From Marinifilaceae bacterium (GTDB lineage Bacteria; Bacteroidota; Bacteroidia; Bacteroidales; Marinifilaceae): a DNA stretch of 64,000 bases. The stretch covers positions 1-64,000 of the forward strand of contig JAFGYE010000117.1 in assembly GCA_016936255.1 (NCBI GenBank), in the 5' to 3' direction. This document shows positions 1 through 64,000 of the stretch, piece after piece (within the stretch, counting starts at the first letter, position 1; the number at the start of each line of letters is the position of its first letter). The notes beneath the pieces were generated by a model that was not told the DNA's origin, ran no database searches, and saw only the letters and a list, made by a program, of their open reading frames with translations. Made by a program: the position numbers and the translations under genes.

Positions 1-52
1 ATCTCTAAAATAAGAAATCAGTGATAAATATAAAAAACTATAAAACGAAAAA

Positions 53-78
53 GAGACTATCTCATTTGAGACAGCCTC
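53..78 (-). terminator. Terminator of the S9 peptidase gene
   Basis: On the minus strand this reads as a 12-bp stem (with two G-U pairs) around a 2-nt loop, followed by five T residues. It lies 25 bases past the peptidase stop codon, so it is probably its intrinsic terminator. Confidence 0.7.
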
Positions 79-103
79 ATTTTTTTTGTATTGACTGTTC
101 CGC

Positions 104-2026
104 TTATTCAGCCACCGGAGTCTCTTCTTTTTTCAAATATTTATCAAGGAATACTACCACCTGACCGTATCCTTTAATCTCATTTTCCTTTTTACGGAAA
201 CCATGTCCTTCATCATCAAACACGATGTATTCAACTGGTATGCCATTCTTTTTAACAGCTTCAACAATCTCATCCGATTCTGCCTGCAAAACACGAACAT
301 CATTTGCTCCCTGCAATACCATCAATGGCTTTGTTACTTTTTCTGCAAAAAACAGAGGCGATTTATTGTATAAGGCAACCGAATCGATGCTTGTAGGATC
401 TCCTATTTCGGCATACAAAGCATTTCGGAATGATTCCCAATAAGGAGGAATTGATTTTAAGGTCCGCAACCAATTGGTCACTCCAAAAATATTAACGCCA
501 GCCTCAAATTCCTCAGGAGCAAAAGTCAAAGCAGCCATGGTCATGTAACCACCATAAGAACCACCGATAATTCCAATTTTTGTCTCATCAACAACACCTG
601 TCGAAACCAAAAATTTCTTACCCCAGATACAATCCTTCAAATCCTCGTCACCATGCTTCTTATCATCCATTGCGTAAAACTTCTTACCATAACCACTACT
701 GCCTCTATTATTCACCGCCAAAACAGCATAGCCATGATTCACCATAAACTGAATCAAAGAGAAGTAACTTACTCTCGATTGTCCACCCGGACCTCCATGC
801 ACCCAAACCACAGCAGGCACTTTACGATCTGCAGCTGCAATTTTAGGCTGATAGTAAATGGCCGGAATCTGAACACCATCAAACGATTCGTAACGAACCA
901 CTTTCGCTTCCACTAAATTTGCAGGATCAATTTCCGGATTTAGAGTCTCAGTCAATTTTTTCGCTTCAGTATCTCCCATATCAAAAACATAAATGTTATT
1001 CGGAGAAACCGACGTACCAACAACCAGGCGAACACGACTTTCGTCTTTTGTGAGACCAACCGATTTTATATCACCACCTTTAATTTCGGGCAGTTTCACT
1101 TCCTCATTTGTTGCCAAATCAATCATCTTAACATTTGTCTTCCCATCTTCATTAATCCCAATAATCCGGTACTTTTCGTTAAAAGAATCATAGGCATACC
1201 AAACATCCCAATCGGCTTTAAAAACCAATTCCTTTTCACCCGATTCAATATTGTATTTATTCAGATAAACAAAATCGGAATCCTCATTACACAAATAGTA
1301 CAAATACTTGTTATCCAAACTAAAAAACTGAGGATTGTAGGTCGCATCACCGGTGTGCTCCGAAATGTGCATTTTCTTACCTGACTTTCTATCGTACAAA
1401 TACATTTCATTATTATTTGTAGTAATGCTTTGTGTTAAAGCAAGGTATCTATTGTCCTCACTTTTAGTGGCAACATTTATTCCATCGTTATTTTCATACA
1501 GTAACTTCGCAGTAAAATCGCCTTTTTCAATAGATTCCATACCAATCTGATACAAATCCATAAACTTTGGATTTCGTTTATTGCTTTGGTAATAAAACGA
1601 TTTTTCATCACGGTCCCAGCCCCAAAATCCAGCTCTTGCGCCTTCAAAAGGTGTTAAATCTGTAATCGTACCATCCACGTCTCTCATGTAAATATGATTG
1701 TTCTCATTCCCCCCCTGATCATACGACAAAAGCACCTTATCGCTGTTTGGAAAGTAAGCCAACCCAAAAAATGATTCCTTTTCCGAATTGGTTAATTGTT
1801 TGGCAGGAGAACCATCAACAGGAATCTCAAACAGATTGTAGATACCTGTTTCATTACTACTCACCAACAATTTACTGCCATCGCTTGAGAACGATCCGCC
1901 ACTCACATTGGTGTTTTTATAAAACTGTTCGATACTATAAGAAGGAATCTCAACAACTTTTTTTTCGGGCTGACAAGCTGCCAACACGAGTAAAAGGGCA
2001 AATAAAATCAAATAATTACGTTTCAT
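104..2026 (-). CDS. S9 family prolyl oligopeptidase-like lipoprotein
   Basis: This is a 640-residue serine peptidase of the prolyl oligopeptidase family (S9), which cleaves short peptides. The N-terminus is a lipoprotein signal ending in LAAC (Cys about residue 18), so the mature protein is probably lipid-anchored and periplasmic or outer-membrane associated. Residues about 30-390 look like a beta-propeller built from WD40/TolB-like repeats, and the C-terminal third is an alpha/beta hydrolase. The catalytic triad is visible: Ser in GGSYGG (about residue 490), Asp in GANDV (about 576) and His in DEGHG (about 608). The gene stands alone, with a terminator just downstream and a repeat element between its promoter side and the next gene. 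Substrate is unknown; dipeptidyl peptidase or acylaminoacyl peptidase activity are both possible. Confidence 0.9.
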   Translation of the reverse strand: MKRNYLILFALLLVLAACQPEKKVVEIPSYSIEQFYKNTNVSGGSFSSDGSKLLVSSNETGIYNLFEIPVDGSPAKQLTNSEKESFFGLAYFPNSDKVLLSYDQGGNENNHIYMRDVDGTITDLTPFEGARAGFWGWDRDEKSFYYQSNKRNPKFMDLYQIGMESIEKGDFTAKLLYENNDGINVATKSEDNRYLALTQSITTNNNEMYLYDRKSGKKMHISEHTGDATYNPQFFSLDNKYLYYLCNEDSDFVYLNKYNIESGEKELVFKADWDVWYAYDSFNEKYRIIGINEDGKTNVKMIDLATNEEVKLPEIKGGDIKSVGLTKDESRVRLVVGTSVSPNNIYVFDMGDTEAKKLTETLNPEIDPANLVEAKVVRYESFDGVQIPAIYYQPKIAAADRKVPAVVWVHGGPGGQSRVSYFSLIQFMVNHGYAVLAVNNRGSSGYGKKFYAMDDKKHGDEDLKDCIWGKKFLVSTGVVDETKIGIIGGSYGGYMTMAALTFAPEEFEAGVNIFGVTNWLRTLKSIPPYWESFRNALYAEIGDPTSIDSVALYNKSPLFFAEKVTKPLMVLQGANDVRVLQAESDEIVEAVKKNGIPVEYIVFDDEGHGFRKKENEIKGYGQVVVFLDKYLKKEETPVAE

Positions 2027-2158
2027 AATTGTGATTTAATAAGGTTAGAAAATCTATTTAAGTACTTAAGGAAGTGGTGCATATGTAAAAATAGGACAAA
2101 GTGATCGGCTTACAAAATATTATTTCACATCAACTCATCTTCTTCAAAAACAGTTTTT

Positions 2159-2278
2159 GGGGCGTTTCCCTATCCTGCGCACAAACCATCACACGGGTCA
2201 GGCTTTCCGTTTCAACTCCTCACTTCCTCTCTCACCGCTGCAGGAAGGTTCCGGGGTTTCCACTGCAATCCTTAACGC
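2159..2278. repeat. Structured intergenic repeat, about 120 bp
   Basis: This stretch is G+C-richer than its surroundings and begins GGGGCGTT and ends AACGC, so its ends are inverted. Inside, CTTCCT and AGGAAG can form a hairpin. Its layout recalls short non-coding repeats that I associate with Bacteroidota intergenic regions (GGGCGTT...ACTGCAATCC...AACGC). No second copy was seen in this window. The rest of the roughly 360-bp gap (2027-2385) shows only a promoter for the next gene. Confidence 0.5.
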
Positions 2279-2344
2279 AAAATATCCGTATGCAATCAGC
2301 ACCTACCCGAAACAAAAAAACAGGCAATGTTTACCAAATTCCTT

Positions 2345-2352
2345 TATCTTTG
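2345..2352 (+). promoter_or_regulatory. Putative -7 box of the phosphofructokinase promoter
   Basis: TATCTTTG fits the Bacteroidota -7 consensus TAnnTTTG and lies 33 nt upstream of the phosphofructokinase start. A good -33 TTTG box at the usual spacing was not found, so the call rests on one box. Confidence 0.4.
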
Positions 2353-2385
2353 CCGGATCTTTAAAATAAAACATCCATTTATCCA

Positions 2386-3606
2386 ATGAAAGAATCTGTT
2401 GTAATTCTGTGTGGTGGTGGTCCGGCTCCGGGCATAAACACCGTGATTAGTAGTGTAGGAAAAGTATTTTTAAAAAACGGTTATCGGGTAATTGGTTTGC
2501 ACGAAGGCTACAAAGGTCTTTTCTCCAAAGATCGTAAAATGGAAGAACTAGACTTTGAAACTCTTGATGGAATCTTTACAAGAGGCGGTTCACATCTAAA
2601 AATGAGTCGTTTCAAACCAAAAAATTCAGATTTCTCAACCGATTTTTTTGTTGAAAACAATGTAAAACTATTGGTTACTGTGGGGGGTGATGATACAGCA
2701 TCTACTGCAAACCGAATTTCAAAATATCTGGAAGAAAACAAGGTAAACATCTCTAACATTCACGTACCAAAAACCATCGACAACGATCTTCCTTTGCCGG
2801 AAGGATCTCCAACATTTGGTTTTCACTCAGCAAAAGACGAAGGAGTTAAGATTGCAACCACAGTTTACGAAGATGCCCGGACTTCACAAAATTGGTTCGT
2901 ATTGGCCGCCATGGGACGAGAAGCCGGTCATCTGGCTTTCGGAATTGGTACCGCCTGCCATTTTCCAATGATTATTATTCCTGAAATGTTCAACAAAACC
3001 AACATTTCAGCTGAAAAAATTGCTCAATTGGTTATCTCCTCTATCATAAAGAGAAGAATAATGGGCTTAAACTACGGAGCAGCTATAATCAGTGAAGGAG
3101 TTTTCCATTTTATGAGTGATGAAGAAATCAAAAGCACAGGTGTAAACTTTACCTACGATGCTCACGGACATCCCGAATTGTTCAATGTAAGCAAAGCGCA
3201 CGTTTTTAATATGGTAATTCAGCGCAAAATGAAAACCTATAATCTTAACATTGGTACCCGCCCGGTTGAATTGGGATTTGAGATCCGTTGCTGCCGGCCA
3301 ATCGGCTTTGATCTTAGCTTGTGTACCTTGTTAGGAAATGGCGTTTACACCTTGTTCAAGCAAGGTCATTCGAAATGTATGGTGACTGTCGATCCTGTAG
3401 GTGATACTTCTCCTCTATTCTTAAAAGATGTAGAAGACGAAAACGGAAAAGTGAAACCACGATTGGTTGATGTAAACAGTCAGCGCGTGCAATCTGTTTT
3501 AAACTACAATTTGCATTATCTTACTGCCGAAGATGTTGAAGCTGCCAAAGAATATCTTCCTGATGCGGAAAACTACATTTTCAGCAAGATTTTGAATTGG
3601 GAGTAA
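2386..3606 (+). CDS. pfp: 6-phosphofructokinase, pyrophosphate-dependent type
   Basis: This 406-residue protein belongs to the phosphofructokinase family, which phosphorylates fructose 6-phosphate to fructose 1,6-bisphosphate in glycolysis. The N-terminal glycine-rich loop (GGGPAPGIN), the GGDDT motif near residue 100, PKTIDNDLP near 128 and MGREAGHLA near 180 are all present. In this family Asp after GGD and Lys in PKTIDND mark pyrophosphate users, while ATP enzymes carry Gly at both sites, so PPi is the likely phosphoryl donor and the reaction would be reversible. The length (about 400) also suits the PPi-type group. It is monocistronic, with a promoter box just upstream and a hairpin terminator about 100 bp downstream. 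Donor specificity is inferred from two residues only. Confidence 0.88.
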   Translation: MKESVVILCGGGPAPGINTVISSVGKVFLKNGYRVIGLHEGYKGLFSKDRKMEELDFETLDGIFTRGGSHLKMSRFKPKNSDFSTDFFVENNVKLLVTVGGDDTASTANRISKYLEENKVNISNIHVPKTIDNDLPLPEGSPTFGFHSAKDEGVKIATTVYEDARTSQNWFVLAAMGREAGHLAFGIGTACHFPMIIIPEMFNKTNISAEKIAQLVISSIIKRRIMGLNYGAAIISEGVFHFMSDEEIKSTGVNFTYDAHGHPELFNVSKAHVFNMVIQRKMKTYNLNIGTRPVELGFEIRCCRPIGFDLSLCTLLGNGVYTLFKQGHSKCMVTVDPVGDTSPLFLKDVEDENGKVKPRLVDVNSQRVQSVLNYNLHYLTAEDVEAAKEYLPDAENYIFSKILNWE

Positions 3607-3708
3607 AGGAGAAAGGAACAAGCTCCAAGTATCAAGGAAAAAGACACAAAACCATGTCATCCAGAGGAATCGAGAGATCTTGAAAAAAGAGAAAGTTAAA
3701 AAGATTAT

Positions 3709-3742
3709 AAAGGCAGTTAGAATTTCAAATCTGACTGCCTTT
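3709..3742 (+). terminator. Terminator downstream of phosphofructokinase
   Basis: AAAGGCAGTTAGA pairs with TCTGACTGCCTTT (13 bp with one G-T pair, 8-nt loop), then TTTTC. It lies in the 410-bp gap 3607-4016; the remainder of that gap holds only the purU promoter. Confidence 0.65.
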
Positions 3743-3879
3743 TCTTCCACGCAAAAAGACCTCACTCTTCCCGATAACTGGCAGAACCAGATGATAATCC
3801 AGCTTTGTCTTTCCTTTTTACACATCATACTTGGTAACTGATTCTTTTTAATTTTTCACTTTCCCTTTTACCTTGATCC

Positions 3880-3910
3880 TTTGCACTTGAAACTTATTTT
3901 TCTACTTTTG
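3880..3910 (+). promoter_or_regulatory. purU promoter (Bacteroidota type)
   Basis: TTTG at 3880-3883 and TACTTTTG at 3903-3910 are separated by 19 nt, an exact fit to the Bacteroidota -33/-7 consensus. Transcription would start near 3917, giving a 5' leader of about 100 nt before purU. No riboswitch fold was recognised in that leader. Confidence 0.65.
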
Positions 3911-4016
3911 CATCACACACCACTTACCTGACGGACAAATCGTTCAATATTGAAGCAAATTAATAACTTGAACTTTAATTCACGGAATTTATTATTCCGA
4001 TATCAATGTAATAACT

Positions 4017-4877
4017 ATGTCTGAAAATAATGTAAACGCATTTTTACTCTTCACTTGTCCCGATAAAAACGGGATTGTAGCCAAAATCACTCAATTTATT
4101 TACGAAATAGGCGGCAACATCATCGATTTGGATGAGCATGTAAACCAAAACCAGCAGTTTTTCTCTTTACGAATTGCATGGAACATGTCTAACTCAACAA
4201 TTCCGGCTTCCAAGCTTCACGAAACGTTCGAACCACTGGCCAAAAAGTTTGATGCACATTGGAGAATCGAATTTTCAAATCAGAAGCAACGCGTAGCCAT
4301 TTTCGTTTCGAAATACGACCATTGTCTGCAGGAAATACTTTGGCGCTATAACATGAGTGAGTACGACATCGAAATTCCTTTGATCGTATCGAATCACCCG
4401 GATTTAAAACCTATTGCTGATGCTGCCGGAATTCCATACTATGTTTTTCCAATTACCAAGGAAACCAAACAGGAACAGGAAGCCAACGAAATTGCTTTAC
4501 TAAGAGAACACAATATCGATTTGGTGGTGTTAGCCCGTTACATGCAGGTTTTATCGCCCAACTTTATTCGTGAGTTCAAAAATAAAATTATCAACATACA
4601 TCACTCTTTTTTACCAGGCTTTGTTGGTGGAAACCCATACAAACAAGCTTACGAACGAGGGGTAAAAATGATTGGAGCTACCAGTCACTTTGTTACCGAG
4701 GATTTGGACGAAGGACCAATTATTGAGCAGGATATTATGCGTATCACCCACAAAGACACCATTAAAGATTTGATCCGAAAAGGCCGCGATCTGGAGCGGA
4801 TCGTACTGGCCCGTGCCCTTGCCTACAAAGCAGAGCACCGCATTATTGTGGATGGTACCCGTACGATTGTTTTTTAA
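4017..4877 (+). CDS. purU: Formyltetrahydrofolate deformylase
   Basis: This 286-residue enzyme hydrolyses 10-formyl-tetrahydrofolate to formate and tetrahydrofolate, balancing the one-carbon pool and supplying formate for purine synthesis. Residues 1-85 form an ACT domain starting FTCPDKNGIVA, and residues about 88-286 form the formyltransferase-fold catalytic domain with NIHHSFLPGF and the GATSHFV motif. Length is standard for PurU (280-290). The ATG at 4017 directly precedes the ACT domain. The gene is monocistronic, with a consensus promoter 107 nt upstream and a strong hairpin 36 bp downstream. PurN is a relative but lacks the ACT domain. Confidence 0.95.
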   Translation: MSENNVNAFLLFTCPDKNGIVAKITQFIYEIGGNIIDLDEHVNQNQQFFSLRIAWNMSNSTIPASKLHETFEPLAKKFDAHWRIEFSNQKQRVAIFVSKYDHCLQEILWRYNMSEYDIEIPLIVSNHPDLKPIADAAGIPYYVFPITKETKQEQEANEIALLREHNIDLVVLARYMQVLSPNFIREFKNKIINIHHSFLPGFVGGNPYKQAYERGVKMIGATSHFVTEDLDEGPIIEQDIMRITHKDTIKDLIRKGRDLERIVLARALAYKAEHRIIVDGTRTIVF

Positions 4878-4912
4878 TTGGCAATTCTATTTAAAAAATA
4901 TTAAAAATGCAA

Positions 4913-4945
4913 AATGCTCATCTGAATATAGTTCAGATGAGCATT
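4913..4945. terminator. Bidirectional terminator between purU and the DUF3859-like gene
   Basis: A perfect 14-bp inverted repeat (AATGCTCATCTGAA / TTCAGATGAGCATT) with a 5-nt loop lies between two converging genes. Short T-rich runs follow on both strands. Confidence 0.7.
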
Positions 4946-5003
4946 CGTTTATTTGTATTGGAAGTCCCATTTAAAGTAGGAGTCCCAAGTGTATCAATTT
5001 GCT

Positions 5004-5429
5004 TTATTCTCTCAAAATAAATGTCTGGCTGCACATTATCTTATCATCATAGATAATCTCAAAAATCCATTCCCCCAGCTGCATTTCCCAGTCTAATTCA
5101 AAGGTATAGAAGTCATAGCCTAACTCGTCACTATAGCAATCTTTTTCCTCCGTTGTTTCAATAAATTGTTCCTTACTAATTGGATTCACCAACTTAGGAT
5201 GTCTAATTCTGCTCACAAAATCAACAAGTTCCGCTTCCTCTGAATCAATTTCGAATTGATAACTGATCCCAAAACTCAATCCTACTTTAGGATGAATAAG
5301 ATTGGTTTTTTCCACAAACTCCATATCGTCAGAATGCAAAAAGTATCCTGTTGTACTACCCGGAACAATGTCTTTCTTGGTCTCTCCTATCGCTTTACAA
5401 ATTCCGTAATCAACTATTTTTATATTCAT
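5004..5429 (-). CDS. Small beta-rich protein, possible DUF3859 family
   Basis: This is a protein of about 141 residues starting MNIKIVDYGI. An in-frame ATG 96 bases further upstream exists, but the chosen start begins at the conserved-looking beta strand and the upstream extension is not protein-like. The sequence reads as a beta-sandwich: alternating hydrophobic strands, FGISYQFEI in the middle and a C-terminal FELDWEMQLGEWIFEIIYDD followed by SQTFIL. This resembles my memory of DUF3859, a family of unknown function; there is no signal peptide or membrane segment. It converges with purU and shares a terminator. Family assignment is tentative. Confidence 0.65.
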   Translation of the reverse strand: MNIKIVDYGICKAIGETKKDIVPGSTTGYFLHSDDMEFVEKTNLIHPKVGLSFGISYQFEIDSEEAELVDFVSRIRHPKLVNPISKEQFIETTEEKDCYSDELGYDFYTFELDWEMQLGEWIFEIIYDDKIMCSQTFILRE

Positions 5430-5583
5430 TATTGTCAATTTAAACTGATTGATGGCCTCACTTTGAGTAAGAACGGCAAAACTACAGCTTTTTTTGTCAA
5501 AATTCCTAATATGAGTGGGCTTCAAGAAAAAGTGTTCGGAGTCATTCCTCGATTTTTTTTATCTGTTGGATGAAAAAGACCTC

Positions 5584-7191
5584 TTAGCTTTGTAAAACCT
5601 TATTTCGGTCTAATTCCTCAGCTAAGCTCATTGCCTCTTGGATTACCTCATCCGGGTAACCGTTAATTTGAAGAATTCTGATGGCATTTCTATTTTTCAG
5701 CTTGCCTTCCTTCAATTTGTAATCGAAGTCGACCGATTTATCGCTTACAATTTCACTAAAGTGATACAATTCGTATTCATCCGTTAATAAATCGGTTAAT
5801 TCGATATCGTGGGTAGACACAAAAACAATATTTTCGTTTTTTGCCAATGAGGACAATACGGCCTTGCCTGCCGAAATCCGTTCAACGGTATTTGTGCCCT
5901 TAAAAATCTCATCGAGCAGGAACAAATTGGCTGTACCCTTTCCTGCATTGTCAATCATATCCTTAATCGTGAGAACCTCTTCGAAGTAATAACTCCTGTC
6001 ATTCATCAGATCATCGCTAATACGAATGGCTGAATGAATGCAAGTGCGCGGAATCACCATCGATTTAGCAAAGCAAGTATTAATGCATAAACCGGTAATT
6101 ACATTAATACCTATTGCCCGTATAAAAGTAGTTTTACCAGACATATTTGAACCTGTCAGCAAAACAGATTTATCATTCACATTAATATGATTTACAACGC
6201 AGTCGATAAGTAATGGGTGATAAATTTGATCTCCAATAATTCGGGTATTCTCTTCGCATATTTCAGGAATACAATGTGCTTCTTCGCCTTCTCGTAAGGA
6301 AGCTATGGAAATTAAAGCATCAACACGTCCGACAAAAGAGAATACCGTCTCAATTTCCTCTCTACGAGCATCTAAACATTTCAATACACCAAATAAAAGC
6401 AATGGTTCCAATAGAAATAGTATTTTAATAAGCTCCATAAAAGACCAGAATATCACCTGCATATCTCCCTGAATATGTGATTCCAATTTAAAAATGAGCA
6501 TTCGGTTTCTAAGCTGATCAATTATTTTAATCGATTCATTCAAAGCTGGGCTGATCTTTTTTAAACTCTCGTGTTGAAATAAATTATTCGCAACACGCTT
6601 AAGGCTCAGGAGCTGGGGAATTGAACCAGAATAAGTCGACAAGTTTTTTTTGTTCCATAAATGAAAGCAGATGTTGATAATAAAAACCCCTATTAAAACG
6701 AAAAACAATTGAGAATTAAAAGGCAAAAGAAGAACAGACAAAATACTGGTAAAGGATAGCAATCGAATCACAAAAAACCATTTTGGCTGCTCTAAATGCG
6801 CTTCCTGAAACAAAGTGGAAATATAATAAGCCTCCCGTTTATCCAGTTTTGTTAACTCCACCTGAATCTCAAGTCTGAAATCAGAATCATTTGCAAGTTT
6901 ATTGATCAGTTCCTCATCCAACTCTAAATGCTTTGAATCAGAAGGAATCTCTCTCAATTTATTGTACAGGTATTGTTGTCCTGGTTTTGAATTCGCGCGA
7001 TCCAAAAACATGAACAGCTCCTCAAAATCGAGATCGGTACAAGTTTTATCTGAAAGCACCTGCAAACTTTCAGAATGAATATTGTTCCGAAAGTACTTCT
7101 CTATTAATTCAAAATTGTACGATTCATCTTTCAGTTTCCCAAAGGAGGCTTTTAATTGTGCGGCTTGTTTTTTCTTATAATTGAATATCAT
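5584..7191 (-). CDS. MutS-related ATPase with membrane segments
   Basis: This 535-residue protein has the C-terminal ATPase domain of MutS: Walker A GSNMSGKTTF at residue 347, Walker B LFLLDEIFKGTNT near 427 and the switch STHDIEL near 463. It lacks the MutS N-terminal mismatch-recognition domain. Instead residues about 140-180 contain two closely spaced hydrophobic stretches (VIRLLSFTSILSVLLLPF and FFVLIGVFIINICFHLW) that look like a membrane hairpin, with another hydrophobic region near 255-265. Similar membrane-linked MutS-like proteins occur in Bacteroidota, and their role is not established; true mismatch repair is unlikely without the recognition domain. The downstream neighbour is convergent-free; the upstream S41 protease is on the same strand 30 bp away (end to start), so co-transcription is possible. 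Confidence 0.85.
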   Translation of the reverse strand: MIFNYKKKQAAQLKASFGKLKDESYNFELIEKYFRNNIHSESLQVLSDKTCTDLDFEELFMFLDRANSKPGQQYLYNKLREIPSDSKHLELDEELINKLANDSDFRLEIQVELTKLDKREAYYISTLFQEAHLEQPKWFFVIRLLSFTSILSVLLLPFNSQLFFVLIGVFIINICFHLWNKKNLSTYSGSIPQLLSLKRVANNLFQHESLKKISPALNESIKIIDQLRNRMLIFKLESHIQGDMQVIFWSFMELIKILFLLEPLLLFGVLKCLDARREEIETVFSFVGRVDALISIASLREGEEAHCIPEICEENTRIIGDQIYHPLLIDCVVNHINVNDKSVLLTGSNMSGKTTFIRAIGINVITGLCINTCFAKSMVIPRTCIHSAIRISDDLMNDRSYYFEEVLTIKDMIDNAGKGTANLFLLDEIFKGTNTVERISAGKAVLSSLAKNENIVFVSTHDIELTDLLTDEYELYHFSEIVSDKSVDFDYKLKEGKLKNRNAIRILQINGYPDEVIQEAMSLAEELDRNKVLQS

Positions 7192-7220
7192 ATTGTGTGC
7201 AAATTATATACTTCGATATT

Positions 7221-8486
7221 TCATTTCTGATCTCGAATCCATTCATATACCGGATCAATTCCGTTTTTATAATCTATAAAACTAGATTCAATCAATACAT
7301 CAGGAGTTATAGTATTCAGATCTTCCTTAGCCCTTTTAAAATACTTCGTTGAATAATTTACCTGTACCTCTGAGTTTGGTAATTTAAACCTTTTTACTTC
7401 TCCAAAATGATTTGGTTTTCCTCCTGTCTCTTCCCCAACAAATACCGCATTGGTCATTTTTTTAAAATCCATCGCATTAATAATTGCCGACGAAAAGGTT
7501 TTTCTTCCCAACACAACATATAGCTTTAAATCAGAATTCTGTTTGCTGTATTCTGCCAGTTTTTTAATAAAGTCGGTTCCTTGTTCAGAACCACCTCCTC
7601 CATTATACCTTAAATCAAAAACTATTTTTCCAATTGGTTTCTTTTGTAAGCTTGTAAATATTCTCTCTTCAAATTCCTGAAAAGATAGCATCTCGGCAGC
7701 ATTCTTAGTTCCTTTGAATTCAATTTCCAACTCCCGGCTCCAACAATTATTGTACTGCAAATAATAAACATCATCCTTATCTGAGTAATAATCAGAGAAC
7801 CACAATCCTCTATTTTGCACGCAAAGTGGTATGGAATCAGATATTACTACCACTCGGTTACTTTTATTCATCGCAGAAGTTTGAAGGGAATAGTTTAGCG
7901 TTTTCCCTGTCAAGTCTTCCAATTCCAATTCAACAGAATCTCCTTTGGCTATTCCAAAATACCTAAGAACCTGAACACAAGGAATAATCTCAGGAATTGC
8001 TTTCTTCACCAATGCCTGATTGTCAACAGTAATTAGTGTACTTATACTATCAATGATTGATTGTATCGGAATCTGATTTATTGAAAGAAGCTTATTTCCT
8101 AAAATCTTTTTGTTTTCTTCGTTTGTCTTTAAAATATAAATTCCATCCTTAAACCAATACACATACAATGGCAGCATTTGCTTTTTGTCAATAAACTGTC
8201 CCCAATTTACCCTTGTGTGTGAATCACCAAAACTTGCTGCAACTTGCTGTAAACTCAAGGCACAATCGATACCAGTTAGCTTTTTCCCTTTTAATTTCTC
8301 AATTCCTTCAGCAAACTCCTTTTTACTTTTAACAGTGAAAAAATTACAATGTTTTTGGGATAATTCCTTGTAGATGTAATCCAAATCAGCCTCCCAATCA
8401 GTCCCATTCTTGGTTTGTGAGTTGCAAGATTGAAAAAACATCAATCCTATCAATAAAAAAATTAGTTTGTATTGTTTTATTTTCAT
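7221..8486 (-). CDS. S41 family C-terminal-processing-type peptidase, lipoprotein
   Basis: This 421-residue protein starts at the ATG at 8486, where a lipoprotein signal begins (LLIGLMFFQSC, Cys about residue 21); a start 96 bases upstream would place the signal internally. The C-terminal half is an S41 (tail-specific) protease domain: IVFDLRYNGGGG, the nucleophile region GRKTFSSAIINA (Ser after TF) and GEETGGKPN. No PDZ domain is evident. It is probably a periplasm-facing or surface lipoprotein that cleaves peptides; the substrate is unknown. The MutS-like gene follows 30 bp downstream on the same strand. Confidence 0.85.
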   Translation of the reverse strand: MKIKQYKLIFLLIGLMFFQSCNSQTKNGTDWEADLDYIYKELSQKHCNFFTVKSKKEFAEGIEKLKGKKLTGIDCALSLQQVAASFGDSHTRVNWGQFIDKKQMLPLYVYWFKDGIYILKTNEENKKILGNKLLSINQIPIQSIIDSISTLITVDNQALVKKAIPEIIPCVQVLRYFGIAKGDSVELELEDLTGKTLNYSLQTSAMNKSNRVVVISDSIPLCVQNRGLWFSDYYSDKDDVYYLQYNNCWSRELEIEFKGTKNAAEMLSFQEFEERIFTSLQKKPIGKIVFDLRYNGGGGSEQGTDFIKKLAEYSKQNSDLKLYVVLGRKTFSSAIINAMDFKKMTNAVFVGEETGGKPNHFGEVKRFKLPNSEVQVNYSTKYFKRAKEDLNTITPDVLIESSFIDYKNGIDPVYEWIRDQK

Positions 8487-8655
8487 TATTTCAGTTTTCA
8501 ACATTCTTAAAAGCTCTATCATTTCATTTAACAATCCCAAAGCTAACAAATCTTTATAATTATCATAAACAATTTCAATCATAATAAAACATTAATTTAA
8601 GATCTTACATTTAGGCTTTCCCATCTGTAAACAGAAAACTAAGTGTGAATTTTAG

Positions 8656-8826
8656 GCGAACGGAGCTGCAAAGCAAATTTCACATGTGAAAAAGATCTTC
8701 AACAAGGCTGTTGATGCCAAATTAAAGGCCAAAATTGTGTTCGAAGGGCTTGTTGGCTTAAAATCGAAGAGCACATTGGTATTTTTCGCAGCTATTAATG
8801 AGATATTGAATGTAGAATTTGTATAA
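8656..8826 (+). pseudogene. Possible degraded coding fragment
   Basis: The plus strand is open from 8656 to a TAA at 8826 (56 codons, no ATG at its head). The middle, DAKLKAKIVFEGLVG followed by STLV, faintly recalls the N-terminus of IS3-type OrfA helix-turn-helix proteins, but the match breaks off. It may be a transposase remnant or chance. The rest of the 668-bp gap (8487-9154) holds the M13 peptidase terminator and nothing else recognisable. Confidence 0.2.
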
Positions 8827-9065
8827 ATCTTATCTGCGGAGGCAAAAATGAAGGGCAAACGGGTATTTTTCATATCTGAATTCAAAATTTCATGACAAAT
8901 TTAGAGCAAACAGCCTCAACAAAGACATTATGAATAGCTAAATTTTGACAATCAGACCGATAGAACTCTTTATTTGCCGTAAAATATATAGAGAACCAGT
9001 CGTAGAAATACATTTTTGCGTTAAAAAGGGAAAGATCATCCTCGTCGAATTGGATTCAAACAAAA

Positions 9066-9093
9066 AAACCGCCCCAATTGCTTGAGACGGTTT
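9066..9093 (-). terminator. Terminator of the M13 peptidase gene
   Basis: On the minus strand AAACCG pairs with CGGTTT, extended by four more pairs including G-U, around an 8-nt loop, followed by seven T residues. It begins about 60 bases past the peptidase stop. Confidence 0.75.
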
Positions 9094-9154
9094 GTATTTT
9101 TATACATTAAGTAAATCAGTCCAATTACTATTTACTTTGTACTAATTTCTATTC

Positions 9155-11200
9155 TTACCAAATTTTAGCTCTTTGCTCTTCGGTACGGTACAAAGGAGCT
9201 TCGGGGCTGATGTCGAAAGCCGCGTAGAATTCAGGAATATTGAACAATCCACCATTCACACGATATTTTCCTGGTGAGTGAACATCTTCTTTAATCAACT
9301 TTCTTAAGTAAGTATCTCTTACATTACCTCTCCACACTTTTGAGTAAGAAAGGAAGAAACGCTGCATGTTGTTAAAACCATCCACATCGGCAGGTGTTTC
9401 TCCATTTAATGACATTTTGTAAGCTTCCAAAGCAATGGTTAATCCACCATAATCAGCAATGTTCTCACCAAGAGTTAATTTACCATCCACATTCAAATCA
9501 TCAAATACCTGAAATCCGTTAAACTGCTCAACCAATTTCTCTGCTTTAGCGTTGAATTTCTCGGTATCCTCTTCAGTCCACCAATCAATCATGTTTCCAT
9601 CTTTATCGAATCTACGTCCCGAATCATCAAAACCGTGAGTCATTTCATGACCAATTACCACGCCAATAGCACCGTAGTTTACTGCATCATCGCCATTCAT
9701 GTAAAAGAAAGGAGGCTGAAGAATTGCAGCAGGAAATACTACTTCGTTTAACAATGGGTGATAATATGCATTCACAGTTTGAGGAGTCATTCCCCATTTC
9801 TTAGTATCAACAGGTTCACCTAATTTTGCAATGTTTTTCCCGTATTCAAACTCAGAAGCTCTCCACATGTTCTGAACATACGAATCGGTAGCTACTTCCA
9901 GTTTCGAATAGTCCTCCCATTTCTCAGGATAACCGATTTTCACACCAAAAGCATCCAATTTTGCCAATGCCTCTTTTCTGGTGTCTTCACTCATCCAATC
10001 CAACTTCTCAATTCTTCCGCGCAAAACAATTTTCAAGTTGTTCACCAACTTGTCCATTCTCTCTTTTGCTTCAGCAGGGAAATATTTTTCTACATACAAT
10101 TGTCCAACAGCTTCGCCCAGCACACCACCTGTTGCAGATGACATACGTCTCCATCGTGGCAACTGCTCTTTTGTTCCGGAAAGAACAGTTCCAAAAAATG
10201 CGAAATTTTGCTCTTCAAGCTCAGTCGTTAAATAACTGGCCGATTCGTCAAGAACTCTCCATTTTAAGTACAATTTAATATCTTCCAGTTTTTCATCAGC
10301 CAACATCTTATTTAGCTCGGCTGTGTATTTTGGATGAGTCGTAATTACATACTCTTTAATATCAGCACCTATCTCTTTAAAATAAGCTGCCCAATCAAAA
10401 TTTGGATATTCAGAAGCCAATGTTTCAACTGTTTTAGGATTGTACATGGCTGGATAATTTCTGTTTTCCAGATTTGTATTGAATTTGCTTGCCATGCGGG
10501 TCTCGAATCTCATGATTTTTTCAGCATTTGTTTTAGCAACAGCTGCATTTTCGCCAATCAATTCGAACATCTTAGCTACGTGCTTCACAAACTCAACACG
10601 AATGTTGGCGCTTGTTTCGTTATCTGCTGTGTAGTAATCACGATCCGATAAGGAAATACCCGATTCCGACAAATACATTCTGTGAACACTTGTGTTCTTC
10701 ATATCTTGTTCAACGCCGGCACCAAACAAAGCACTTATTCCCATTTTATGCAGGTGAACCAAAGTATGACGCAAATCAACCGGATTCGAAATTGCTGCAA
10801 TTCTTTCAAATTCGGGCAACAATGGCTTTATACCAACAGAATTAATTTTTTCAACATCCATACCTGTAGCGTAAAAATCCTGAATCTTTTTCAGATTGCT
10901 TCCTGCTTCGGCATTTTCTGTTTTTGCTGCCTCTTCCAACAAATCATGTACAGCACCATTAGCACTTTCTCCTAAAATATCGAAGGCACCATATCGGCTT
11001 CTATCCGCAGGAATCGGAGTATTTTTCATCCAAGTACCATTGGCATATTCAAAAAAATCATCACCTGGATTTACAGTCAGGTTCATGTCTTCTTTTTTTA
11101 GTACTCCAGCACCTTTGGGTGCTTTTTCAGCACAACCTACCATAATGGAAAGAGCCAAACCTGCGCTCAGAATTCCACCTGACAATCTTTTAATATTCAT
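9155..11200 (-). CDS. pepO: M13 family zinc metallopeptidase (PepO/neprilysin-like), lipoprotein
   Basis: This 681-residue zinc endopeptidase starts at the ATG at 11200, directly before a lipoprotein signal (LALSIMVGC); an in-frame ATG at 11290 would add 30 residues ahead of it. The M13 hallmarks are present: NAYYHPLLNE near residue 490, zinc ligands in HEMTHGFDD (residues 518-522) and GENIADYGG (about 578), and the C-terminal W. Length matches bacterial PepO (about 680). It probably degrades small peptides in the periplasm or at the surface. It is monocistronic with its own terminator, and diverges from mnmA across a 159-bp gap. Confidence 0.93.
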   Translation of the reverse strand: MNIKRLSGGILSAGLALSIMVGCAEKAPKGAGVLKKEDMNLTVNPGDDFFEYANGTWMKNTPIPADRSRYGAFDILGESANGAVHDLLEEAAKTENAEAGSNLKKIQDFYATGMDVEKINSVGIKPLLPEFERIAAISNPVDLRHTLVHLHKMGISALFGAGVEQDMKNTSVHRMYLSESGISLSDRDYYTADNETSANIRVEFVKHVAKMFELIGENAAVAKTNAEKIMRFETRMASKFNTNLENRNYPAMYNPKTVETLASEYPNFDWAAYFKEIGADIKEYVITTHPKYTAELNKMLADEKLEDIKLYLKWRVLDESASYLTTELEEQNFAFFGTVLSGTKEQLPRWRRMSSATGGVLGEAVGQLYVEKYFPAEAKERMDKLVNNLKIVLRGRIEKLDWMSEDTRKEALAKLDAFGVKIGYPEKWEDYSKLEVATDSYVQNMWRASEFEYGKNIAKLGEPVDTKKWGMTPQTVNAYYHPLLNEVVFPAAILQPPFFYMNGDDAVNYGAIGVVIGHEMTHGFDDSGRRFDKDGNMIDWWTEEDTEKFNAKAEKLVEQFNGFQVFDDLNVDGKLTLGENIADYGGLTIALEAYKMSLNGETPADVDGFNNMQRFFLSYSKVWRGNVRDTYLRKLIKEDVHSPGKYRVNGGLFNIPEFYAAFDISPEAPLYRTEEQRAKIW

Positions 11201-11359
11201 TTTATGCGATTTGTTGTTAATACTATTTGTTTTTATTCGCCCCAAAATTAGAAAAAACCAACAAAATCCTCCTATTTTTTCGATAATCATTATGATTCAC
11301 CCGACAAGACTAATTTTGTTATCCGCTTTTAAAGAGATATTTTTGCAAACAACTACAAA

Positions 11360-12463
11360 ATGGAGAATTATATGAACGAGGAGATGGATAAAAAAGCCAG
11401 GGTGGTATTGGGAATGAGCGGAGGAACCGATTCGTCAGTTGCTGCAATGATGCTAAAGGAACAAGGCTACCATGTTATTGGTGTATCTATTTGGTTTTTT
11501 GGTGCAGATAATTCCTTTGATCCTTCTGATTCTCTACCCGATTTTATTATTGAAGCTCAAAAATTGGCGCAACAATTAGGCCTCGAACATCATGTGATTG
11601 ATGCCCGCAAAGAATTTCGCGATACCATTATTCAATTCTTTTTGGATGAATATATGGCAGGACGAACTCCCAGTCCTTGTATTCAGTGCAACCCCCGGTT
11701 AAAATGGAAACTGCTTCTGGAAAAGGCAAACGAACTGGATTGTGAATTAATTGCTACCGGTCATTACATTCGGATTTGCAAAGAAACCAATGGATATTAT
11801 ATCTGCAAAGGCAAAGATCCTGCAAAAGATCAATCCTATTTTCTATGGAATTTGGGCCAGGATATTTTGTCGAGAACACTTACTCCTCTTGGAAAATATA
11901 CCAAGACAGAAGTTCGGGAAATAGCCAGGAATTTTGGTTTTGAAGAAGTAGCAAAAAAGAAAGAAAGCATGGGCATCTGTTTTATGGACCGCATGGATTA
12001 CCGCGATTTTTTAAAAGAGATGATTCCTGATTTGGATCAAAAGATAGGCCGTGGAAAGCTAACCGATACCAAAGGCAATCATTTGGGCTGGCACGATGGA
12101 TATCCCTACTACACAATCGGTCAGAAACGAGGTCTGGAACTAAAAGAAAAATCAGGTTTGATGGTGAGCCGGATCGATGCCGATACCAACACACTTATCC
12201 TCGAAAAGAAAGATGATCTGAATAAAATGAGTTTAAAGGTTTCCAATTATTATTTTAATGATATTGAGGATAGTAATTTACCAAATATTAGAACTATTGT
12301 GCGGGGTTTGGGCCGAAATCCGCAAAAATACAGCTGTATTAAAATTAACAATAACACTGAACTTGAGGTGAAATTAGAAGATCCGGCTTGGGCTATTGCA
12401 CCCGGACAACCCGTGGCATTCTATATTGGTGATAAACTTATTGGAGGCGGTTTTGCCGAGTAG
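11360..12463 (+). CDS. mnmA: tRNA-uridine 2-sulfurtransferase MnmA
   Basis: This 367-residue enzyme thiolates U34 of Lys, Glu and Gln tRNAs in the cytoplasm. The PP-loop is VLGMSGGTDSSVAA (most MnmA have SGGVDSS). The first catalytic Cys lies in TPSPCIQCNP (about residue 112-115) and the second in SMGICFMDR (about 208). YTIGQKRGL and the C-terminal beta domain are also present. Two nearby in-frame ATGs (11360 and 11375) make the exact start uncertain. Bacteroidota often carry more than one MnmA paralogue, and the GGTDSS variant may mark the second type. It converges with the GAF gene, leaving only 7 bp between stops. Confidence 0.93.
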   Translation: MENYMNEEMDKKARVVLGMSGGTDSSVAAMMLKEQGYHVIGVSIWFFGADNSFDPSDSLPDFIIEAQKLAQQLGLEHHVIDARKEFRDTIIQFFLDEYMAGRTPSPCIQCNPRLKWKLLLEKANELDCELIATGHYIRICKETNGYYICKGKDPAKDQSYFLWNLGQDILSRTLTPLGKYTKTEVREIARNFGFEEVAKKKESMGICFMDRMDYRDFLKEMIPDLDQKIGRGKLTDTKGNHLGWHDGYPYYTIGQKRGLELKEKSGLMVSRIDADTNTLILEKKDDLNKMSLKVSNYYFNDIEDSNLPNIRTIVRGLGRNPQKYSCIKINNNTELEVKLEDPAWAIAPGQPVAFYIGDKLIGGGFAE

Positions 12464-12470
12464 TTCCCGG

Positions 12471-12965
12471 TTAATAAATTGATGCATTCCGGATAATTTC
12501 ATTCTGCTCATCTATGATCAAATCTGATTCAATACTTTTCTTGAAATGATCCACTAATTTTTGATCCAGATCATCAAATTCTCTGCGCTCCTTATTTAAC
12601 ACACAAAGTGTTCCGAATAATTCCTCATTAGGATAGAAAATTGGCAAACCAAGATAACAGCACATTCCGCTGTTATACTTTAATTTATCCTGCCAGTAAT
12701 CATCCATTGATGCATCTTTAATTTGAACTTTAGTTTTGCCCGCAACAACCGAATCACAGTAGGAACCAATATTTAGCTCTCCCCTATCTCCGATCAAATA
12801 TGGGTTATTCTCGTTTCGGGAACGAACTAATACTTCCAGTTCATGAGGATGCAGTTTCATAATCAGAATTGCTGATACTTTCAACAAATCCTCCAGTAGA
12901 TCTATTTTCTCCTGCCATTTCGACAAAATATTCAGATTTACATGTTGATTTTCTATTGCATTCAT
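12471..12965 (-). CDS. GAF domain protein
   Basis: This 164-residue single-domain protein resembles a stand-alone GAF sensor: SAILIMKLHPHELEVLVRS, GSYCDSVVAGKTKVQIKDA and GMCCYLGLPIFYPNEELFGTLCVLN are the usual GAF strands. There is no attached kinase, cyclase or DNA-binding domain. Three Cys residues (in GSYCDS and GMCCYLG) might sense redox or bind a ligand, but this is only an inference. It probably regulates something through partner binding; the target is unknown. Confidence 0.75.
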   Translation of the reverse strand: MNAIENQHVNLNILSKWQEKIDLLEDLLKVSAILIMKLHPHELEVLVRSRNENNPYLIGDRGELNIGSYCDSVVAGKTKVQIKDASMDDYWQDKLKYNSGMCCYLGLPIFYPNEELFGTLCVLNKERREFDDLDQKLVDHFKKSIESDLIIDEQNEIIRNASIY

Positions 12966-13122
12966 CTCTATCTATTTATTACTCCTTAAGTAAAGTTATG
13001 GAAAAATTAAACAGAATGCCAACAGTAAATTTCAGTCTTTATTTCCCAATAATATTAAATTCTAAAATATCTTTGTGCAGAACAATTTACAAAACGATAT
13101 GGAAAATATAGATGGGGATTTT

Positions 13123-13338
13123 ATGAATGAAGAGTTAATTAAATTAATTCGAATGAGAATGCCCTATGGGAAATACAAAGGAAGATATCTGATTGATATT
13201 CCCGAGCCTTATTTGGTTTGGTACCGGCAAAAAGGTTTTCCTCCTGGAAAATTAGGCGAAATGCTTGCATCCATGTACGAAATAAAACTAAACGGATTAG
13301 AGGGAATGTTAAGACCGCTTTGCAGGAAGTACCAGTGA
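13123..13338 (+). CDS. DUF3820 family small protein
   Basis: This is a 71-residue protein starting MNEELIKLIRMRMPYGKYKG. The core (MPYGKYKGRYLIDIPEPYLVW followed by GFPPGKLGEM) matches the DUF3820 family, sometimes annotated as a putative quorum-sensing-regulated virulence factor without functional proof. ATGs at 13075 and 13099 are in frame upstream; I chose 13123 because family members usually begin a few residues before the M-P-F/Y-G-K motif. There is no signal or membrane segment. Confidence 0.8.
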   Translation: MNEELIKLIRMRMPYGKYKGRYLIDIPEPYLVWYRQKGFPPGKLGEMLASMYEIKLNGLEGMLRPLCRKYQ

Positions 13339-13402
13339 GAATTAGGCAATTAAAAATAAATTTTTACGGATGTCTTCAAAAAGGATCGATTCATAAATTA
13401 CT

Positions 13403-14503
13403 CTAAAAATTTGTTTGCAAGGCCATTGATTTAAATAAACACCACACTTTTTTCCCTTCGGAAAGTTCCATTTTTAAAAGGGAAGCATGAGTTATCGAAA
13501 CCAATAATTTAAAGCCGACATCAACAAGACAGTAGTTGCGGTTCTCTTTTTGAATCACCTTTACTATCGTTCCCGGCAACTGATTCCGAATAGAGATATT
13601 TGGAATTTTCGCCAATGTTAAAGCAATATCCTCAGGACGAAGCGACACATTTATTTCATCACCAATTTGGCAACAATCAAGAACCATTTCCCTCTCAATA
13701 CTAATTTCTTCACTTGCGTATTTGTTTGATAGAATGGTCAATCCGTTCTTCTTGCCGTGAGCTTCAACCTTAAATTGTATAACGTTCATCAAACCTGCAC
13801 CACGCATTAGTTCAAGCATATTTTCCTGCTCAAGTAAATCAAGGTAGTTACCCTGCCCCACAACGCGACCATTTTTAAGCAAAAACAACTCCCGTGTTAA
13901 GCTCAACAAATCAGGCAAATCGTGACTAACCACCAACATTGGAATGTTAAATTTTCGATTGATCTTAATCAGGTAAGGAATAATCTGCCGGCGTAACTTC
14001 ACATCCAAGGATGAAAAGGGTTCATCCATCAGTAAAAGCTTGGGAGAACTAAGTAAAGCGCGCCCAATGGCCACTCGTTGCTTCTCACCTCCTGATAACT
14101 GTTTAGGCCGTTTCTCAAGCAAATTATTTAGTTCCAGCAAATTAACCATCTCCGCAAATTCTATTACTTGTTTCCCTTTCGGGATGTATTTTGCTGCAAA
14201 AAGTAAATTTTTCCGAACATTCATGTGCGGAAACAATCTTCCTTCCTGAAACACATATCCAACTTTGCGATTTCGGGGCGGTTCCCAAATATTTTTAAAA
14301 GTATCTACCATAGTAGTATCTTCTATTTTCATGAACCCTTCATCTGGATGCTCCAAACCAACCAACAAATGCATTAAAGTTGTTTTACCTGCTCCCGACG
14401 GCCCAAAAATCCCAGTAATTCCCTGAATAAAATCCACTTCAATATCCAGAGAAAAATCACCCTTACTACGTTTTAAATGTGCTGACAAAGCGTGCATAAA
14501 CAA
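13403..14503 (-). CDS. modC: Molybdate ABC transporter ATP-binding protein
   Basis: This 366-residue ATPase energises molybdate import. It has Walker A GPSGAGKTT near residue 36, signature LSGGEKQRVAIGRALL near 130, Walker B LLLMDEPFSSLD near 150 and the H-loop VVSHDLPD. Residues about 290-360 form the regulatory TOBE (mop-like) domain, with the motif SLRPEDIAL, which marks ModC among ABC ATPases. It is the last gene of modABC on the minus strand, 46 bp after modB. Confidence 0.93.
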   Translation of the reverse strand: MFMHALSAHLKRSKGDFSLDIEVDFIQGITGIFGPSGAGKTTLMHLLVGLEHPDEGFMKIEDTTMVDTFKNIWEPPRNRKVGYVFQEGRLFPHMNVRKNLLFAAKYIPKGKQVIEFAEMVNLLELNNLLEKRPKQLSGGEKQRVAIGRALLSSPKLLLMDEPFSSLDVKLRRQIIPYLIKINRKFNIPMLVVSHDLPDLLSLTRELFLLKNGRVVGQGNYLDLLEQENMLELMRGAGLMNVIQFKVEAHGKKNGLTILSNKYASEEISIEREMVLDCCQIGDEINVSLRPEDIALTLAKIPNISIRNQLPGTIVKVIQKENRNYCLVDVGFKLLVSITHASLLKMELSEGKKVWCLFKSMALQTNF

Positions 14504-14549
14504 CTGATTTTTCGATTAAAACTAATTCTTACAATAGAATTTATCAAGC

Positions 14550-15245
14550 TTAATTTCTCTTGTGTAATTTCTTCACTAAATATTCGGAAAAAGCCATGGC
14601 CAAAAAAGAAAAAAGCACTGCAACCATAAGCAATCTAAATGCCGAACTTTCCATTCCTGGCATTTGAATCTGATTGAACAAAGCCAATGGAATGGTTTGA
14701 GTTTCGCCTGAAATATTTCCTGCGAATATAATGGTGGCTCCAAATTCACCTAACGATCTTGCAAATGAAAGAACAAAACCACTTATAATACCAGGCAAAG
14801 CTAATGGTAAAGTCACTCTTGCAAAACTCTGAAAAGTACTTGCCCCCAAAGTTTTCGCTGCTTCTTCAAATCCTGGATCCACCATTTCAATGGAAAGACG
14901 AATGGCACGCACAGCCAATGGAAAAGAAACAATCATAGAAGCAATTACTGCAGCATAATAAGTAAAGGCGATCCTGATTCCGAACAATTCATTCAACCAT
15001 TGGCCAATCAGTCCTTTTGTACCTAATAAAAGCAACAGAATAAAACCTGTAGCAACCGGCGGTAAAACCAGGGGTAAATTGATAAATCCTTCAATTAAAG
15101 ATTTTCCCCGAAAAGTTTTTCGGGCCAACCACCAGCCCATCAAAATAGCAATGGGTAAAACCAAAACAGCACACCATAAAGCCACTTTAAAAGAAAGGCC
15201 TATTGCACTCATTTCTGTTTCCGAGAATACAAACCAATGCTCCAT
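14550..15245 (-). CDS. modB: Molybdate ABC transporter permease
   Basis: This 231-residue inner-membrane protein has about five to six hydrophobic helices and the permease EAA loop EEAAKTLGASTFQSF...LPLALPGI that contacts ModC. Length fits ModB (about 225). It starts 2 bases after the modA stop, so the two are translationally close. Together with modA and modC it imports molybdate (and probably tungstate). Confidence 0.93.
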   Translation of the reverse strand: MEHWFVFSETEMSAIGLSFKVALWCAVLVLPIAILMGWWLARKTFRGKSLIEGFINLPLVLPPVATGFILLLLLGTKGLIGQWLNELFGIRIAFTYYAAVIASMIVSFPLAVRAIRLSIEMVDPGFEEAAKTLGASTFQSFARVTLPLALPGIISGFVLSFARSLGEFGATIIFAGNISGETQTIPLALFNQIQMPGMESSAFRLLMVAVLFSFLAMAFSEYLVKKLHKRN

Positions 15246-15247
15246 AA

Positions 15248-16027
15248 TTAGTCTATTTTAAAACCATTTTTTTTCCAAATAGATTTGGCTTTATCCTCGT
15301 TTAAAAAAGAAATAAATGCCTTTAGATTTTTATCTGATTTAACCTTACCTGAACCATAATACAACATCGGATCACAGTCTTTCACTGCAAACTCATAAAC
15401 CATTTTTACTTTTTTAGATTTCTGTGCATCTGATAAATACACCATTCCCATTTCCACCTCACCCATCTCAACCATAAAAAGTGCGTCTCTGACATCTTTA
15501 GCAGGCAATATTCGTTTTGCAAGTTTATTTTCCCACGAATTATTGATCATGATTTGCATAGCATATTTACCTGCAGGCACATGAGCAGGATCGCCAATGG
15601 AAATTCGACCTTTGAATAAATCGGGGAAATCAACTATCGAAACAGAATCCAGATACAAATCCGTATTCTCAATGGGTACAATAGCTACCATTCTATTTTC
15701 AACCAGGCTCGTAATCGAATTTCGATCAACCAATTGTAAAGAATCCAAATAATCCATCCAGTCCTTGCTTGCAGAAACATAATAATCGAACTCGGCACCA
15801 CTTTCAATTTGTCTGGCCAATATACCCGATGATGCAAAATTCAAACGAACATTTATTCCTGTCTCCTTCTTAAACTCTTGGGCAATTTCATTCATCACAT
15901 CGGTAACACTTGCTGCTGCAAAAACACTAATTGAATTGGTGGATTTATTATGAGGTGAGCATGACAGTAAAAAAACAAATAGGAGCAAAAAGAGATATTT
16001 TATCTTCGCTTTCAACAATAATTTCAT
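15248..16027 (-). CDS. modA: Molybdate-binding lipoprotein
   Basis: This 259-residue solute-binding protein has a lipoprotein signal (FVFLLSCSP) and the ModA fold: SISVFAAASVTDVMNEI near residue 33, NFASSGILARQIESGA, and DPAHVPAGKYA near 140. The Ser/Thr and backbone residues in AAAS and ASSG bind the oxyanion in known ModA proteins. It opens the modABC operon, with a long upstream untranslated region (about 200 nt from a predicted promoter). Confidence 0.93.
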   Translation of the reverse strand: MKLLLKAKIKYLFLLLFVFLLSCSPHNKSTNSISVFAAASVTDVMNEIAQEFKKETGINVRLNFASSGILARQIESGAEFDYYVSASKDWMDYLDSLQLVDRNSITSLVENRMVAIVPIENTDLYLDSVSIVDFPDLFKGRISIGDPAHVPAGKYAMQIMINNSWENKLAKRILPAKDVRDALFMVEMGEVEMGMVYLSDAQKSKKVKMVYEFAVKDCDPMLYYGSGKVKSDKNLKAFISFLNEDKAKSIWKKNGFKID

Positions 16028-16233
16028 AGGGGAATAAATTTAGTTGGGTTTTGAAGACCTGAAAATAGCAATTTTTCCTAAGATTAAGGCTTTCAAGAAT
16101 TGGAAGATCACTTTAAAAGAAAACACAACACACCAGTTGTTATATCCTGACCTTAAATTTTTTTGACAACAAGCTGTAAAATTAACTTGAAACAAGATAA
16201 AATGAAACGGAAATATTACTATTAAAATACCGA

Positions 16234-16264
16234 CAAAATTAGTTTGATAACAAATCTAAACAAA
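16234..16264 (-). promoter_or_regulatory. modABC promoter (Bacteroidota type)
   Basis: On the minus strand TTTG (16264-16261) and TAATTTTG (16241-16234) are spaced 19 nt apart, an exact consensus match. The -33 box falls inside the 3' end of the msrQ-like gene. Transcription would start near 16227, leaving about 200 nt before modA. I looked for a molybdenum-cofactor riboswitch in that leader and did not recognise one. Confidence 0.6.
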
Positions 16265-16921
16265 AGTTTTGGCATCTTTAGCCCGTAACTGCTCCAAACG
16301 AGAACGTATTGGTTTGTACCTAATTATAAAACCCAACCCCAATAAACAAAAATAAACAAGCCAGTCTTCTTTAAGCAAAATTACATGCAAAACGACCAAA
16401 CCAGCAGCTACATAAGCCAATTTATGAAGTTTTTTCCAAGTCTTTTTCAGGAATCTCATTGATCTTTTATTGGATGTAATCATTAATGCAAAAACAATAA
16501 TTCCAGCCAAGAATCCAGGCACAAGTTTTACTTCACTAAAAATGGCCAAGAATCCCTCGTACTTTATAAAAAAAGTAAAATGTAAAAGAACATAAACACC
16601 TGTTGATATGCCGATGGCCTGACGAGTTCGCAAATTACTTGTCCACCCAAAAAGAATACGTACAGGAGTACACATTAAAATGGCAATTAGAAAACGAATG
16701 GCCCATTCTCCTGTTATATGAATGGCATATTTAATTCCTGGTATTGCATCAACATCCATTTTTTCAGCTAATTTGGGAGATAGTTCGTAATCATCAAAAA
16801 TGAGAAAATCATAACTGTTATCCTCAAAATTAAAATTTGCCAATTCGTACAAGCTCAACAAAGGCACAAACGCAATGATGCAAACTAAAATCCATCCCCT
16901 GTTTTTCTTTAGCCAATTCAT
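16256..16921 (-). CDS. msrQ: MsrQ/YedZ-like haem-binding membrane protein
   Basis: This 221-residue protein of the ferric-reductase-like transmembrane family has six predicted helices. The pattern TGEWAIRFLIAILMCTPVR...LRTRQAIGISTGVYVLLHFTFF with paired His (in AIHITG, LHFTFF, LHKLAY and VLHVIL) matches MsrQ, which passes electrons from the respiratory chain to the molybdoenzyme MsrP that repairs oxidised Met in the periplasm. I start at 16921 (MNWLKKNRGW); an upstream in-frame ATG adds 22 unlikely residues. The partner MsrP is not in this window, but the gene sits directly upstream of the molybdate transporter, which fits a molybdenum link. Confidence 0.8.
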   Translation of the reverse strand: MNWLKKNRGWILVCIIAFVPLLSLYELANFNFEDNSYDFLIFDDYELSPKLAEKMDVDAIPGIKYAIHITGEWAIRFLIAILMCTPVRILFGWTSNLRTRQAIGISTGVYVLLHFTFFIKYEGFLAIFSEVKLVPGFLAGIIVFALMITSNKRSMRFLKKTWKKLHKLAYVAAGLVVLHVILLKEDWLVYFCLLGLGFIIRYKPIRSRLEQLRAKDAKTFV

Positions 16922-17079
16922 ATAAAATTCAAAATTAGTAACGCAGCCTCTTTTTTCAGAGGCAATATAAAAACAAAAAAAGCCCAAAACAGAAAGCTGG
17001 TGCTCTTTTCAATAATTAAAGATGGGAAAAAAATAAGAGATGATAAATACCTACATATAGGTATTAAAAAAGGAACAAA

Positions 17080-17784
17080 TTACCCTACACGGCTAATCTG
17101 CTTTAATTTATCCATATCCAGTATTGAAATACAACGACCATTTACCTTTATGATCTTGTCAGATTCAAAACCGCAAATCTGCTTCGACACACTCTCTCGA
17201 CTGGTGCCAATCATGTAAGCAATTTCTTTACGACTAAGAGGTAAAACAAAATTAGGGGAATTAAAAATCACAATTGAGAAATACAAAAGAGCATCGGCAA
17301 CTTTGCCAAAAATCTTTTTTTGATGCTGATCAATAAAACGATGGTAATTCCTCACACTATCGTTACATACCGAAGACAATATCTCATAACCAAACCTTCC
17401 ATTTTCTTTAATAAACGAAGAAAAAACAGAAAGCTTGATATAACAAACGGTTACATTGGTTAAAGCCATGTAAGAATAGTGAGTTATGCTGTTGCTAAAG
17501 ATAGAATGTAAGCCCAAATAAGAATGAGGCTTAATAAGCTGCAGAATATATTCCTGATGCTGATCACCTTTCCCATATTCTTTCACAAGACCACTTCTTA
17601 AGTATACAACATGATCCGCTAAAGAACCCTCCGACAATATGATTTCTCCCTTTTCAAATGAAGCTTCATGATAGTTATCACTTAACAAAGACAAGTCATC
17701 GTTAGACAGCATTTGAACAGCACAAGATTTGTCTATACAAGTTTCGCAATTCGAAAAAACAGAAGTGTTAGGTTGTAGTAACAT
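17080..17784 (-). CDS. Crp/Fnr family transcriptional regulator
   Basis: This 234-residue regulator has an N-terminal cyclic-nucleotide-binding-type beta barrel (residues about 20-140, with EKGEIILSEGS and VVYLRSGLVKEYG) and a C-terminal winged helix (LSRKEIAYMIGTSRESVSKQ). The N-terminus contains NCETCIDKSC, three Cys residues in the spacing seen in some Fnr proteins that carry an iron-sulfur cluster, although a fourth ligand is not obvious. It is probably an oxygen-, nitrosative- or redox-responsive regulator. An in-frame ATG at 17826 could extend it by 14 residues. It diverges from a small membrane protein and lies upstream of the msrQ-like gene on the same strand. Confidence 0.88.
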   Translation of the reverse strand: MLLQPNTSVFSNCETCIDKSCAVQMLSNDDLSLLSDNYHEASFEKGEIILSEGSLADHVVYLRSGLVKEYGKGDQHQEYILQLIKPHSYLGLHSIFSNSITHYSYMALTNVTVCYIKLSVFSSFIKENGRFGYEILSSVCNDSVRNYHRFIDQHQKKIFGKVADALLYFSIVIFNSPNFVLPLSRKEIAYMIGTSRESVSKQICGFESDKIIKVNGRCISILDMDKLKQISRVG

Positions 17785-17884
17785 AATGATGTAATATATA
17801 TCACAAAGATATGATAAAACATTCACAATAAGTAATTATTACATCCATAACTTAGGTTGTAACTTTACAATAAGCGAAGGAATC

Positions 17885-18100
17885 ATGAAAAAAGCGATCC
17901 TTATATTATTACTCCTTAGCTCAATAATATTTATTGACTATGTAATACTTATTGCCTTTGGATGGTCAGCTTTTGAATTGGGAGCTCAGGATGAATTTTA
18001 CTGTGGGTTCTATTGTAAATTTGGGCTGTCTCTTGTGATTTTATCTTTTGTTGGTGTGATGTTCTTTTTAAAAAGTTTTTTCAATAAAAAACCAATTTAA
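17885..18100 (+). CDS. Small two-helix membrane protein
   Basis: This 71-residue protein has two hydrophobic helices (residues 3-27 and about 47-65) with a short loop holding two Cys (FYCGFYCKFG). I do not recognise the family. It diverges from the Crp/Fnr-type gene with about 100 bp between starts, so that regulator may control it. A perfect terminator follows. Confidence 0.6.
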   Translation: MKKAILILLLLSSIIFIDYVILIAFGWSAFELGAQDEFYCGFYCKFGLSLVILSFVGVMFFLKSFFNKKPI

Positions 18101-18131
18101 AACACTTACTATTATATTTATCTGGCTTATA

Positions 18132-18167
18132 AAAAAGAGGATCGACTATTCAGACGATCCTCTTTTT
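18132..18167. terminator. Bidirectional terminator
   Basis: AAAAAGAGGATCG and CGATCCTCTTTTT form a perfect 13-bp stem around a 10-nt loop, with A and T tracts on both sides, between two converging genes. Confidence 0.9.
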
Positions 18168-18187
18168 ACTGCTATAAAATTAGATTA

Positions 18188-18892
18188 TTACAAACCTAAA
18201 TTCTTATTTTTTATCACCTCATCCTGAAGTTTTCTTGCCAATTTTTGCTCACGCACAAGTGCATTTTTACGATGAGTATCGAATTCCTCACGCACCTCCT
18301 CCAATGTTTCTTTGGTTTCAACTGTTACAATATTACTTCTTTTAAATAAGAAGAAGCACAATCCGGCAATCCCAAGCGATCCTAATATTAAAACCCACAT
18401 AATGGTGCTGTAACTTGATTTTGAAAGCTGCATTCCCATTAGGTTCATACTATCTTTTGAATTAATCGTTTCTTCCAATTGATTTTTTACTGTTTGCAAT
18501 TCTTTTTTTAGGGAAGTAATTTCATCATTTTGATTTTCAAGTAAAGATTTTGTATCCAACAAATTCTTTTTCACAAAGTTCAACGAATCAGTAACATTCA
18601 ATTGAAACTTCTCTAAAGAGCTGATTTTAACAACTTTATAATCTTCATACCGATTGGATTTTGTCATCATATAATCAAACTGCTCTTTAATGGTTCCTTC
18701 ATCAAGATAAGCTTTTACAGGCTTTCTTACGACAGGTTTCTCAACTTTCGGAGCAGTAAGCTCCTGCTTAGCTGTTTCTTGTTTCTTCACTTCTGTTTTT
18801 ACCTCGGCAGCAGTTTCTGTTGTCTGTGCAAATATTGCAAATGAAAACAAGATGAAAAGGACGGTTGAAAATAATGTTTTGTACAACTTCAT
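18188..18892 (-). CDS. Exported coiled-coil membrane protein of unknown function
   Basis: This 234-residue protein has a signal peptide (LFILFSFAIFAQ), a Lys/Glu/Pro-rich low-complexity stretch (residues about 25-60), a long coiled coil (about 95-145, SLLENQNDEITSLKKELQ), one transmembrane helix (about 163-184, IMWVLILGSLGIAGLCFFLF) and a charged C-terminal tail. I do not recognise the family. The layout suggests a periplasmic coiled coil with a cytoplasmic tail or the reverse. It lies downstream of PEP carboxylase on the same strand, with about 96 bp between. Confidence 0.7.
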   Translation of the reverse strand: MKLYKTLFSTVLFILFSFAIFAQTTETAAEVKTEVKKQETAKQELTAPKVEKPVVRKPVKAYLDEGTIKEQFDYMMTKSNRYEDYKVVKISSLEKFQLNVTDSLNFVKKNLLDTKSLLENQNDEITSLKKELQTVKNQLEETINSKDSMNLMGMQLSKSSYSTIMWVLILGSLGIAGLCFFLFKRSNIVTVETKETLEEVREEFDTHRKNALVREQKLARKLQDEVIKNKNLGL

Positions 18893-18988
18893 TGGGATTC
18901 TTTTTGTTTTAATTCGTTTCTCAATTACAAAGAAAACGATATTCTACTTAGAAAATTGTTAGTATTGAGTAATATTTCTTAAACTTAT

Positions 18989-21538
18989 TTATGCTGAATT
19001 TCTACTGGCATTAATATTACCATAAAGTGATCGAATAACCAAGTTTTGCAGTATGTTATATTTATTTTGATCAATATTCCCAGATAAATCCATCTCCCGG
19101 ATTTTCATCAGAGCAAATTGCTGAATACATATCAAAGGCAATACAATCTCTTCCCGTAAATGAATAGAATCCTTTAATTCCAATGATAATTCCATAATCT
19201 CTTCTTGTCCGGATACTTCCAACAACATATCAATGCTCAATTGATATTCTTTATAAATCCAATTCCAAAATTCACCAAATTCTTTATCTTTTTTCATGTA
19301 TTGAGTCAATGAAAAATAAGATTTACTTATTGACTGCATGCTATTTTCAACCAAAGTTCTAAAAAACAGAGAATTAGTATACAAACTCTTACACCCTTCC
19401 ATTCGTCCTTCTTCTTTCAATCTTTTTATAGATGCTCCAACACCAAAAAAACCAGGTACATTTTGCTTCATCTGACTCCAGGCTCCTACAAAAGGAATTG
19501 CCCGTAAATCTTCAAAGTTTAATTCGGATGATGCATTTCGTTTGCTGGGGCGACTTCCAATTTTTGCCTCTCCATAGTATTTCAAGGCACTCATTTTCTC
19601 TAAATAAGGCACAAACTTATCCGATGATTTAAATCGCTGATACTCTTCCAAACTGTATTGTGAGAGAGCCTCCATTATTTCTCTGTCCTCTGTACAAAAT
19701 TGTTTGCTTTGATCCTCGAACAAACGGTTTCCCAATCCGGCGGTAATCAGTAATTCCTGATAATATTTAGCCGATGCCTTGGTTCCAAACTTCGAACTAA
19801 TCGTCTGACCCTGAATGGTTACCTGTATTTCCTGGTTTTCGATATTATTTCCCAGAGAAGAATAAAATTTGTGTGTGTTCCCTCCTCCCCGTGCCGGAGG
19901 TCCCCCACGCCCATCAAAAAAGACAACTACAATTCCCTTTTCACGTGCCAATCGTGTAATGTTTTCTTTTGCTTTATAAATACTCCAATTTGCTGAAAAA
20001 TAACCACCATCTTTGGTCCCGTCAGAAAAACCAAGCATAATGGTTTGCTTCTTTCCTCTCGAAACTAAATGCTGATAGTACACCTTATTTTCAAACAATT
20101 TCCTCATTGTTTCATCCGCTTTCTCCAAATCATCAATCGTTTCGAATAGTGGTACAATGTCTAATGGTAAAGTACCTTCCCAGGCACAAAGCTTAGCCAT
20201 AGCATAAACCCGGGCCACATCAACCGAAGTTTGGCAATTACTGATGATAAACCGATTACAAGCCAATTCTCCATTTCTTTCCTGAATCTCTTTCATTGTG
20301 GAAAAAACACTTATCGTGTCTCTGCTCACCTCATCTTCTGTTTTAAAATAGCTAACCGATCCTTTTACTTCAAATAAACTTTCAAGAGAAACATCGCCAA
20401 TTTGATTCGTTAAAAAGGTAGAAGATTTACACAAAACATCAAAAGCTTTACCAATAATCCGACTATCCTGCCGGATGTCAATATTAGCAAAATGAGAACC
20501 AAACAGTTTCACTTTATTCTGAAACTTCCTCAATAAATCGAGAAAGAAACCATCGTGTTGCTCCACTAATATTCTCTCAATTTTATTCAAACAATCAGTA
20601 ATCTCAGCAAGAGTGATTCCTGCACTTTTATCACTATCATTCAAAGCAGTAAGAACCCTTTCTTCCAAATTCACAATTAACTCATGCACCCCCTTAAAGC
20701 TTAAGCGCCTGCGCAAAAGTCTCAAATCTTTGTAATAATTCAAAAACAAAATATACCGAAGTCTTTCTGCAACTTTCAGTGTTGTTTCAGTATTTACATA
20801 AGGATTTCCATCACGGTCGCCTCCCGGCCAAAAACCAAATGAGATTACAGAACCAACCTTTTCATTAGAAAAGTCTTCGCTTTTTAACAATTCTGAATAC
20901 AAATCGGAAGCCGACTGATAAAATATATTCTCAAGATACCAGCTCAAACTTTTTGCCTCATCATATGGCGTAGGACGTTCCTTCTTAAAAAACGGTGTTT
21001 TCCCCAACTGGGTAAGCAATAACTTAATTTGAAGTAAATCGCTTTTTTGAATGGCTTTTATCAAATCATTAATAATGGCAAGAACAGTGCTGGGATAAAA
21101 TTGCGTAGGATGAGCAGTTAACACAACCCGCACAGCAAAATGCTCTAAATCATTTTTAAAATCCTCCCATTTACCGGTTTGTTTGATCTTCGACTTTAAT
21201 GCTTTCAAACTGCCGGCACCATCTAAATCATTCATTTTGCCAAAGACTGCATCCTCCACGGCATCCAGCAAAACCACCTGTCTTTCGATGTAATGAATTA
21301 CCCGAAACATGAAATCAAATTCTTCCTCCTCTGTTTTAAAGGAGGTTTGCTTCTCAAAAAAATCCTCGAATATTTCAACCGGTGATTTTCCTGTCTCCAA
21401 TCCCTTCGAGCATTCTTCTTTTAAAATGGGAATTAATATTCCCGTTTTATGAATACCATCCAATGGCAATGTCAAAAATATACTGTTGTACAATTTGTAC
21501 TTTAAATCAACTTCATTTTGAAATTTCTCTGATCTCAT
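18989..21538 (-). CDS. ppc: Phosphoenolpyruvate carboxylase
   Basis: This 849-residue enzyme converts PEP and bicarbonate to oxaloacetate, refilling the TCA cycle. Active-site motifs are present: the catalytic His in VLTAHPTQ near residue 145, GGDRDGNPYVN near 255, the glycine loop FDGRGGPPARGGGNTH near 545, and GSRPSKRN and LRAIPFVGAWSQ in the C-terminal half. Compared with the Escherichia coli enzyme the motif ends HPTQ not HPTE and the glycine loop reads GGPPARGGG instead of GGTVGRGGG; I believe these are features of a shorter PEPC clade found in Bacteroidota. The gene is not linked to carbon-fixation or TCA genes here. Confidence 0.93.
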   Translation of the reverse strand: MRSEKFQNEVDLKYKLYNSIFLTLPLDGIHKTGILIPILKEECSKGLETGKSPVEIFEDFFEKQTSFKTEEEEFDFMFRVIHYIERQVVLLDAVEDAVFGKMNDLDGAGSLKALKSKIKQTGKWEDFKNDLEHFAVRVVLTAHPTQFYPSTVLAIINDLIKAIQKSDLLQIKLLLTQLGKTPFFKKERPTPYDEAKSLSWYLENIFYQSASDLYSELLKSEDFSNEKVGSVISFGFWPGGDRDGNPYVNTETTLKVAERLRYILFLNYYKDLRLLRRRLSFKGVHELIVNLEERVLTALNDSDKSAGITLAEITDCLNKIERILVEQHDGFFLDLLRKFQNKVKLFGSHFANIDIRQDSRIIGKAFDVLCKSSTFLTNQIGDVSLESLFEVKGSVSYFKTEDEVSRDTISVFSTMKEIQERNGELACNRFIISNCQTSVDVARVYAMAKLCAWEGTLPLDIVPLFETIDDLEKADETMRKLFENKVYYQHLVSRGKKQTIMLGFSDGTKDGGYFSANWSIYKAKENITRLAREKGIVVVFFDGRGGPPARGGGNTHKFYSSLGNNIENQEIQVTIQGQTISSKFGTKASAKYYQELLITAGLGNRLFEDQSKQFCTEDREIMEALSQYSLEEYQRFKSSDKFVPYLEKMSALKYYGEAKIGSRPSKRNASSELNFEDLRAIPFVGAWSQMKQNVPGFFGVGASIKRLKEEGRMEGCKSLYTNSLFFRTLVENSMQSISKSYFSLTQYMKKDKEFGEFWNWIYKEYQLSIDMLLEVSGQEEIMELSLELKDSIHLREEIVLPLICIQQFALMKIREMDLSGNIDQNKYNILQNLVIRSLYGNINASRNSA

Positions 21539-21809
21539 ATAATTATATTTCTCCCCCGTACATATACATATATCAATTGATCCGATTAAGATAAGAAAAC
21601 AGATTGAAATTAACGAGGAGATAAACTATTTTCAGAAATATTTGCTGCTGGACAAAGACTGCTGCATTCACACAACTCAACCTCTTTATCAGCAAGGAAA
21701 AAATCTCAAAAACTTCACTCCTTTTTAAAATAATTACATCAGATAAATTGTATCTTTAAACTTGTTGCACCAACAACTTACTTCCTAATCCGGAACTCTT
21801 ATACCGCTT

Positions 21810-23822
21810 ATGATTAAACATCTTAAAATAGTTGACTCGGATCCCATGTTATACGATTATCAATATGTGATTCAAAAAAGATTAAATGCAGCTTTCCAAA
21901 AGGAAAAGGAACTAACAGAAACTACGCTTTCAGCCTTTGCCAATGGACATCATTATTATGGTCTCCATCAAGATTCTGAAAACTGGATTATTCGGGAATG
22001 GGCTCCAAATGCCGATAAAATGTATCTTATTGGTGAATTTTCGAACTGGCAAGAGCAAACGAACTATCAATTCGAAAGAATTGCCAATGGTAATTTTGAG
22101 TTGAAACTACCGTTAGCTTCATTAAAACAAGCTGATTTATATAAATTACTGATTTATTGGCCGGGAGGAAAAGGAGAACGTATTCCTGTTTGGTGCACAC
22201 GAGTGGTACAAGATCCTGATACACTTATTTATTCAGCTCAAGTGTGGCAAAACGAAAAGCCTTTTGAATGGAAATTTGATACCAATAGAGTCAAATACAA
22301 ATCGCCTCTTATTTATGAAGCCCATATTGGAATGGCTACAGAAAAAGAAAGCGTTGGCACTTATAAGGAATTTAGTGAACTCGTATTGCCCAGAATTCAC
22401 CGCGCCGGTTACAATACCATTCAATTAATGGCCATTCAGGAACATCCGTACTATGGCTCTTTTGGATATCATGTTTCCAGCTTATTCGCAGCATCTTCCC
22501 GCTTCGGAACGCCCGAAGAATTGAAACAACTAATTGATGCAGCACATTCCTTAGGCATTATGGTGATTATGGATATCGTTCACTCGCATGCGGTAAAAAA
22601 TGAACTGGAAGGCATTGGTAATTTCGATGGTTCGCCACATCAATTTTTTCATGCAGATGAACGAAGAGAACACATAGCATGGGATTCTTTGTGTTACAAT
22701 TATGGGAAAAATGAAGTTCTTCACCTTCTGTTATCCAATATAAAATACTGGTTGGAAGAATATCATTTCGATGGATATCGTTTTGATGGCGTGACAAGTA
22801 TGCTTTACTACGATCATGGTTTATCGAGAGATTTTACAAGCTATGAAATGTATTTTGACGGCGGACAAGATGAGGATGCAATTTGCTACCTAAGCTTAGC
22901 CAACAAGTTGATTCACGAATACAATCCCAATGCGATTAGTGTTGCAGAAGAAATGAGCGGATATCCCGGCTTAGCATCTTCTTTGGAGGATGGAGGCTTG
23001 GGTTTTGATTTTAGATTAGCCATGGGAATTCCCGATTATTGGATCAAGCTGATTAAGGAAACACATGATGAAGACTGGAATGTAGGCAATATATTTTACG
23101 AATTATCCAACAAACGAGCCGAAGAAAAAACCATTAGCTATGCAGAATCTCACGATCAGGCTTTGGTTGGCGATCAAACGCTTATTTTCCGTTTAATTGA
23201 AAAGTCAATGTATGACAGCATGGACAAATCAAGTGTAAGCTTAGTGGTCGATCGTGGAATTGCTCTTCACAAATTAATCCGACTACTAACCTTTTCCTGT
23301 TCCGGAAATGGCTACCTAAATTTTATGGGGAATGAATTTGGCCATCCCGAATGGATTGATTTTCCCCGCGCCGGAAATAATTGGTCCTACAAACATGCAC
23401 GGCGCCAATGGAGTTTAGTCGACAATCACCTCTTACGTTTCGAATATTTAAACGAATTTGACAGGGATATGATCGCATTACAAAACAAAGAGGAATTCAT
23501 GAACGAACCTCACATTAAATGCGTTCAATCGGATGAGCAAAATCAAATTTTGGCTATTCTGAGAAAAGATTTACTATTTGTTTTCAATCTCAATCCAAAC
23601 GAATCGTTTACTTATTACGGAATTCCAGCAAAATCAGGAAAATATCAGCTTGTACTTAATTCAGACGAGAATAAATATGGAGGCTTCGATCGTGTGGATG
23701 GCAGCCTGCTTTACTATTCCAAACCTGAAGTTTCAATGTCGAAAAACCACAGGGTATACCTTTATTTACCAAGTAGAACAGCTTTGGTATTCAAGTATAT
23801 TCCATCAAAAAGTATCTTTTAA
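21810..23822 (+). CDS. glgB: 1,4-alpha-glucan branching enzyme, eukaryote-like type
   Basis: This 670-residue enzyme cuts alpha-1,4 chains and rejoins them as alpha-1,6 branches in glycogen. It has an N-terminal CBM48 (residues about 45-140, IREWAPNADKMYLIGEFSNW), a GH13 barrel with the nucleophile Asp in YRFDGVTSMLY, the acid Glu in VAEEMSGYPG and the third Asp in ESHDQALVGD, and a C-terminal beta domain. YHFDGYRFDGVTSMLYYDHG and the overall length place it with the eukaryotic-like GH13_8 group instead of the common bacterial GH13_9. It opens a plus-strand pair; the GH13 amylase starts 2 bp after its stop. Confidence 0.93.
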   Translation: MIKHLKIVDSDPMLYDYQYVIQKRLNAAFQKEKELTETTLSAFANGHHYYGLHQDSENWIIREWAPNADKMYLIGEFSNWQEQTNYQFERIANGNFELKLPLASLKQADLYKLLIYWPGGKGERIPVWCTRVVQDPDTLIYSAQVWQNEKPFEWKFDTNRVKYKSPLIYEAHIGMATEKESVGTYKEFSELVLPRIHRAGYNTIQLMAIQEHPYYGSFGYHVSSLFAASSRFGTPEELKQLIDAAHSLGIMVIMDIVHSHAVKNELEGIGNFDGSPHQFFHADERREHIAWDSLCYNYGKNEVLHLLLSNIKYWLEEYHFDGYRFDGVTSMLYYDHGLSRDFTSYEMYFDGGQDEDAICYLSLANKLIHEYNPNAISVAEEMSGYPGLASSLEDGGLGFDFRLAMGIPDYWIKLIKETHDEDWNVGNIFYELSNKRAEEKTISYAESHDQALVGDQTLIFRLIEKSMYDSMDKSSVSLVVDRGIALHKLIRLLTFSCSGNGYLNFMGNEFGHPEWIDFPRAGNNWSYKHARRQWSLVDNHLLRFEYLNEFDRDMIALQNKEEFMNEPHIKCVQSDEQNQILAILRKDLLFVFNLNPNESFTYYGIPAKSGKYQLVLNSDENKYGGFDRVDGSLLYYSKPEVSMSKNHRVYLYLPSRTALVFKYIPSKSIF

Positions 23823-23824
23823 AT

Positions 23825-25525
23825 ATGGGCATTCCCAAACCAATTATATATCAATTGCTTCCCCGTTTATTTGGAAACAAAAACACGAAGCCTGTTGTTG
23901 ATGGCTCCCGAAGTGAAAATGGAACCGGAAAGTTCAATGACATCAGCAACACTGCACTACAGGAAATAAAAAAACTTGGAATTACTCATGTTTGGTATAC
24001 CGGAATCATCGAGCATGCGATTGTTGAAGCTTATCCTGATGCTGGAATCCCTCATGGAAATCCTTTAGTGATTAAAGGAAAAGCAGGATCTCCTTATGCA
24101 ATTAAAGATTATTACGATGTGAATCCTGATTTGGCAAAGGATGTAAATAATAGAATTCAGGAGTTTCAAGATCTTGTTGCCCGAACCCATCAGAACAATA
24201 TGAAGGTAATTATCGATTTTGTTCCCAATCATCTGGCCCGGGAATATCATTCGGATGCAAAACCGGAAGGTATTTCTGATTTTGGTGACCATGATGATAA
24301 TAGTAAAGCATTTTCGGCCACTAACAATTTCTACTATTTGCCACACCAAGAATTGCATTTGTCTGATGAAATAAGAAATCGGTTTCCAAATACAGATTAT
24401 CAGGAATTTCCTGCAAAGACAACCGGAAATGATCAATTTACTGCACATCCGCAACTTAACGATTGGTACGAAACCGTTAAACTAAATTATGGCGTTGATT
24501 ACCTGAATGGACACTCCGCTCATTTTCATCCAATTCCAGATACTTGGTTGAAAATGAAAGACATTTTACTCTATTGGGCAAAAAAAGAAATTGATGCTTT
24601 CCGTTGTGATATGGCCGAAATGGTACCCGTAGAATTTTGGCATTGGGTTATTGGTGAAATAAAATCGGTATTTCCTGATATCCTTTTTATTGCTGAAGTA
24701 TACAATCCTTATTTGTACGAAACCTATATTAAAAACGGAAAATTCGATTATTTGTACGACAAAGTAGGTTTGTACGATACTCTAAAAGGAGTAATCCGCG
24801 GAGAACGCCCGGCAAGAGATATTTCACAATGTTGGCAATCCTTAAATAATCTGGACGAATACATGCTTCGATTTCTGGAGAATCACGATGAGCAAAGAAT
24901 TGCTTCACCCTATTTCGCTTCCAATCCTATCAAAGCCCTTCCCGGGATGATCCTGTCACTTTGCATGCACCGAGGACCTTTACTAATTTATTCAGGACAG
25001 GAATTTGCCGAGACAGGAATGGAAGTATCCGGTTACAGCGGATCTGATGGACGATCTACCATATTCGATTACTGGAATTTACCAGAACATCAAAAATGGA
25101 TGAATAATGGTAAGTTCGATGGTGATTTATTATCTGATCAGCAAAAAAAACTGAAAACAGCCTATGAGGACATTCTAAAATACGCACAACTTCCGGCTAT
25201 TGTCTTTGGTGAATTTTATGACATTATGTGGCAAAACACAGATTCAAACATTTTTAATTCGGATAAAGTTTACGCTTTTCTGCGACATACTGCTGATCAA
25301 AAACTATTGGTGATTTGTAATTTCGATGATCACACTCAACATTTGCAGGTAAAAATACCAACACATGCCCTGGAAACAATGAATATTCCTTGTCCGATAG
25401 AATTGAGCTTTGTTAATATACAATCAAATGCTAAAGTTAATCTAACCTGTGAAGAAACATCTGGAAAAGGACTGGCTCTAAACATTCCCGGCTATCAATA
25501 TCTTCTGTTTGAAATTAGATATTAA
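23825..25525 (+). CDS. GH13 alpha-amylase family enzyme
   Basis: This 566-residue glycoside hydrolase has the four GH13 conserved regions: FVPNHLAR (I), FRCDMAEMVP with the nucleophile Asp (II), FIAEVYNPY with the acid Glu (III) and FLENHDEQRI with the third Asp (IV). There is no signal peptide, so it acts in the cytoplasm, and its 2-bp spacing from glgB points to glycogen or maltodextrin turnover. The exact activity (alpha-amylase, cyclomaltodextrinase or glucanotransferase) cannot be read from the sequence. The roughly 165-bp gap that follows shows no clear terminator. Confidence 0.88.
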   Translation: MGIPKPIIYQLLPRLFGNKNTKPVVDGSRSENGTGKFNDISNTALQEIKKLGITHVWYTGIIEHAIVEAYPDAGIPHGNPLVIKGKAGSPYAIKDYYDVNPDLAKDVNNRIQEFQDLVARTHQNNMKVIIDFVPNHLAREYHSDAKPEGISDFGDHDDNSKAFSATNNFYYLPHQELHLSDEIRNRFPNTDYQEFPAKTTGNDQFTAHPQLNDWYETVKLNYGVDYLNGHSAHFHPIPDTWLKMKDILLYWAKKEIDAFRCDMAEMVPVEFWHWVIGEIKSVFPDILFIAEVYNPYLYETYIKNGKFDYLYDKVGLYDTLKGVIRGERPARDISQCWQSLNNLDEYMLRFLENHDEQRIASPYFASNPIKALPGMILSLCMHRGPLLIYSGQEFAETGMEVSGYSGSDGRSTIFDYWNLPEHQKWMNNGKFDGDLLSDQQKKLKTAYEDILKYAQLPAIVFGEFYDIMWQNTDSNIFNSDKVYAFLRHTADQKLLVICNFDDHTQHLQVKIPTHALETMNIPCPIELSFVNIQSNAKVNLTCEETSGKGLALNIPGYQYLLFEIRY

Positions 25526-25691
25526 AAAAAATCACTGATTTATATGCTGTTATTGCAATTAATTGAGTGAATAGATCGTAATATCATCAGTAATTGTACT
25601 ACGTTTACACAATTTTTAAAAATCAACTGCGAAATAAACATTGCTTAGGAGTTTGACCTTGGTTTTGCTAAACGCGAAAAACAAATAAGAA

Positions 25692-26789
25692 ATGTTAAAG
25701 AACGAATTAGAGCTGATCATATCAGGTAAAAAAATATCAGTAAACAGACCAGAACCAATTGTTGCAGATATCGAGGTGGTTCCCTACAAAAGACGCATGG
25801 ATCCTATGGATGCCATAGATGCACTTATTGAAGGCTATTCGGTTTTAATTGTTGATTACTATAGCAGCGGACTTGCTGTACTCAGCGAATTAAAAAAACA
25901 TCTGGAGAAAAAATATACGGATCAATCGTTTAAGGGACAACGTGAATTGCGCAAAACTTATCGCGAGCTTTCTCATAAACTGCTTCTGCACATAACAAAC
26001 AACAAACTCACGGTTAGAAAAGCTCCGGAAATTGGCTGGTTAGAAACACTATATCCTGATTTCACTGAATTTCTGCTGCCATTTTCTCTGGTTCAAGGAT
26101 TAAACAGTTCGTGGCAATGGTACGACAAAGGTATTTTCATTCCTGTTATCGACAGAAAAATACATCCGTTTTATGGCACCTATTTCCCTACCCGATTTGA
26201 ACATTTAAAGCTATTCGATAAATGGTTGGAACGTTACAAGGGAGAAAAAAAATCTGCTATTGATGTTGGAATTGGTTCTGGCATTTTAAGTTTTCAACTG
26301 TTGAAGCATGGTTTTCAGAAGGTTTGTGGTACAGATAACAATCCGAATGCAATTATTGGCTTGACACAAAGTCTGAAGAACAGCAAATTAAACTCGAAAA
26401 TAGAACTTTTATTCGGAGATTTATTTGCCCAAAACGACAGCAAATCAGATTTAATTGTATTTAATCCTCCCTGGTTGCCGGCATCAAACAAATCGGAAGG
26501 AATTGACAATGCGATCTACTATGAAAAAGATTTGTTTCCACGCTTTTTTGCAGAAGCAAAAAAACACACCAGACTTAATGGTCGTGTTGTAATTCTGTTT
26601 TCAAATCTGGCACAAATTACAAATCAGAAGCAAAGTCACCCTATCGAAAAAGAATTGGCTGAAGGCGGTCGTTTTGAAAAAGAATTACTTTTGCATAAAA
26701 AAGTCAGATCAGCTTCAAAGAATACAAAAAGAAATCAAAATTGGCGCCACGAAGAAATGATAGAACTATGGGTATTAAAATTGCTTTAA
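25692..26789 (+). CDS. SAM-dependent methyltransferase, HemK/PrmC-like
   Basis: This 365-residue protein has a class I methyltransferase domain at about residues 190-330: motif I IDVGIGSGILSFQ, the acidic motif II CGTDNNPNAI and motif IV LIVFNPPWLPAS. NPPW/NPPY motifs mark enzymes that methylate planar nitrogen (Gln, Asn, or adenine), such as PrmC, though a true PrmC is shorter. Residues 1-185 are an unrecognised, mainly helical region. Its place between the two glycogen gene groups seems incidental. The substrate is unknown. Confidence 0.75.
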   Translation: MLKNELELIISGKKISVNRPEPIVADIEVVPYKRRMDPMDAIDALIEGYSVLIVDYYSSGLAVLSELKKHLEKKYTDQSFKGQRELRKTYRELSHKLLLHITNNKLTVRKAPEIGWLETLYPDFTEFLLPFSLVQGLNSSWQWYDKGIFIPVIDRKIHPFYGTYFPTRFEHLKLFDKWLERYKGEKKSAIDVGIGSGILSFQLLKHGFQKVCGTDNNPNAIIGLTQSLKNSKLNSKIELLFGDLFAQNDSKSDLIVFNPPWLPASNKSEGIDNAIYYEKDLFPRFFAEAKKHTRLNGRVVILFSNLAQITNQKQSHPIEKELAEGGRFEKELLLHKKVRSASKNTKRNQNWRHEEMIELWVLKLL

Positions 26790-26881
26790 CCAAACACAAA
26801 AAATGTTAAATGCCAATTTATTTCGTAAATTTGAAGTAACTCGTTATAAGTAATAAAAATAGAAACTTAATTTAAAATATC

Positions 26882-26986
26882 ATGGCTAAGTCACAAGACG
26901 CTAAGAAAAACGTTAAAAAGGAATCGACAAAAACGGCGAAAGAAAAAAAAGAAGAAAAAAGAGAGAAAAAAGCTAATAAAAAATAA
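26882..26986 (+). CDS. Lys-rich microprotein, 34 residues
   Basis: An ATG at 26882 opens 34 codons ending TAA, encoding a peptide starting MAKSQDAKKNVKKESTKTAK and made of about 45 percent Lys with many Glu. It stands between a methyltransferase 92 bp upstream and a strong terminator 22 bp downstream, as expected of a real short transcript. The composition is that of a nucleic-acid-binding or ribosome-associated tail. I do not recognise it with certainty; codon usage in such A-rich DNA could mimic coding. Confidence 0.55.
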   Translation: MAKSQDAKKNVKKESTKTAKEKKEEKREKKANKK

Positions 26987-27007
26987 TTTCATTAGTTCCA
27001 AATACAA

Positions 27008-27043
27008 AAAAAAGGCTGTTTCAAAATTGAAACAGCCTTTTTT
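27008..27043. terminator. Bidirectional terminator at the glycogen locus
   Basis: AAAAAAGGCTGTTTCAA and TTGAAACAGCCTTTTTT form a 17-bp perfect inverted repeat with A and T tracts at either end, between the converging microprotein gene and the synthase-phosphorylase gene. Confidence 0.9.
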
Positions 27044-27058
27044 CATACCTATTTTATT

Positions 27059-30000
27059 CTAAATCCATTTTACATAGTTAAAATCCTGACGATGCGGAAG
27101 GTTGCAGTTACAAGCATACATTCTCAATCCAAAATCGAAGATTCCCGGATCATTCAACACCAGATCCAAACGATAGAATGCCAGTGAATCTACCTTACGG
27201 TCAAGAATTAATTGTTCAGTTCGAATCGGTCCAGGTTTCTGAGGATCTATGGTTGCTCTTATTACCAATTCAACACAAATATCTTCATCAATCAAATCCT
27301 TTAAATCAAGTGCAACTTCTACATGATAATTTTCACCTGACAAATATTTGTGTTTCGGAGTACTTGGTGCATCCACAGAAACCACTTCAATATGATCCCA
27401 TGCTGTAAGAATTTTCTTTTTCCATTTGGCAGTATCTTTTGCCATTTCGTAGTCTTTCTCCTTTAATTTCAGAACACGTTGATGCATTTTACTGTAAAAA
27501 TGATTTTTGTAATCGTCAATCATACGTTTGGTTGTATATTCAGGTGCAATTTCAGCTATACATTTTTTAATGTACTGAATCCAGTCAACCGGTATATTGT
27601 TCTCATCACGCTTATAATACAGAGGTATTATTTCATTTTCGAACATTGAGTAAATTGTCTGTGCATCTAATTCATCCTGAAACGATTGATTTTCATAGGT
27701 TCTGTTATCAGTCAGTGCCCATCCTGCTCCTTCACGATAACCTTCCAGCCACCATCCGTCGAGAACACTAAAATTAAGAACTCCATTCATAACAGCCTTT
27801 TCACCCGATGTTCCGGAAGCTTCCAATGGACGGGTTGGAGTGTTCATCCAGATATCAACACCTTTAACCAATCGCTGGCCTAATTCCATGTCATAATTCT
27901 CAAGGAATAAAATTTTCCCTTCAAATTCAGGACGACGAGACACATCAACAATTCGCTTAATCAAATCCTGTCCTGCTTTATCCGCAGGATGTGCTTTCCC
28001 CGCAAAAATAAATTGCACTGGTTTTTCAGGATTATTTAAAAGTTCGGCCAATCGCTCTATATCACTAAATAATAAATGAGCACGCTTGTAGGTGGCGAAT
28101 CGACGCGCAAACCCAATGGTAAGAGCATTCTCATCTATCGAATTCATAATCTCAACTAAAGAACGAGGATCCTCATATCTTTTAATCCAATTCTTTTTGA
28201 ACCGATCCTTCGCAAAATCAATCAGTTTTTTACGCAATACATTTTTTATCGCCCAGATTTTCTCATCTGCAACATCATATATTTTTCTCCAATATTCTTT
28301 GTTCGACAAATCATTTAAGAATCCTTTATCAAATTCCTGTTCGTGCAAGGTTCTCCATTCTTTTGCAGTCCAGCTAGGATAATGCACTCCATTTGTTACG
28401 TAACCAATATGCAATTCCTCAGGAAAATATCCCTGATAAAGATTATTGAACATTTCCTGAGAAATTTTGCCGTGAAGCATACTTACTCCATTCATGGCAA
28501 CCGACGTATTGGCGGCCAAATTACTCATCGAAAATCTCTCGTTATAATCCAAAGGATTTTCCCTGCCCAGAGCAAGAAATTGATCCCATCCTAATTTCAA
28601 TTTTTCAGGAACATAAGACAGGTAATGTCTGATCATATCAGGAGAAAAAGTGTCATGTCCGGCTGGTACCGGCGTATGAGTAGTAAAAAGAGAAGAAGCC
28701 CTTACGATTTCCAAGGCTACTTCGAATTGATAACCATCAGAAATCAGATTAATCAAACGTTCTACATTTATTAATGCCGCATGTCCTTCGTTGCAATGGT
28801 ATAAGTCAGGCTTGATACCAACAGCATCGAGGGTTTTGATACCTCCCATTCCCAAAAGAATTTCCTGCTTAATCCGGTGATCCCAATCGCCTCCATATAG
28901 TTGGTGAGTTAAAGAACGATCTTGCTCATCATTCATTTCGGTTTCCGTATCCAAAAGATATAAGGAAATTCTACCCACTTCAACCTTCCATATTTTTGCT
29001 GTAACAGTTCTTCCTTCCAAAGGAAAAGAAATGGTTTTTGCAAAACCAGAACTATCTCTCACCCTGCTTATTGGCAACTGAGAAAATTTTTGTTCGTCCA
29101 GCTCAACCAATTGCTCGCCATTTAAAGATAAACGCTGGGTAAAATATCCAAACCGATACATAAAACCAACCGCAACCATATCCACATTTGAGTCACTGGC
29201 TTCTTTTAAATAATCGCCCGCTAATATTCCCAATCCACCGGAATAAATTTTCAGGTTATTATTTAAACCGTACTCCATACTGAAATAAGCAATCTTAGGT
29301 TGTCCTTCGGCCGGCTTTTCGGCCATGTAGTTTTTAAAATCCTGAATTACAGCAGTATAATTTTGCATAAAAGACTCATCAGCCGCCAATTCTTTCATTC
29401 GTGCACTTGAGACTTGCTTAAGCAGTAAAATTGGATTTTTTTTACAACTATGCCATAACTTGGAATCCACCGATTCGTAAAGGTCAATAGCTTTATAATT
29501 CCAACACCACCATAAATTTTTAGACAATTCCTCCAGTCCAAGTAATTCCTTAGGAAGATTGGTCTCAATAATTAATTTCCGCCAACTTATTTGATTGCTT
29601 TTTGGTACGTTCAAATGATTTTCAACCAAAACCTGCACAGGTGATTCGTTTTCCTTTTTCATATTATTTTTGATTGCTAATTCGTAAGCCTTGTAATAAT
29701 TTCCAATAAAATTTTTCCACAACGTCCTTTTGGCAATACTGCCTGCATTTTCCCTGCACCGAATTATATGATCCTCTGATTTTGTTGAAAAATTAAATAT
29801 ATGAGAAGAAATATTTTCTACAACTTCTTTTCGATTGGAATCATTTCGTTCCACAACTGCAACGCCGCCTTTGTCTGCCTCTCCAATCATTTGAACCCAT
29901 TGTCCAAATCCGGATAATGAAGTTGTTATGGTAGGAACGCTAAAAGCAACACTCTCCATTGGAGTATATCCCCAAGGTTCATAATAAGATGGAAAAACTG

Positions 30001-31300
30001 ACAGGTCCAATCCCATCAAAAGCTCATAATAAGACTTATTAAATATGCCATCCTTTCCATCCAGATAGGTTGGCACAAAAATAACTTTAACTCTCTCATC
30101 TTCACCATTACTAAAACCCAAAGACTTGATCTTTTTTAAGATCTCATCCCTGTCTTCATTGCCCAGGTTATGGGTTAAATAAGGTTTTGTCAGAAACTTT
30201 TTTTTCGGATATTCCGCCAAATTCTCCTGTAAATCCTTTCGGGGACCCCGCTGATCTCCTGGAATCAAAAAGAAAGCTACAATATCACGATCCATATATT
30301 TATTTGCATTCAATTGGGCCAAAGCTTCCAAAAACACATCAAGGCCTTTGTTTTTGAACTCGTAACGACCACCTGTTCCTACAAACAATGTATTCTCCTT
30401 TATTTCATAACCCAAAAGCGATTCGGCTACTTTCGTGAATTCTTTTTTTGATTTCTGTCTGGTAATTTCAAGCTGTTCGGGATTCGGTACAAAATCATCT
30501 TCAAAACCATTTGGCATCACCACATCTACAGCGCGCCCATGAAATTGCCTGCATTCCCGTGCTGTGATATCACTCACAGTTGAAGAACAATCTGCTGCCA
30601 GAGCAACACATTTTTCCATTGAGCATTTGGCCGTAACATTGTACTGTCTTGGCTTTTCAATTGGATTAAAATGAAGCAGATTATCGTACAAGTTTTCATA
30701 ATTACTGGCCAATACCCGTCCAAGCATACTTGCATGAGTCGTGAAAATTGTTGCAATATCAGGCGCTTGATCTTTCAAATACAAGAGTCCGGCACCTGTC
30801 ATCCACTCATGAAACTGAGCAACTATTTTATTTTTCGACAAATCATTAAACTGTACAAAACTCTCAATGACTTTACCACTTGCATAACCAAACATTGCAG
30901 CATCATTATAATCATCCTGTCCATATAAAGATTCCAACCGGTAAATTTCCCACAACTGACTGTAAATAGCGTCTTTCTTCGCCAGAAAATCCGAAAAATC
31001 AATCAAAATCACAATTGGATTTCCCGGTATTTTCCAATATCCAATCCGAACCGACAAACCATCAGCTTTTAATTTCTCTCTCCATTCCGGAAACAATTTT
31101 TCATCTTCCTGAAACTCTTTCTCCCGGTGTTCGGTTTTATTAAAATCCGGTCCTATATAAATGATCCGATCGTTAAACACTGGTTTAAGCGACAAGGCCT
31201 TTGTAGAAATAACCGTATGAATTCCACCTACCTTATTGCAAACTTCCCAACTAATTTCAAATATAAAATCCGGAATTACATCCCTATTATCCATACCCAT
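27059..31300 (-). CDS. Glycogen synthase (GT3-like) fused to alpha-glucan phosphorylase (GT35)
   Basis: This 1,413-residue protein joins two opposing activities. Residues about 1-550 resemble the eukaryotic-type glycogen synthase family GT3 (EISWEVCNKVGGIHTVI, FVGTGGRYEFKNKGLDVF, FPSYYEPWGYTPMES). From about residue 563 it is an alpha-glucan phosphorylase (GT35): NLWWCWNYKAID, YSGGLGILAGDYLKEASD, HCNEGHAAL and the cofactor-binding Lys in ASGTSGEKAVMNG (Met precedes this Lys in many relatives; here it is Glu). Such fusions are known in Bacteroidota. It ends the minus-strand operon and starts about 110 bp after the GH57 stop. An alternative start is the ATG two codons inside. Confidence 0.9.
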   Translation of the reverse strand: MGMDNRDVIPDFIFEISWEVCNKVGGIHTVISTKALSLKPVFNDRIIYIGPDFNKTEHREKEFQEDEKLFPEWREKLKADGLSVRIGYWKIPGNPIVILIDFSDFLAKKDAIYSQLWEIYRLESLYGQDDYNDAAMFGYASGKVIESFVQFNDLSKNKIVAQFHEWMTGAGLLYLKDQAPDIATIFTTHASMLGRVLASNYENLYDNLLHFNPIEKPRQYNVTAKCSMEKCVALAADCSSTVSDITARECRQFHGRAVDVVMPNGFEDDFVPNPEQLEITRQKSKKEFTKVAESLLGYEIKENTLFVGTGGRYEFKNKGLDVFLEALAQLNANKYMDRDIVAFFLIPGDQRGPRKDLQENLAEYPKKKFLTKPYLTHNLGNEDRDEILKKIKSLGFSNGEDERVKVIFVPTYLDGKDGIFNKSYYELLMGLDLSVFPSYYEPWGYTPMESVAFSVPTITTSLSGFGQWVQMIGEADKGGVAVVERNDSNRKEVVENISSHIFNFSTKSEDHIIRCRENAGSIAKRTLWKNFIGNYYKAYELAIKNNMKKENESPVQVLVENHLNVPKSNQISWRKLIIETNLPKELLGLEELSKNLWWCWNYKAIDLYESVDSKLWHSCKKNPILLLKQVSSARMKELAADESFMQNYTAVIQDFKNYMAEKPAEGQPKIAYFSMEYGLNNNLKIYSGGLGILAGDYLKEASDSNVDMVAVGFMYRFGYFTQRLSLNGEQLVELDEQKFSQLPISRVRDSSGFAKTISFPLEGRTVTAKIWKVEVGRISLYLLDTETEMNDEQDRSLTHQLYGGDWDHRIKQEILLGMGGIKTLDAVGIKPDLYHCNEGHAALINVERLINLISDGYQFEVALEIVRASSLFTTHTPVPAGHDTFSPDMIRHYLSYVPEKLKLGWDQFLALGRENPLDYNERFSMSNLAANTSVAMNGVSMLHGKISQEMFNNLYQGYFPEELHIGYVTNGVHYPSWTAKEWRTLHEQEFDKGFLNDLSNKEYWRKIYDVADEKIWAIKNVLRKKLIDFAKDRFKKNWIKRYEDPRSLVEIMNSIDENALTIGFARRFATYKRAHLLFSDIERLAELLNNPEKPVQFIFAGKAHPADKAGQDLIKRIVDVSRRPEFEGKILFLENYDMELGQRLVKGVDIWMNTPTRPLEASGTSGEKAVMNGVLNFSVLDGWWLEGYREGAGWALTDNRTYENQSFQDELDAQTIYSMFENEIIPLYYKRDENNIPVDWIQYIKKCIAEIAPEYTTKRMIDDYKNHFYSKMHQRVLKLKEKDYEMAKDTAKWKKKILTAWDHIEVVSVDAPSTPKHKYLSGENYHVEVALDLKDLIDEDICVELVIRATIDPQKPGPIRTEQLILDRKVDSLAFYRLDLVLNDPGIFDFGLRMYACNCNLPHRQDFNYVKWI

Positions 31301-31410
31301 ATATCATTACGAATTACTTTTAGCTATTAGACCCAGCTAAAGTGTTGACTACATTAAAATCTGATAATTACTAATAAACTGAACATTTTTTACGATTTCC
31401 TTTTTAAGGA

Positions 31411-32697
31411 TTAATTTTTCAATTCACTTAGCTCCCTTTCATATTTAGCAATTAATTCATCCTTTTGTGAAATTTGATATTGCAATTCTTCGGGATCAAG
31501 GGCTAAACCATCTTTAATCAATTTCAAGCGTATCTGAAAATCACTTAATACATTCATATAATTAATAAATGCATCGTAAGGTGAGCTGTACGGATTAAAA
31601 TAAGAATGCACATCACCATCAGAAGCAAACTTGGTACACATGTAGTAAAAATGATCGCTGGCTTGTAAAAATTTCCAATCCAAGTTAATTCGGTCATCAT
31701 TTACAGCTGCAACATCGTCACGTAATGCATATAATTTTCGGAAAGCTTCATCCTGAAGTTTGTTGCCCAGCCATGCCGACAAATCACGCTCTTCATCTGC
31801 CCATGAAATTGCATTAGGCACATGCGCCTGAGCAATTGGATGAAATTCAGAAGCAAGCTCAGAAGGAGTTGCAAATTTATATTTCGATTTCGAAATAACC
31901 TCCTGAGGAAGGTGAGCTAAGAATTCAAAAATTCCAGATTTCTTCTTCTGATGTTCACCGAAGGTTTCATAATCCATAAATATATTCACAAAATCTTCTT
32001 TTTCATCCATTTCATTCAGCCAGCCAACAAATTTAGTTGTTGTTAACGGCCATTCCTTCCATCCTTCAGATGAAAACCGGAATGAAATATCATCACTTAG
32101 TTTGTAATTACGCATTAAAACTTTTAGCTTGGGATTGATTGCGTTGCAGTACAAATAATTTGGACTCTTCCAACCCAAGATGTGCTTGGCTCCTTCTGTT
32201 AAAATTGCCTTATACCCCATTTTGGAAACCATTTCCCCAATTTCGTCCGAATAAATCATTTCTGTGTTTCGAAATACAGATGGCCGAACTCCAAAAAGAG
32301 CTTCTATTTTATCGCTGTGACTTGTCACTTGCTGAACAAACTCCTCTTTATTGATTAATGAAGCAAGAGAATGAGAATAAGTTTCTGCTAAAAACTCAAC
32401 ATCTCCCGTTTTGGCCAGATCTTTGAAAGTATCAATAACTTCCGGTGCATATTGCTCGAGTTGATCCAAGGCAATGCCCGTGATAGAAAATGATATTTTA
32501 AACTTGCCTTTGTTGTTTTTTAATAATTCCAAAACAATTTTATTTGCAGGCAGATAACACTCATCTGCAATTTTTCTCATGATCGACTCATTGGTATAAT
32601 CATCGTAATAGTAGTGATCATTGCCAATATCAAAAAAACGATATCTTTTTAAACGTAAGGGTTGATGAATCTGAAAATATAAACAAAGTGCCTTCAT
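31411..32697 (-). CDS. GH57 family alpha-glucan-acting enzyme
   Basis: This 428-residue protein belongs to GH57, which includes alpha-amylases, 4-alpha-glucanotransferases and branching enzymes. Region 1 FQIHQPLR (residues 8-15), SFSITGIALDQLE, the nucleophile Glu in FRNTEMIYS (about 145) and the Asp in FMDYETFGEH (about 242) are present. The C-terminal 35 residues form a coiled coil. There is no signal peptide, so it works in the cytoplasm. It starts 4 bp after the GT4 gene stop in the same operon, pointing to glycogen remodelling; the precise reaction is open. Confidence 0.88.
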   Translation of the reverse strand: MKALCLYFQIHQPLRLKRYRFFDIGNDHYYYDDYTNESIMRKIADECYLPANKIVLELLKNNKGKFKISFSITGIALDQLEQYAPEVIDTFKDLAKTGDVEFLAETYSHSLASLINKEEFVQQVTSHSDKIEALFGVRPSVFRNTEMIYSDEIGEMVSKMGYKAILTEGAKHILGWKSPNYLYCNAINPKLKVLMRNYKLSDDISFRFSSEGWKEWPLTTTKFVGWLNEMDEKEDFVNIFMDYETFGEHQKKKSGIFEFLAHLPQEVISKSKYKFATPSELASEFHPIAQAHVPNAISWADEERDLSAWLGNKLQDEAFRKLYALRDDVAAVNDDRINLDWKFLQASDHFYYMCTKFASDGDVHSYFNPYSSPYDAFINYMNVLSDFQIRLKLIKDGLALDPEELQYQISQKDELIAKYERELSELKN

Positions 32698-32701
32698 AAT
32701 C

Positions 32702-34012
32702 TTAATTTTTTACTAATGGTTCGAATAATTTGATTGCGGAAACATAGACATCATGAACATTAACAGCCGCATTGGCCCACTTCAAATTATCCACTTCCTC
32801 TTTACCCTCTTCCTTAAAAACTTTCGAAAGAGCTTCATATTTAATAATTCCGTAAATGGCATCGGCCATAGCATCAATATCCCAATAATCTACCTTTACA
32901 GCATGAGTCAGTATTTCTGAAACTCCTGATTGCTTCGATATAATAACCGGTACATTTGATTGCATCGCCTCCAAGGGAGATATCCCAAATGGCTCAGATA
33001 CAGAAGGCATTACATACACATCACTTAAAAGGAACATATTAAACACATCATCTCCCTTTAAAAATCCCGTAAAATGAAACTTATCACTTATTCCCAATTG
33101 AGCGGCCCGGTCTACCATTTCCTCCAGCATATCCCCACTGCCAGCCATTACGAACCGCACATCATTTGTTCTTTTCAAAACCTGATAAGCTGCTTCAACA
33201 AAATATTCCGGTCCTTTCTGCATGGTTATCCGCCCTAAAAAAGTCACTACTTTTTCTTTTACACCTTTTTTAATTTTAAGCTTTTCTTCCATTGAAACAG
33301 GTTCAACAGCATTGTAAACAGTAACCACCTTACTGGGATCCTGTCCATATTTTTCGATCACAATATTGCGGGTCAAATTGCTCACGGCAATAATTTTATC
33401 GGCGGCATCCATTCCCTTTTTTTCTATCTCGTAAACCTTTGGATTTACATTTCCTCCACTTCTATCGAAATCGGTGGCATGTACATGAATTACCAATGGT
33501 TTTCCCGACACCTCTTTTGCAGCTATCCCTGCAGGGTAACAAAGCCAGTCATGTGCATGAATCACATCATGTTCATGATCTGCAGAAATTGATGAAGCAA
33601 CAAACGCATACTTATAGATTTCTTCCATAAGGTCGGCACCGTACTTTCCGCTAAATTCCAGTTTCCCCTCCTTATCAACTTTAATCAACTTATTTTTTCC
33701 ATACAGATCCTGACTCCTAAACGTATAATATTCATCAGGATCATTATAGGGTACCAATTGCGATTCCACCTCCAGATAGGTGTGCTGAGATTTAAATTTT
33801 TCGACATGAGACTGAACCTGCCCAATAGTTACCGAATTGGCACCAACCAGACTCATTGTACTCTGATCTTCGTCACCGTGTGCTTTTGGGACGACAAAAA
33901 CAATATCTAAATCATCAATTTTTGCCAAGCCTTTAGTTAATCCGTAACAAGCCGTACCCAATCCGCCAGAAATATGAGGTGGAAACTCCCACCCAAACAT
34001 TAAAACTTTCAT
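32702..34012 (-). CDS. GT4 family glycosyltransferase, glycogen/starch synthase-like
   Basis: This 436-residue GT-B enzyme opens with MKVLMFGWEFPPHISGGLGT, the nucleotide-sugar-synthase signature, and has the C-terminal donor site motifs VTFLGRITMQKGPEYF and the E-x7-E region SEPFGISPLEAMQSNVPVI. It is shorter than GlgA (about 480) and closer to GT4 than GT5. In this operon, between a debranching enzyme and GH57, an alpha-1,4-glucan or trehalose-like synthase role is likely; the donor (UDP- or ADP-glucose) cannot be read. It starts 7 bp after the debranching gene stop. Confidence 0.85.
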   Translation of the reverse strand: MKVLMFGWEFPPHISGGLGTACYGLTKGLAKIDDLDIVFVVPKAHGDEDQSTMSLVGANSVTIGQVQSHVEKFKSQHTYLEVESQLVPYNDPDEYYTFRSQDLYGKNKLIKVDKEGKLEFSGKYGADLMEEIYKYAFVASSISADHEHDVIHAHDWLCYPAGIAAKEVSGKPLVIHVHATDFDRSGGNVNPKVYEIEKKGMDAADKIIAVSNLTRNIVIEKYGQDPSKVVTVYNAVEPVSMEEKLKIKKGVKEKVVTFLGRITMQKGPEYFVEAAYQVLKRTNDVRFVMAGSGDMLEEMVDRAAQLGISDKFHFTGFLKGDDVFNMFLLSDVYVMPSVSEPFGISPLEAMQSNVPVIISKQSGVSEILTHAVKVDYWDIDAMADAIYGIIKYEALSKVFKEEGKEEVDNLKWANAAVNVHDVYVSAIKLFEPLVKN

Positions 34013-34019
34013 AGTAAGA

Positions 34020-35960
34020 CTATTTTAAAAATGATTCATTAAACATTTTATTCACTCTAATAACTTCTGCAACACTCAACGCATAAGAAGTAGCCTCATT
34101 TGGCTTGTGAGGCGGATTTCCGCTGTAAATTTCAGATACAGTGCCCACTCCATGCTCGAGCAAACTGTCTTCAAATACGGCCAACCATCTTTGAATCTTA
34201 GTCTCACCCCCCAATTTGTAAAGCTTTAAATAAGCTTCAGCAAAATGTCCGATCAACCAAGGAAAAACAGATCCATTGTGGAAAGCCTTATTTCTCTCTT
34301 CCTCGTTGCCTGCAATCACACCCACATATTCATGATTTTTAGGCGAAAGTGTCCGCAAACCTCTTGGCGTTAACAGCTCCTTCTCAATTACATCCAGCAC
34401 ACCTTTCTTCTGATCGTCGGAAAGACAGGAATGAGGCAGTGATACTGCAAATAATTGATTGGGGCGAACAGCCCAACTCTTATGAGTATCGTCTACATAA
34501 TCGGCCAGATACGTTTTACTTTCATCACAAAAAGTTTCAATAAATGATTCTTTCAAATTTTCTTTAACACCTGACCATTCCGCTGCAAACTCTTTGTCTT
34601 TAGCTTCCCCTGCCATTTCCAATGCAAAACAAATGGCATTGTACCAAAGCGCATTAATCTCAACAACATACCCCATACGCCGATTCAAACAAAGCCCATG
34701 ATGCTTGATATTCATCCAGGTTACGCCTTGCTCTGTTATCCATAGCATTCCATTTTCATGCATGCTGATGGCCAAGTTCGATCCATGTTTATAGTACTGC
34801 AATATCTCCTTAATCTTTTTGCTGTGTTTTTTCCAAATCTCCTTTCTGTCTGCACCAGCTTCAATGTATTTTTGCAACGTCCAAAACGCCCACAAGGGAA
34901 CGTCAACCGAAAACCTTCCTTCGTTTACGGCAGGATCCATTGAAAAGCGATTGCAAACCCGCTTAAATGCATTATCAAATACCTCCAGAAAAGTCTTCTG
35001 ATCGCCTCGTGCCAAAGTCAATCCCGGCAAGGACAAATAAGTATTTCGTTCGCTGGTACTAAACCAGGGAAAACCATTAATAATTCCTGTTCCCTGACCA
35101 TTCTTTGAAAAGAACTGTACCGCTGAATTTTCCAGACAATTTTCAAAACTATCACGGATCACCCTCTTCTTTAGTTCCGAAGCAAATTGTTTGGATATTG
35201 CATCGGGGGAAATCTCTTTTGTACCGGCCGAGAATACTATTGATTCTCCTTTTTTAATATTCATCTCAAAATATCCGGGAACAAACAAATCCTCATGACA
35301 ATCGTATCCTCTTTTCTTTTCTTCCTTGTACTCTATATTGTAATACCAATCGGGCACATGAACAAACTCTGATTCAACAGAAGTCTGCATATATAAATAT
35401 GGGAAATCCTGATACAAACGGATCTTAACCCCATTGTCAACGTCTTCTGATCGGGTATTGGCATCCAAATTTGCTTTGGTTAAGGAATGAATGTTCCTAA
35501 AAGCCAAAAAAGGTTGTAATCGAAGTGTTGTTGGAGAATTAGCCTCGAGCAAAGTATAACGAACCAAAACACGTTGTTCTTTTTCAACCAAAAGAAATTC
35601 CTTTCTTAAAATCACACCCCCTACCCGGTAGATTATTGTAGGAGTTGGATCCATGATATATTCACGTACATACTTGTTCCCTTTCGGACTGTATTCTCCG
35701 GGGAATTTATGGATTCCCAAATTAAAAGGAGCATCATGCTGAATTATTGTTTCATCCAAGGAAGATAACAACACATGATTATCTCCACCAAAATGATCTA
35801 TTGGACATATTAACAGCCCATGATATTTTCGTGTGTTGCAGTTAATAATAGTTGAACTGGCAAAAGAGCCAGCACGATTGGTTCTAATGTATTCTTTTTT
35901 TAAAGAATACTCGGTATTTACCAATTGAGCCTTATCAAACTTGAGGTAGTCCATACGCAA
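34020..35960 (-). CDS. Amylo-alpha-1,6-glucosidase (glycogen debranching enzyme)
   Basis: This 646-residue protein removes alpha-1,6 branch stubs from glycogen. The N-terminal domain starts YIRTNRAGSFASSTIINCNTRKYHGLL, typical of the bacterial debranching N-domain. The C-terminal (alpha/alpha)6 barrel, GH133-like, includes NGMLWITEQGVTWMN, GYVVEINALWYNAI and GSVFPWLIGHFAEA. It is the first gene of a four-gene minus-strand operon. Two Met codons (residues 1 and 3) compete as start. The upstream 1.2-kb gap contains no match to the phylum promoter consensus that I could find. Confidence 0.9.
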   Translation of the reverse strand: MRMDYLKFDKAQLVNTEYSLKKEYIRTNRAGSFASSTIINCNTRKYHGLLICPIDHFGGDNHVLLSSLDETIIQHDAPFNLGIHKFPGEYSPKGNKYVREYIMDPTPTIIYRVGGVILRKEFLLVEKEQRVLVRYTLLEANSPTTLRLQPFLAFRNIHSLTKANLDANTRSEDVDNGVKIRLYQDFPYLYMQTSVESEFVHVPDWYYNIEYKEEKKRGYDCHEDLFVPGYFEMNIKKGESIVFSAGTKEISPDAISKQFASELKKRVIRDSFENCLENSAVQFFSKNGQGTGIINGFPWFSTSERNTYLSLPGLTLARGDQKTFLEVFDNAFKRVCNRFSMDPAVNEGRFSVDVPLWAFWTLQKYIEAGADRKEIWKKHSKKIKEILQYYKHGSNLAISMHENGMLWITEQGVTWMNIKHHGLCLNRRMGYVVEINALWYNAICFALEMAGEAKDKEFAAEWSGVKENLKESFIETFCDESKTYLADYVDDTHKSWAVRPNQLFAVSLPHSCLSDDQKKGVLDVIEKELLTPRGLRTLSPKNHEYVGVIAGNEEERNKAFHNGSVFPWLIGHFAEAYLKLYKLGGETKIQRWLAVFEDSLLEHGVGTVSEIYSGNPPHKPNEATSYALSVAEVIRVNKMFNESFLK

Positions 35961-36850
35961 ACGATGTTAGGATTGATTTACAAATGGTTAGATAGCCATT
36001 TTATCATAAAAAAAAGTTGGATTTTCATTAAAGTTATTGATTTTATTCCGAATAATAACGCCTTACCGTCCTTTTTTATATTATTTTTTTGTGAATTTTT
36101 TGTTCGTTTTTTGCACAATTAACATATTGTTTTTTCATCAATTTGCATGCAAACGCTGCCGGACAGAAAAAGGAATATTTATAACGTTATAAATGCGGTA
36201 AAAAATCGAAAATATAAATATCCAATGAAAAATTGCGGCAGTAAATAATTCACAGTAAGGCAGTAAGTCAATTGCGGAATATTTTCTTTAATTAAGAAAT
36301 TGTACTGTTTTTTTTAAACAGACATTGACTGCCCCATAAAGCATAAACTGCAAATTAAACCAATTATAAAATCACACTCGGTGCCTCTGTGGAAAAAAAA
36401 GGATACATGGCTTACGTTATATCATATGACTATAATTTTAAGTTTACCATATAGCCTGTCCCGAATTTATCGGGAGAACCTGCCATGCTGGAACAATCAT
36501 GCCCCTGTGTGTCAAAATCATTTTGGTATAAACATTTCATAAGGTACAAATTCGCAACTCATAATTCGCAAATTTTACCCTCACAGTGCTCTGCCTCACA
36601 ACAATCATTAAAACTCACTGCTCGAAACCACCCCTAAATCCCCTAAAGGGGACCTGCTACATCTGCTGTTTTTTTTAAGCTCCTTTAGGAGTTTGGGGTG
36701 ATGCAAAACAGCATAACAGCAATCGCTTACGAAAGGATTCAAACCTATAAATACCGGTTAGTCTAAAATCGCAGCAGCCTGACGGAGTACTTCTATTTGC
36801 AAAACAGGCTCATTTGCGGACAAAATAGATTTGTGCGCCGCAATAAGCCA
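35961..36850. other. Intergenic repeat-rich stretch
   Basis: No coding region is supported here. It contains a TCCCGA/TCGGGA hairpin (36459-36475) and the larger inverted-repeat element at 36629-36700 listed separately. Composition is strongly A+T in the first 300 bases, where the promoter of the debranching operon should be. Confidence 0.5.
36629..36700. repeat. CACCCC-ended inverted-repeat element
   Basis: The left end CACCCCTAAATCCCCTAAAG and the right end TTTAGGAGTTTGGGGTG are imperfect inverted repeats of about 22 bp around a T-tract. A half copy (the right arm, TTTAGGGGTTTGGGGT) recurs at 44575-44605 between trpB and trpA. It looks like a small non-autonomous or palindromic repeat. Confidence 0.55.
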
Positions 36851-36945
36851 ATCCGTGTCCGAAAATTGCTCTTCCGTGACATGGGGAAAGGTTTCCGTGA
36901 CATGGGATGAAACTTCCGTGACATGGAGTAAGACTTCCGTGACAA
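36851..36945. repeat. 21-bp tandem repeat, about five units
   Basis: TTCCGTGAC recurs at 36872, 36893, 36914 and 36935, exactly 21 bp apart, with a degenerate unit at 36851. Three units continue ATGGGG/ATGGGA/ATGGAG. The inverse motif (GTnACGGAA-like) follows at about 36965, 37070 and 37090. No gene is supported over it; the minus strand could read a 7-residue MSRK repeat, but the frame is short. Confidence 0.75.
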
Positions 36946-37147
36946 CAAGGAATACCTACCCCTTGTTACGGAACAACTAAAATTGCGTACGCAGCACCAA
37001 ACCCAAATACCGGAACACATTCCTTGGCCTACGAATGATAAAATCAGGTAACAGAACTTTCACCGAAGCGTACGGAACAAAAAACCGGCGTAACGGAAGT
37101 CCATCCCTGCGTGCAAATGACTATCCTTAGCGTACAGAAATAAAAAA

Positions 37148-37171
37148 ATGGAGAGCAAATCTGCTCTCCAT
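37148..37171 (-). terminator. Terminator of the 247-residue helical protein gene
   Basis: A perfect 10-bp stem (ATGGAGAGCA / TGCTCTCCAT) with a 4-nt loop is followed on the minus strand by seven T residues, 58 bases past the upstream gene stop. Confidence 0.85.
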
Positions 37172-37229
37172 ACAACTTAAACATCAAAAACAAGTAACAA
37201 AAGAGGATGACAGCAGCATCCTCAGGCAT

Positions 37230-37976
37230 TTAAATAATTTCTTCCCCGGCCTTAGCCTTTCGGTATGCTGCCACACGTTCGCGGTTGTATTTACTGGCGT
37301 ACCCGTGCAGCTTTACTTCCTTATTTCTAAATGCAAATTTGCCGTAAGCACGAATGTCATCAACCACTTCTTTTGTTAAGGTGTAGGCTTTATCGCGGAT
37401 TAGTTTAATCTCATCCTCAAAATACATTCTACCATTAATATCACCTAACAAACGCCCCATTCTGTCGGCCATTTCGGCTGCAGTATCCAGTTGAGACAAA
37501 TCAAAATTAATAGCAGTTAATAAATCTTGATTTTCCTTACCTAAAATCGACAAGCTGGCCAAATCCTGAATCGTATCGGCTCTGGAATCGCCCTCTTTAA
37601 TAAGGTCTAACATTTTTAGCAAGCCTGGATCAGCTCTAAATGCAAAACCCATATGAGCAATTAATTCATGATGAAACATATACATGGCAGGAGCTTCGGC
37701 TTCCCAAATATCCATTGCCATTTTCTTATCGGTTTTCATCGATTCCCAGTTCGATTGAGAGGTGCGCAGCGCCCTGGTTAAACCCAAAAGACGATCCAAT
37801 TTTTCAGGATTAAAATTAAAAGCCTGCAACAAAGGCAAATCGATACTTGCACGAGAGTGAAGCCCTTCACATTCGTCGATAAATACCTTGTAGGGCAGAT
37901 CGCAATACACAATCTTTTCATCGGGCACTGCCTTAATTTCTTCCAAATAATTCAACAAATCTTGTTGATCAGACAT
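37230..37976 (-). CDS. Helical cytoplasmic protein of unknown function
   Basis: This 248-residue protein starts MSDQQDLLNYLEEIKAVP at 37976; an in-frame ATG 108 bases upstream leads with an unconvincing peptide. It is mainly alpha-helical, with no signal or membrane segment, and contains YKVFIDECEGLHSRASIDLPL near residue 30 and an A/E-rich middle. The C-terminal tail ARAYGKFAFRNKEVKLHGY is basic. I do not recognise the family; proteins of this type appear in Bacteroidota genomes as hypothetical proteins. It has its own terminator. Confidence 0.7.
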   Translation of the reverse strand: MSDQQDLLNYLEEIKAVPDEKIVYCDLPYKVFIDECEGLHSRASIDLPLLQAFNFNPEKLDRLLGLTRALRTSQSNWESMKTDKKMAMDIWEAEAPAMYMFHHELIAHMGFAFRADPGLLKMLDLIKEGDSRADTIQDLASLSILGKENQDLLTAINFDLSQLDTAAEMADRMGRLLGDINGRMYFEDEIKLIRDKAYTLTKEVVDDIRAYGKFAFRNKEVKLHGYASKYNRERVAAYRKAKAGEEII

Positions 37977-38291
37977 AATAATAGTTTTAAAAAAGTGAAT
38001 ACTATCCTTCCTCACCTGTTCATCCACACAAATTTTGTTTTGATTGTACCGCCCCGGCCGGGAACAACTGCTTAACAAAAACATATTGAATCTAAATAAT
38101 AATTATTAAATAAAAAAACTTTTCAGCGCATTAGTACTTCAGAACAGCACAATTATTATGTACGCATACAACTGGAGATGCAGTAAACACACGCCCTTGC
38201 GGATTTTATAAAAAAAAACACAACGAAAAAAATTTATGCGTTAAATAAATTATAAGGAAGCAAAAAGAAAAATGCAGTTTACGAACCACAT

Positions 38292-38326
38292 TAAAATCTC
38301 TTACCCCTGACTAACAAGAGATTTTA
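38292..38326. terminator. Inverted repeat, possible terminator
   Basis: TAAAATCTCTT and AAGAGATTTTA form an 11-bp perfect stem with a 13-nt loop. It is the only structure I see in the 635-bp gap 37977-38611, ahead of the small membrane-protein cluster; which transcript it would end is unclear. Confidence 0.4.
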
Positions 38327-38611
38327 GAAAAGGAAGAAAACACATGCCACAACTTACGGCACAAGCAATGCCCAAAGAATTATATGCAGTACCAAATTTG
38401 GAAATATTGACTGCATCAGGCATTTTTTGCATGCAAAACAAATACACATTCCCATTTTATGATTACATTCGGTGGCTAAACAGAAAACACAGGGCTATTT
38501 ACTATACAAAAAGCTTTGGGGTGTTTTATTGGGAAGGCAAAGAAACTGATAAAAAAAATGAACACCCTTGTGTTTATTTCAAATTCACCACATATTTATA
38601 AACAGACTGAT

Positions 38612-38815
38612 ATGAATTTATTAACGAAAATATTTTGGGCTTTAGGCATACTGATTTGGTTGATGATGCTGATTGTACTGATTATTGCATTGACTGATAT
38701 CATTTCCTGGAATCCTTTTAAGGAATATCGATTTATTATTGCAATCGGATTTATTGCCACATCTGGATTTATTCGAAATGCCTATAAAAACAGAATGAAC
38801 ACACGCAATGTATAG
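38612..38815 (+). CDS. Small two-helix membrane protein
   Basis: This 67-residue protein starting MNLLTKIFWALGILIW has two hydrophobic helices (residues about 4-27 and 38-54) and a basic tail. I do not recognise it. It is the first of three small membrane proteins in a row (with 38884 and 39150) directly before the CHAT protease gene. A longer frame upstream is open but not protein-like. Confidence 0.6.
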   Translation: MNLLTKIFWALGILIWLMMLIVLIIALTDIISWNPFKEYRFIIAIGFIATSGFIRNAYKNRMNTRNV

Positions 38816-38883
38816 TATTTCTGATCGTGACAATCTATTAGGAGAGACAAAATTACAGTTTGTAAAATTGAAATCGATAAGAC

Positions 38884-39132
38884 ATGAGTGACTTAAAGAA
38901 GAAATTTATTGCAGTACTTATTCCTATGAAGGTAAGTTTGATATGGTCTTTTATTGTCATGATTAATTGTTTCGATACTGGAGAAACCTGGAAAATTATC
39001 TTTTCATCGGCAGGCTTTTTAATTTTTTTTGTATTGGCCGGTTTGATTGGTAATGCAATGATTAAAAAGATAAATGCAGAAAAAGCTATAAAAACAAATA
39101 ACCTGACAAAAAACATTCAACCCAAACCATAA
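38884..39132 (+). CDS. Small two-helix membrane protein
   Basis: This 82-residue protein has helices at about residues 8-28 and 36-58 and a charged C-terminal tail ending in KNIQPKP. Unrecognised family. It lies 68 bp after the previous small membrane gene and 17 bp before the next, so the three could be co-transcribed. Confidence 0.6.
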   Translation: MSDLKKKFIAVLIPMKVSLIWSFIVMINCFDTGETWKIIFSSAGFLIFFVLAGLIGNAMIKKINAEKAIKTNNLTKNIQPKP

Positions 39133-39149
39133 GTATTAAAAAACTAAAA

Positions 39150-39371
39150 ATGACAAACGACAAGACCCTCCGTTTTTTTCTGATGCTATTTTGCATCTTT
39201 TTACTTTCTCTTATTTTCACAGTATTCGACATGTCATTTAGCGATGTCAACTCTACCCCTTACAATTTGGGTTATGCTGTTGGTGTTGCTGCTGGAAATA
39301 TGCTTAAGATTTTGGCAACTCTGGCTATTGTGAAAATGGTGTATGTGAAGATGAAGGCTGTTAGGGGATAA
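39150..39371 (+). CDS. Small two-helix membrane protein
   Basis: This 73-residue protein has helices at about residues 8-27 and 42-64, with YAVGVAAGNMLKIL leading the second. Unrecognised. It lies 17 bp after the preceding small membrane gene and about 130 bp before the CHAT protein. Confidence 0.6.
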   Translation: MTNDKTLRFFLMLFCIFLLSLIFTVFDMSFSDVNSTPYNLGYAVGVAAGNMLKILATLAIVKMVYVKMKAVRG

Positions 39372-39500
39372 ATATAAAAGATGTGCAATACATGCCAATG
39401 GAATATTTGTAAATGCATATTAAAAGCTAAAGGATATAAATATTTTATGTTGAGCTAAAGTAGAGAAATCACAATAATTAACGAATATAAAAATACTGAT

Positions 39501-40559
39501 TTGGCAATAATTGATACATATCGAAATAATCTGCAAAGAAGGATGCAAGATTTATCCAAATTACAACAGGATAAAGCTAAAGAACAAAAGAAGCAAGCCG
39601 ATATATCTGTTAAGATAAATAATGCCTCTCAAGCAATTAGTCGTGCAAAGTCTACTAGTACAATTAGTTCAAAAATGAAAGAAATATCTAGATTAGAAAA
39701 AGACTCTGCTAATCTAGGTAAGAAAACTGCTGATATTGAGGTTAAAATATCTAAAAAGCATAAAGAAATTGCAGGTATTCAAAAAATTATTGATAAAGAG
39801 GTGCTTAAAGAATCCAAAATAAGAAAACAAGAGGCCGATAGACTATTGCAAGAACAAAAGCGCAGTTTTAAAACGATTAATAATACGCTTAATCAGCATG
39901 GACAATTGCATCAAGAAACATTAACTATATTGGAAAACATTAGACAAATTCCTGAAAAGATTGTAGTCTTATTTTTGGCATCAAATCCTATTGACCAAGC
40001 TCAATTAAGACTAGATGAAGAAGCTCGTTCTATTACAGAAATGATAAAAAAATCTAAACATCGTGATTCGATTAAATTCGAAACATGTTGGGCTGTCCAA
40101 CCTAAAGATGTTCTTCAAGCAATAAATGAATATAACCCTTCAATAGTTCATTTTAGTGGGCATGGCTCAGATAATGATGAGATTATTTTCCAAACGAATA
40201 GTGGACAAACTAAAGTTGTGAGCAAAGAAGCAATTGTTCAAACAATGATGGCTTCATCGGAAGAGATTAGATTGGTGTTTTTTAATACATGTTATTCAAG
40301 AAATCAAGCAAAAGCAGTCGCAGAACATGTAGAAGCAACAATTGGTATGAATACTAGCATAGGGGATGAAGCTGCATTAACTTTTTCATCACAGTTTTAT
40401 TCGGCTATTGGCTTTGGACATTCAGTTGCGAAAGCATTTGAACAAGCAAAAGCATTATTAATGCTAGAGGGAATTCCCGAACAAGATACACCGGAACTTT
40501 TTATACATGAAGGATTTTCAGCTAAAGATATTATGATTGTTCAACCAAAAAAAGAATAA
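39501..40559 (+). CDS. Coiled-coil CHAT-domain caspase-like protease
   Basis: This 352-residue protein has an N-terminal coiled-coil module (residues 1-145) and a C-terminal CHAT (caspase HetF-associated with TPRs) protease domain. The catalytic His is in IVHFSGHGSD (H221) and the Cys in LVFFNTCYSR (C264), the caspase-fold dyad. CHAT proteases act as effectors in several bacterial immune and cell-death pathways. The start is TTG at 39501 or ATG at 39543; both keep most of the coil. The N-terminal run STSTISSKMKEISRLEKD recalls a coiled-coil module I associate with TIR effectors, which would make it an interchangeable sensing or oligomerisation piece. Neighbours are small membrane proteins before it and an HD dNTPase after it. 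Confidence 0.85.
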   Translation: MAIIDTYRNNLQRRMQDLSKLQQDKAKEQKKQADISVKINNASQAISRAKSTSTISSKMKEISRLEKDSANLGKKTADIEVKISKKHKEIAGIQKIIDKEVLKESKIRKQEADRLLQEQKRSFKTINNTLNQHGQLHQETLTILENIRQIPEKIVVLFLASNPIDQAQLRLDEEARSITEMIKKSKHRDSIKFETCWAVQPKDVLQAINEYNPSIVHFSGHGSDNDEIIFQTNSGQTKVVSKEAIVQTMMASSEEIRLVFFNTCYSRNQAKAVAEHVEATIGMNTSIGDEAALTFSSQFYSAIGFGHSVAKAFEQAKALLMLEGIPEQDTPELFIHEGFSAKDIMIVQPKKE

Positions 40560-40716
40560 GTACTTTGCCTGATATTATATTAGGCAATAGCCTTGACAGC
40601 AGTAAATTTAAGGGTTGAAGCCCTCTTTAACTTTCTTATAACTTAACAGAAAAGTGCCACGCAGTCGGCTACTGTTCTTATACGAAACATTAAGCAATAT
40701 ATAAAAATAGCATACC

Positions 40717-41826
40717 ATGAAAAACCCACTTACTAAAGAACAGTATTTAGAAAGAGTTAATAAAAAAGAATATCCAATACGAGGTGATTTCTTTCGTGAC
40801 CAAACGGCGATAATTCATTCAATGCCCTATAGACGTTTAAAGCATAAGACACAAGTATTCTTTTCACCTGAGAACGACCATATTTGTACAAGAATAGAAC
40901 ACGTTATGCATGTTGCAACAATTGGAGCAACAATTTGTAAAGGGTTAAATAATCAAGGATGGGATTTAAATACAGAAATGGCCTTTGCTATCGGATTAGG
41001 ACATGATTTAGGACATGCTCCCTTCGGACATGCAGGTGAGACTGCATTGAACCGTAAATTACCTAAAGAGATGAAATTTATACATGAGGTCAATAGCTAT
41101 AGAGTTGTTCAATATTTAGCTAATGATGGAGAAGGTCTAAACTTAACTTATGGAGTAAAAGATGGAATAATAAATCACAATGGAGAAAACTTTTCTCAAT
41201 ATTTAGAACCATCACAATCAAAGAATAATTTAGACTTAATTAAAAATCGTGAAAATTTGGCTTCAAGTTATGAAGGCATAATCGTACGTTTCGCAGACAG
41301 TATTTCATATTTAGGACGAGATATTGAAGATGCCGTAGTAGCAAAATATATTACTCTATCAGATATACCTGAAAAAATTAGAGCTTATATCGGCAAAACA
41401 AATGGTGATATAATAAACTCATTAATTATCGACTTGATTAATAACTCAAAAGAAAGCAATAAAATAGGATTCTCAGATCAAATGTTTGAAAAATTAAAAA
41501 TTCTAAAAGATTTTAATTACCGTAATATTTATTTACACCCTGACATTTTAAGGTATCGAAAAAAAGGCGAAGTAATATTAGAAGAACTATTTGACTATCT
41601 ATTAGATAGATATGATAATAATGGTCATGATTATAGCAAATATGAATCAAGTAATTCAACATTAGGAATTAGTTTCGGTCGCTACTTAGAGAAAATGAAA
41701 AATTTGTATGAAAAAGAAAAGAATATCCCAAGACAGATTGTATGCGATTATATTGCAGGAATGACTGATAATTATGCTTTAGAATCTTACAAATCCATTA
41801 AATTGCCTATACCGATTAAATTTTAG
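40717..41826 (+). CDS. HD-domain dGTPase-like triphosphohydrolase
   Basis: This 369-residue protein belongs to the dGTPase/SAMHD1-like HD family, which hydrolyses dNTPs to nucleoside and triphosphate. The metal ligands are visible: His in TRIEHVMHV (H62), the HD pair in GLGHDLGHAPFGHAGE (H96-D97) and the late Asp in DSISYLGRDIEDAV. Such enzymes can be housekeeping or act in phage defence by draining dNTPs. It follows the CHAT gene by 157 bp on the same strand in an accessory region, which favours a defence or stress role; this is inference. The intergenic stretch contains a short GCCT/AGGC hairpin. Confidence 0.87.
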   Translation: MKNPLTKEQYLERVNKKEYPIRGDFFRDQTAIIHSMPYRRLKHKTQVFFSPENDHICTRIEHVMHVATIGATICKGLNNQGWDLNTEMAFAIGLGHDLGHAPFGHAGETALNRKLPKEMKFIHEVNSYRVVQYLANDGEGLNLTYGVKDGIINHNGENFSQYLEPSQSKNNLDLIKNRENLASSYEGIIVRFADSISYLGRDIEDAVVAKYITLSDIPEKIRAYIGKTNGDIINSLIIDLINNSKESNKIGFSDQMFEKLKILKDFNYRNIYLHPDILRYRKKGEVILEELFDYLLDRYDNNGHDYSKYESSNSTLGISFGRYLEKMKNLYEKEKNIPRQIVCDYIAGMTDNYALESYKSIKLPIPIKF

Positions 41827-41954
41827 AAAATACATTACTTAATTAAGTAGGTTATCCCGACTAAAATAGCCAGGGTAATCTATTGCTAGATAAGGTTTTG
41901 ATAAGATCAGGGGCTTATAAGAGAGCAAAGACATCCACACACAAACCAAATCCT

Positions 41955-42797
41955 ATGAACATCGAGAAAGTGAAAAAGTACAATCAAAAATTGCTTGCCG
42001 TCTTGGGGACAACTGTGGCTCTAATGGCCTTAATTGGTTTAATTTCAATACTGTATTTTGTTGGGATGGAAATTGGTTCGAGTTTTGGGAACAAAAGTGA
42101 AGATGGTATTTTATCGGATGAGAAAATTGAGTTGCTCCAAAAGGAAAACAAACGCCAACAAATTGTTTCCTATCAAATTCCCGAGTTGGTTGATACAGTA
42201 AATCTTATTTATATGATTCCTGTGTCTCAAAAAACATTGAATAATCCCGAAAATATAGAAAATGATGAAGTATTAGGCCTGCTTGAGATGGGGAGCGGAA
42301 AATTTGATTCCGAGGTAAAATACAGAAGCAGAAGATTTTATTACGGTTCGTACAACAATCTGTTGATTTACGATGCAAAAAATGAGAAGCTCAACAAGCT
42401 ATTCGATGAAAGAATAAGTTTTGAAAAAATAGACATCAAGTACTTTGAAAATGATGTTTTTATAGCCTTCACGGCAGCAACTGCCGATTCGTTTAAGGAT
42501 GGCGTTATTAATTCCAACGACCTAAAAAAACTGTACATCTACTCTGTAAAAGAGCAAAAGATACAAGACATTGGCTTAAACAATGCTGATGTAATCGCTT
42601 ATAAATTTATTGACGAGAGCAAAAACCTTTTGGTTCAATTTGGTATTGATTACAATGAAGATGGCAAATATAACTCTTCAAAAGAGCCTAAAACACTACG
42701 ATCATTTAACTACAAATCAGGAGTACTTTCGGAGATTGTAAGCAAAGATATCCACTCCCAATTGCAAAAACAACTGGAAGGAAGCAGTAAGGAATAA
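41955..42797 (+). CDS. Membrane-anchored protein of unknown function
   Basis: This 280-residue protein starts MNIEKVKKYNQKLLAVLGTT; the frame extends 72 bases upstream to a TTG, but the ATG lies just before the membrane helix (residues about 16-39) and is preferred. The remainder is predicted to be beta-rich and outside the cytoplasm, with propeller-like strands such as YYGSYNNLLIYDAKNEKLNKLF and a DYNEDGKYN calcium-like loop. I do not recognise the family. It lies 128 bp after the dNTPase gene. Confidence 0.65.
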   Translation: MNIEKVKKYNQKLLAVLGTTVALMALIGLISILYFVGMEIGSSFGNKSEDGILSDEKIELLQKENKRQQIVSYQIPELVDTVNLIYMIPVSQKTLNNPENIENDEVLGLLEMGSGKFDSEVKYRSRRFYYGSYNNLLIYDAKNEKLNKLFDERISFEKIDIKYFENDVFIAFTAATADSFKDGVINSNDLKKLYIYSVKEQKIQDIGLNNADVIAYKFIDESKNLLVQFGIDYNEDGKYNSSKEPKTLRSFNYKSGVLSEIVSKDIHSQLQKQLEGSSKE

Positions 42798-42864
42798 TTT
42801 AATTGCACCCCACAAACAAAAAGAAAGGATTTTGCCGGATTTTCCCTTAACTGAAAGAATGCAA

Positions 42865-42985
42865 AATGGAATCCGAAGGATTCAAATGTTTATAGCAACA
42901 AACGTGAAAGTAAAGGTTCGACCCCGATGGGGTCGAATATTACACCCTTAATCATGTGCTATAAACATTAAATCCCTCTGGGATT
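42865..42985 (+). repeat. 121-bp structured repeat, copy A
   Basis: This element folds into three hairpins inside an outer stem: GAATCC/GGATTC at its 5' side, GACCCC/GGGGTC in the middle, AATCCC/GGGATT at the 3' side, and TGTTTATAGCA/TGCTATAAACA enclosing the centre. Copy B (43607-43727) is the same length, the same orientation and about 88 percent identical, on the other side of the transposase gene. Most differences are in loops or keep stems intact. Confidence 0.88.
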
Positions 42986-43124
42986 CCCCCCATTTACATC
43001 AAATTATATAAACATGAAATCCTCTCGGAATTTTATAAGATCATCTTAAAATCCCCATTCAATGTCTTTAAAAGATGTCTAATTTCAAACAATTAAATTT
43101 CATTAAATCAACAAAATAGAAATA

Positions 43125-43592
43125 ATGAGCGTTGGTACATTCTCCCAAATTTATATCCAGATAATTTTTGCAGTTAAAGGCCGAGAATCTTTAATAAAAA
43201 AGGACTGGGAAGAAGAATTGTTTAAATACATAACAGGTATTGTTCAAAACAAAGGGCAGAAAATACTTGCCGTAAATGGCACGCCAGATCATATTCATTT
43301 TTTGATAGGAATGAAACCAAGCTGTTGTTTATCTGATTTGGTAAGGGAAATTAAAAAATCGTCGAACACCTTTATTAAAGAAAAAGGATTTTCACAATTT
43401 AGGTTTGAATGGCAGGAAGGTTATGGTGCTTTTTCATATTCTCATTCCGCATTGGATCATGTAGTGAGGTATATTCAAAATCAGAAAGAACATCACAAAC
43501 GCAAATCATTTAAAGAAGAATATATTTCATTTTTAAAGAAATATGAGATTGATTTCAAGGATGATTATTTATTTAAATGGATTGAAGATTAA
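43125..43592 (+). CDS. IS200-like / REP-associated tyrosine transposase
   Basis: This 155-residue protein is a Y1 HUH-endonuclease transposase. The HUH motif is DHIHFLIG (H56, H58) and the catalytic Tyr is in VVRYIQNQKEHH (Y116). Y1 enzymes of this size cut single-stranded DNA at hairpins; the subgroup called RAYT acts on REP-like palindromes. Here the gene is bracketed by two copies of a 121-bp hairpin-rich repeat, the expected substrate arrangement. It is intact, so the element may be active. The repeats being in the same orientation, not inverted, is noted. Confidence 0.88.
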   Translation: MSVGTFSQIYIQIIFAVKGRESLIKKDWEEELFKYITGIVQNKGQKILAVNGTPDHIHFLIGMKPSCCLSDLVREIKKSSNTFIKEKGFSQFRFEWQEGYGAFSYSHSALDHVVRYIQNQKEHHKRKSFKEEYISFLKKYEIDFKDDYLFKWIED

Positions 43593-43606
43593 ATAGATCC
43601 AAAAGA

Positions 43607-43727
43607 AATGGAATCCGCAGGATTCAAATATTTATAGCAACAATCGTGAAGGTAAAGGTGTGACCCCATCGGGGTCAAATATCACACCCTTAATCATGTG
43701 CTATAAACATCAAATCCCTTCGGGATT
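43607..43727 (+). repeat. 121-bp structured repeat, copy B
   Basis: Second copy of the repeat at 42865-42985, starting 15 bp after the transposase stop and ending 26 bp before the trpA stop. It retains all three hairpins; the middle loop changes from GAT to ATC while the GACCCC stem is kept. It may also serve as the 3' end of the trp transcript. Confidence 0.88.
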
Positions 43728-43752
43728 ATTAGCAGCGAACTTTATTCATTTC

Positions 43753-44502
43753 TTACAATAAAGCATCAATAAATTCGGAAGCAGTACCGCTGGTTAGCGC
43801 CTTTATAAATGCGGTGCCAATAATTGCTCCGTTCGAAAAGCCGGAGGCATGCTGAAAGCTTGCCTTGTCGTGAATTCCAAATCCGATAAGGGAAGGAATA
43901 TCCAGACTTGCCACCTTTTTAAAGTAGTCTTCCCTCTCGGTACTTTGCTCCAAAGCACCACCTGTAGTAGCCGAGGATGAAACCATGTATAAAAATCCTT
44001 TGGCGGCTTTTTCAATTTTCGCCATGCGCTGGTCTGTTGTTTGAGGAGTCACCAGCAAAATATTGTACACGCCGTGCGCCTCAAACTTTGTTTTAAATTC
44101 CTCTTCGTACTCTTCCAATGGCAAATCGGGCAGAATCACCCCGTCGATACCACAGCTTTGGCAATCCAGCAGGAAAGCATCCACACCATATTTAAAAACA
44201 ACATTCCAATAACCCATTAATATCAAAGGCATTGTAATGCTGCGGCGAACATCCTTTAGCTGCTCAAAAAGCAGTTTCAGGCTCATTCCCTGATCCAAGG
44301 ATTGCTTTGCAGCAATCTGAATGACAGGTCCGTCGGCCAAAGGATCGGAAAATGGGATTCCAATTTCTACCAAATCAACCCCTTTGTCCTGTAAAAGCTG
44401 CAGATTAGGTACGGTATCGTTCAGGTTTGGATATCCGGCAGGAAAATAGATGGATAAGATATCCTTTCCTTTATTTTGAAATAATTGATCTATTCGGTTC
44501 AT
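43753..44502 (-). CDS. trpA: Tryptophan synthase alpha subunit
   Basis: This 249-residue protein cleaves indole-3-glycerol phosphate to indole and glyceraldehyde 3-phosphate, handing indole to TrpB. The barrel motifs EIGIPFSDPLADGPVIQ (Glu acid near residue 47, Asp near 58) and SSATTGG are present; FGIHDKASF and GTAFIKAL complete the phosphate site. It is the last gene of the trp operon, 115 bp after trpB, with a repeat element between them and copy B of the transposase repeat just downstream. Confidence 0.95.
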   Translation of the reverse strand: MNRIDQLFQNKGKDILSIYFPAGYPNLNDTVPNLQLLQDKGVDLVEIGIPFSDPLADGPVIQIAAKQSLDQGMSLKLLFEQLKDVRRSITMPLILMGYWNVVFKYGVDAFLLDCQSCGIDGVILPDLPLEEYEEEFKTKFEAHGVYNILLVTPQTTDQRMAKIEKAAKGFLYMVSSSATTGGALEQSTEREDYFKKVASLDIPSLIGFGIHDKASFQHASGFSNGAIIGTAFIKALTSGTASEFIDALL

Positions 44503-44508
44503 TAGTTT

Positions 44509-44605
44509 AGATTTGAGATGTGAGACTTGAGATGTGAGATATGTGAGTCTTCACAACTTTAGACGCATATTATGATTTTTTTAAGCCCTTTAGGGGTTTG
44601 GGGTT
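44509..44605. repeat. TGAGATGT satellite plus half element
   Basis: The trpB-trpA gap holds a run of TGAGATGTGAGACT-like units (44509-44543) and then the right arm of the CACCCC-ended element (44575-44605). The first recurs between trpD and trpG and before aroB. Confidence 0.6.
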
Positions 44606-44617
44606 ATCTAATATTAA

Positions 44618-45808
44618 TTACAAATTATTAATTTCTTTCATGTAGGTCTCCATATCCTTATCGCCTCTTCCTGAAAGATTCACGACTACCACATCATCTT
44701 TATCAAAGCGAATTTGCTCTAAGGCAGCTAAAGCGTGAGCCGATTCCAGAGCGGGAATAATTCCTTCGGATTGTGCCAGTATCATGGCGGCATCCAAAGC
44801 TTCCTGATCGGTTACCGAGAGAAATTGTGCCCTGCCCGTTTCGGCCAAATGTGCGTGCAAAGGTCCAACGCCCGGATAATCCAAACCTGCCGAAATAGAG
44901 TAAGGTTCCGTAATCTGACCATCTTCATCCTGCATCAGCATGGTTTTGCTGCCGTGAATAAAACCAACATCGCCAATGGTAATGGTTGCTGCTGTTTCGC
45001 CACTGTTAACACCCAGGCCGGAAGCCTCAACAGCCACTAATTTCACATCCTCTTCATCCAGATAGTGATAAAAAGCTCCCGCGGCATTGCTGCCACCACC
45101 TACACAGGCAATCACGTAATCAGGATTCGGATTCCCTGTCTCAATGGTTAATTGCTCACGAATTTCTTTCGATATAATCGACTGCAAGCGGGTTACCATA
45201 TCGGGATATGGATGCGGCCCAACCACCGAACCAATCAGGTAGAATGAATTCGGGTTGGCAATCCAATCGCGGATGGCCTCGTTGGTGGCATCCTTCAAGG
45301 TCTGATTTCCCGAAATGGCAGGAACCACCTTCGCGCCCAGCATTTTCATACGAGCCACATTTGGTGCCTGACGCTCGATATCCAGGGCGCCCATATACAC
45401 AATGCATTCCAATCCAAACAAAGCACAAACGGTAGCCGTTGCCACACCATGCTGCCCTGCTCCTGTCTCAGCAATGATACGGTTTTTGCCCATGTATTTG
45501 GCAATTAGAATCTGCCCAATGGTATTGTTTATTTTATGAGCTCCGGTATGCGTTAAGTCTTCGCGTTTTAAGTAGATATTGGTTCCGTAACGCTTCGATA
45601 AATTACCAACTTTAGTTAATGGTGTTGGCCGGCCCACGTAATTATCCAACAATCGTTTATAATCCTTCTGAAACTGCTCCGAATTGATAATTTTCAGATA
45701 GTTTTCGCGTAATTCATCAACATTGGCACGCAACAATTCCGGAATGTAAGCACCGCCAAATTGCCCGTAGTAACCACGCTCATTTACTGCATATTTATTT
45801 TTGCTCAT
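44618..45808 (-). CDS. trpB: Tryptophan synthase beta subunit
   Basis: This 396-residue PLP enzyme condenses indole with serine to give tryptophan. The PLP Lys is in HTGAHKINN (about residue 88) and the phosphate loop is [10 protein letters not shown] (about 235). [12 protein letters not shown] is the substrate loop. Length is standard. Its first 14 bases overlap the end of trpF, suggesting translational coupling. Confidence 0.97.
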
Positions 45809-46436
45809 CTTTAGTTTGTCTTACTGATTTTAAAAACTCTTTTACCAATACCACATTCTTTACTGCAGGACTTTGTTCAAATCCTGAATTCACATCCAAA
45901 CCAAACAATTTAGAATGTTGAAAAACTTTTATTGCCTCCACATCATCAATTCCAATTCCTCCACTCAGGAAAAAAGGAGTTTCGCCTTTGTAATTTTCGA
46001 GAATTCGCCAATCGAACTTTTTTCCGCTTCCTCCATACGCATCTGATTTTGTATCGAATAGAAAATAATCACATGCAGATTGATAAGTATCCAGACTTTT
46101 AAATTGAAATGACTCATTCACCTGAAAGGCTTTAAACACCTCTAAGCCAGAATCTTTTATCTGCTGACAATCTTCAGGGCTTTCGTCTCCGTGCAACTGA
46201 ATTGCATCAAGTTGATATTTCTTCGCCAAAGTCAGAATCTTTTCTGCGGCTTCGTTCACAAAAACACCAACTTTACGGATATGCGATGGAATCATCTTCG
46301 TGATTTCTGCATCAAAATCGTCACCCACATAACGCACAGATTTTGAATAAAAGATAAAGCCCATGTAATCCAACGGCAATGCTGTCAGCTCCTTAAGGTT
46401 TATTTTATCGCGAAGACCGCAGACTTTTATTTTCAT
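45795..46436 (-). CDS. trpF: Phosphoribosylanthranilate isomerase
   Basis: This 213-residue TIM-barrel enzyme isomerises phosphoribosylanthranilate. It starts [14 protein letters not shown] with the catalytic Cys in KVCGLR, and has QLHGDES (about residue 80) and FFLSGGIG and GLDVNSGFE near the C-terminus with the catalytic Asp in LFDTKS. It overlaps trpB by 14 bp and lies 92 bp downstream of trpC, across a palindromic repeat. Confidence 0.95.
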
Positions 46437-46508
46437 TGTTTTTTTATTTAATTGCCGTAATGTACAGACAGGTCATATTGTTCAACTCATCATTCGAATG
46501 CGCCATTC

Positions 46509-46528
46509 GGACACGCCATGGCGTGTCC
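46509..46528. repeat. Perfect 20-bp palindrome abutting trpC stop
   Basis: GGACACGCCATGGCGTGTCC is its own reverse complement. The following CTA, read on the minus strand, is the TAG stop of trpC, so the element meets the end of the coding region exactly. Similar GGACACGCC palindromes are common intergenic repeats in this phylum. Confidence 0.7.
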
Positions 46529-47320
46529 CTACAGATTCGATATAAATTGACGACAGGTTAAACCCGGTTGTTCTGTTTTCATGAAATATTCTCCCATTAA
46601 AAATGCCTGAAAACCATTCTCCCTCATCCTCCGAACAACTTCAGGACTATCCAGACCACTTTCGGCTACGCGGATTATGTCTTCGGGTAATTTGGCCGCC
46701 AATCGGATCGATCGATCGGTATCAACCGAAAAATCTTTCAGGTTTCGGTTGTTGATTCCCACCAAATCGACAAATCGGTTCACGTGTTCCAATTCCGATT
46801 CATCGTGCAGTTCAAGCAATACTTCCATGCCCAAGTCCTTTGCGATAAAGGCAAAATCCTTGCAGCGCTGCGGACTCAATATAGCTGCAATCAACAAAAT
46901 CACATCGGTGCCCATGGCTTTCGACTGGTAAATCTGATAGGCATCTACTATGAATTCTTTCCGCAGCAATGGAATGCTTAACGTCTGTCTGGCCAACTCA
47001 AAATCTGAATCTTTTGCGCCAAAAAACACCTCATCAGTCAGTACTGAAACCATCGAAACCCCTGCTTCCTGATAGACTTTCACCACTTCCTGCGGTTTTG
47101 CCGTTCCATTAATCACTCCCTTCGAAGGCGACTGACGTTTGAATTCTGCAATCACACCCGAAGCGCCCTTCCTGCTAATCGATTCTTTGGCCGAAAAACA
47201 AGTTCGTTTGAAATTTTCCTGCTCCATCAACTGAAAAATGGGCATTTGCTCTTTTTGAACAGCTACTTCAGCCAATTTTTGCTGCACAATTTTGTCTAAT
47301 ATATTTTGCTTTGCATTCAT
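46529..47320 (-). CDS. trpC: Indole-3-glycerol phosphate synthase
   Basis: This 263-residue TIM-barrel enzyme closes the indole ring. The signature IAEFKRQSPSKG (Lys near residue 59), LLRKEFIVD with the catalytic Lys, LLELHDE, GINNRNLKDF and VAESGL are present. The gene is separate from trpF. It ends in a TAG supplied by a palindromic element, so its last residues may differ from relatives. It starts 2 bp after the trpD stop. Confidence 0.95.
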   Translation of the reverse strand: MNAKQNILDKIVQQKLAEVAVQKEQMPIFQLMEQENFKRTCFSAKESISRKGASGVIAEFKRQSPSKGVINGTAKPQEVVKVYQEAGVSMVSVLTDEVFFGAKDSDFELARQTLSIPLLRKEFIVDAYQIYQSKAMGTDVILLIAAILSPQRCKDFAFIAKDLGMEVLLELHDESELEHVNRFVDLVGINNRNLKDFSVDTDRSIRLAAKLPEDIIRVAESGLDSPEVVRRMRENGFQAFLMGEYFMKTEQPGLTCRQFISNL

Positions 47321-47322
47321 GC

Positions 47323-48315
47323 CTAGTTTCCTTTTGTCAGTTTCTTCAACACCTCATACGAATTTCCCGAAAGCAAAGCTTCTTCAGCTCTGCCAATGGC
47401 ATCTTCCCTGCTAATTTCAGGATGCAAACAATGAATTGCCAAGCCTGCATTGATCGTAACTACCGAGTTTTGTGCATAAGTTCCTTTCCCTTTCAAAATA
47501 TCGACAAAAATTTTAGCCGCTTCCTCTACCGTTTCACCGCCATACAATTCTTCCGGATTCAAATTTCTTTTCCCAAATGCTTCAGGCTCCAACAACTCTT
47601 CCATTCTATTTCCAATCAATTTCACTTTGCCGGTTAATGAAACCTCATCATAACCATCTATTCCGTGAATAATTGTAAAATTCGAATCTGTTTCCTGCAG
47701 CAAATACTGGTACAAACGGGCCAATTCCAAATCGAAAACTCCTACAATCTGATTCTTTGGACGCGATGGGTTTACCAAAGGGCCCAACATGTTAAAAAAT
47801 GTTCGAACTCCTAAATCGCGACGAATTGGTGCTATATTTTTCATGGCTGGATTAAACAAGGGTGCATGCAAAAAGCAGATGCCCGCTTCATCCAGATCCC
47901 GTTTCAAATCCTCTTCCTTATTTTTAAACTGGTAACCCAAATGCTCAATCACGTTAGACGACCCGCAAAAAGAAGATACGCCGTAATTTCCGTGCTTGGT
48001 TACTTTTTCACCGGCACCTGCAACCACAAATGAAGCTAAAGTTGAAATGTTAAAGGTGTTCTTTCCATCGCCTCCGGTTCCGCACAAATCAACGCCATTG
48101 TATTCCGATAGGTCAACAGGAATGCATAATTCAAGAAGTGCTTCACGAAATCCTGTTAATTCTTCAACGGTAATGCTTCGCATCATAAAAACCGTTAAAA
48201 AAGAAGTAATTTGAAATTCGTTAAAATTCCCTTTTGCAATCTGAATTAAAACCTCTTTCGCTTCCTCTTTTTTTAAGGTTTTGTGTTCAAATAAATGGTG
48301 AAGTATATTTTTCAT
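47323..48315 (-). CDS. trpD: Anthranilate phosphoribosyltransferase
   Basis: This 330-residue enzyme joins anthranilate to phosphoribosyl pyrophosphate. The PRPP motif DLCGTGGDGKNTFNIST (about residue 75), KHGNYGVSS and the acidic DEVSLTGK region are present. It is monofunctional, with TrpG encoded separately. It lies 41 bp downstream of trpG across a TGAGATGT repeat. Confidence 0.95.
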   Translation of the reverse strand: MKNILHHLFEHKTLKKEEAKEVLIQIAKGNFNEFQITSFLTVFMMRSITVEELTGFREALLELCIPVDLSEYNGVDLCGTGGDGKNTFNISTLASFVVAGAGEKVTKHGNYGVSSFCGSSNVIEHLGYQFKNKEEDLKRDLDEAGICFLHAPLFNPAMKNIAPIRRDLGVRTFFNMLGPLVNPSRPKNQIVGVFDLELARLYQYLLQETDSNFTIIHGIDGYDEVSLTGKVKLIGNRMEELLEPEAFGKRNLNPEELYGGETVEEAAKIFVDILKGKGTYAQNSVVTINAGLAIHCLHPEISREDAIGRAEEALLSGNSYEVLKKLTKGN

Positions 48316-48356
48316 TGTTAATATAGATTTGAGATGTAAGAATTGAGATGTTAGAC
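48316..48356. repeat. TGAGATGT satellite between trpG and trpD
   Basis: TAGATTTGAGATGT followed by AGAATTGAGATGT, the same unit as in the trpB-trpA gap and before aroB. It fills the trpG-trpD gap. Confidence 0.55.
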
Positions 48357-48926
48357 TTAAGAATTTAACCAGTTTTCAATCATTTTCAATCCATTGGGAG
48401 TCAATACCGATTCGGGATGAAACTGCACGCCCTGCACATCATATTCCTTGTGGCGGATTCCCATGATCTGTCCTTCAGCATCTTCGCAGGTAACCAGCAA
48501 GCAATCCGGCAAATTCTCTTTGGTTACATTCCATGAATGATATCTTCCTGCCGTAAACTCCTGATCGATTCCCTGCAAAACACCTTTGTCATCAGCAGTC
48601 CGAAAAACCGAAGTAGCCACACCATGATATACTTTATCCAAATTCTCAATGTTTCCGCCAAACACTTCTGCAATTGCCTGTTCTCCCAAACAAACACCTA
48701 ATATCGATTTGGTGGCTGCGTATTCGCGGATCACATCTTTTAAAATCCCTGCTTCGTCAGGAATCCCTGGTCCAGGCGACAATAGGATCTTATCAAACTT
48801 TGCCACCTCTTTCAAATCGATTTCCCGGTTTCTGTGCACTTCAATGTCCTTCGCACCTAACTTTCGCAAATATTCCACCAAATTATAGGTGAAGGAATCG
48901 TAATTATCCAAAACTAAAATCTTCAT
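48357..48926 (-). CDS. trpG: Anthranilate synthase component II (glutamine amidotransferase)
   Basis: This 189-residue class I amidotransferase feeds ammonia to TrpE. The nucleophile Cys is in LGVCLGEQAIAEVFGG (about residue 79), and the His-Glu pair is in VQFHPES. NYDSFTYNLV opens the protein. It starts 3 bp after the trpE stop. PabA is the alternative, but linkage to trpE fixes the call. Confidence 0.95.
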   Translation of the reverse strand: MKILVLDNYDSFTYNLVEYLRKLGAKDIEVHRNREIDLKEVAKFDKILLSPGPGIPDEAGILKDVIREYAATKSILGVCLGEQAIAEVFGGNIENLDKVYHGVATSVFRTADDKGVLQGIDQEFTAGRYHSWNVTKENLPDCLLVTCEDAEGQIMGIRHKEYDVQGVQFHPESVLTPNGLKMIENWLNS

Positions 48927-48929
48927 ATC

Positions 48930-50330
48930 CTATATATTTTGAGCCAATTCCATTGCTTTTCGCAAGGCAGCCAATTTATTACCTACTTCGTTTAACTCAT
49001 TTTCCTCTTTCGATTTTTCAACCACTCCGGCACCAGCCTGAAAGTACAGCTGATTGTCCTTGCTTAAAAAGCTTCGAATCATGATTGCCTGATTTACTTC
49101 CCCGTTAAATCCCAATGAACCAATACAACCGCCGTAAAAACCTCTTGCCGTTGGTTCGTATTCATCGATCAACTGCATAGCACGGTATTTAGGTGCTCCC
49201 GATAAGGTTCCTGCAGGAAATGTATCTCCCATCAATTGAAACGGGTTGTAATCATCAGGAAGCTCGCCGGAAACCTTAGATACCAAATGAATTACGTGTG
49301 AAAAATACTGTACTTCACAAAAGGTTTCTACTTTGATATTTTGTGCATCACGACTTAAATCGTTTCTGGCCAAATCGACCAGCATCACGTGTTCAGCCTG
49401 TTCTTTTTCGTCCTTCAGAAGATCTTTAGCCAATTCAGCATCTTTCACGGCATCACCTGTTCTTCTAAATGTTCCTGCAATTGGGTGAATGTATGCCTTC
49501 TTATTTTTAATTTCAATCTGTGCTTCAGGCGATGATCCCATGATCCGGAACGATCCGTAATCGAAATAAAACAAGTAAGGCGATGGATTAACTGATCGCA
49601 AAGCACGGTACAAATTAAAATCATCACCTTTGTAAGCTTGTGAAAACTGACGGGAAAGAACAATCTGAAAAACATCACCTCTTTTGCAGTGCTTCTTACC
49701 CAAAGTCACCATTTTTTTATAGGTTTCATCGTCCATATTCGATTGCTCCTCACCTTCCAGCGAAAAAGTAAAAGCCGGCAGGTTTCTATTTCTCAACAAA
49801 TCAGAAACTTCACGTATTCTGGACTCATCCCCATTTTTCACCAATTCAATAATCTTCAAAGTATTGTTGAAATGATTTACTTCGATGATGAACCGGTAAA
49901 GAGAATAGCACATTTGCGGAATCCCCGACTGTTTTTTCTCCAGATTAAAATCCAAGTCCTCGAAATAAGGAACTGCATCGTATGTTGTGTAACCAAAAAG
50001 TGCATTTGCCTTGGGTACATTTTCCTTTCCTTCCAGATCAAATTGATTCACAAAGTCCTTCAACTTACCTGAAACAAAGCGTTTCCCCTTGCCTACAGCA
50101 TCACAAATTTCTTTTTTGCCTTCTATTTCTTCAATCAGCTGCCCATCTTTTAAAGTGATGCTTGCAATTGGCTCCAAGGCAATAAAAGAGCTTGCATTTT
50201 CAGGACTGTGGTAATCCGAACTTTCCAATAATATTGCACCCGGAAACCGATCTCTCAATTTCAGATACATACTCACCGGAGTAATTACATCGGCAAGTAA
50301 TTCTTTTTTTAGGTATTTAAACTTTATCAT
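48930..50330 (-). CDS. trpE: Anthranilate synthase component I
   Basis: This 466-residue enzyme converts chorismate to anthranilate with TrpG. The Trp feedback site LLESSDY is at residues 34-40. The chorismate-binding domain includes IAGTFRRTGD, DLARNDLSRDAQ, GTLSGAPKYRAM and GFYGGCIG. It is the first structural gene of trpEGDCFBA and is preceded by a leader peptide and attenuator, so it is likely controlled by both feedback and attenuation. Confidence 0.95.
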   Translation of the reverse strand: MIKFKYLKKELLADVITPVSMYLKLRDRFPGAILLESSDYHSPENASSFIALEPIASITLKDGQLIEEIEGKKEICDAVGKGKRFVSGKLKDFVNQFDLEGKENVPKANALFGYTTYDAVPYFEDLDFNLEKKQSGIPQMCYSLYRFIIEVNHFNNTLKIIELVKNGDESRIREVSDLLRNRNLPAFTFSLEGEEQSNMDDETYKKMVTLGKKHCKRGDVFQIVLSRQFSQAYKGDDFNLYRALRSVNPSPYLFYFDYGSFRIMGSSPEAQIEIKNKKAYIHPIAGTFRRTGDAVKDAELAKDLLKDEKEQAEHVMLVDLARNDLSRDAQNIKVETFCEVQYFSHVIHLVSKVSGELPDDYNPFQLMGDTFPAGTLSGAPKYRAMQLIDEYEPTARGFYGGCIGSLGFNGEVNQAIMIRSFLSKDNQLYFQAGAGVVEKSKEENELNEVGNKLAALRKAMELAQNI

Positions 50331-50361
50331 TTGGCTGCTGGTTAAATTCGATTCAAAAAAA

Positions 50362-50392
50362 AAACGGCCTACTGAGTATCAGTAGGCCGTTT
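50362..50392 (-). terminator. trp attenuator hairpin
   Basis: On the minus strand a perfect 14-bp stem (AAACGGCCTACTGA / TCAGTAGGCCGTTT, 3-nt loop) is followed by ten T residues. It lies between the Trp leader peptide and trpE, so it must be bypassed for expression. An alternative pairing, CAGAGGT at 50450-50444 with GCCTACTG in the 5' arm (one bulge), would prevent it and overlaps the leader stop codon, as in classical attenuation. Confidence 0.9.
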
Positions 50393-50441
50393 GCTATGTT
50401 CTTAATATATTTTTAGGAACTAAATTTTGCACATACGGAGG

Positions 50442-50510
50442 TCACCTCTGCTCTGGTTTTGAGAGTTTGTAATTGTGCCACCACCAATATTTGCTATTCA
50501 TTCCAATCAT
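50442..50510 (-). CDS. trpL: trp operon leader peptide
   Basis: A 22-codon open frame from ATG at 50510 to TGA at 50444-50442 reads MIGMNSKYWWWHNYKLSKPE plus two residues. Three consecutive TGG codons are the classical sensor for charged Trp-tRNA. The stop lies about 50 nt before the attenuator hairpin. Stalling at the Trp codons would free the stop-codon region to pair with the 5' arm of the terminator. It is too short to be noticed as an ordinary gene; function is in its translation, not its product. Confidence 0.9.
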   Translation of the reverse strand: MIGMNSKYWWWHNYKLSKPEQR

Positions 50511-50530
50511 GTTTCTTTTTTTTCTTCCTA

Positions 50531-50563
50531 CAAATCTAATTAATAATTTATTCAAATTCCAAA
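50531..50563 (-). promoter_or_regulatory. trp operon promoter
   Basis: On the minus strand TTTG (50563-50560) and TAGATTTG (50538-50531) match the phylum consensus, though with a 21-nt spacer. The start would be near 50524, only about 14 nt before the leader ATG. The A+T-rich stretch up to 50890 between the two divergent promoters shows no other structure I can support. Confidence 0.55.
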
Positions 50564-50897
50564 TCTTAATTCACAAATTATCCAACACTCAAGAAAAATA
50601 AGTAAAACTTTTCCTTTAAAACAAAGACTTACAGCTACTATTATTTTTTTTAATTTAAATCACGCAAGTCCAATCCCAACACTATAATCATTCAACACCA
50701 CCCCAATTCATAATAGGGTACTGCATATAAAAAGCTCAAATTATCTTACATACCCCCTATTTTACACCAACAAATAAAATTATACTATTTTCTAATTATT
50801 TATCAAAAAAGCTCAAACTACCTGATTTTACTAGACCTCCAACTAAACGCACCAGAACAATTCAAACGTTAGCAATTTATTAATTCTAAAAAATAGA

Positions 50898-50928
50898 TTT
50901 GCAGGATAAGAAATAATTCATACATTTG
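50898..50928 (+). promoter_or_regulatory. Promoter of the aromatic (aro/tyr) operon
   Basis: TTTG at 50898-50901 and TACATTTG at 50921-50928 with a 19-nt spacer fit the Bacteroidota consensus exactly. The predicted start near 50934 puts the first leader ATG (50962) about 30 nt in. Confidence 0.75.
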
Positions 50929-50961
50929 GTGCAGACAATAATGAAACAGTTGATTATTACT

Positions 50962-51021
50962 ATGAAAACATTCAGTACTTACTTTTATTATTTTTGGTAT
51001 TTCTGTTATCCACAACGATAA
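50962..51021 (+). CDS. Aromatic leader peptide 1
   Basis: A 19-residue peptide, MKTFSTYFYYFWYFCYPQR, is encoded; 10 of its 19 residues are aromatic (5 Tyr, 4 Phe, 1 Trp). An in-frame ATG at 50941 would add seven residues but lies very close to the predicted transcript start. It is followed at once by an antiterminator segment, GGGCAAGA at 51022-51029, right after the TAA, and by a terminator at 51062-51092. This is the layout of a pheA-type leader sensing charged Tyr/Phe-tRNA. Confidence 0.88.
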   Translation: MKTFSTYFYYFWYFCYPQR

Positions 51022-51061
51022 GGGCAAGAATTGATATGTAACAACTCGAAAAGATACATTT

Positions 51062-51092
51062 AAAGGTCTTGCCCAACAGGTAAGACCTTTTT
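51062..51092 (+). terminator. Aromatic attenuator 1
   Basis: AAAGGTCTT (51062-51070) and AAGACCTTT (51082-51090) form a 9-bp stem with an 11-nt loop and a five-T run. The segment TCTTGCCC (51067-51074) in its 5' arm and loop is perfectly complementary to GGGCAAGA (51022-51029) just after the leader stop codon; the two pairings exclude each other. Confidence 0.88.
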
Positions 51093-51107
51093 CATATTAA
51101 AATTACA

Positions 51108-51200
51108 ATGACAGATTCAGGATTGGCATTTCGATATTATTATTTTTATTTCTGGTACAACAACGACCGGGCGGGATGCCTTATACCTAATTCTAAATAA
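51108..51200 (+). CDS. Aromatic leader peptide 2
   Basis: A 30-residue peptide with the block FRYYYFYFWY at residues 8-17 (9 of 10 aromatic) lies between terminator 1 and terminator 2. The DNA around its aromatic block (TATTTCTG...ACAACGA...GGGCGGGA) parallels leader 1 (TATTTCTG...ACAACGA...GGGCAAGA), so it looks like a duplicate; a 2-nt difference moves the frame and removes the early stop. Confidence 0.85.
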   Translation: MTDSGLAFRYYYFYFWYNNDRAGCLIPNSK

Positions 51201-51210
51201 AAAGTATAAC

Positions 51211-51247
51211 AAAAATCCTGTTCCAAACGAGCAGGATTTTTTTTTTT
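51211..51247 (+). terminator. Aromatic attenuator 2
   Basis: AAAAATCCTG (51211-51220) pairs with CAGGATTTTT (51232-51241), 11-nt loop, then an eleven-T run overlapping the stem end. ATCCTGTTC (51215-51223) can instead pair with GGGCGGGAT (51169-51177) in leader 2, nine pairs including three G-U, in the same register as in module 1. It ends 33 bp before the aminotransferase gene. Confidence 0.87.
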
Positions 51248-51279
51248 GAAACAGAACCAAAATTTTAACCACTAGAATA

Positions 51280-52434
51280 ATGATTCAACCAGCAAACAGA
51301 ACCCAAGGAGTTAAAGAGTACTATTTCTCTGTAAAACTGAAAGAAATAGCGAAACTAAACGAAGGTGAAGTAAAAGTTCTAAATCTGGGAATTGGTGATC
51401 CGGACATGTCTCCCTCTGAAGATACCTGGGGAATGCTTAAAGATGCCTGTGAACATCCAAAAAGCCACGGTTACCAATCGTACCAGGGAATTCCTGCCTT
51501 ACGGGAAGGATTTTCGAAATGGTACAAAACCTTTTTCGATGTAGATTTAAATCCGGCTAACGAGATATTGCCCTTAATGGGATCGAAAGAAGGAATCATG
51601 ATTACTTCACTGGCTTATTTGAATGAAGGCGACGAAGTTTTAATTCCAAATCCGTCCTATCCTACTTACACATCGGTAACCAACCTGCTGGGCGGAAAAA
51701 TTGTTTCTTATCCATTGGTTGAAGAGAATAATTATCATCCTGATTTCGATGCTCTTGAAAAAAGAGATTTAAGCAAGGTGAAGATCATGTGGATCAACTA
51801 TCCTCATATGCCAACCGGAGCAAGGGCAAGCAAAGAATTACTCGAAAAAGTGGTTGCTTTTGGCAGAAAACACAAAATATTGATTGTTAATGACAATCCT
51901 TACAGCTTTATTCTTAACGATTCTCCGATGAGTATTATGAGCATTGAAGGAGCAAAAGATTGCTGCATCGAGTTAAACTCTCTAAGTAAGTCGCACAATA
52001 TGCCGGGCTGGAGAGTTGGAATGATTTGCGGAAAAGCGGAAATGCTGGAACCTGTATTGAAAGTAAAAACCAATATGGATTCCGGGATGTTTTATCCGGT
52101 TCAGCAAGCTGCTGTTAAAGCCTTGGCTCAGGATCAAAGCTGGTACGACTCCATAAATAAAGTATACAAAACCAGACGGGATTTGGTTTTTAAGCTGATG
52201 AATCTGATTGAGTGTTCTCCTAGAGAAGATCAGGGCGGAATGTTTGTTTGGGCTGCAATTCCTGAAAAATACAAGGATGGCTACGAACTAAGTGATAAAG
52301 TGCTTAAGGAATCAAAAGTATTTATCACTCCTGGTGGAATTTTTGGAGATCAGGGAAATAAATACATTCGTATTTCATTGTGCAGCAATGAGGCAGTAAT
52401 TGAAGAAGCCATTAATAGAATTAAAGAAAATTAG
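51280..52434 (+). CDS. Class I/II aminotransferase (aspartate/aromatic type)
   Basis: This 384-residue PLP enzyme has the cofactor Lys in NSLSKSHNMPGWRVGM (about residue 231), GIGDPDMSPSE near 37 and RISLCSN near the C-terminus. In this operon, which makes prephenate and its products, it is most likely the aminotransferase that makes Tyr or Phe from their keto acids. Related enzymes are annotated as aspartate or LL-diaminopimelate aminotransferase, so the substrate is not settled. It is the first structural gene after the double attenuator. Confidence 0.9.
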   Translation: MIQPANRTQGVKEYYFSVKLKEIAKLNEGEVKVLNLGIGDPDMSPSEDTWGMLKDACEHPKSHGYQSYQGIPALREGFSKWYKTFFDVDLNPANEILPLMGSKEGIMITSLAYLNEGDEVLIPNPSYPTYTSVTNLLGGKIVSYPLVEENNYHPDFDALEKRDLSKVKIMWINYPHMPTGARASKELLEKVVAFGRKHKILIVNDNPYSFILNDSPMSIMSIEGAKDCCIELNSLSKSHNMPGWRVGMICGKAEMLEPVLKVKTNMDSGMFYPVQQAAVKALAQDQSWYDSINKVYKTRRDLVFKLMNLIECSPREDQGGMFVWAAIPEKYKDGYELSDKVLKESKVFITPGGIFGDQGNKYIRISLCSNEAVIEEAINRIKEN

Positions 52435-52453
52435 AACCGAAAAATTCGAAGCA

Positions 52454-53353
52454 ATGATACTATCAGTAATAGGATTGGGATTAATTGGAGGATCGATAGC
52501 TCTTGATTTGAAAAAAAGAGATTTTGTCAGCAAAGTGATTGGAGTTGATAACAACACTCTTAATGCTCACGCGGCTAAAAAATTAGGCCTCGTTGATGAA
52601 ATTCAGGATTTAAAAAGTGCAGTACAATCATCAGATCTGGTTGTTTTAGCGATTCCTGTTGATGCTTGCTTACGAGCATTACCAAACATTATGAATCTAA
52701 TAGATCATCAGATTGTTACCGATTTAGGATCAACAAAAGAACAGTTGATAGAGTCGGTTGCAAATCATCCGAAAAGAAATCAGTTTGTACCTGCTCACCC
52801 TATGGCGGGAACTGAATTCTCAGGACCACAGGCAGCACATTCTGGTTTATTCGATGGAAAATGTTCCATTATTTGTAATCCGGAAGATTCAGATAAAAAA
52901 GCAGTAAAGCTGATCACAGAAATGTTCCATTGCCTAAGAATGAGGTGTGTATTTATGGATGCTGAAGTGCATGACAGACAAACGGCTTACGTTTCTCATT
53001 TATCACACATTAGTGCTTTCGCTTTATCGTTAACGGTGTTGCACAAAGAAAAAGCCGACAAACACATTTTTGAACTGGCGAGTGGTGGATTTGATTCTAC
53101 TGTTCGATTGGCAAAGAGTTCGGCCGAAATGTGGACACCAATTTTTCAACAGAACAAGAAAAACATTGGAAAAGTGCTTCAAAAATACATTAACACACTT
53201 CAGCAATTTAAAGACTTAATTGAAGAAGATGATTTGACAGGGGTTAATGATTTAATATTTGAGGCAAACGACATTAGAAGAGTTCTTGATCAAAAAGAAA
53301 AAAACGAGAAGGAAACAATCGAGAAGACTGAGAAAATTAAGAACAGAGCTTAA
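52454..53353 (+). CDS. tyrA: Prephenate dehydrogenase
   Basis: This 299-residue NAD(P)-dependent enzyme converts prephenate to 4-hydroxyphenylpyruvate for Tyr. The nucleotide-binding loop is VIGLGLIGGSIALDLKKRD, starting at residue 4, which fixes the ATG at 52454 over a TTG 54 bases upstream that overlaps the aminotransferase gene. PAHPMAGTEFSGP and VYVSHLSHISAFAL-like motifs (Q-T-A-Y-V-S-H-L-S-H) carry the catalytic His. The C-terminal 20 residues are Lys/Glu-rich. A stem-loop lies in the 152-bp gap to the next gene. Confidence 0.93.
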   Translation: MILSVIGLGLIGGSIALDLKKRDFVSKVIGVDNNTLNAHAAKKLGLVDEIQDLKSAVQSSDLVVLAIPVDACLRALPNIMNLIDHQIVTDLGSTKEQLIESVANHPKRNQFVPAHPMAGTEFSGPQAAHSGLFDGKCSIICNPEDSDKKAVKLITEMFHCLRMRCVFMDAEVHDRQTAYVSHLSHISAFALSLTVLHKEKADKHIFELASGGFDSTVRLAKSSAEMWTPIFQQNKKNIGKVLQKYINTLQQFKDLIEEDDLTGVNDLIFEANDIRRVLDQKEKNEKETIEKTEKIKNRA

Positions 53354-53412
53354 AATTTTAAGTGGAAAAGAATAAGCCAAAAGAATCAAGGAAAAACACA
53401 AGAAAATAGAAA

Positions 53413-53440
53413 TATACTCTGAAGTTAATTTCAGAGTATA
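53413..53440. other. Stem-loop inside the aro operon
   Basis: TATACTCTGAA and TTCAGAGTATA form a perfect 11-bp stem with a 6-nt loop between tyrA and the DAHP synthase gene. No T-run follows on the plus strand, so it is more likely an RNA processing or stability element than a terminator. Confidence 0.6.
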
Positions 53441-53505
53441 ATTGACCAAAGAAAAAGAAACCATATTTTTAATCACTCAGAAAAGAGTAAAAAAAACAGT
53501 ATACA

Positions 53506-54591
53506 ATGAAGAATTTGGAAATTAAGGATCTAAGTAGCTGGCCGGTTGACGTTAGTACCCGCCCAATGGTTATTGCAGGACCTTGCAGTGCAGAGACCGA
53601 GGAACAAGTGATGGATGCAGCAAGAGGAATTAAAGCTGCAGGTATTCCAATTTTCCGCGCAGGAATCTGGAAACCACGTACCCGTCCAAACAGCTTTGAA
53701 GGAATTGGCGCAAAAGGATTGATCTGGCTGCAAAAAGTAAAAGAAGAATTCGGATTGATTACAGCTACAGAAGTAGCCAACGCCCGTCACGTTGAATTGG
53801 CTTTGGGTGCAGGGGTTGACATTTTATGGATTGGCGCAAGAACCACAGTTAATCCATTTGCTGTTCAGGAAATTGCTGATGCATTGCGCGGTCATGATAT
53901 TCCTGTTTTGGTGAAAAATCCAATTAATCCTGATTTGGAGCTTTGGATGGGTGCAATTGAGAGACTGCATGCTGTTGGATTAACCAGATTAGCTGCGATT
54001 CACCGTGGATTTTCAACTTACCAAAAATTGAAATACAGAAATGATCCTCAATGGCAAATTCCTATCGAATTGAAAAGAAGAATGCCGCAACTCCCTATCT
54101 TTTGCGACCCTAGTCACATTACAGGAGATCGTGACCTACTTGAAGAAATCGCTCAAAAATCGATGGATTTGAACTACGAGGGATTAATAATTGAATCGCA
54201 TTGCAAACCCGAAGAAGCATGGAGTGATGCCAAGCAGCAATTAACCCCTGTCGCTCTTCAGGAACTTTTAGCTAACTTGGTACTTCGTGATCCTGAGGCA
54301 CCAAATGAATTGGTTGACAATACTCTTGGCGAATTAAGACATTTAATTGATGATTTCGATCAGAAATTACTGGAGTTATTAGAGAACCGCATGCAGGTAG
54401 CCAAAACAATTGGTCACTACAAGAAAGAAAACAACATCACCGTTTTGCAAAACAAACGTTGGGGAAGTATTCTGGAAAAAAGCATGGAAAATGGTAAGAA
54501 AAAAGGCTTTAGCGAACAATTCATTAACAGCTTATTCAAAGCGATCCATCAGGAATCGATCAACCAACAGGAAGAAATAATGAACTCGTAA
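53506..54591 (+). CDS. DAHP synthase fused to chorismate mutase
   Basis: This 361-residue bifunctional enzyme has an N-terminal DAHP synthase of the KDO8P-like type (residues 1-255; VIAGPCSAETEEQ, AGIWKPRTRPNSFEG, FCDPSHITGDR, ESHCKPEEAWSD) and a C-terminal AroQ chorismate mutase (about 265-355; LRHLIDDFDQKLLELLENRM). It starts the shikimate pathway and also converts chorismate to prephenate; the mutase domain often acts as the feedback sensor in such fusions. The full set of metal and substrate residues appears present. Confidence 0.95.
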   Translation: MKNLEIKDLSSWPVDVSTRPMVIAGPCSAETEEQVMDAARGIKAAGIPIFRAGIWKPRTRPNSFEGIGAKGLIWLQKVKEEFGLITATEVANARHVELALGAGVDILWIGARTTVNPFAVQEIADALRGHDIPVLVKNPINPDLELWMGAIERLHAVGLTRLAAIHRGFSTYQKLKYRNDPQWQIPIELKRRMPQLPIFCDPSHITGDRDLLEEIAQKSMDLNYEGLIIESHCKPEEAWSDAKQQLTPVALQELLANLVLRDPEAPNELVDNTLGELRHLIDDFDQKLLELLENRMQVAKTIGHYKKENNITVLQNKRWGSILEKSMENGKKKGFSEQFINSLFKAIHQESINQQEEIMNS

Positions 54592-54605
54592 CAAGAGACA
54601 ATAAG

Positions 54606-54668
54606 ATTTTAGATATGAGAAGTGAGATTTTTTCTTTCTCATATCTATTATCTCATTTCTCACATCTC
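54606..54668. repeat. TGAGA-rich repeat with inverted arms before aroB
   Basis: AGATATGAGAA and TTCTCATATCT are inverted, and TGAGAT/ATCTCA units continue on either side. It resembles the satellite in the trp gaps, here in both orientations. Confidence 0.55.
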
Positions 54669-54677
54669 TTTTGACAA

Positions 54678-55712
54678 ATGAAGACCATACACATCGAAAA
54701 GCAAAACAGCAGTATTTTTGTAGGAGAATCTTATCTAAATATTAAGAACTACCTGCCGGAGAAAAAATGCTTTCTAATTTGCGATGAGAACATTTACCGG
54801 CACTACTCCGAATTCATCAATCAATTCGATTATATCGTAATGGGTTGTGGCGAAGGAAACAAAAACTGGCAAACTGTTGAAAAGATCATTGATCAGCTAC
54901 TTGAAAGAGGTGCTGACAGAAATAGTTTTCTGTTGGGAATGGGCGGTGGTTTGGTTTCTGATGTTACAGGTTTTGTGGCTTCTATTTTTATGCGGGGGCT
55001 TGAATTTGGTTTCATCAGTACATCCCTGCTGTCTCAGGTTGATGCCAGTGTTGGCGGAAAAAACGGAATCAATTTTGGCAAACTGAAGAACATGATTGGC
55101 ATTTTCAATCCTCCAAAGTTTGTGATTTGCGATCCGGTATTGCTTAAAACCTTACCCAAACGTGAAGTAAGAAGTGGATTTGGTGAAGTAATTAAGCATG
55201 CTTTTATTAAAGATGAAGACCTTTATAACTTCCTGAATGATAACTGTGAGGCACTTCTGAACTTAGATCCGAATTTGATGGAAAATTTGGTTTACCGGGC
55301 AGTTTCAATTAAGACTGAGGTTGTTGAAGGTGATCCTTTTGAAAAAGGCGAACGCAAAAAGTTGAATTTCGGTCACACCATTGGTCATGCTATTGAGAAT
55401 AATTCAGATTTAACTCATGGCGAAGCGGTATCGGTTGGTATGAATTTAGCCTGCCAATTGTCTCAGGAATTGTGTGAACTAAGCGATGTTGATGCGAAAA
55501 GAGCCAATGACTTATTGCGAAAATTTGAATTGCCTCTGGATCATGACGTTTCCGCAGATATGATTAATCAATATCTGATCAAGGACAAAAAGAAAAACCG
55601 ATCGGCCATTGATTTTATTCTACTCAAAAAAATAGGAGAAGCCACAATTGTCACCCTTCCTATTGAAGAACTTAAAACCAAGGTGATTGCACTTTGTGCC
55701 AATCCTAATTAA
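54678..55712 (+). CDS. aroB: 3-dehydroquinate synthase
   Basis: This 344-residue NAD- and zinc-dependent enzyme makes 3-dehydroquinate from DAHP. GMGGGLVSDVTGFVAS, TSLLSQVDASVGGKNG, and the zinc ligands in FGEVIKHA, NFGHTIGHAIE and THGEAVSVGM are present. Length is standard. It lies 86 bp after the DAHP synthase gene. Confidence 0.96.
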   Translation: MKTIHIEKQNSSIFVGESYLNIKNYLPEKKCFLICDENIYRHYSEFINQFDYIVMGCGEGNKNWQTVEKIIDQLLERGADRNSFLLGMGGGLVSDVTGFVASIFMRGLEFGFISTSLLSQVDASVGGKNGINFGKLKNMIGIFNPPKFVICDPVLLKTLPKREVRSGFGEVIKHAFIKDEDLYNFLNDNCEALLNLDPNLMENLVYRAVSIKTEVVEGDPFEKGERKKLNFGHTIGHAIENNSDLTHGEAVSVGMNLACQLSQELCELSDVDAKRANDLLRKFELPLDHDVSADMINQYLIKDKKKNRSAIDFILLKKIGEATIVTLPIEELKTKVIALCANPN

Positions 55713-55732
55713 CCACATTAATACCCAAAATT

Positions 55733-57010
55733 ATGAGAGTTCGAATTCAATCCTCAACCATTAAAGGAAGGCTAACGCCTCCTTCCTCGAAAAGCATGAT
55801 GCAAAGAGCTTTAGCCGCTGCAATGTTGGCGAACGGAAACTCTGTAATTCACAATCCCTGCAAATGTGAAGATGCTGATGCAGCAACAGATATCATTCAG
55901 CGGATGGGTTCGGTAGTCACCAAAAAGGAAAATTCGGTAGAAATCACTTCCAAAGTAAGCGAAGCTCCCAAAAGCATTCATGTTGGAGAATCCGGACTTT
56001 CGTTACGAATGTTCTCTCCCATTGTTGCACTGAAGCCGGAAGAAATGGAAATTACGGGAACAGGCAGCATCCTAAAAAGACCCGTTCATAATATTATAGA
56101 AGGATTGGAAAATTTGGGTATTGAATGTGAAAATCCCGGCAAGGGATTCTTGCCCATCCGAATAAAAGGCGGCTACAAAAGTAACTTTGCGAAAATTGAC
56201 GGATCGCTTGGATCTCAATTCCTCACGGGTCTTTTAATGGCTCTGCCCTTGCGAAAAGAAGATACAACACTGAAAGTGAAAGATCTAAAAAGCATTCCTT
56301 ATATCAATATGACTCTCGATTTAATAAAGCATTTTGGTATTGAAATAGAACATGAGAATTACGAGAACTTTCAAATAAAAGGAAATCAAATTTATCAACC
56401 AACAGAATACACAATTGAAGCCGATTGGAGTTCTGCTGCTCCTCTTTTAGTTGCCGGAGCGTTGAAAGGAATTGTAACACTGGAACACATGAATCCGGAT
56501 TCTTATCAGGCCGATAAGGCAATTTTGGATGCCTTGCAAAAATGCGGCGCTTCCATTGCATGGGAAGGAAACAATTTAACGGTTGAGAAAAAAGCTTTAA
56601 ATGCCTTTGATTTTGATGCCACACATAGTCCTGATCTTTTCCCTCCTTTGGTGGCTTTGGCCTGTCACTGTGAGGGAGAAAGCAGAATTAAGGGAGTTCA
56701 CCGATTAGAGTACAAAGAAAGTAATCGTGGCTTAGTGCTGAAGAAAGAATTTTTAAAGCTTGGAGTCCCGATTCGCATCGAAGGTGATGAAATGATCATT
56801 CCTGGTGGCAGAGTAAAAGGAGGACTGGCAAAAAGTAATAATGATCACCGTATTGCAATGGCTCTGGCCGTAACAGCATTGGCATCACCAAGTCCGATTG
56901 AAATAGGTCAGCATGAGTGTGTTGCCAAATCATATCCTGAATTCTTTACGGATTTACGAAAAATTGGTGGCGGCGTAGCGCAGTTTTATTTCGATAGTCA
57001 GTTTGTATAA
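55733..57010 (+). CDS. aroA: EPSP synthase
   Basis: This 425-residue enzyme joins shikimate 3-phosphate and PEP. It has the N-terminal SSKSMMQRALAAAMLA, ESGLSLRMFSPI (in place of the GNAGTAMR loop of many bacteria), GSLGSQFLTGLLMALP and NDHRIAMALAVTALA near the C-terminus. Whether it is of the glyphosate-sensitive class cannot be read reliably. It follows aroB by 20 bp. Confidence 0.94.
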   Translation: MRVRIQSSTIKGRLTPPSSKSMMQRALAAAMLANGNSVIHNPCKCEDADAATDIIQRMGSVVTKKENSVEITSKVSEAPKSIHVGESGLSLRMFSPIVALKPEEMEITGTGSILKRPVHNIIEGLENLGIECENPGKGFLPIRIKGGYKSNFAKIDGSLGSQFLTGLLMALPLRKEDTTLKVKDLKSIPYINMTLDLIKHFGIEIEHENYENFQIKGNQIYQPTEYTIEADWSSAAPLLVAGALKGIVTLEHMNPDSYQADKAILDALQKCGASIAWEGNNLTVEKKALNAFDFDATHSPDLFPPLVALACHCEGESRIKGVHRLEYKESNRGLVLKKEFLKLGVPIRIEGDEMIIPGGRVKGGLAKSNNDHRIAMALAVTALASPSPIEIGQHECVAKSYPEFFTDLRKIGGGVAQFYFDSQFV

Positions 57011-57019
57011 AACAAAGAT

Positions 57020-57140
57020 AGGGTGTCCGAAAAGTAAAGTTGAGTTGAAAACATCATATTGAGCAATCCCGATGGCTATCGGGACGAAACATCTGCTATT
57101 CAAACACAAAGATTCTTCGACAAGCTCAGAATGACAATCA
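57020..57140. repeat. TCCCGAT/ATCGGGA repeat element between aroA and DUF523
   Basis: TCCCGAT and ATCGGGA (57067-57084) form a hairpin, followed by GATTCTTCGACAAGCTCAGA, a phrase I associate with widely dispersed Bacteroidota intergenic repeats. If read as protein it gives FFDKLRMT, a known false N-terminus in such genomes. Confidence 0.65.
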
Positions 57141-57184
57141 ATTCAAACTTTTCATCCCCCTTATTCTTACTTAACAGTAAAAAA

Positions 57185-57634
57185 ATGATAATAGTCAGTG
57201 CCTGTTTGGCCGGTTGCGAATGCAGATACGATGGAAAAAGCAACGAAGTTCCTGAAATTAAAAAACTGGTTCTCGAAAACAAAGCCATCGCCCTGTGTCC
57301 GGAAAATTTAGGAGGCCTTAGTACGCCACGTATCCCTTGCGAAATAGTGAGAATCAATAACGAATTAAAGGTAATTGGCCGGGATCAAAATGATTATACA
57401 GCCCAATTTACCAAGGGTGCCGAAATCGCCGCGAATGTGGCAAAAGCCTTACATTGTAAAACGGTAATTTTAAAGGCCAACAGTCCGTCGTGCGGATATG
57501 GAAAAATTTATGACGGCAGTTTCACCGGCAAATACAAAGAAGGGAACGGATTTACTGCTGAAATCCTGGCAAAAAATGGAGTACAAATACTGAATGAAGA
57601 AAATTTTCATTCGATACTTACCAATGAAAAATAA
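57185..57634 (+). CDS. DUF523 family protein
   Basis: This 149-residue protein starts MIIVSACLAGCECRYDGKSN, the DUF523 signature with conserved Cys residues; further motifs are ALCPENLGGLSTPR and LKANSPSCGYG. A start 126 bases upstream is in frame but reads through a repeat element and is rejected. The conserved Cys set suggests metal or sulfur chemistry, but function is unknown. It sits inside the aro operon between aroA and aroC, so it is probably co-transcribed. Confidence 0.9.
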   Translation: MIIVSACLAGCECRYDGKSNEVPEIKKLVLENKAIALCPENLGGLSTPRIPCEIVRINNELKVIGRDQNDYTAQFTKGAEIAANVAKALHCKTVILKANSPSCGYGKIYDGSFTGKYKEGNGFTAEILAKNGVQILNEENFHSILTNEK

Positions 57635-57687
57635 ACATTAGCTATTTTTACTAAATACTAATGACTGGTTACTAATAACGATAATAA

Positions 57688-58668
57688 ATGAACAATTTCG
57701 GAAGAATATTTAGACTTAGCATATTTGGAGAATCTCACGGTAAAGGAGTTGGTATCACAATTGATGGATGTCCATCAGAAATTGACCTGACCGATGAAGA
57801 TCTTTTGCACGATATAAGCCGCAGAAAGTCTGGCGCAAGAGGTACAACCCCAAGAATTGAAGCCGATACGCCCAGCATATTGAGTGGAACCTTCGAAGGA
57901 AAAACTACTGGTGCTCCGCTAATCATCCTGTTCCATAACAAAAATACCAAATCGAAAGACTACAGCAATCTGCTGGACAGTCCGCGTCCCGGACATGCTG
58001 ATTTTGTAGCTCAGCATAAATTTGGCCGACACAACGATTATACCGGAGGTGGTCATTTTTCGGGAAGAATTACTCTTGGGATAGTAGCTGCCGGCGTTGT
58101 TGCCAAGAAAATATTAGGCGATGTGCAAATCGATGCCAAACTAACCGAAGTTGGCGGACAAAGCGATTTTGATGCTGCAATTGAAGATGCTTTGCTACAG
58201 CACGATTCTGTAGGAGGAATTGTTGAATGCAGAGCCAATAACCTTCCTATCGGATACGGCGAACCTTTCTTCGATTCTGTGGAATCGATGATTTCGCATC
58301 TTATTTTTGCGATACCTGCAACCAAAGGAATTGAATTCGGTTCCGGATTCGGCGCAGCAAAAATGAAAGGATCGGAACACAACGATAATTTTATTGATGC
58401 CTCTGGAAAAACGGAGACCAATAATGCCGGAGGAATCAACGGAGGAATTACCAACGGAAACGAGCTGGTATTTCGAGTAGCCATAAAGCCAACCTCATCG
58501 ATTGGCAGAAATCAGAAAACCATGAATTTTGCCAAAGGCGAAGTGGAAGATTTACTGATTGAAGGCCGGCACGATGCCTGCATTGCTTTACGGGTTCCGG
58601 TAATTATTGAAGCCGCAACCGCAATTGCATTGGCTGATTTAAAATTGTTAGATAAGGCCAGAAGGTAA
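57688..58668 (+). CDS. aroC: Chorismate synthase
   Basis: This 326-residue flavin-dependent enzyme makes chorismate from EPSP. It has GESHGKGVGITIDGCP (His near residue 17), RRKSGARGTTPRIEADTP, GRHNDYTGGGHFSGR and the C-terminal RHDACIALRVPVIIEA. It is somewhat shorter than typical (about 350-360) but complete in motifs. It is the last gene of the operon, followed by a terminator. Confidence 0.96.
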   Translation: MNNFGRIFRLSIFGESHGKGVGITIDGCPSEIDLTDEDLLHDISRRKSGARGTTPRIEADTPSILSGTFEGKTTGAPLIILFHNKNTKSKDYSNLLDSPRPGHADFVAQHKFGRHNDYTGGGHFSGRITLGIVAAGVVAKKILGDVQIDAKLTEVGGQSDFDAAIEDALLQHDSVGGIVECRANNLPIGYGEPFFDSVESMISHLIFAIPATKGIEFGSGFGAAKMKGSEHNDNFIDASGKTETNNAGGINGGITNGNELVFRVAIKPTSSIGRNQKTMNFAKGEVEDLLIEGRHDACIALRVPVIIEAATAIALADLKLLDKARR

Positions 58669-58696
58669 ATTTAGGCTAAAATTTTAATAAAACTAA

Positions 58697-58720
58697 AGAG
58701 ATACCAAAATTGGTATCTCT
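58697..58720. terminator. Terminator of the aro operon
   Basis: AGAGATACCAA and TTGGTATCTCT form an 11-bp perfect stem with a 2-nt loop, followed by a T-run. It separates aroC from the converging surface-protein gene and may serve both. Confidence 0.85.
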
Positions 58721-58755
58721 TTTTATTTACTTATACAATGCTAATTCCAGTGGAA

Positions 58756-61677
58756 TTATTTTTTAGTGAATTTAATTGTATCGACTCCCTTTTTATGAAT
58801 ACAACACAGAATATAAGTGTCACAAGGTAAACTACTCACATCAATTTCTATGTTACCTTTCCCTAATAAAGATGGATTTAATATTTGATAAACTCTTCCA
58901 TCAAGTCCAATAATTTGAATGGCAGTTAACTCGGAAGAAATATTTTCCGAAACGATTAAATAAAGCTTATCCGAAGTAGGATTTGGATATACTTTGCTTA
59001 TAATTTCTTGTACTTCATTTATTGCAGTAGCAACTACCTGAACCTTAATTTCAAATGACTCTTCAATCGAATATTCACCATCAGAACTTCCAATTCTTAC
59101 CCTATACACTTTATCCTGATCATTAAAAATTACTTTATTGGTAAGAGTTGAGCCTGAAATTTCAAACGATTCATTATCATCGGAACCGTCACCTTCCTTT
59201 AGTGAATAAGTAAATGTATCACTGTCCGGATCTTCTGAGCTCAAATGAATCTGCAATTGGCCAACAGTGTATAATTCACCAATTAGAACAAATGACTCAT
59301 CAGAATTATTGAAAAGAATATTTGTAGGTGCTTCATCATTCACATTACCTACATTTATTGTAATATCACCCGTATTACTCAATTCACTATCAGAGATTTC
59401 AATTGCAAGCGTGTAACTTGTGATATCTTCATAGTCAACAGAACTTTCTAGAATGACTATTCCCTCTGAAGAGATGGAAAAAATACCATCTTCATTACCT
59501 GAAGTAATAGAATAATTTAAGTCATCATTTTCAGGATCAGAAGCATCTAATTTTCCTATTTCAGTTGATATAGATGCATTTTCCTGAATCAAATAAGTTG
59601 CATCATTCACAACCGGAGCTTCGTTAACATTGACTACATTGACTAATACAGTGGCATTGGTATTGAATTCTCCATCTGATACATCAACCATCAGAGAATG
59701 CTGGTCTTTGCTTTCGAAATCAACCTTCTTTTCAAGTAATAATTTTCCTTCTGAATTTATAGAGAAAATACCGTCATCATTTCCTGAGAGAATCGAATAG
59801 CTTAATGTATTATTTTCAGGGTCAGTAGTGTTTAGTTCACCAATTGCGGCAGGAATACTTGTGTTTTCCTCTACCATAAAAGTTGAATCTCTGGCAATAG
59901 GGGCTTCATTTCTATCATCCACGATTATATTTATAGAGGCATTATATGAAAGATAGCCGTCTGATGCTTCAATAGAAAGTAAATACTGTTTTTTTGTTTC
60001 GTAATCCAAAACTTTTTCCAGTATTAATTCCCCTTCAGATGAAATTGAAAATGTGGCATCATCGTTTCCTGAGAGAATTTGATAAGACAACATATCGCCA
60101 TCTGGATCAGAAGCTCTTAGACTTGCGAAATTAGATTTTACATCTAGATTTTCAGTTGCATGATAAGTACTGTCTTTTATTACAGGAGATTTATTTTCAA
60201 GGGTAGTAAAAGATAGAATGTTGCCATACTCTTGCGCCTGATCAGAAAAATCTTTAGAAAAGAGTCGGTAGGAGTATTTAGTATTTGGAGCAAGATCAGT
60301 AATTTGGATAAATGTATTAAAGGAGCTATTATAAACTCCATCAAGACTAACACCTACTTCAATTTCCTGATTGATAATATCACCTTTTCCATAGCCAAAA
60401 TAAAGCTTGTATTGGCCACCATTTAAACAGACAAAGCCATTAAGCTGTGCGCTGGTTTTACTTATTGCTGATGCTGCGAGCGTAGTTACTCCAATGGGAT
60501 AACTTGTTGAGCTTGGATCGTTCACAAGCTTGGCCGATATGCCCATTTCTTTCAGTTCGTCAGTATAATATTGTTTCCAATCATTTACTTGATCTTTAAG
60601 AGCTATCCTATCGATAACCCAATCTCCAGAAGCTGAATTTTTAGGGAATATTGTAGTGCCTGTTAAAGTTTTATCATTCGATGGAGGATCTAATGTCCAT
60701 GCAGTATAAATATTGTTATTCCCTAAAGGGTCTAACCAATATAGTTGTGCATATTTAACTCCACTTAAATCATCTGTTACTCTGAGCGAAACTGAAACTG
60801 TTTGATCTTCGTTTGATGTGTTGATCGTGTCGGGACTAAAAAAGAATGAAACAGGTACAGGTGGGGTTGAGTCTGTTTGGGATATAACATGTATTTTTGC
60901 CGATATTCCCATATCTTTAAGTTCATCAGTATAATAGTATTTCCAATCAGTTACACGATCTTTAAGAGCGATTCTATCAATCACCCAATCGCCATCTGGA
61001 GAATTTTTTGGGAAAATTGTACTACCTGTCAAAGTTGTATCATTTGGCGAAGAGCTTAAATACCAGGAAGTATAAATGTTGTTATTCCCTAAAGGATCCA
61101 ACCAGTATACAAGTACAGATGCAACTCCACTTAAATCATCGGTTACCTTAAGTGATACTGAAACAGTCTGGTCTTCGTTAGTCGTATTGATCGTGTCCAG
61201 ACTATGAGAGAATGAAACAGGTATAGGAGGTGTAGAGTCTGTTTGGGATATTACATGCAGCCTGGCCGATATTCCCATATCTTTAAGTTCATCAGTATAA
61301 TAGTATTTCCAATCAGTTACACGATCTTTAAGAGCGATTCTATCAATTACCCAGTCACCCTTTGGCGAATTTTTTGGGAAAATTGTACTACCTGTCAAAG
61401 TTGTATCATTTGATGCAGGATTTAATGTCCACGCTGTATGAATATTGTTATTTCCTAAGGGATCCAACCAGTATACAAGTGCTGATTCAACTCCACTTAA
61501 ATCATCTGTTGCCCTGAGAGAAACAGTAACGTTCTGAGCTTCGTTAGTGGTGTTGATTGTGTCTGGACTAAAAGAGAAAGAAACAGGAACAGGTGGAGCT
61601 GAGTCAGACTGAGAAAATCCTAAATAGGATAAAATTAAAAATAGCAAACAAAGAGTCACAGAAAGGATTTTTTTCAT
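58756..61677 (-). CDS. T9SS-exported cadherin-repeat surface protein
   Basis: This 973-residue protein starts at 61677 with a signal peptide (KKILSVTLCLLFLILSYLGFSQ). Next come three near-identical 122-residue repeats (DTINTTNE..., WLDPLGNNNI..., GDWVIDRIALKD...) and a fibronectin-III-like domain. Three cadherin-type domains of about 95 residues follow (each with SDPENDxLxYxILSGN and a YTLxIEASDG-like strand), then one related domain and a type A C-terminal sorting domain (KVYPNPTSDKLYLIV ... VDTIKFTKK). The sorting domain marks export by the type IX system and attachment at the outer surface or release. The role is probably adhesion or matrix contact. Confidence 0.88.
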   Translation of the reverse strand: MKKILSVTLCLLFLILSYLGFSQSDSAPPVPVSFSFSPDTINTTNEAQNVTVSLRATDDLSGVESALVYWLDPLGNNNIHTAWTLNPASNDTTLTGSTIFPKNSPKGDWVIDRIALKDRVTDWKYYYTDELKDMGISARLHVISQTDSTPPIPVSFSHSLDTINTTNEDQTVSVSLKVTDDLSGVASVLVYWLDPLGNNNIYTSWYLSSSPNDTTLTGSTIFPKNSPDGDWVIDRIALKDRVTDWKYYYTDELKDMGISAKIHVISQTDSTPPVPVSFFFSPDTINTSNEDQTVSVSLRVTDDLSGVKYAQLYWLDPLGNNNIYTAWTLDPPSNDKTLTGTTIFPKNSASGDWVIDRIALKDQVNDWKQYYTDELKEMGISAKLVNDPSSTSYPIGVTTLAASAISKTSAQLNGFVCLNGGQYKLYFGYGKGDIINQEIEVGVSLDGVYNSSFNTFIQITDLAPNTKYSYRLFSKDFSDQAQEYGNILSFTTLENKSPVIKDSTYHATENLDVKSNFASLRASDPDGDMLSYQILSGNDDATFSISSEGELILEKVLDYETKKQYLLSIEASDGYLSYNASINIIVDDRNEAPIARDSTFMVEENTSIPAAIGELNTTDPENNTLSYSILSGNDDGIFSINSEGKLLLEKKVDFESKDQHSLMVDVSDGEFNTNATVLVNVVNVNEAPVVNDATYLIQENASISTEIGKLDASDPENDDLNYSITSGNEDGIFSISSEGIVILESSVDYEDITSYTLAIEISDSELSNTGDITINVGNVNDEAPTNILFNNSDESFVLIGELYTVGQLQIHLSSEDPDSDTFTYSLKEGDGSDDNESFEISGSTLTNKVIFNDQDKVYRVRIGSSDGEYSIEESFEIKVQVVATAINEVQEIISKVYPNPTSDKLYLIVSENISSELTAIQIIGLDGRVYQILNPSLLGKGNIEIDVSSLPCDTYILCCIHKKGVDTIKFTKK
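60525..61611 (-). repeat. Three tandem 366-bp coding repeats
   Basis: The 5' third of the surface-protein gene consists of three direct repeats of 122 codons. They are close enough in DNA sequence that recombination could add or remove units. The third is cut short at its 3' end. Confidence 0.75.
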
Positions 61678-62007
61678 ATCGTAAAAATGTATGTTGTTAT
61701 TGAATCTTAATTTGGATAATGTTAATAACATTATTCAAATTAAGCAATAAATCTAGTGAGAAATTATGGCAATCTATTAAATCACATAATATTATTATCT
61801 GAACTATTATGTATTTACCAAACGAACAATATGAAAGATGATTTAAAATTACAGGTGCTATTTTTAATTATCATTCAATCTAAAGAAATTCAGCTCATTA
61901 AATAAAGGCTGGTAAATGTATTAGACACCCCTTTACAGACTTCTGATTTTTTCGTAACTTATTCATTACAAAATAGTTTATAGATATTAATTAAACTTAA
62001 ACCGAAA
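61678..62007. other. Intergenic A+T-rich stretch
   Basis: A 330-bp gap between divergent genes. I see A+T-rich DNA, no coding region, and no exact TAnnTTTG promoter match. Confidence 0.5.
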
Positions 62008-62934
62008 ATGAGAAAGTACGGGAATTTGTTACAGATCTGTGGGTGTTTCTTCTTGTTCTGTTTTTTAGCAACAAAAATATCTGCACAGAAACCACAAATA
62101 AAAAAGAGAATTGCTGTTTTTGTATTCGAAGATAAAACAGACAAAAGCTGGCGGTGGTGGAACAACAAAGGAGTTGGTGATGGAGTTAGTGATATGCTAA
62201 CTACAGCTCTTGTAAAATCAGGCAACTACCGAGTAATTGAACGAGCCGAAATCGATCGGATTCTTAACGAACAGGATTTTGAACAAAGCGGACGGGTGAC
62301 ACAGCAAAACGCAGCCCAAATGGGAAGTGTTCTGGGTGTTGAAATTGCTGTAATTGGTTCGGTTTCGGAGTTTGGATACAAAAAAGGAGAAACTGGTGGA
62401 GCCATAAAAGGATTAGGTGTAGGTGTATCCAATCAATCGGCAACAGTTGGTGTTGATGTGCGCATGGTGAACACTTTTACCGGAGAAATTATTACTGCAG
62501 AAAATGTACGGAAACAAAAATCAGCCAAAGGACTAAAATTAAGAACCAACCAACTCAACTTTAAAGATCAGAAAGACTTTGATGAATCGCTTGTTGGAAA
62601 AGCAGCCCGGGAAGCCATTGAAGATATCGTTTTGATGATTGATAACAGCGCCAACAACATTGAATGGCAGGCAAAAGTAATTACAGAGAAAGATGGTGTC
62701 GTATTTATTAATTCAGGAGATGCCGATGGCTTAAAAATTGGAGATGAATTATCCGTTTACCGCAAAGGAGAAGATTTAATTGATCCCGACACAGGAATTT
62801 CATTGGGTAGTGTAGACTCGAAAATAGGTAAAATTAAGATCACAGATTCCAGCATCGGTTATGGAAAAGCATCAAAGTGTTCAATTGTTCAGGGCACAGG
62901 CTTCGCAAAAGGTAATTTTGTGAGATTAAAATAG
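62008..62934 (+). CDS. CsgG/FlgT-like outer-membrane-associated protein
   Basis: This 308-residue protein has a signal peptide (residues 1-26, FLATKISAQ) and a CsgG-type domain: KKRIAVFVFEDKTDKSW, VSDMLTTALVKSGNYRVIERAEIDRIL, and the AQMGSVLGVEIAVIGSVSEFG strand region. The C-terminal 75 residues (GVVFINSGDADGLKIGDELSVYR) form a FlgT-C-like beta domain. CsgG makes the curli export pore, but relatives with this C-terminal domain have no known curli partner, and no csgA/B/E/F is nearby. It lacks an obvious lipobox. Confidence 0.8.
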   Translation: MRKYGNLLQICGCFFLFCFLATKISAQKPQIKKRIAVFVFEDKTDKSWRWWNNKGVGDGVSDMLTTALVKSGNYRVIERAEIDRILNEQDFEQSGRVTQQNAAQMGSVLGVEIAVIGSVSEFGYKKGETGGAIKGLGVGVSNQSATVGVDVRMVNTFTGEIITAENVRKQKSAKGLKLRTNQLNFKDQKDFDESLVGKAAREAIEDIVLMIDNSANNIEWQAKVITEKDGVVFINSGDADGLKIGDELSVYRKGEDLIDPDTGISLGSVDSKIGKIKITDSSIGYGKASKCSIVQGTGFAKGNFVRLK

Positions 62935-62956
62935 ACGAATAAAATATTAAAAAAGA

Positions 62957-63127
62957 ATACCACTGAGAACACTAAGTAACGCAGAAAAGAAAAACGAACA
63001 AGAAGACTCTGTGAAGCTCAGTGTACTCTGTGGTTATATTTTTTTACTTTTCTCTCAATAATACCTCATCTAAATACAGAATAGTATTTCAAAAGAATAC
63101 CACCGAGAATAAAAAAATAGAGACACT
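62957..63127. repeat. ACCACTGAG palindromic repeat and partial copy
   Basis: An 80-bp element (62957-63037) begins ACCACTGAGAACAC and ends ACTCTGTGGT, inverted ends typical of a common bacterial intergenic palindrome. A partial copy (AAAAGAATACCACCGAGAA) follows at 63091-63110. The rest of the 519-bp gap up to 63453 holds nothing I can support. Confidence 0.6.
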
Positions 63128-63453
63128 AACGTTCCCTCATACCATTCTTATACCGGTGAAGCTTTTGCACGAGAGCGATGACCATTTTTTTATACCGCAA
63201 GCCTATCCGCACCAGACTGATGACGCTATTGCTATGCCGAAAAGACCTCCGCTCCAAAGTGAAACAAGTACAAGCATCATGAAAAGACGATAAACATTGA
63301 CATTTCCCAATTCAGGCAAAAAAACAGACCCTTCGCTGATAGACCAGCCTATCTTTCTGCCTTTTACAAGCTTATTTCTTTCACGAAAAATTAATTTTAT
63401 TGCTATATTTAGGATTGTACGGTCAATAGTAAAATGTACTGAAACAATCGCCC

Positions 63454-64000
63454 ATGCATCAAAAAGATGACAAACTGCATACAGAGACCATTTACATTAA
63501 GAATATGGTTTGCAATTGTTGTGTTCGGATTTTGAGCATGTCGTTAAAGGAAAATTCAATTCAAGTCGATAAAATTCGATTAGGAATGGCTACAATTACC
63601 TACGATACTGATGAACTCGACATGGAAAAAATTAATTCCATCATTCAGGAAAATGGTATGGAGTTAGTAGTTGGTCATGAACAAAAAATAGTAGTACAAA
63701 TAAAAACAGCAGTTATTGAATTGATTCATCAAATGAATAATGCGGATTCTATTGCCCAAAAATCGGAATATTTAGTCGGCAAACTAGGATTAAGCTATCA
63801 GCAATTGTCCAAAATATTTTCCAGGCACGAATCCATTACCTTAGAACGATTCATTATTCTGAATAAAATAGAACGAATCAAAGAACTAATTGATCAGGAT
63901 GAATACACGCTCAGCGAAATTGCTTTCCTGATGGATTACAGCAGTGTACAATACCTATCCAACCAATTTCATAAAATTACCGGCTCATCCGTTACCGATT
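63454..64000 (+). CDS. AraC-family regulator with HMA-like N-terminus (truncated by window edge)
   Basis: The frame starts MHQKDDKLHTETIYIKNMVC and stays open to the last base (182 codons seen). Residues about 12-80 look like a ferredoxin-like HMA/metal-binding domain with NMVCNCCVRIL in place of GMxCxxC. Residues about 125-182 are an AraC helix-turn-helix: SYQQLSKIFSRHESITLERFIILNKIERIKELI, then LSEIAFLMDYSSVQYLSNQFHKITG. Such HMA-AraC proteins in Bacteroidota probably link metal or thiol status to transcription. The C-terminus lies outside the window. Confidence 0.82.
   Translation, partial: MHQKDDKLHTETIYIKNMVCNCCVRILSMSLKENSIQVDKIRLGMATITYDTDELDMEKINSIIQENGMELVVGHEQKIVVQIKTAVIELIHQMNNADSIAQKSEYLVGKLGLSYQQLSKIFSRHESITLERFIILNKIERIKELIDQDEYTLSEIAFLMDYSSVQYLSNQFHKITGSSVTD

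Follow-up and report, generated by a model that had tools for sequence, protein, structure and literature searches.

The aromatic amino-acid operon in the window (the whole 64,000-nt stretch of DNA that we analyzed) is preceded by two leader peptide-terminator modules, and sequence, comparison with relatives and folding models together make it likely that these are two complete ribosome-mediated attenuators that read the same signal on one transcript and act as a serial AND gate. Classical attenuation employs one leader-terminator module. The doubled layout is real, conserved and more widespread than a single locus could show, and we favor a same-signal serial lock over a reading in which two amino acids are sensed. 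A preliminary description of this DNA had proposed two attenuators in series before the operon, and the proposal was supported by the conservation of both modules, by their predicted antiterminators and stall registers, and by a promoter motif located only before the pair.

The window genome is Labilibaculum-like (Bacteroidales), and the sequence points to Labilibaculum as the most likely genus. Specifically, its first operon gene was 97% identical to locus L032 of Labilibaculum sp. K2S, the closest named locus, and the upstream sequence of L032 was the same as that of L006, whose genome is listed under the same genus. On the forward strand, the order was promoter motif, leader peptide 1, terminator 1, leader peptide 2, terminator 2 and aminotransferase, and the operon downstream of both modules comprised aminotransferase-tyrA-DAHP synthase-aroB-aroA-aroC. 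The aminotransferase is the first structural gene (51280..52434, +); the 33-bp gap previously described in front of it holds, with the T run of terminator 2 ending at 51247 and the ATG at 51280. The protein reached no cut-off among the 25 NCBIfam families listed, of which its best match, below cut-off, was an LL-diaminopimelate aminotransferase subfamily. The remaining genes, all on the same strand, were tyrA (prephenate dehydrogenase, 52400..53353, NF006307 over cut-off; the ORF is taken as listed and its real start may be internal), DAHP synthase-chorismate mutase (53506..54591, both domains matched, under curated cut-offs), aroB (54678..55712, TIGR01357 over cut-off), aroA (55733..57010, TIGR01356 over cut-off) and aroC (57688..58668, TIGR00033 over cut-off). 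Between aroA and aroC lies an ORF (57059-57634, +) that is no obvious aromatic-pathway gene and presumably encodes a DUF523-type protein. A single promoter motif was found for both modules, TTTG-N19-TACATTTG at 50898..50928 (+; TTTG at 50898-50901, a 19-nt spacer, and TACATTTG at 50921-50928), where a promoter had already been placed; we take it to be of the Bacteroidota consensus type.

Module 1 starts with leader peptide 1, MKTFSTYFYYFWYFCYPQR (50962..51021, +), which has the 19 codons and 10 aromatics first ascribed to it. An in-frame ATG at 50941 would lengthen this leader to 26 codons, and in 7 of the 18 aligned sequences (the window and 17 relatives) GTA replaces the window's ATG and the leader begins upstream; from sequence, the start is uncertain, at 50962 or at the earlier 50941. 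The aromatic run was kept in 18/18 aligned sequences, and in the window is interrupted by a Cys codon at 51004. Directly 3′ of the leader 1 stop, a predicted antiterminator strand, GGGCAAGA (51022..51029, +), forms 8 pairs with 51067-51074, with a duplex energy of -15.2 kcal/mol compared to -7.7 ± 2.1 for shuffled sequence (p = 0.005) and 95.1% of cells paired across the 18 sequences. Terminator 1 (51062..51090, +) has 12 pairs, a loop of 5 and a T-rich tail; 100% of its cells were paired in the 18 sequences, which included 2 two-sided pair changes, each in one sequence.

Module 2 has the same architecture. Leader peptide 2, MTDSGLAFRYYYFYFWYNNDRAGCLIPNSK (51108..51200, +), comprises 30 codons and contains FRYYYFYFWY, in agreement with the preliminary description, and its ATG was present in 18/18 aligned sequences, while its last aromatic codon was His in 3/18. 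The predicted antiterminator strand GGGCGGGAT (51169..51177, +) is located inside leader 2 and forms 9 pairs with 51215-51223 (duplex -12.4 versus -7.9 ± 1.9 shuffled, p = 0.030), and 100% of the cells of this helix were paired in the 18 sequences. Terminator 2 (51211..51247, +) consists of a 13-pair hairpin (51211-51241) and an 11-T run (51237-51247), with 92.7% of cells paired. Both hairpins, and the T run of the second, thus stand as first described, with the stems revised from 9 to 12 pairs in terminator 1 and from 10 to 13 pairs in terminator 2.

This arrangement exceeded chance expectation. The folding of the 347-nt leader had a z of -4.35 against its own shuffles, and a terminator scan of 50500-51500 returned 2 sites, compared to 0.4 ± 0.6 in shuffles. 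A strict module was then defined by a leader that opens with ATG and has 7 or more aromatics within 12 codons, followed closely by a terminator of 7 or more pairs. Among 196 aminotransferase upstream regions, 145 held at least one such module and 33 held two, while 0/980 dinucleotide shuffles of those 196 regions held any aromatic-leader-plus-terminator module. Within the close alignment of 18 sequences, standard pairs made up 96.2% of the terminator helices of both modules, with 3 two-sided changes, each confined to one sequence, and 97.7% of the antiterminator helices of both modules. Two-sided changes of antiterminator pairs numbered 0/17, so antiterminator covariation is silent in this alignment. 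Loss of the leader frames in relatives had been named as an observation that would speak against the two attenuators; on inspection, the aromatic runs were kept in frame, the exception being L115, in which the frame shifts after the leader 2 aromatic run.

We next examined the antiterminators across loci. In the duplex test, the terminator 5′ arm was paired with region 2, which follows the aromatic run, and with shuffles of region 2; 222/268 distinct modules beat the shuffles at p < 0.05 (single modules, 161/186; first modules, 29/41; second modules, 32/41). This level was missed by 25/186 single, 12/41 first and 9/41 second modules, L008, L298 and L299 being among the loci whose first module fell short. 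The shuffle, duplex, register and Phe-fraction tests covered 196 of 203 aminotransferase loci, and the other 7, with starts unplaced by tblastn, were added for the distribution counts.

In the stall model, the ribosome hides 15 nt past the A-site codon and the polymerase is at the terminator loop. Under this model, the window's module 1 antiterminator had P = 0.99 for stalls from 50971 through the last Tyr codon (51007), falling to 0.61 one codon later, 0.02 after two and 0 at the stop. The module 2 antiterminator had P = 0.75-0.87 up to the last aromatic codon (51156), then 0.43 one codon on and 0 thereafter. Across modules, the last permissive codon was at 0 or +1 from the last aromatic codon in 161/271, compared to 17/271 with region 2 shuffled, and a complete switch, with P >= 0.5 within the run and < 0.1 at the stop, was present in 182 modules and 52 controls (271 each). 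P >= 0.5 somewhere in the run was attained by 267/271 real modules but also by 215/271 shuffled controls, so that the register, rather than pairing alone, carries the evidence. This 0/+1 register was found in 32/41 first modules and was looser in second modules (13/43). Taken together, both modules have a short ORF rich in codons for the product and an intrinsic terminator before the genes; prediction and comparison give each a mutually exclusive antiterminator; and in the folding model a stalled ribosome frees the antiterminator and a ribosome at the stop covers it.

Some of the folding results weaken the serial model, as do the modules without a significant antiterminator and the looser register of second modules. 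In equilibrium folding of the full-length modules, the module 2 terminator won out (P >= 0.80) wherever the ribosome stalled, and the module 1 terminator did so when it stalled early; antitermination would therefore need to be a kinetic effect. Folding of the untranslated leader predicted no consistent state. A protector (1:2) hairpin, which would terminate the untranslated leader, was suggested for the window's module 2 by an exact-helix calculation and was unsupported by a broader measure over all modules.

The preliminary description had called for a search for the double layout in related genomes, and the pair proved to be frequent there. Of 56 genomes searched in the family (f1), 35 carried the aminotransferase gene at E <= 1e-100, and 28 of these had both modules, among them 9/9 from the genus. 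The remaining 7 had one module (4 genomes) or none (3), and one of the 7, L126, has two leaders visible, of which one was scored. In a class-level sample of 88 further aminotransferase loci, two modules were found in 1, one in 50 and none in 37. Additionally, 80 named aminotransferase loci comprised 5 with two modules (one Labilibaculum, three Marinifilum and one Saprospiraceae MAG), 61 with one and 14 with none. Upstream of pheA in the order, 125 loci had two modules in 15 cases, one in 79 and none in 31, with 3 of these 31 having less than 250 nt of upstream sequence. These 125 came from 139 genomes with pheA matches, 11 being omitted as already covered (one of them the window's own) and 3 for a partial best domain match.

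Strict pairs occurred in ten families (f1, f88, f93, f95, f127, f128, f145, f155, f175 and f27), and the Saprospiraceae MAG may represent an eleventh or belong to one of the ten. By these survey counts, loci outside family f1 most often have a single aromatic attenuator, and the pair is a recurrent variant. Strict detection misses pairs in which two leaders are visible but one leader or terminator is under threshold, e.g., L126, L166, L171, L192, L199, L272, L292, L300, L301 and L314. Furthermore, four pairs of loci were identical over 330 nt upstream (L002/L003, L006/L032, L034/L117 and L035/L119), so locus counts are not counts of independent events. Overall, the surveys suggest that aromatic genes in Bacteroidota are commonly preceded by leader-peptide attenuators.

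The tandem design is not restricted to aromatics; that restriction was rejected on the strength of a His pair at L375, where hisG is preceded by two leaders rich in His, with a terminator after each. This was the one hisG tandem pair among 30 loci scanned (61 genomes with a match), and L379 is a possible second. In the window's own genome (L380), a His leader, MKFTAIHHHHHYTYQPVS, precedes the hisG domain by 326 nt.

Frequent single modules outside f1 would also be compatible with a reading in which one module of the pair is active and the other is a relic of duplication or operon rearrangement. Outside the aromatic run the two modules resemble each other faintly, with an alignment score of 10.0 compared to 5.8 ± 2.2 for shuffles, 25/500 of which scored as high, and this similarity is weak evidence that one module arose as a copy of the other. 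However, the window and the 17 relatives retain the run, terminator and antiterminator of both modules, and pairs recur in at least 10 families, which makes a relic improbable.

Two active modules might nevertheless sense different aromatics, one Tyr and the other Phe, resulting in a two-input logic. Tyr and Phe are both end products of the pathway, published tandem attenuators can read two signals (the accessible text of PMC3641672), and leader specificity does evolve, with Phe-without-Tyr leaders preceding detached pheA. The codons of the present leaders point the other way. Comparing the contiguous aromatic runs (50983-51009 and 51135-51158) in the 18 aligned sequences, the first codon position varied in 1/17, the second in 11/17 and the third in 5/17 (first versus second, p = 0.0008; first versus third, p = 0.17), and nearly all second-position changes were Tyr/Phe exchanges, a pattern of coding constraint that also supports the two leader ORFs. 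In both leaders, a given position may carry Tyr in one relative and Phe in another, also across genera, and each leader has a single TGG that was invariant in 18/18. Moreover, the mean Phe fraction across 48 tandem loci was 0.49 in module 1 and 0.51 in module 2, with a mean difference of 0.06. Both modules carry the same mixed aromatic signal. By codon content, with Tyr and Phe equally mixed, they lack the different signals of an mgtCBR-type tandem, and the separate sensing of Tyr and Phe floated in the preliminary description is not supported. We regard two-signal sensing as very improbable, somewhat more so than a relic module.

Where leaders are specialized, their composition follows the genes that they precede. 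In the window genome, pheA is on another contig (L112, contig C72), and its leader contains Phe eight times and Trp once but lacks Tyr; this Phe attenuator spans ~168 to 41 nt ahead of the pheA domain. In family f1, 17 of 30 pheA loci were examined. A Phe-without-Tyr proximal leader was present in 11 of the 13 loci from genera g1, g10, g11 and g12, and of the other two, one had no leader detected and one was truncated at 89 nt. After the Phe leader, a terminator was found in 7/11, and none was found in the four of g11. Within flanks of up to 1.5 kb, 12/13 of these pheA loci (the truncated one excluded) had no aminotransferase, tyrA or DAHP synthase, and in 4/4 pheA loci with tyrA or an aminotransferase alongside, the leaders were mixed. 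Finally, trpE lies on the minus strand of the window at 50330, divergent from the tandem pair, and is preceded by a Trp leader peptide with WWW, MIGMNSKYWWWHNYKLSKPEQR (50510-50442, -), and a 16-pair terminator (50395-50359, -). Since the Phe, mixed and WWW leaders match their genes, leader composition follows the controlled genes at the loci examined. Upstream of pheA at L404 (f1, genus g10), we observed a leader with four Phe and two Tyr and then one with nine Phe and no Tyr, with a hairpin after each; on sequence grounds, this detached pheA may also have an attenuator pair.

That leader transcripts ended at terminator 1 or 2 act mainly as a small RNA or small peptide is scarcely credible. 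In favor of this reading, short terminated transcripts would be expected anyway, and there are weak Rfam matches to sRNA families. Against it, all 22 Rfam matches fall under their gathering scores, the peptide within the runs is constrained mainly to aromatic residues, and the register test favors attenuation. The Rfam Phe_leader model (RF01859) scored 29.1 bits for module 2 and 22.6 bits for module 1, below its gathering threshold of 55 bits, and no Rfam family, T-box and riboswitch families included, reached its gathering score in the window.

Turning again to two attenuators sharing one signal, we considered whether they are also on one RNA. Of the 28 tandem loci in family f1, 22 had the motif NTTG-N17-21-TAnnTTTG ahead of module 1 and none had it between the modules. 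A separate promoter for module 2 was considered and rejected, as none of the 28 loci had an exact motif between the modules, although this absence is not proof, since 6/28 lacked an exact motif even upstream. With the motif preceding the pair and none in between, the two decisions are most likely made in series on one RNA.

In the mechanism that we infer, RNA polymerase would start at ~50935, and a ribosome would follow it on leader 1 at module 1. With charged tRNA-Tyr and tRNA-Phe (and probably tRNA-Trp) plentiful, the ribosome would reach the stop and cover GGGCAAGA, and terminator 1 would form; with these scarce, it would stall in the aromatic run, GGGCAAGA would pair with the terminator 1 5′ arm, and the polymerase would continue. 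A second ribosome, on leader 2, would repeat the decision afresh with GGGCGGGAT and terminator 2, and the genes would be reached solely by polymerase escaping both terminators. Because escape from both modules is needed, read-through would approximate the product of two probabilities, and the double lock would leak less with aromatics present and respond more steeply. Given independent decisions, the induction ratio would be squared and the leak suppressed, at some loss of maximal expression, and the multiplied range of control is plausible given the sequence.

More broadly, we put at about even the proposition that Bacteroidota have a recurrent design in which two tRNA-charging sensors, independent and each non-cooperative by itself, are multiplied on a single transcript, the result being near-zero basal expression and a steep, AND-gated response of the costly aromatic pathway, and that at least ten families have retained or acquired it. 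Squaring a leaky switch would, again if the decisions are independent, be a very cheap evolutionary gain in dynamic range. Single-module relatives with the same operon are natural controls, and the leaders described here (Trp run, Phe without Tyr, mixed, single and double) form a matched set for testing codon content against signal.

Regarding known systems, Lopatovskaya and colleagues (2010) reportedly made a comparative study of amino-acid attenuation, cited in PMC4833913, that may bear on Bacteroidota. We recognized no report of serial same-signal amino-acid attenuators in our searches of the open-licence literature, which does not prove their absence. According to the accessible text of a 2010 survey (PMC2965389), leader-peptide systems had been known in Proteobacteria and Actinobacteria and not outside them, with Firmicutes then added. 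Within Bacteroidota, Flavobacterium psychrophilum is alike in having leader-peptide attenuation before amino-acid operons, presented as strong clues in the accessible part of PMC9723704, a part that mentions no tandem layout, and for Bacteroides thetaiotaomicron the corresponding part of PMC7366714 describes sORFs reminiscent of leader peptides.

Each module by itself resembles the E. coli trp type, summarized in the available portion of PMC3641672, in its short leader ORF rich in product codons, exclusive antiterminator, intrinsic terminator and matching stall register, whereas here two full same-signal modules precede the first gene. The rimP-leader of some Gammaproteobacteria is also alike, with two serial terminators, the upstream one having a potential antiterminator, but it precedes a different gene, and the accessible text of PMC2965389 names no aromatic leader peptides for it. 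The mefA/msrD macrolide operon (leaders mefAL and msrDL) likewise has two same-signal attenuators, which sense erythromycin and which its authors term a double-lock system against basal expression (PMC10314930, the part accessible); in contrast to the pair described here, the second attenuator is behind mefA and controls msrD only, and the signal is an antibiotic rather than aminoacyl-tRNA. Tandem attenuation in PMC4974804, as far as its accessible text goes, is a mere citation of the Mg2+ transporter case. That case, Salmonella mgtCBR, shares with ours one 5′ leader with two leader ORFs, each in an attenuator; the available portion of PMC3641672 has these sensing ATP and proline, acting independently and additively, and using stem-loops unlike intrinsic terminators. 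Here, by comparison, both hairpins resemble intrinsic terminators and both leaders have the same aromatic codons, and, judged by sequence, a same-signal serial pair before an aromatic operon would differ from each of the published tandem attenuators that we found.
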